Assembly (NCBI GenBank): GCA_937141995.1
Contig: CAKZQX010000556.1
Span: 1-10,219, forward strand
Reading direction: 5' to 3'
Origin: an uncultured Chloroflexaceae bacterium
Lineage (GTDB): Bacteria; Chloroflexota; Chloroflexia; Chloroflexales; Chloroflexaceae
Length of the DNA stretch: 10,219 nucleotides
The translations under genes and the position numbers were made by a program. Below the pieces are notes generated by a model, which was not told the DNA's origin, ran no database searches, and saw nothing but the letters and a program-made list of their open reading frames with translations. How positions within the stretch are numbered: the stretch's first letter is position 1; every line of letters begins with the position of its first letter. This document shows positions 1-10,219 of the stretch, piece by piece.

Positions 1-206
1 CAACGATTGACGAACTGGTGGTTGACCCCGCGTACCGGCGGCGCGGCCTGGGGCAGGCGTTGATCGAAGCGGTTGTGCGGCTGGCCCAGTCGCGCCAGTG
101 TCCGCTGCTCTATTTTGATACGCTCCAGGATAGCGCCGATGTTCAGGCGTTCTACCGCGCATGCGGCTTTGCCGATACCGGCGTGGCAACCTTACAGATC
201 GGGTGA
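1..206 (+). CDS. GNAT-family N-acetyltransferase, 3' end only
   Basis: The reading frame is already open at base 3 and continues off the left edge, so only the C-terminal ~68 residues are present. They contain the acetyl-CoA pyrophosphate-binding motif A of GNAT proteins, V-D-P-x-Y-R-R-R-G-L-G-x-A-L, followed by a helix and the 'FYRxCGF' segment (AFYRACGFADTG) that usually forms the last strand pair of the fold. The family transfers an acetyl group from acetyl-CoA to an amine; the substrate cannot be read from this fragment. The stop codon (204-206) lies inside the 3' end of the convergent sugar kinase gene, a 15-bp tail-to-tail overlap. Family assignment is firm, specific function unknown. 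Confidence 0.85.
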   Translation, partial: TIDELVVDPAYRRRGLGQALIEAVVRLAQSRQCPLLYFDTLQDSADVQAFYRACGFADTGVATLQIG

Positions 207-1664
207 TGCGGGTGCCGGCAGGTAGCCCCGTTCCCGGCAGGCCGCGATAAAGCGCGCATACCCTTCTTCATAGGCCGATGTGTCCGGCGCTGGTGTGATC
301 TCTTGATCCAGGTGGACCATTGCGCGGGTGGCGCTGATCAGATCAGGGTAGAGGCCGGCACCGGCCGCCAGAATCGCCGCGCCAAAGGCTGCCTCGGTCT
401 GACGCGGTACCACCAGCGGACGGTTCAGAATGTTGGCGCGGATCTGCAACCAGACGCGGCTGCGCGCGCCGCCCCCCGCCATCCGGATCGGCCCCGCGAC
501 CGTTGCTCCCAGATCGATCAGCGTGGCATAGGCCAGTCGCTCCAGGTAGCCGACACCTTCCAGGCAAGCGGTGTACAGCTCCGCAGGGGTTGTCGGGTTC
601 CCCAGCACAAAGCCGCGCGCCTCCGGATTGACAAACGGGAAGCGCTCGCCGACTCGCTCCAGGGGGTAACAGACCAGGTCTCCCGGCGTGAGTGCTTCCG
701 CCTGGCGATCCAGAGCGGCCAGGTCCGCGCCGGCAAAGCGGTGAGCCAGCACTTCGCCGCCGGTACTGCTCGCGCCGCCGGGTAGCCAGATGCCGGCCGG
801 GTGGCGGTGCGAATAGATCCGCCCCTGCGGATCGCGCAGCAACCGCCTGGTGACGCCCTTCAGCCCCAGCGTCGTCCCCAACACGCTGAGCCACTGCCCC
901 GGCTCGTTGGCGCCCCCGGCAATCTGCGCGGTACAGCCGTCGGTCATCCCGGCGATGACCGGCAGCCCGGACGGCAACCCGGTCGTTTCCGCCGCCGCGG
1001 CCGTCACCCGGCCGATCAGCGTACCGGGCGGGACAACCTGCGGAAAGCGGTCGCCGGGCAACCCAAACTTATCCTTAATAAAATCGGGCCAGCACTCCTC
1101 GATCAGGTCATAGCCGCTCTTGAGCGCATGGCTCCAGTCACTCACGCCATACTCACCGGTCAAACGGCCCACCAGCAGGTCGGCGGCGTGGGCAAAGAAG
1201 CGGGTGGCGGCGAACGTATGCGGCTCGCGGCGCTGCACCCAGAGCAACTTGGGCAGGCTGAACGAGGCGTTAAAGCGATAACCCACTCGGCTGATCAGCG
1301 CGCTCCCGACATGGTTGAGTAGCGCCGCTTCATTCTGGGCGCGCTGGTCGCTGTACATCAGCGCGGGCCGCACCGGATCGCCCTCGCGGTCGAGCAGGCA
1401 GAGCGTGCCCGAGGTGGCCGTCACCGTCAGTGCCTGGAGGCGCATACTGTCGGATATCTGCGCTATCGCTGCACGCAGACCGTCCGCTGCGGCTGTCCAC
1501 CACTGTTCCGGATCTTGCTCAAAGGTGCCATCCCCGGTTGCGGGCGTCACCGGCAACGCCTGGGTGGCCTGCGCCACAACATTGCCCCCGGCATCGGCCA
1601 GGATCACGCGTACACCCTGTGTGCCCAGATCAACCCCGGCAACCAGTTCTGATGTATCGGCCAT
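192..1664 (-). CDS. FGGY-family carbohydrate kinase (xylulokinase / D-ribulokinase-like)
   Basis: The 490-residue protein has the usual FGGY-kinase length and both actin-like ATPase halves. Residues 10-17 (GVDLGTQG) form the first phosphate-binding loop with the conserved Asp12. EQDPEQWW (49-56) is shared with xylulokinases. G-M-T-D-G (239-243) carries the probable catalytic base Asp242. GTT (263-265) and G-G-G-A-R-S (397-402) line the nucleotide site. The family phosphorylates a sugar or polyol with ATP in the cytoplasm. The MHG motif in E. coli XylB (within GQMHGATLLD) is replaced here by TATSGTLCLLD, resembling the plant/cyanobacterial kinases reported to act on D-ribulose, so I do not name it xylB. 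An upstream ATG at 1671-1673 would add MKG. I prefer 1664 because GGGAAG (1674-1679) then sits 9 nt upstream, whereas it would abut the other start. The upstream region carries a palindromic element. Confidence 0.9.
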   Translation of the reverse strand: MADTSELVAGVDLGTQGVRVILADAGGNVVAQATQALPVTPATGDGTFEQDPEQWWTAAADGLRAAIAQISDSMRLQALTVTATSGTLCLLDREGDPVRPALMYSDQRAQNEAALLNHVGSALISRVGYRFNASFSLPKLLWVQRREPHTFAATRFFAHAADLLVGRLTGEYGVSDWSHALKSGYDLIEECWPDFIKDKFGLPGDRFPQVVPPGTLIGRVTAAAAETTGLPSGLPVIAGMTDGCTAQIAGGANEPGQWLSVLGTTLGLKGVTRRLLRDPQGRIYSHRHPAGIWLPGGASSTGGEVLAHRFAGADLAALDRQAEALTPGDLVCYPLERVGERFPFVNPEARGFVLGNPTTPAELYTACLEGVGYLERLAYATLIDLGATVAGPIRMAGGGARSRVWLQIRANILNRPLVVPRQTEAAFGAAILAAGAGLYPDLISATRAMVHLDQEITPAPDTSAYEEGYARFIAACRERGYLPAPASPDL

Positions 1665-1717
1665 TCCCTTCATCTTCCCGTTCTATACTGTTCATTCGGT
1701 TTGCCTGGAACGCCCAA

Positions 1718-1752
1718 CGCATAACGCGTGTCATGGTGACACACGTTATGCG
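1718..1752. repeat. Imperfect palindrome made of two abutting element ends
   Basis: CGCATAACGCGTGTCA (1718-1733) and TGACACACGTTATGCG (1737-1752) are inverted copies with one mismatch, separated by TGG. The right half is the left terminal repeat of the element at 1737-1937. The left half looks like the right terminal repeat of another, otherwise missing, copy. The 19-bp string at 1723-1741 recurs exactly at 1927-1945, at the other end of the element. The palindrome lies about 50 bp upstream of the sugar kinase start, where it could influence transcription. Confidence 0.75.
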
Positions 1753-1937
1753 GTTGCTCACCCAAAAGGAGTTTTCGCCTCCGGCAGGGCGGAAAAAACC
1801 GGATCTTTTTCACGAACATTTGGCTCGAAGAGCCAAATTTCGTGAAAAAGATAATAGAGTACCACGCTGCCGCAGGCGAATCGGGCTTCCATCGAGTGAA
1901 ACGTCCGGGTTGTATGTCAACCGCGTAACGCGTGTCA
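1737..1937. mobile_element. Nested-palindrome element, copy A (MITE/REP-like, non-coding)
   Basis: This 201-bp unit is bounded by 20-bp terminal inverted repeats, TGACACACGTTATGCGGTTG (1737-1756) and CAACCGCGTAACGCGTGTCA (1918-1937), which match at 18 of 20 positions. A second inverted repeat lies inside: TTCGCCTCCGGCAG (1774-1787) against CTGCCGCAGGCGAA (1867-1880), one mismatch. At the centre is a long hairpin (1803-1852). The trinucleotide TGG flanks both ends and may be a target duplication or part of neighbouring element ends. No sensible protein is encoded. Related copies lie at 7657-8075 and an end remnant at 6205-6229. The architecture fits a non-autonomous transposable element or a repeated structured locus; no transposase is present in the window. 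Confidence 0.75.
1803..1852. repeat. Central long hairpin of copy A
   Basis: The arms 1803-1826 and 1830-1852 pair over 23 bp with a single bulged C at about 1817 and a three-base loop (GAA). The loop-proximal pairs GGCTC/GAGCC and the 3' foot AAAGAT are identical in the hairpin of copy C (7948-7994), whereas the middle of the stem differs there on both arms. The hairpin could work as a terminator-like structure, a cruciform or an RNA fold; only the pairing is directly visible. Confidence 0.85.
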
Positions 1938-1945
1938 TGGTGACA

Positions 1946-2126
1946 GCATATGCAGCGAAGTGCAAATAGAATGCCAGGCGCACACAGCACGGACAAACCG
2001 GTCGTCCAATAACGGTGCATCAGGCACGCTTTGTTCTCTATTTCAACGACAATGAGATGCTGGTGATCGAGCGGGACAGCCGGCAGGGTGATGTACGCAC
2101 CGTTCATCAGGTTGAACCATGCCTGA
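1946..2126. other. Gene-free stretch with no recognised feature
   Basis: Between copy A and the permease-prefix relic the + strand is open in one frame from 2015, encoding a peptide that begins MHQARFVLYFNDNEMLVIER. I recognise no family in it and it runs on into the relic in a different frame, so it may be further decayed coding sequence. No ribosome-binding site or convincing gene start is seen. Confidence 0.4.
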
Positions 2127-2294
2127 ATTTTGCTGCCCCCACGTTGCGATGCCCTGCTGGGCGATCGGGAGGAGGAGTATCGGGAGATCTACGCGCAGCA
2201 TGGGAAGCCGCAGGCGTAGTTCTGGTACTGGTGCCAGGCGCTGACCTCCTTCGGGTCGCTCCTCTGGCGCGCAGTGCGTACCATGACGAAGTGA
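2127..2294 (+). pseudogene. Remnant of an ABC-permease prefix-domain (type 2) protein
   Basis: One frame reads LLPPRCDALLGDREEEYREI, then a few residues to PQA, a TAG stop (2217-2219), and continues in the same frame as FWYWCQALTSFGSLLWRAVR up to TGA (2292-2294). The combination 'LLGD-x-EEEY ... WYW-x-Q-x-L ... LLW' is the hallmark, as I recall it, of the prefix domain found in front of MacB-like ABC permeases or as a stand-alone small protein beside them. The internal stop between the two halves and an in-frame stop just upstream (2124-2126) leave no intact start, so I read it as a decayed gene. No permease gene follows; a short in-frame continuation (MFAWLGDVIRRIIPKVLHW, 2298-2357) might be the start of a lost downstream gene. 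An intact but readthrough-dependent gene seems unlikely. Confidence 0.55.
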
Positions 2295-2563
2295 GGCATG
2301 TTTGCCTGGCTGGGCGATGTGATCCGCCGTATCATTCCGAAGGTGCTGCATTGGTAACAACCCGGCAAATAAGCAATCTGCATCACAGGTAGTGCCGCCA
2401 TTGAGTGGATGTATGACAACATAACCTGCTGGGGAAGGTTCATTCAGAGAAACCAGCCGAGCCTCGCGCCGAATTACGATCAGCACGAGGCTCATATTGT
2501 CACACTATCGGTTGCCGACTATGCGCTACCGGCCCGGAGCACCTTTCTGCCACAGTCACAGGC
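2295..2563. other. Intergenic stretch with a small hairpin
   Basis: The only structure I see is GAGCCTCG (2459-2466) pairing with CGAGGCTC (2486-2493) across a 19-nt loop, lying 70-105 bp downstream of the stop of the leftward iron-sulfur protein gene. It could mark transcript termination for that gene, but no T-tract follows on the minus strand. The left part may be the tail of the decayed locus next to it. Confidence 0.4.
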
Positions 2564-3274
2564 CTATGCCGCCTGATCGGGCTGGGCGTCAAAGCTCAAT
2601 GCCTTGCGCGGGCAGCGGGCCACACACTGCTCGCACTTGATGCAGGCGGCGTGCGAGGGATCGGGCTGGCTCGGATTGAGATACATTGGGCAGAGTTTAC
2701 TACAGGCGGAACAGCTTGTGCAGGCACTGGGGTTGATGTTCAGCGGACGTTTGCCCCGCGAAACCCAGCTTGCCATGGTACCCATCGGGCAGAAGGTACA
2801 CCAGGTGCGCGGTTTGTAGGCCACTGCCAGACCGATACCAACCAGTGTGGTAACGGTGAGCAGCATAATAAAGACCCGCCCGATAGCCTGCGGATTGGGC
2901 CAGGCCAGCGTGAGTTGCACGGTCATCATGCTCATCAGGAAGATCAACACACCCCGCCGAAAGGCTTTGCTGCGCAGCCATTTGGGGGCGGGCTTATTCC
3001 GGCTGAAGCGACTCATCACATAGTCAAAGAATGACCCGCGCGGGCAGACCCAGCCACACCAGAAGCGTCCGCGGATAGCCCCGATCACCACCGGAGCCGC
3101 CATACAGAGCAGCATCAAAAACCCCAGGTAGGGATAAAACCAGCCACCGATGGCAACGATGGGCAGAGACCACCAGATTATCGCGGCGCTGCGGCGGCGT
3201 GCGGGTAACATAAGTTTCGTGGCCTTCCCGCGACGTGTAGGTGCGTTTCCCCGGCTTTTTGTGAGCGTTGCCAT
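2564..3274 (-). CDS. NapH/YccM-type membrane protein with two 4Fe-4S motifs
   Basis: This 236-residue protein has a basic N-terminus, about four hydrophobic helices (roughly 31-65, 108-124 and 132-153, the first probably two segments) and four cysteine clusters. C-G-W-V-C-P (73-78) and C-T-F-C-P (159-163) match the membrane-linked pairs of the NapH/CcoG/YccM family. C185-x2-C188-x2-C191-x3-C195 and C211-x2-C214-x2-C217-x3-C221-P are two ferredoxin-type [4Fe-4S] motifs near the C-terminus. The family passes electrons between the quinone pool or membrane and a redox partner. No nitrate reductase, FixI/CcoG-type operon or other partner gene lies nearby, so the partner is unknown. The start at 3274 is chosen over one 78 bp upstream because of the Shine-Dalgarno at 3281-3288. 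The gene is divergent from the next small membrane protein gene. Confidence 0.88.
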   Translation of the reverse strand: MATLTKSRGNAPTRRGKATKLMLPARRRSAAIIWWSLPIVAIGGWFYPYLGFLMLLCMAAPVVIGAIRGRFWCGWVCPRGSFFDYVMSRFSRNKPAPKWLRSKAFRRGVLIFLMSMMTVQLTLAWPNPQAIGRVFIMLLTVTTLVGIGLAVAYKPRTWCTFCPMGTMASWVSRGKRPLNINPSACTSCSACSKLCPMYLNPSQPDPSHAACIKCEQCVARCPRKALSFDAQPDQAA

Positions 3275-3280
3275 TGAGTG

Positions 3281-3288
3281 TACCTCCC
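3281..3288 (-). promoter_or_regulatory. Shine-Dalgarno deciding the iron-sulfur protein start
   Basis: On the minus strand GGGAGGTA lies 6 nt before the ATG at 3272-3274. The reading frame stays open to an ATG at 3350-3352 that has no comparable site, so the inner start is preferred. Confidence 0.75.
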
Positions 3289-3395
3289 TGATGAACCATT
3301 CAAACTGCTGTTCACTGTTTGCGTGAGCGACGGTGGCGCTCCGTCTGCACATATGATGCGAGCCGCGCCAGGTAGGTTACAATATTAGCGGCGGT

Positions 3396-3416
3396 TTTTG
3401 GACAATTCGGCCAAAA
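3396..3416. promoter_or_regulatory. Operator-like inverted repeat in a divergent intergenic region
   Basis: TTTTGG (3396-3401) and CCAAAA (3411-3416) form a perfect 6-bp inverted repeat with a 9-bp spacer. It lies between the divergent iron-sulfur protein gene and the small membrane protein gene. A TAATAT hexamer on the minus strand lies close by (3381-3386), a plausible -10 element for the leftward gene. The spacing suits a dimeric regulator, but no known consensus is matched; a site this short could arise by chance. Confidence 0.3.
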
Positions 3417-3467
3417 TGGGTTCATGATCAATCGCATAATTGGTATGAGCGAAGCGAGAGGAGTCTC

Positions 3468-3833
3468 ATGGAACGGATAACCATCTGGTTTGGGGTAATC
3501 TTGATCGCGTTTGGTCTGGTGAGCTATCTGGGCACGGGGAGCAACGATCCCACGGCGCTCACGCCGCTCTTGCCGGGGATACCGATCCTGCTGCTGGGGA
3601 TTGCCGCACGTCAGGGCCGGCAGCCTACGCTGGCGCTGCGCCTGGCGGTCGGGTTGAGCGCGCTGGCACTGCTGGCGACGATCTGGGGACTGCTGTCCGG
3701 GTTGCTGCCGGGGGGCAAGTCTATTTCGCTGCTGGCAAACGTTCTGCAGGCGGTGCTGGCGCTGGGGTGCGCGATCTTTGTGGGATTGTATGTCCGCCGG
3801 GTGCTTCAGGAACGCTCATCGAGCGGTTCGTAG
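3468..3833 (+). CDS. Small four-helix membrane protein, function unknown
   Basis: The 121-residue product is mostly hydrophobic, with likely membrane segments at about 4-22, 31-47, 56-80 and 87-109, and a short charged C-terminal tail (YVRRVLQERSSSGS). There is no cleavable-looking signal peptide and no motif I recognise. Translation should start at 3468: GAGAGGAG (3456-3463) ends 4 nt before the ATG. The gene is divergent from the iron-sulfur membrane protein gene and convergent with the next one, so it is probably a single-gene transcript ending at the hairpin at 3862-3901. Leucine- and glycine-rich composition with high GC at third positions matches the surrounding genes and supports it being real. 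Confidence 0.75.
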   Translation: MERITIWFGVILIAFGLVSYLGTGSNDPTALTPLLPGIPILLLGIAARQGRQPTLALRLAVGLSALALLATIWGLLSGLLPGGKSISLLANVLQAVLALGCAIFVGLYVRRVLQERSSSGS

Positions 3834-3861
3834 GCTCGGCCGGTTGTACGAATGCGAAGGT

Positions 3862-3901
3862 GAGCAGCCGCGTAGTGTTTCTACCGTCTATGCGGCTGCT
3901 C
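3862..3901. terminator. Strong hairpin between convergent genes, probable bidirectional terminator
   Basis: GAGCAGCCGCGTAG (3862-3875) pairs with CTATGCGGCTGCTC (3888-3901) over 14 bp with one G-T wobble and a 12-nt loop. It lies 29 bp after the stop of the rightward small membrane gene and 10 bp beyond the stop of the leftward one. No run of T follows on either strand, so it is not a textbook intrinsic terminator, but position and strength argue for transcript end formation or 3' protection on both sides. Confidence 0.6.
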
Positions 3902-3910
3902 CCAGCTCAC

Positions 3911-4462
3911 CTATGCCGACACCGGTTGCTCCGCGCGCAGAAGCGCAAAGACTGCCGGAATCAGCATCCATGCCAGAAAAAAGATGATAAATCCAAGGCC
4001 GGGAATAAGATTGAGTAGCGCTAAGGTCAATGCGACCCCCACCCCGGCCAGGCGTGCCGGGCGGTGAAAGGCAGGGTGGCGTACCGTCGCCGGCAGCAGG
4101 AGCAGGAGCACACTGAGCATCAGAGCAAAAAAAAGATTCTGGTTCTCGGTAGGATAAATTTTTTCATTCAACACCCTGAAGACAATCAAAATTGTAACAA
4201 TGTGAATTGGTAGTGCCAGGAGACACCCGCGCAACCACGGCGCGCCAATGGCCCAGGTGACAATCGCACCCGCAAAACTTATAGCAGATGGCAGCACAAC
4301 ATATGGAACAAAAACGGGTAGGAAGCCGGAAGGGGAAGAATTTCCGGGACTAACTATATTTAGATTGAAGCTCACTTCGAAGCTCCAATAGTGAGATCCC
4401 AAAATAGCGCCCCCACCAAGAAGGCCCATTCCGGCGGCGAGTGCGGCACGGTGCCAGTTCAT
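3911..4462 (-). CDS. Polytopic membrane protein, function unknown
   Basis: The 183-residue protein has about six hydrophobic segments (approximately 5-23, 48-73, 77-96, 109-125, 137-152 and 155-176). Between the first and second is a polar, probably extracytoplasmic loop rich in Ser, Asn and Pro (residues 26-46). I recognise no family. AGGAG (4470-4474) lies 7 nt before the ATG and supports the start. The middle of the gene (roughly 4130-4350) is noticeably richer in A+T than neighbouring genes, which might reflect a different origin or weak constraint. It stands alone: convergent with the small membrane protein gene and separated by about 500 bp from the exchanger. Confidence 0.7.
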   Translation of the reverse strand: MNWHRAALAAGMGLLGGGAILGSHYWSFEVSFNLNIVSPGNSSPSGFLPVFVPYVVLPSAISFAGAIVTWAIGAPWLRGCLLALPIHIVTILIVFRVLNEKIYPTENQNLFFALMLSVLLLLLPATVRHPAFHRPARLAGVGVALTLALLNLIPGLGFIIFFLAWMLIPAVFALLRAEQPVSA

Positions 4463-4959
4463 GCGTCTACTCCTGCATGCGTATGGTGATGTTGACGTTA
4501 TTATTCTGGCTGCTGGAGGCAGCTATAACCGGGCCGGTATTAGTTCAGCGCAGTGCCGACAGGCGGAGGTGAACCCGCATGCAACCAGGTAATCACTCGG
4601 GCAGGTGCCTGGGTTCGTGCTGTTTGTTCTATCGGTGGCTAGTATAGCATAAAAGATAGCGCCTGTCTGCATAGATCATGCCGGTTGATACCTGGCTGGA
4701 AATCCCAGTTTATCTGTACAACATTTGAATAATTATTTAACTGTTATTTCTGGACCACTATTATGCACCAGGGAAGTGTATCCGGGCCGGGGAAAATCGG
4801 GAAGGAGTGTATCTGCTGAAGTGGAAAGGGTGAAATGGCAGAACCTATGTTTGTTTTTGAAAGGACTATACGAAAGGTATACAGGATTTTTAGTGTAAAT
4901 AAAGATAGTATAAAGTGCATAAAGGTTCTACCTGAATACCGCCGACGTACGGCATGCTG
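4463..4959. other. AT-richer gene-free stretch with one doubtful 42-codon ORF
   Basis: Nothing in these roughly 500 bp resembles a known RNA or gene. Visible items are a near repeat, GGGAAGTGTATC (4771-4782) and GGGAAGGAGTGTATC (4799-4813), and an AT-rich tract around 4720-4755. There is also a short rightward ORF from ATG 4835 to TAA 4961-4963 (peptide begins MAEPMFVFERTIRKVYRIFS), with AAAGGG about 6 nt before the ATG. The ORF overlaps the 3' end of the leftward exchanger gene by four bases. It is below the size at which coding can be argued from sequence alone. The left part must contain the promoter of the membrane protein gene at 3911-4462. Confidence 0.35.
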
Positions 4960-5967
4960 CTAAAAAATAACACTCGTGACACCAAACGTCTCCAGCGCCA
5001 TCCAGCCCACGAAGAGGACATAGCAGCCCAGCAAGATCCAGCTCTCGGTTCGGCTCAATGCCAGCCGCGTACGTAGCAGCGCAAAGAGCAGAATCGTCGC
5101 AAAGGTCAGCACGCCCATCATTGGCGCAGCAACGGCAAAGTCAATCGTGGCCGACCCCACGATCAACACTCCAATCGGAATGGCGATCAGCAGATCAAAA
5201 ATATTACTGCCCAGCACATTGGCGATGCTGATCACCCCTTCGCCCCGGCGTGCCGCGCGTACACTCACAAAGGCATCGGGCAGGCTGGTCGCCGCCGCAA
5301 TCACGGTCAATCCCCAGAGGAACGTCGGGGTATTGAGGATATTGCCCAGGGCAATCGCCGAGCGGACCAACCCCTCCACCGCCGCAACGATAATGACCAG
5401 GCCCAGCAGCAGGCGCAACCACTCCTTGCCAGGCTGAATATCCGATGGAGATTCTTTTTCCGCCTGATACTCAGCGATATCCTGTTGTTGCAGAAAAATG
5501 TAGACGCCATACAGCGCCACGGGGATCAGCGCAATCGGGCGGTTCATCGCGCCCTGCCACTGCGTGCCCTCAACCGGGTTGTAGATCAGGGCGAAGGCGA
5601 AGGCCAGCAGCAGCACGGTGACACTGGTGATGTAAAACTGGGCATCTTTGTAGACCAGGACGCGGTCAGTTACCAGCTTCTCCCCCAGCAGGCCCGCCAG
5701 ACGGGGGATAACCAGAATATTGAAGATCGCCGAGCCGACAATCGTTGCCACGCCGAGATTAAACTCGCCATGGATCAATGTCGCAATCACCGTACTGGAG
5801 AGTTCCGGGAAACTCGAGCCGATCGCCGCGATAATCGCGCCCTGCACAATCGCCGGCAGTTGGTAGTAGGCCGCCAGCCGATCCGCCGCCTTCTCCAGAA
5901 AAAAACTGCCCCGCCAGACAAATGCCGTCGATACCACGATCACGCCAATGTACAAGAGCAGTTGCAT
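4960..5967 (-). CDS. CaCA-family sodium/calcium (cation) exchanger
   Basis: The 335-residue protein has about ten hydrophobic segments and the two inverted alpha-repeats that define the Ca2+:cation antiporter superfamily. Repeat alpha-1 spans about 43-85, with GSSFPEL (50-56, Glu55) and GSAIFN (78-83). Repeat alpha-2 spans about 219-260, with ATSLPDA (226-232, Asp231) and GSNIFD (253-258, Asp258). A polar stretch (160-182) forms the central cytoplasmic loop. The family moves Ca2+ outward against Na+ (or K+/H+) across the plasma membrane. The acidic pair is Glu in alpha-1 and Asp in alpha-2, with a further Asp in the second GSNIF motif, as in K+-dependent NCKX exchangers, whereas classical NCX proteins have Glu and Asn. 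Length is normal for a bacterial member. The ribosome-binding site is weak (GGAACAG). It is followed on its 3' side by an AT-richer gap. Confidence 0.92.
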   Translation of the reverse strand: MQLLLYIGVIVVSTAFVWRGSFFLEKAADRLAAYYQLPAIVQGAIIAAIGSSFPELSSTVIATLIHGEFNLGVATIVGSAIFNILVIPRLAGLLGEKLVTDRVLVYKDAQFYITSVTVLLLAFAFALIYNPVEGTQWQGAMNRPIALIPVALYGVYIFLQQQDIAEYQAEKESPSDIQPGKEWLRLLLGLVIIVAAVEGLVRSAIALGNILNTPTFLWGLTVIAAATSLPDAFVSVRAARRGEGVISIANVLGSNIFDLLIAIPIGVLIVGSATIDFAVAAPMMGVLTFATILLFALLRTRLALSRTESWILLGCYVLFVGWMALETFGVTSVIF

Positions 5968-6016
5968 GGACTGTTCCGTTTAGCTTGAAGATCACTTATG
6001 AACGTTGAGCAAATAC

Positions 6017-6035
6017 CCCGGATACGCCATCCGGG
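6017..6035. repeat. Small hairpin
   Basis: CCCGGAT (6017-6023) and ATCCGGG (6029-6035) pair perfectly over 7 bp around a 5-nt loop. It abuts the larger palindrome beginning at 6034 in the gap between the aldo/keto reductase and the exchanger. There is no T-tract. Confidence 0.5.
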
Positions 6036-6118
6036 AGTCCCGGCTTCACCCGGTGGCATGCCTGCCGGGGCCGCAGCCTACTGCCAGGCAAGCCTGGTCC
6101 GGCTGAAGCCGGGGCTCC
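6034..6118. repeat. REP-like palindrome with nested inner stem
   Basis: GGAGTCCCGGCTTCACCCGG (6034-6053) is complementary to CCGGCTGAAGCCGGGGCTCC (6099-6118) at 18 of 20 positions plus one G-T pair. Inside, TGCCTG (6059-6064) pairs with CAGGCA (6085-6090). It is in the 270-bp gap downstream of the aldo/keto reductase stop and upstream of the exchanger start, both on the minus strand, so it could separate their transcripts. CCGGCTGAAGCCGG-type palindromes are common dispersed repeats in several bacterial groups. It does not share sequence with the TGACAC element family in this window. Confidence 0.65.
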
Positions 6119-6204
6119 AGTTCAGCAATGTCTGGATTTATTTTTCAAAATTGGCCGGTTCGCGGGTTTTGCTCATGTCGTATTGTTGGTGATCCAGACT
6201 CCCA

Positions 6205-6229
6205 CCGCGTAACGCGTGTCATTGACAGC
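6205..6229. repeat. Solitary terminal-repeat remnant of the TGACAC element family
   Basis: CCGCGTAACGCGTGTCA (6205-6221) is identical to the right terminal repeat of copy A. The bases after it (TTGACAGC) match the right flank of copy A (TGGTGACAGC, 1938-1947) except for two missing bases. No other part of an element is found to its left within the gap, so this is an excision footprint, a truncated copy or a minimal end. It lies 11 bp beyond the aldo/keto reductase stop codon. Confidence 0.65.
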
Positions 6230-6239
6230 TATGGTCAAC

Positions 6240-7238
6240 CTACCCCGACACAGCTTCGCGGGTTGGGGGCGCCATAAACTCCGGGCCGACCGGATCATTG
6301 ATCGTCTCGCTCAGGATATGTTCAATGGCATCTTTCCCCGGTCCGGTGAGCGACCAGTCCATTGCGCCGTCGATCGGGTCCAGTTGATCGGGGCGGCGTG
6401 CGCCCCAGAGCGCAATATCGACGCCCTGATCCAGAATCCAGCGGATCGCCAGATGGATCACCTGCCGGTCGTAGTGCTGCTGGGTAAACTGGTTGAGCCG
6501 CTCCACAGCGTTCAGATATTGCTCATAGCGCGGTTGCTGGAACTTGGGGTCGCCCTGGCGCAGATCGTCACCTTCAAAGCTGCGTGTCGCCGTCATCTGG
6601 CCGGACAGCAGTCCCCGACAGAGCGCGCCGTAGGTCAGCAGCGTGATGCCATGCTGCCGGCAGTAGGGCAGCACATCAGCTTCAATAGCTCGCTCAAACA
6701 GATTGTAGGGCGGCTGGCAGGTGTGTAGCGGCGCAACCTGGCGGAAGGTGTCCATCTTCTCGGGTGAGAAGTTGCTCACGCCAATTGCGCGAATCTTGCC
6801 CTGTTGATAGAGCTTATGCATCGCCTCAGCCGCCTGTTCAATCGGCACTGTCGGGTCGGGCCAGTGAACCTGGTAGATATCGATATAGTCAGTCTGGAGC
6901 CGCTGCAACGAGTCATCAATTTCCTGGAAGATCCGATCCGGCGTTGCATTGCGGAACACATTCCCGTCCTTCCAATCCATTGCCACCTTGGTCGCCAGCA
7001 CAATCCGGTCGCGCTGTCCATACTGTGCAATCGCCTTGCCGACAATCTCCTCGGAACGCCCAAACCCGTACACCGGCGCGGTATCGATCAGTGTGATGCC
7101 CCGGTCCAGGGCCGCGTGGATGGTGTTGATCGACTGCTGCTCATCCGTGCCGCCCCACATCCAGCCACCAATGGCCCAGGTGCCCAGGCCCACCCGCGAG
7201 GCATTGATCTCGGTTCCCTGCACGCGAACATATTCCAT
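6240..7238 (-). CDS. Aldo/keto reductase, AKR11/YhdN (GSP69)-like
   Basis: The 332-residue protein is a complete (beta/alpha)8 aldo/keto reductase that reduces carbonyls to alcohols with NADPH in the cytoplasm. The catalytic tetrad is visible: Asp52 and Tyr57 in ITLIDTAPVYGFG, Lys84 in ATKV and His125 in YQVHWPD. Near the C-terminus, IALWGARRPDQL corresponds to the cofactor-binding segment. Many stretches match what I remember of Bacillus subtilis YhdN/general stress protein 69 almost word for word, including WAIGGWMWGGTDEQ, APLHT.QPPYNLFER, LLSG.M and DPVGPEFMAPPTRE. This places it in that subfamily rather than among generic AKRs; the physiological substrate is not established by sequence. 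The start at 7238 is chosen over an ATG 21 bp upstream because AAGGAG (7249-7254) lies between them. The gene appears monocistronic. Confidence 0.95.
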   Translation of the reverse strand: MEYVRVQGTEINASRVGLGTWAIGGWMWGGTDEQQSINTIHAALDRGITLIDTAPVYGFGRSEEIVGKAIAQYGQRDRIVLATKVAMDWKDGNVFRNATPDRIFQEIDDSLQRLQTDYIDIYQVHWPDPTVPIEQAAEAMHKLYQQGKIRAIGVSNFSPEKMDTFRQVAPLHTCQPPYNLFERAIEADVLPYCRQHGITLLTYGALCRGLLSGQMTATRSFEGDDLRQGDPKFQQPRYEQYLNAVERLNQFTQQHYDRQVIHLAIRWILDQGVDIALWGARRPDQLDPIDGAMDWSLTGPGKDAIEHILSETINDPVGPEFMAPPTREAVSG

Positions 7239-7248
7239 GATCCTGCTT

Positions 7249-7254
7249 CTCCTT
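7249..7254 (-). promoter_or_regulatory. Shine-Dalgarno deciding the aldo/keto reductase start
   Basis: AAGGAG on the minus strand is 10 nt before the ATG at 7236-7238 and downstream of the alternative in-frame ATG at 7257-7259, which therefore cannot use it. Confidence 0.65.
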
Positions 7255-7391
7255 GTCATCTCGTCTGGTTTGCAACGGTTTGGAACGTATCACGCCCGAA
7301 TCGGCTTCTGCTTCTGTCGCCCTGCGTCGCAAGAAGCGTGCCACTATGAGCGTGGTACAATACCGCTATACAGCCGGGAAAGGACCGTACA

Positions 7392-7615
7392 ATGACGATG
7401 ACCATAGCTGAACTAACGGCACAGACGGAGCAACTTCCGTCAGGAGAACAGGAGAAACTTGTGCGGTGACTGCTCACGCTGCGGGGCCGGCAACAATTAC
7501 ATTCGGTACTACCAGCAGCCACCCCCGGCGTGGTATGGCCGAGAAATTGGAGCAGGTGCAGATTGATCCGGCGGGTGCGATGGTACGGGTTATCGAAGTA
7601 GAATGTGAAAGATAA
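7392..7615 (+). pseudogene. Decayed small gene, N-terminus like short antitoxin-type proteins
   Basis: From ATG 7392 the frame reads MTMTIAELTAQTEQLPSGEQ, then EKLVR and a TGA stop (7467-7469), after which the same frame continues LLTLRGRQQ. A second frame (ATG 7535 to TAA 7613-7615) gives MAEKLEQVQIDPAGAMVRVI before VECER. 'xxLxxQxxxLPxxEQxKLV' is the usual opening of small DUF2281/VapB-like antitoxins and related short proteins common in Chloroflexi and cyanobacteria. A TGG-to-TGA change plus a frameshift would explain the present state. The reconstructed length, about 75 residues, fits. No toxin (PIN) gene follows; the repeat cluster begins 42 bp downstream. Alternatively, the first 25 codons are a real small peptide, which I think less likely. 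Confidence 0.4.
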
Positions 7616-7656
7616 ACGGATTGCCTCTTGAGCAGTGGTAAACATATGCCATAATA

Positions 7657-7732
7657 TGACACGAGTTACGCGGTCCCTAACCCGGAAGGTATTTCAGCCT
7701 CCGGCCTGCCGAAAGCGAAACCTCCTTTTAAG
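7657..7732. mobile_element. Partial copy of the nested-palindrome element (left end only)
   Basis: The stretch begins with the terminal repeat TGACACGAGTTACGCGGT (7657-7674) and continues with CAGCCTCCGGCCTGCCG, corresponding to the left part of copy A. It is cut off where the terminal repeat of the inverted copy B begins (7733). This suggests insertion of one element into another, or recombination between copies. Confidence 0.65.
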
Positions 7733-7878
7733 TGACACAACTTACGCGGTGGGTACACAAATTGAACATGTGCCCAGGTGGACGCCCGATTCGCCTCCGG
7801 CAGTATGGTACATGTTGATCTTCCGCCCTGCCGGAGGCGGAATCTCCTGTCGGATCAACGACCGCGTAACGCGTGGTA
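7733..7878. mobile_element. Nested-palindrome element, copy B (inverted, short centre)
   Basis: Terminal repeats TGACACAACTTACGCGGT (7733-7750) and ACCGCGTAACGCGTGGTA (7861-7878) bound a 146-bp unit. The inner inverted repeat TTCGCCTCCGGCAG (7790-7803) / CTGCCGGAGGCGGAA (7828-7842) is well kept. Read on the minus strand, its arms align with copy A (GTACCATACTGCCGGAGGCG, then AATCGGGC), so it lies in the opposite orientation. The long central hairpin of copies A and C is absent, leaving only 24 bp between the inner repeats. Confidence 0.7.
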
Positions 7879-7880
7879 AG

Positions 7881-8075
7881 TGACTGCAGTTACGCAGTCT
7901 ATCCTTGGGCAGTGGATAGCGCCTCCGGCAGGGCGGAACAGGACATCCTTTGTCAGGACATGTTGGCTCACAGAGCCAACATGTCCTGACAAAGATCATA
8001 AAGCGTACCATGCTGCCGCAGGGAATCGGGCTTCCATCGGGTGAAACAAGTGAGCAACCACGTAAATCGTGAACA
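7881..8075. mobile_element. Nested-palindrome element, copy C
   Basis: The unit starts with a diverged terminal repeat TGACTGCAGTTACGCAGT (7881-7898) and ends with CAACCACGTAAATCGTGAAC (8055-8074), a degraded partner. The inner repeat GCCTCCGGCAGGGCGGAA (7921-7938) and CTGCCGCAGG (8013-8022) flank a perfect central hairpin. The 3' arm, TACCATGCTGCCGCAGG followed by AATCGGGCTTCCATCGGGTG, aligns closely with copy A in the same orientation. The element ends only about 20 bp before the ribosome-binding site of the propeller gene, so that gene's promoter must lie in or at the edge of it. Confidence 0.7.
7948..7994. repeat. Perfect central hairpin of copy C
   Basis: Arms 7948-7969 and 7973-7994 are perfectly complementary over 22 bp with a three-base ACA loop. 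It is the counterpart of the hairpin at 1803-1852: same apical GGCTC/GAGCC and AAAGAT foot, different middle stem. Confidence 0.9.
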
Positions 8076-8108
8076 TGAGAATGGTATGCTGAAGTAGAGG
8101 GAGTATTA

Positions 8109-9029
8109 ATGGCAAAAGCAGGGGTTGTCTATGCCGGTACTGCCGATGGGCTGGTGACACTGAGCGATCCGGGCGGGATTGGGCGCTGGCGGCGGGTGGC
8201 CCACGAACTGCGCGGGCATGCCGTGCGTGCTCTGCAGGCGCAGAACGCGCTGGAACTGCTGGCTGCCGTTGCGGGTATGGGTCTCCAGCGGACAACGGAC
8301 GGTGGGCAAACCTGGCAATGCCTGCTCGACGCCGATGTTGCCGCGATTGCAGTGCATCCCGCGATGCCGGAGCAGATCTTCGCACTGACCAGTAATGGCA
8401 CCGTGCAGCGCAGCAATAACCACGGCGCAACCTGGCACGCGGTCTTGTTGCCGGAGGCGCAGCGTCACGCGGCAAAGCTAATCGCGCCGTATGATCCGCA
8501 ACATCTTTATGTGACACAGGGCAACGTCGTGCTTACCGGCGCTGACGCGGGTGCAACCTGGTCGCAGTACGGGGCCGCCTTCGCAAGCGAGGTTACGGAA
8601 CTGGTCGCCGCGCCGGGACCGGACCAACGGCTCTTCGCCGTTGCGGAGGGCCGCATCTACCGGACGGGCGCCGGAGCGCAGGCAAACTGGCAGCCGGTTG
8701 CGCCAATGGAGGATGTTTTTGCGCGGCGGGTGGTGCTAACTGTGCTGCCGGGGAAGCAACCGGTGTTACTGGCGGCGGCGGCCACTGCCGACAAGTTTCT
8801 GCTGGTACGTAGCGAAGACGATGGCGTAAGCCGGCAGGCCGCGCAGGTTAACGTGCCGCTGACGGAGGAGGTTAGCGTGATCATGCCCGCCAGTTACCAC
8901 ATTGATACGGTCTGGGCGGGCACAACAGCGGGGCAACTGCTCCGCTCCGATGATCGGGGCCGCACCTGGAGCGAGATTGCGCGCGAAGCGGCGGCAATCA
9001 CGAGTCTGGCGGTGGTGCGGCTGGCGTGA
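8109..9029 (+). CDS. Asp-box (BNR) beta-propeller protein, Ycf48/sortilin-like
   Basis: The 306-residue protein is built of repeated beta-propeller blades marked by Asp-boxes (S/T-x-D-x-G-x-T-W): RTTDGGQTW (61-69), RSNNHGATW (101-109), TGADAGATW (143-151) and RSDDRGRTW (279-287). Degenerate versions appear near 185-194 and 234-242. Such propellers occur in sialidases, VPS10/sortilin domains and the photosystem II assembly factor Ycf48, usually as binding scaffolds. It has none of the conserved arginine and catalytic residues I would require for a sialidase. No signal peptide is visible (MAKAGVVYAGTADG), so it is probably cytoplasmic. GAGGGAG (8097-8103) lies 5 nt before the ATG. The gene directly follows element copy C and converges with the protease gene, leaving 27 bp between stops. 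Its partner or ligand is unknown. Confidence 0.88.
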   Translation: MAKAGVVYAGTADGLVTLSDPGGIGRWRRVAHELRGHAVRALQAQNALELLAAVAGMGLQRTTDGGQTWQCLLDADVAAIAVHPAMPEQIFALTSNGTVQRSNNHGATWHAVLLPEAQRHAAKLIAPYDPQHLYVTQGNVVLTGADAGATWSQYGAAFASEVTELVAAPGPDQRLFAVAEGRIYRTGAGAQANWQPVAPMEDVFARRVVLTVLPGKQPVLLAAAATADKFLLVRSEDDGVSRQAAQVNVPLTEEVSVIMPASYHIDTVWAGTTAGQLLRSDDRGRTWSEIAREAAAITSLAVVRLA

Positions 9030-9056
9030 GCCATGGTGTGTAAGCGGTGCGGGCAA

Positions 9057-10219
9057 CTACTCCTGAACGATCAGCGGCAGGTGGACCGTGTGGCGATTTG
9101 CGGGAGCACTATTAGTTGCATAGTCAGCAAACAGGGCGCTGGCGCGGTCAGCGTTGATCCGTCCGGCTCCCAGGAGCCCCGCATAATCCGGGTTCACGCT
9201 GTCAAGATTGTCGGCGGTTGTGAGGATTGCCGCAACTGCCTCGTCCCGGCTCCAACCATAGTTTGACATCAGCACGCCGAGCAAGCCACTGACAAACGGT
9301 GCGGAGAAGGAGGTACCATTGCGGGTCAGGTAGCCCCCATCGGCGCTAAGGGTGCGGATATCCTGGAACGGCGCCGCGATATCCACCCAGCTTCCATAGT
9401 TCGAGCGGGCGGCCTTAACACCATCGGTATTGACCCCCGCGACGGCAATCACCATCGCGTCAGCGGTGCCGGCACCATAGGCCGCCGGGTAGAACGGCGC
9501 GGCGCTGTTGCCATTCCCCGCCGCCGCGACAACGGCGATTCCATCAGTGTAGGCCCGCTCAATTGCGGCCTGCTCCAGAGTGCAGGGTTCCGCTCCGCCG
9601 ATGCTGATATTGATCACCTGCGCGCCGTGGATGCGGGCATAGTCGATGGCCTCCGCGATGGTGGCACAACTCAGCGCGCCGGACTTATCCGCCACAATGC
9701 GCAACGGCATTAGTTGCAACCCGGGCGTTTTATCCTGAGCATCGCCGCCGCCGATCCCGGCCACCCCGCGCGCGCGGCCTACGCCATCCAGGTCGTTGTT
9801 AATTTCCGCGCTAATGATCCCGGCTACACTGCTGCCATGGCTGTTAGACGAGACATCCTGGGCCAGGTCATCATCTTCTACAAAATCAAACCCCGGCACC
9901 ACATTCGCATCAATATCGGGATGATCAAGGTCAACCCCGGTGTCAATCACCGCTACCGTTACCGGGCTATCGGGATTGCTGCCGGTCAACCCACGGGACC
10001 ACATCGCCACAATCCCAATATCGTTATAGTATTCCTGCGCAATAAACTCAGTGTCGAGTGGGCCGGCCCGCTCATCAATTGCCAGCGTCTGGCGGGGTGC
10101 ATTGGGTTCGGCCTGCGCTACAAGCGGCGAGGCGGCCAACGTAGCCGCCAGTTCAGCCGTGTCCACCCTGGGGGACAGGTCGGCCAGATAGACCGGGTGG
10201 GCGCTATCAATGCTCAGGG
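9057..10219 (-). CDS. Subtilisin-like serine protease (S8 family), N-terminus beyond the window
   Basis: The frame is open to the right edge, so the signal peptide and start are missing. Counting from the valine codon (GTG) at 10166, the catalytic triad is Asp75 in VTVAVIDTGVD, His110 in SNSHGSSVAG and Ser286 in NGTSFSAP, with the oxyanion Asn218 in VAAAGNG: a complete S8 peptidase domain. Residues before about 25 (ending VAQAEPNAP) look like the end of an I9-type propeptide. It is probably a secreted zymogen that degrades extracellular protein. Cys167 and Cys195 could form a disulfide. After the domain a short Ala/Asn-rich linker leads to a C-terminal HLPLIVQE, resembling the 'YLPLV' tails I associate with exported Chloroflexi proteins. 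The stop at 9057-9059 faces the stop of the propeller gene. No obvious terminator lies between them. Confidence 0.93.
   Translation of the reverse strand, partial: LSIDSAHPVYLADLSPRVDTAELAATLAASPLVAQAEPNAPRQTLAIDERAGPLDTEFIAQEYYNDIGIVAMWSRGLTGSNPDSPVTVAVIDTGVDLDHPDIDANVVPGFDFVEDDDLAQDVSSNSHGSSVAGIISAEINNDLDGVGRARGVAGIGGGDAQDKTPGLQLMPLRIVADKSGALSCATIAEAIDYARIHGAQVINISIGGAEPCTLEQAAIERAYTDGIAVVAAAGNGNSAAPFYPAAYGAGTADAMVIAVAGVNTDGVKAARSNYGSWVDIAAPFQDIRTLSADGGYLTRNGTSFSAPFVSGLLGVLMSNYGWSRDEAVAAILTTADNLDSVNPDYAGLLGAGRINADRASALFADYATNSAPANRHTVHLPLIVQE

Follow-up and report, generated by a model that had tools for sequence, protein, structure and literature searches.

The window, i.e. the whole stretch of 10,219 nucleotides that was analysed from an uncultured Chloroflexaceae bacterium, contains several pieces of one short repeated element (Table 1). 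The sequence-only reading of this DNA had described three nearly complete copies, a partial copy and a lone end, with three nested levels of symmetry and no transposase; all of these pieces are present, with coordinates that shift slightly, and the three symmetric layers and the lack of a transposase inside the element are supported. The long central hairpin that it had ascribed to two copies is found in copies A and C. Copy A is built in the order end, short arm, C-core, hairpin, G-core, long arm and end, while copy C has no matching target duplication. Folding of the 233 nt around copy A gives a z of −8.03, and that of the 436 nt around the cluster a z of −12.91, both beyond chance.

Table 1. 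Element pieces, target duplications and inner features in the window
Feature	Position	Strand	Remark
Solitary outward end AACGCATAACGCGTGT	1716..1731	-	7 bp left of copy A
Target duplication CATGGTG, left side of copy A	1732..1738	.	
Copy A, complete	1739..1935	+	197 bp
Copy A C-core TTCGCCTCCGGCAGGGCGGAA	1774..1794	+	
Copy A central hairpin	1803..1852	.	Self-match and fold; arms paired but for one extra base
Copy A G-core (complement)	1859..1880	+	
Target duplication CATGGTG, right side of copy A	1936..1942	.	
Solitary end ACCGCGTAACGCGTGT	6204..6219	-	
Truncated element (end, short arm, C-core-like sequence)	7659..7728	+	Extends to the duplication of copy B
TAAGTG duplication, left side of copy B	7729..7734	.	
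Copy B	7735..7876	-	142 bp; without long hairpin, cores 9 nt apart
TAAGTG spacer common to copies B and C	7877..7882	.	
Copy C	7883..8072	+	190 bp; decayed right end
Copy C central hairpin	7948..7994	.	22-nt arms 100% complementary, 3-nt loop

The element family

Further copies run into the hundreds in this genome, and the possibility that the window held the only ones clearly fails: the 5.4 Mb assembly contains 1004 element ends (507 + 497) with no more than one mismatch, as against 2 matches (1 + 1) for the same pattern read backwards. The claim that all copies are non-coding is true of the window, where they lie between genes, and not strictly of the family, since 5 of 83 element islands fall wholly within an ORF (60 contigs plus the window, with a rough ORF call). 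Nine other genomes of the order contain this frame as well, with different hairpins. A scan for spread outside the order listed at least eight stretches, of which four are titled Kouleothrix, three Chloroflexales and one a Bacillota bin. Copy A has no match among phages and plasmids, and the core pattern none among viral contigs. That the family had not been recognised as a described one agrees with an Rfam search of the window, which gave 0 matches at the gathering score, and with the open-access literature (CC-licensed PubMed Central texts), in which no account of it was found.

A set of 161 unique elements, selected as having ends on both sides and a length of 60–300 bp, is most commonly about 195–200 bp long and bounded by inverted ends of 16 bp. 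Exact target duplications of 5–7 bp flank 66 of the 161 (about 1% in the shuffled control), no exact duplication of at least 4 bp is seen in 93, and three identical copies (L005, L007 and L008) occupy different sites. Together, the ends, the duplications and these recent identical copies indicate a MITE mobilised by a transposase, so the suggestion that the family stands outside the MITE kind is unsupported. We consider it probable that a DDE transposase moves the MITE in trans, the NCBIfam IS701_2 type being the most likely candidate.

The copies are mosaics of unlinked modules. Association between sites within an element drops to near background beyond 40 bp, and the hairpin is statistically unlinked to the remaining element; saturation could account for part of this. 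Arms and hairpin are less conserved than the cores, which is one of the features that recall REP/BIME or REPIN-like repeats. In such a repeat the TTCGCCTSCGGCAG cores would be what replicates, mobilised by a RAYT (Y1 transposase), with the ends on the outside being incidental. REPINs consist of two inverted cores around a variable centre, an arrangement that is also seen here, and one unit (L035, in G021) has core and hairpin with no recognisable ends. The exact 5–7 bp duplications, however, sit at the outer ends, and end-like sequence flanks both sides of 10 of the 13 long-hairpin units found in other genomes, which leaves a RAYT-driven origin quite improbable.

Arrays and the candidate transposase

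Copies of the MITE stack in arrays with identical 5–6 bp spacers. In 61 contigs, 55 pairs of abutting ends were found, spaced by 5 bp (31), 6 bp (21), 7 bp (2) or 8 bp (1), and none at any other spacing within 0–12 bp. Neighbours in an array resemble each other about as little as copies paired at random (0.126 versus 0.118; 44 pairs), and therefore tandem duplication is unsupported as the source of the arrays. The target pattern T.A.{1,3}T.A fits 41 of 48 array insertions and 10 of 23 isolated ones, the strict motif thus being missed by 13 of the latter, while only 0.19% of positions match TNANTNA and 0.16% match TNANNTNA. A transposase that acts on the 16-bp ends may favour the palindromic target T-NA(N)TN-A, and an element that starts with A and finishes with T would then leave an intact target at both junctions on each insertion, so that later, unrelated copies could enter at the same bases. 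The arrays with identical spacers probably arise because the terminal A and T regenerate TNANTNA in this way.

Judged by terminal sequence, an IS701_2-type transposase is the likely partner. A search for insertion sequence ends that was independent of the MITE sequence found five distinct insertion sequences that end in TAGGACTTACGCAGTTG or [TC]AGGAGTTACGCAGTT with exact 5–6 bp duplications. Against NF049921 (cut-off 250), the transposases of three of these five reach 345, 364 and 336 bits. IS701_2-type insertion sequences in related genomes thus have the ends TAGGACTTACGCAGTTG or CAGGAGTTACGCAGTTG. The termini of IS701_2 elements and of the MITE are nearly identical; they differ by one base in CAGGAGTTACGC(A/G)GTTG and by an additional A at the very end, and the duplications are 5–6 bp long in both.

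Neither the own genome nor the related ones yielded a complete insertion sequence whose ends are exactly those of the MITE. The own genome has one IS701_2 copy (320 bits against NF049921), whose ends, ACTCACCTTACGC, differ from those of the MITE, and one other DDE_5 element with ends unlike them. Despite many MITE ends, G001, G003, G024, G039 and G067 gave no IS701_2 match; G009 has IS701_2 fragments, and in G014 an exact end lies at seven contig borders, with identical adjoining sequence in the three that were read and an interior that is not assembled. L184 and L192 have, judged by eye, the correct ends, but no exact duplication was found there. Among the seven own DDE_Tnp_1 loci (L081–L087), the paired-end scan gave paired ends of related type only at L085, and the MITE-independent end search left out the other six. 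A search of the retrieved stretches for an autonomous copy by paired ends plus duplication returned one row, L105, in which several small elements are run together, and of the 11 rows of a relaxed paired-end scan only L085 was judged convincing.

Pairing of the central hairpin

Strong covariation is confined to one of the nested symmetries, the central hairpin. It is 98.6% paired, compared with 65.0% when the arms are shuffled (maximum 68.6% of 1000), and has just 41 mismatches among 2444 pairs even though 80 of 99 stems are distinct. In 40 of the 97 hairpins, 16 of 20 pairs have changes on both sides, the cells with such changes number 121 versus 39 shuffled, and covariation is 0.412 versus 0.109. 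The outer ends match each other at 84.6% versus 82.4% shuffled (shuffled maximum 83.9%), so little above chance that a covarying outer stem was rejected. The inner core is conserved and holds one fixed C–C mismatch; just 2 of 108 copies have a pair at that place. With its outer boxes conserved, a fixed mismatch in the inner stem and a terminal hairpin that varies, the element resembles the layout of attC; a folded single-strand recombination site of that kind is nevertheless extremely improbable given the 5–7 bp target duplications and the transposon-type ends.

Covariation of this strength, in a layout that nine further genomes keep while their stems differ in sequence, would also be expected of a structured regulatory RNA spread by transposition, with folding of the transcript driving the paired changes. 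Wobble pairs are not favoured, however (14 of G–U type and 11 of A–C type among the 2444 pairs, p = 0.69), the loops are hypervariable, Rfam gives no match and the islands show no single arrangement with respect to genes (of the 83, by the rough ORF caller, 36 are tandem, 19 divergent and 12 convergent), and we regard an RNA function as unlikely.

Pairing is instead probably a DNA-level property of those copies that go on amplifying. Changes that alter both arms in one step, such as template switching or loop inversion, would renew it, as would the swapping of pieces among copies. Three very close copies bear on this: L005 and L015 differ by a loop inversion, CTT/AAG, with the 25-bp stem unchanged, L287 has one paired change, and no one-sided stem change separates the three. 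One-sided mismatches would be ordinary decay after insertion by their appearance, and their number, 41 versus 35.8 predicted from private core mutations, means that no correction of fresh mutations is seen; active correction is thus unsupported.

Selection alone could keep the hairpins paired, if it acted at amplification (e.g. through host-factor binding or the spacing of the ends) with no template switching. The core-to-core length is 97–104 in 11 of 13 long-hairpin units of other genomes and the loop is 3 nt in 10 of the 13, the cores are less than 25 nt apart in only 9 of the 131 own elements that have both, and the mismatch load agrees with private decay. The loop inversion and the paired change among the three close copies speak against it, and we treat selection without template switching as possible yet doubtful.

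A bolder reading, to which we give a rough probability of 35%, is that pairing rather than sequence is inherited, the hairpin being continually rewritten by template switching and loop inversion and swapped between copies, while the terminal A and T re-create the transposase target. If this is true, a single genome has, in its hundreds of paralogues, preserved naturally how palindromes evolve, and through target regeneration each copy offers the following one a place to insert. Compensatory change in a hairpin is usually taken to indicate RNA function; here it occurs in mobile DNA with no wobble preference, and the family offers a single-genome data set for separating selection from template switching. 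Regeneration of the target would likewise be a simple, testable reason for exact MITE arrays.

Comparison with known systems

Bacterial MITEs include Nezha, NEMIS, RUP and ERIC (PMC3733652), and the present family is like them in being short, in many copies, with inverted ends, target duplications and no transposase. It is unlike them in its paired but sequence-hypervariable central hairpin, its unlinked modules and its exact-site arrays. The IS701 family (NF049921, transpos_IS701_2) has similar ends, CAGGAGTTACGCAGTTG compared to CASGASTTACGCGGTTG in the element, and duplications of 5–6 bp, and differs by one base within the end and the extra terminal A. With REP/BIME and REPIN sequences the family shares high copy number, inverted conserved cores and a variable centre, whereas its transposon-type ends with target duplications set it apart. 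RNA hairpins maintained by template switching show paired changes and loop inversions in their stems (PMC8794818), as do the stems of the element; compared with those RNA hairpins, the ones described here differ in belonging to mobile DNA, in being paralogues within one genome and in showing no preference for wobble pairs.

Plan, copy number and movement of the elements

The contig under study belongs to a 5.4 Mb genome assembled as 1122 contigs, and the elements in the window share a 16-bp end, ACASGMSTTACGCGGT, in inverted orientation. Copy A consists, in order, of an end, a 19-nt short arm, a C-core (TTCGCCTCCGGCAGGGCGGAA), a hairpin, a G-core, a 39-nt long arm and an end; the G-core (consensus GTACCATGCTGCCGCAGGCGAA) complements the C-core, and short spacers flank the hairpin between them. 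A sequence-only reading had placed copies of the family at 1737-1937, 7733-7878 and 7881-8075, and all three are present with slightly narrower limits. Neighbouring genes are ordinary, encoding an FGGY kinase, a 4Fe-4S protein, a Na/Ca exchanger, an aldo/keto reductase, a BNR-repeat protein and a subtilase. In the elements of this genome the distance between the end and the start of the C-core takes discrete values, usually 35, 55 or 109 nt and sometimes 73, as though modules of the short arm had been inserted. The window also holds an unrelated second inverted repeat at 6034-6118 (GGAGTCCCGGCTTCACCCGG / CCGGCTGAAGCCGGGGCTCC), and a similar string was seen by eye in locus L051 of a sister genome.

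Elements and solitary ends in the window
Feature	Position	Description
Copy A	1739-1935	complete plan
Copy B	7735-7876	same element reversed, without hairpin
Copy C	7883-8072	complete, one end decayed
Truncated element	7659-7728	
Solitary end	1716-1731	
Solitary end	6204-6219	

The search for further copies proposed by that reading returned hundreds of ends: 507 + 497 occurrences in the genome at no more than one mismatch, compared with 1 + 1 for the pattern read in reverse. We infer some 500 elements, as an order of magnitude, or about 2% of the genome; BLAST with copy A gave at least 84 matches (best 40 of 654 candidates scored).

The window and 127 loci of the same genome, some overlapping, yielded 161 unique elements with both ends (at most four mismatches per end, 60-300 bp long, identical copies counted once). 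Exact target duplications of 5 bp (40), 6 bp (24) or 7 bp (2) flank 66 of these, while two have a 4-bp duplication and 93 have none; with shuffled right flanks, duplications of at least 5 bp occur in about 1%. The family transposes, and three loci (L005, L007 and L008) carrying the same sequence across 198 bp within different flanks suggest recent movement.

Elements also form arrays, in which abutting ends (55 pairs in 61 contigs) are spaced by 5 bp (31), 6 (21), 7 (2) or 8 (1), with no other spacing within 0-12 bp in those contigs, and in which the spacer bases repeat (CAATG three times in L104, TATTT three times in L092, TATTG in L105). Array neighbours resemble each other no more than random pairs do (shared 8-mers 0.126 versus 0.118, 44 pairs), which indicates that the copies came separately. 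Among 71 elements with a duplication, 48 adjoin another end and 23 are isolated; at the isolated insertions a NANTN or NANNTN duplication tends to be preceded by T and followed by A, a strict target that 10 of the 23 fit and 13 miss, the background rates of the two forms being 0.19% and 0.16% of positions. The first base of the element is A and its last is T, so T-NANTN-A is recreated at both junctions, and such regeneration of the target would account for the arrays.

Hairpin pairing and mosaic copies

The gap between the cores, in 131 elements possessing both, is 45-72 nt in 116, below 25 nt in nine, between these limits in two and above 72 nt in four; the two of these last that were read (L030 1707-1968 and L067 930-1190) carry two different complete hairpins in tandem. 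Of the 116, 108 form a stem of 16 bp or longer and eight do not; the 108 have 41 mismatches among 2444 pairs. Among the hairpins, 99 have a 3-nt loop and a stem of 18 bp or longer; 80 of these stems are distinct, and 98.6% of their cells are paired within the copy, compared with 65.0% (maximum 68.6% over 1000 shuffles) after shuffling of the right arms. Counted separately, 40 of the 97 usable hairpins gave 92.3%, a figure lowered by one-base shifts in their alignment, versus 72.8% shuffled; both sides had changed in 16 of 20 pairs, and covariation was 0.412, the shuffled value being 0.109 and slid partners giving no more than 0.097. Two copies with a central hairpin and nested symmetry had been described from the window: the hairpin does covary, whereas the inner core stem is conserved without covarying, with one C-C position that stays mismatched in 101 copies out of 108 and is paired in two. 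The hairpin mismatches include 14 of G-U type and 11 of A-C type (p=0.69), and thus give no sign of RNA wobble tolerance.

In 45 copies whose arms are equal in length, between-copy distances show hardly any correlation from one module to another (21 module pairs), short arm versus long arm giving p=0.035 and every other pair p≥0.06. Polymorphic sites that lie outside the hairpin have an association of 0.19 when neighbouring and of 0.073 when more than 40 bp apart (mean of shuffles 0.063); the value is 0.066 between the hairpin and the rest and 0.96 between hairpin partners. With modules so unlinked, the copies look reassorted by recombination or conversion, although saturation from old divergence could contribute.

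As to the source of the pairing, private core variants (34/4644) predict 35.8 mismatched pairs where 41 are observed, so new one-sided mutations show no visible correction, whereas variants that have spread are paired. Of 198 positions, L005 and L015 differ at six: three in the loop, where CTT has become AAG, its exact reverse complement, one in the cores and two in the ends, with the 25-bp stem unchanged; L287 has nine differences, among which are that same inverted loop and a single paired change in the stem. In the 60 closest of 77 comparisons, paired changes number 412 and one-sided changes 47, a tally in which comparisons overlap and unequal loop lengths inflate the one-sided count. Loop inversion and clustered paired changes are signs by which template switching is recognised in rRNA hairpins (PMC8794818); selection at amplification may also, by itself, keep the hairpin paired.

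Distribution and a candidate transposase

The exact end pattern occurs in 18 (among them the window's own) of 82 genomes from the order, and the core pattern, among the matches listed, in uncultured Kouleothrix and Chloroflexales bacterium ZM16-3. Loci were examined from 13 other genomes, together with a group of named records, and held 13 distinct core-hairpin units whose stems reach at least 15 bp. These units lie in nine of the genomes and in a Kouleothrix record that may itself be one of the nine; three of the 13 genomes had no unit and G039 only one, lacking a long stem. End-like sequence lies on both sides of 10 of the 13 units. Stems differ between genomes: their longest match to any of the 108 own stems is 6-10 nt, and among the other genomes they share no more than 8 nt, except for a 16-nt stretch common to L115 of G065 and L253, the Kouleothrix record, which are therefore related. 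Rfam, phages and plasmids gave no match, nor did viral contigs for the exact core pattern alone; a review of prokaryotic MITEs (PMC10969869), searched by term, yielded no mention of IS701, Chloroflexi or hairpins. No description was found in the open-access literature searched, and we file the family as a previously undescribed MITE variant.

The candidate trans-acting partner is an IS701_2 transposase. The genome contains, directly beside a MITE array, one complete 1170-bp insertion sequence (L085 1000-2169, G000:C394) with ends ACTCACCTTACGC and a 6-bp duplication, TATATT; its 354-aa protein scores 320 bits against NF049921 (IS701_2), and related proteins occur in 21 of the 82 genomes. An end search on 30 loci (some overlapping), in which the MITE sequence was not used as input, recovered five distinct insertion sequences that end in TAGGACTTACGCAGTTG or [TC]AGGAGTTACGCAGTT (L187, duplication AAAGA; L188, CTCTTT; L190, ACGCT; L189, ATTGA; L202, CTGAT). 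Somewhat different ends, TAGGACTTTCGCTTGA and CAGGGCTTTCGCTTAG, with 5-bp duplications, were found at L185 and L186; L184 and L192 had right ends by eye and no exact duplication, and the remaining loci of this search unlike ends or none convincing. Scores against NF049921 were 345 (L187), 364 (L202), 336 (L190) and 374 bits (L185). Four other DDE_5 elements (L257, L258, L261 and L266) have ends of a different kind and 4-bp duplications. L203 of G034 holds a 1873-bp segment (387-2260; ends TAGGAGTTACGCAGTTG, duplication TTGGT) that contains a fragment resembling IS701_2, another end in its interior and a separate ORF of 298 aa; it may be a composite element or one that carries a passenger.

Counting against the assignment, G001 (which shares its genus with the window genome), G003, G024, G039 and G067 have many MITE ends and no IS701_2 match. 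The sequence-only reading had also suggested looking for a transposase gene bounded by the same ends, and none of the loci examined held an autonomous element whose ends match those of the MITE exactly. In G014 the exact end lies 82-99 bp from the contig border in seven contigs, and the three read (L110, L120 and L130) have identical adjoining sequence; these breaks suggest an unassembled insertion sequence, probably multi-copy. Compared with the ends of L187-L190 and L202, that of the MITE has one base changed and carries an extra A.
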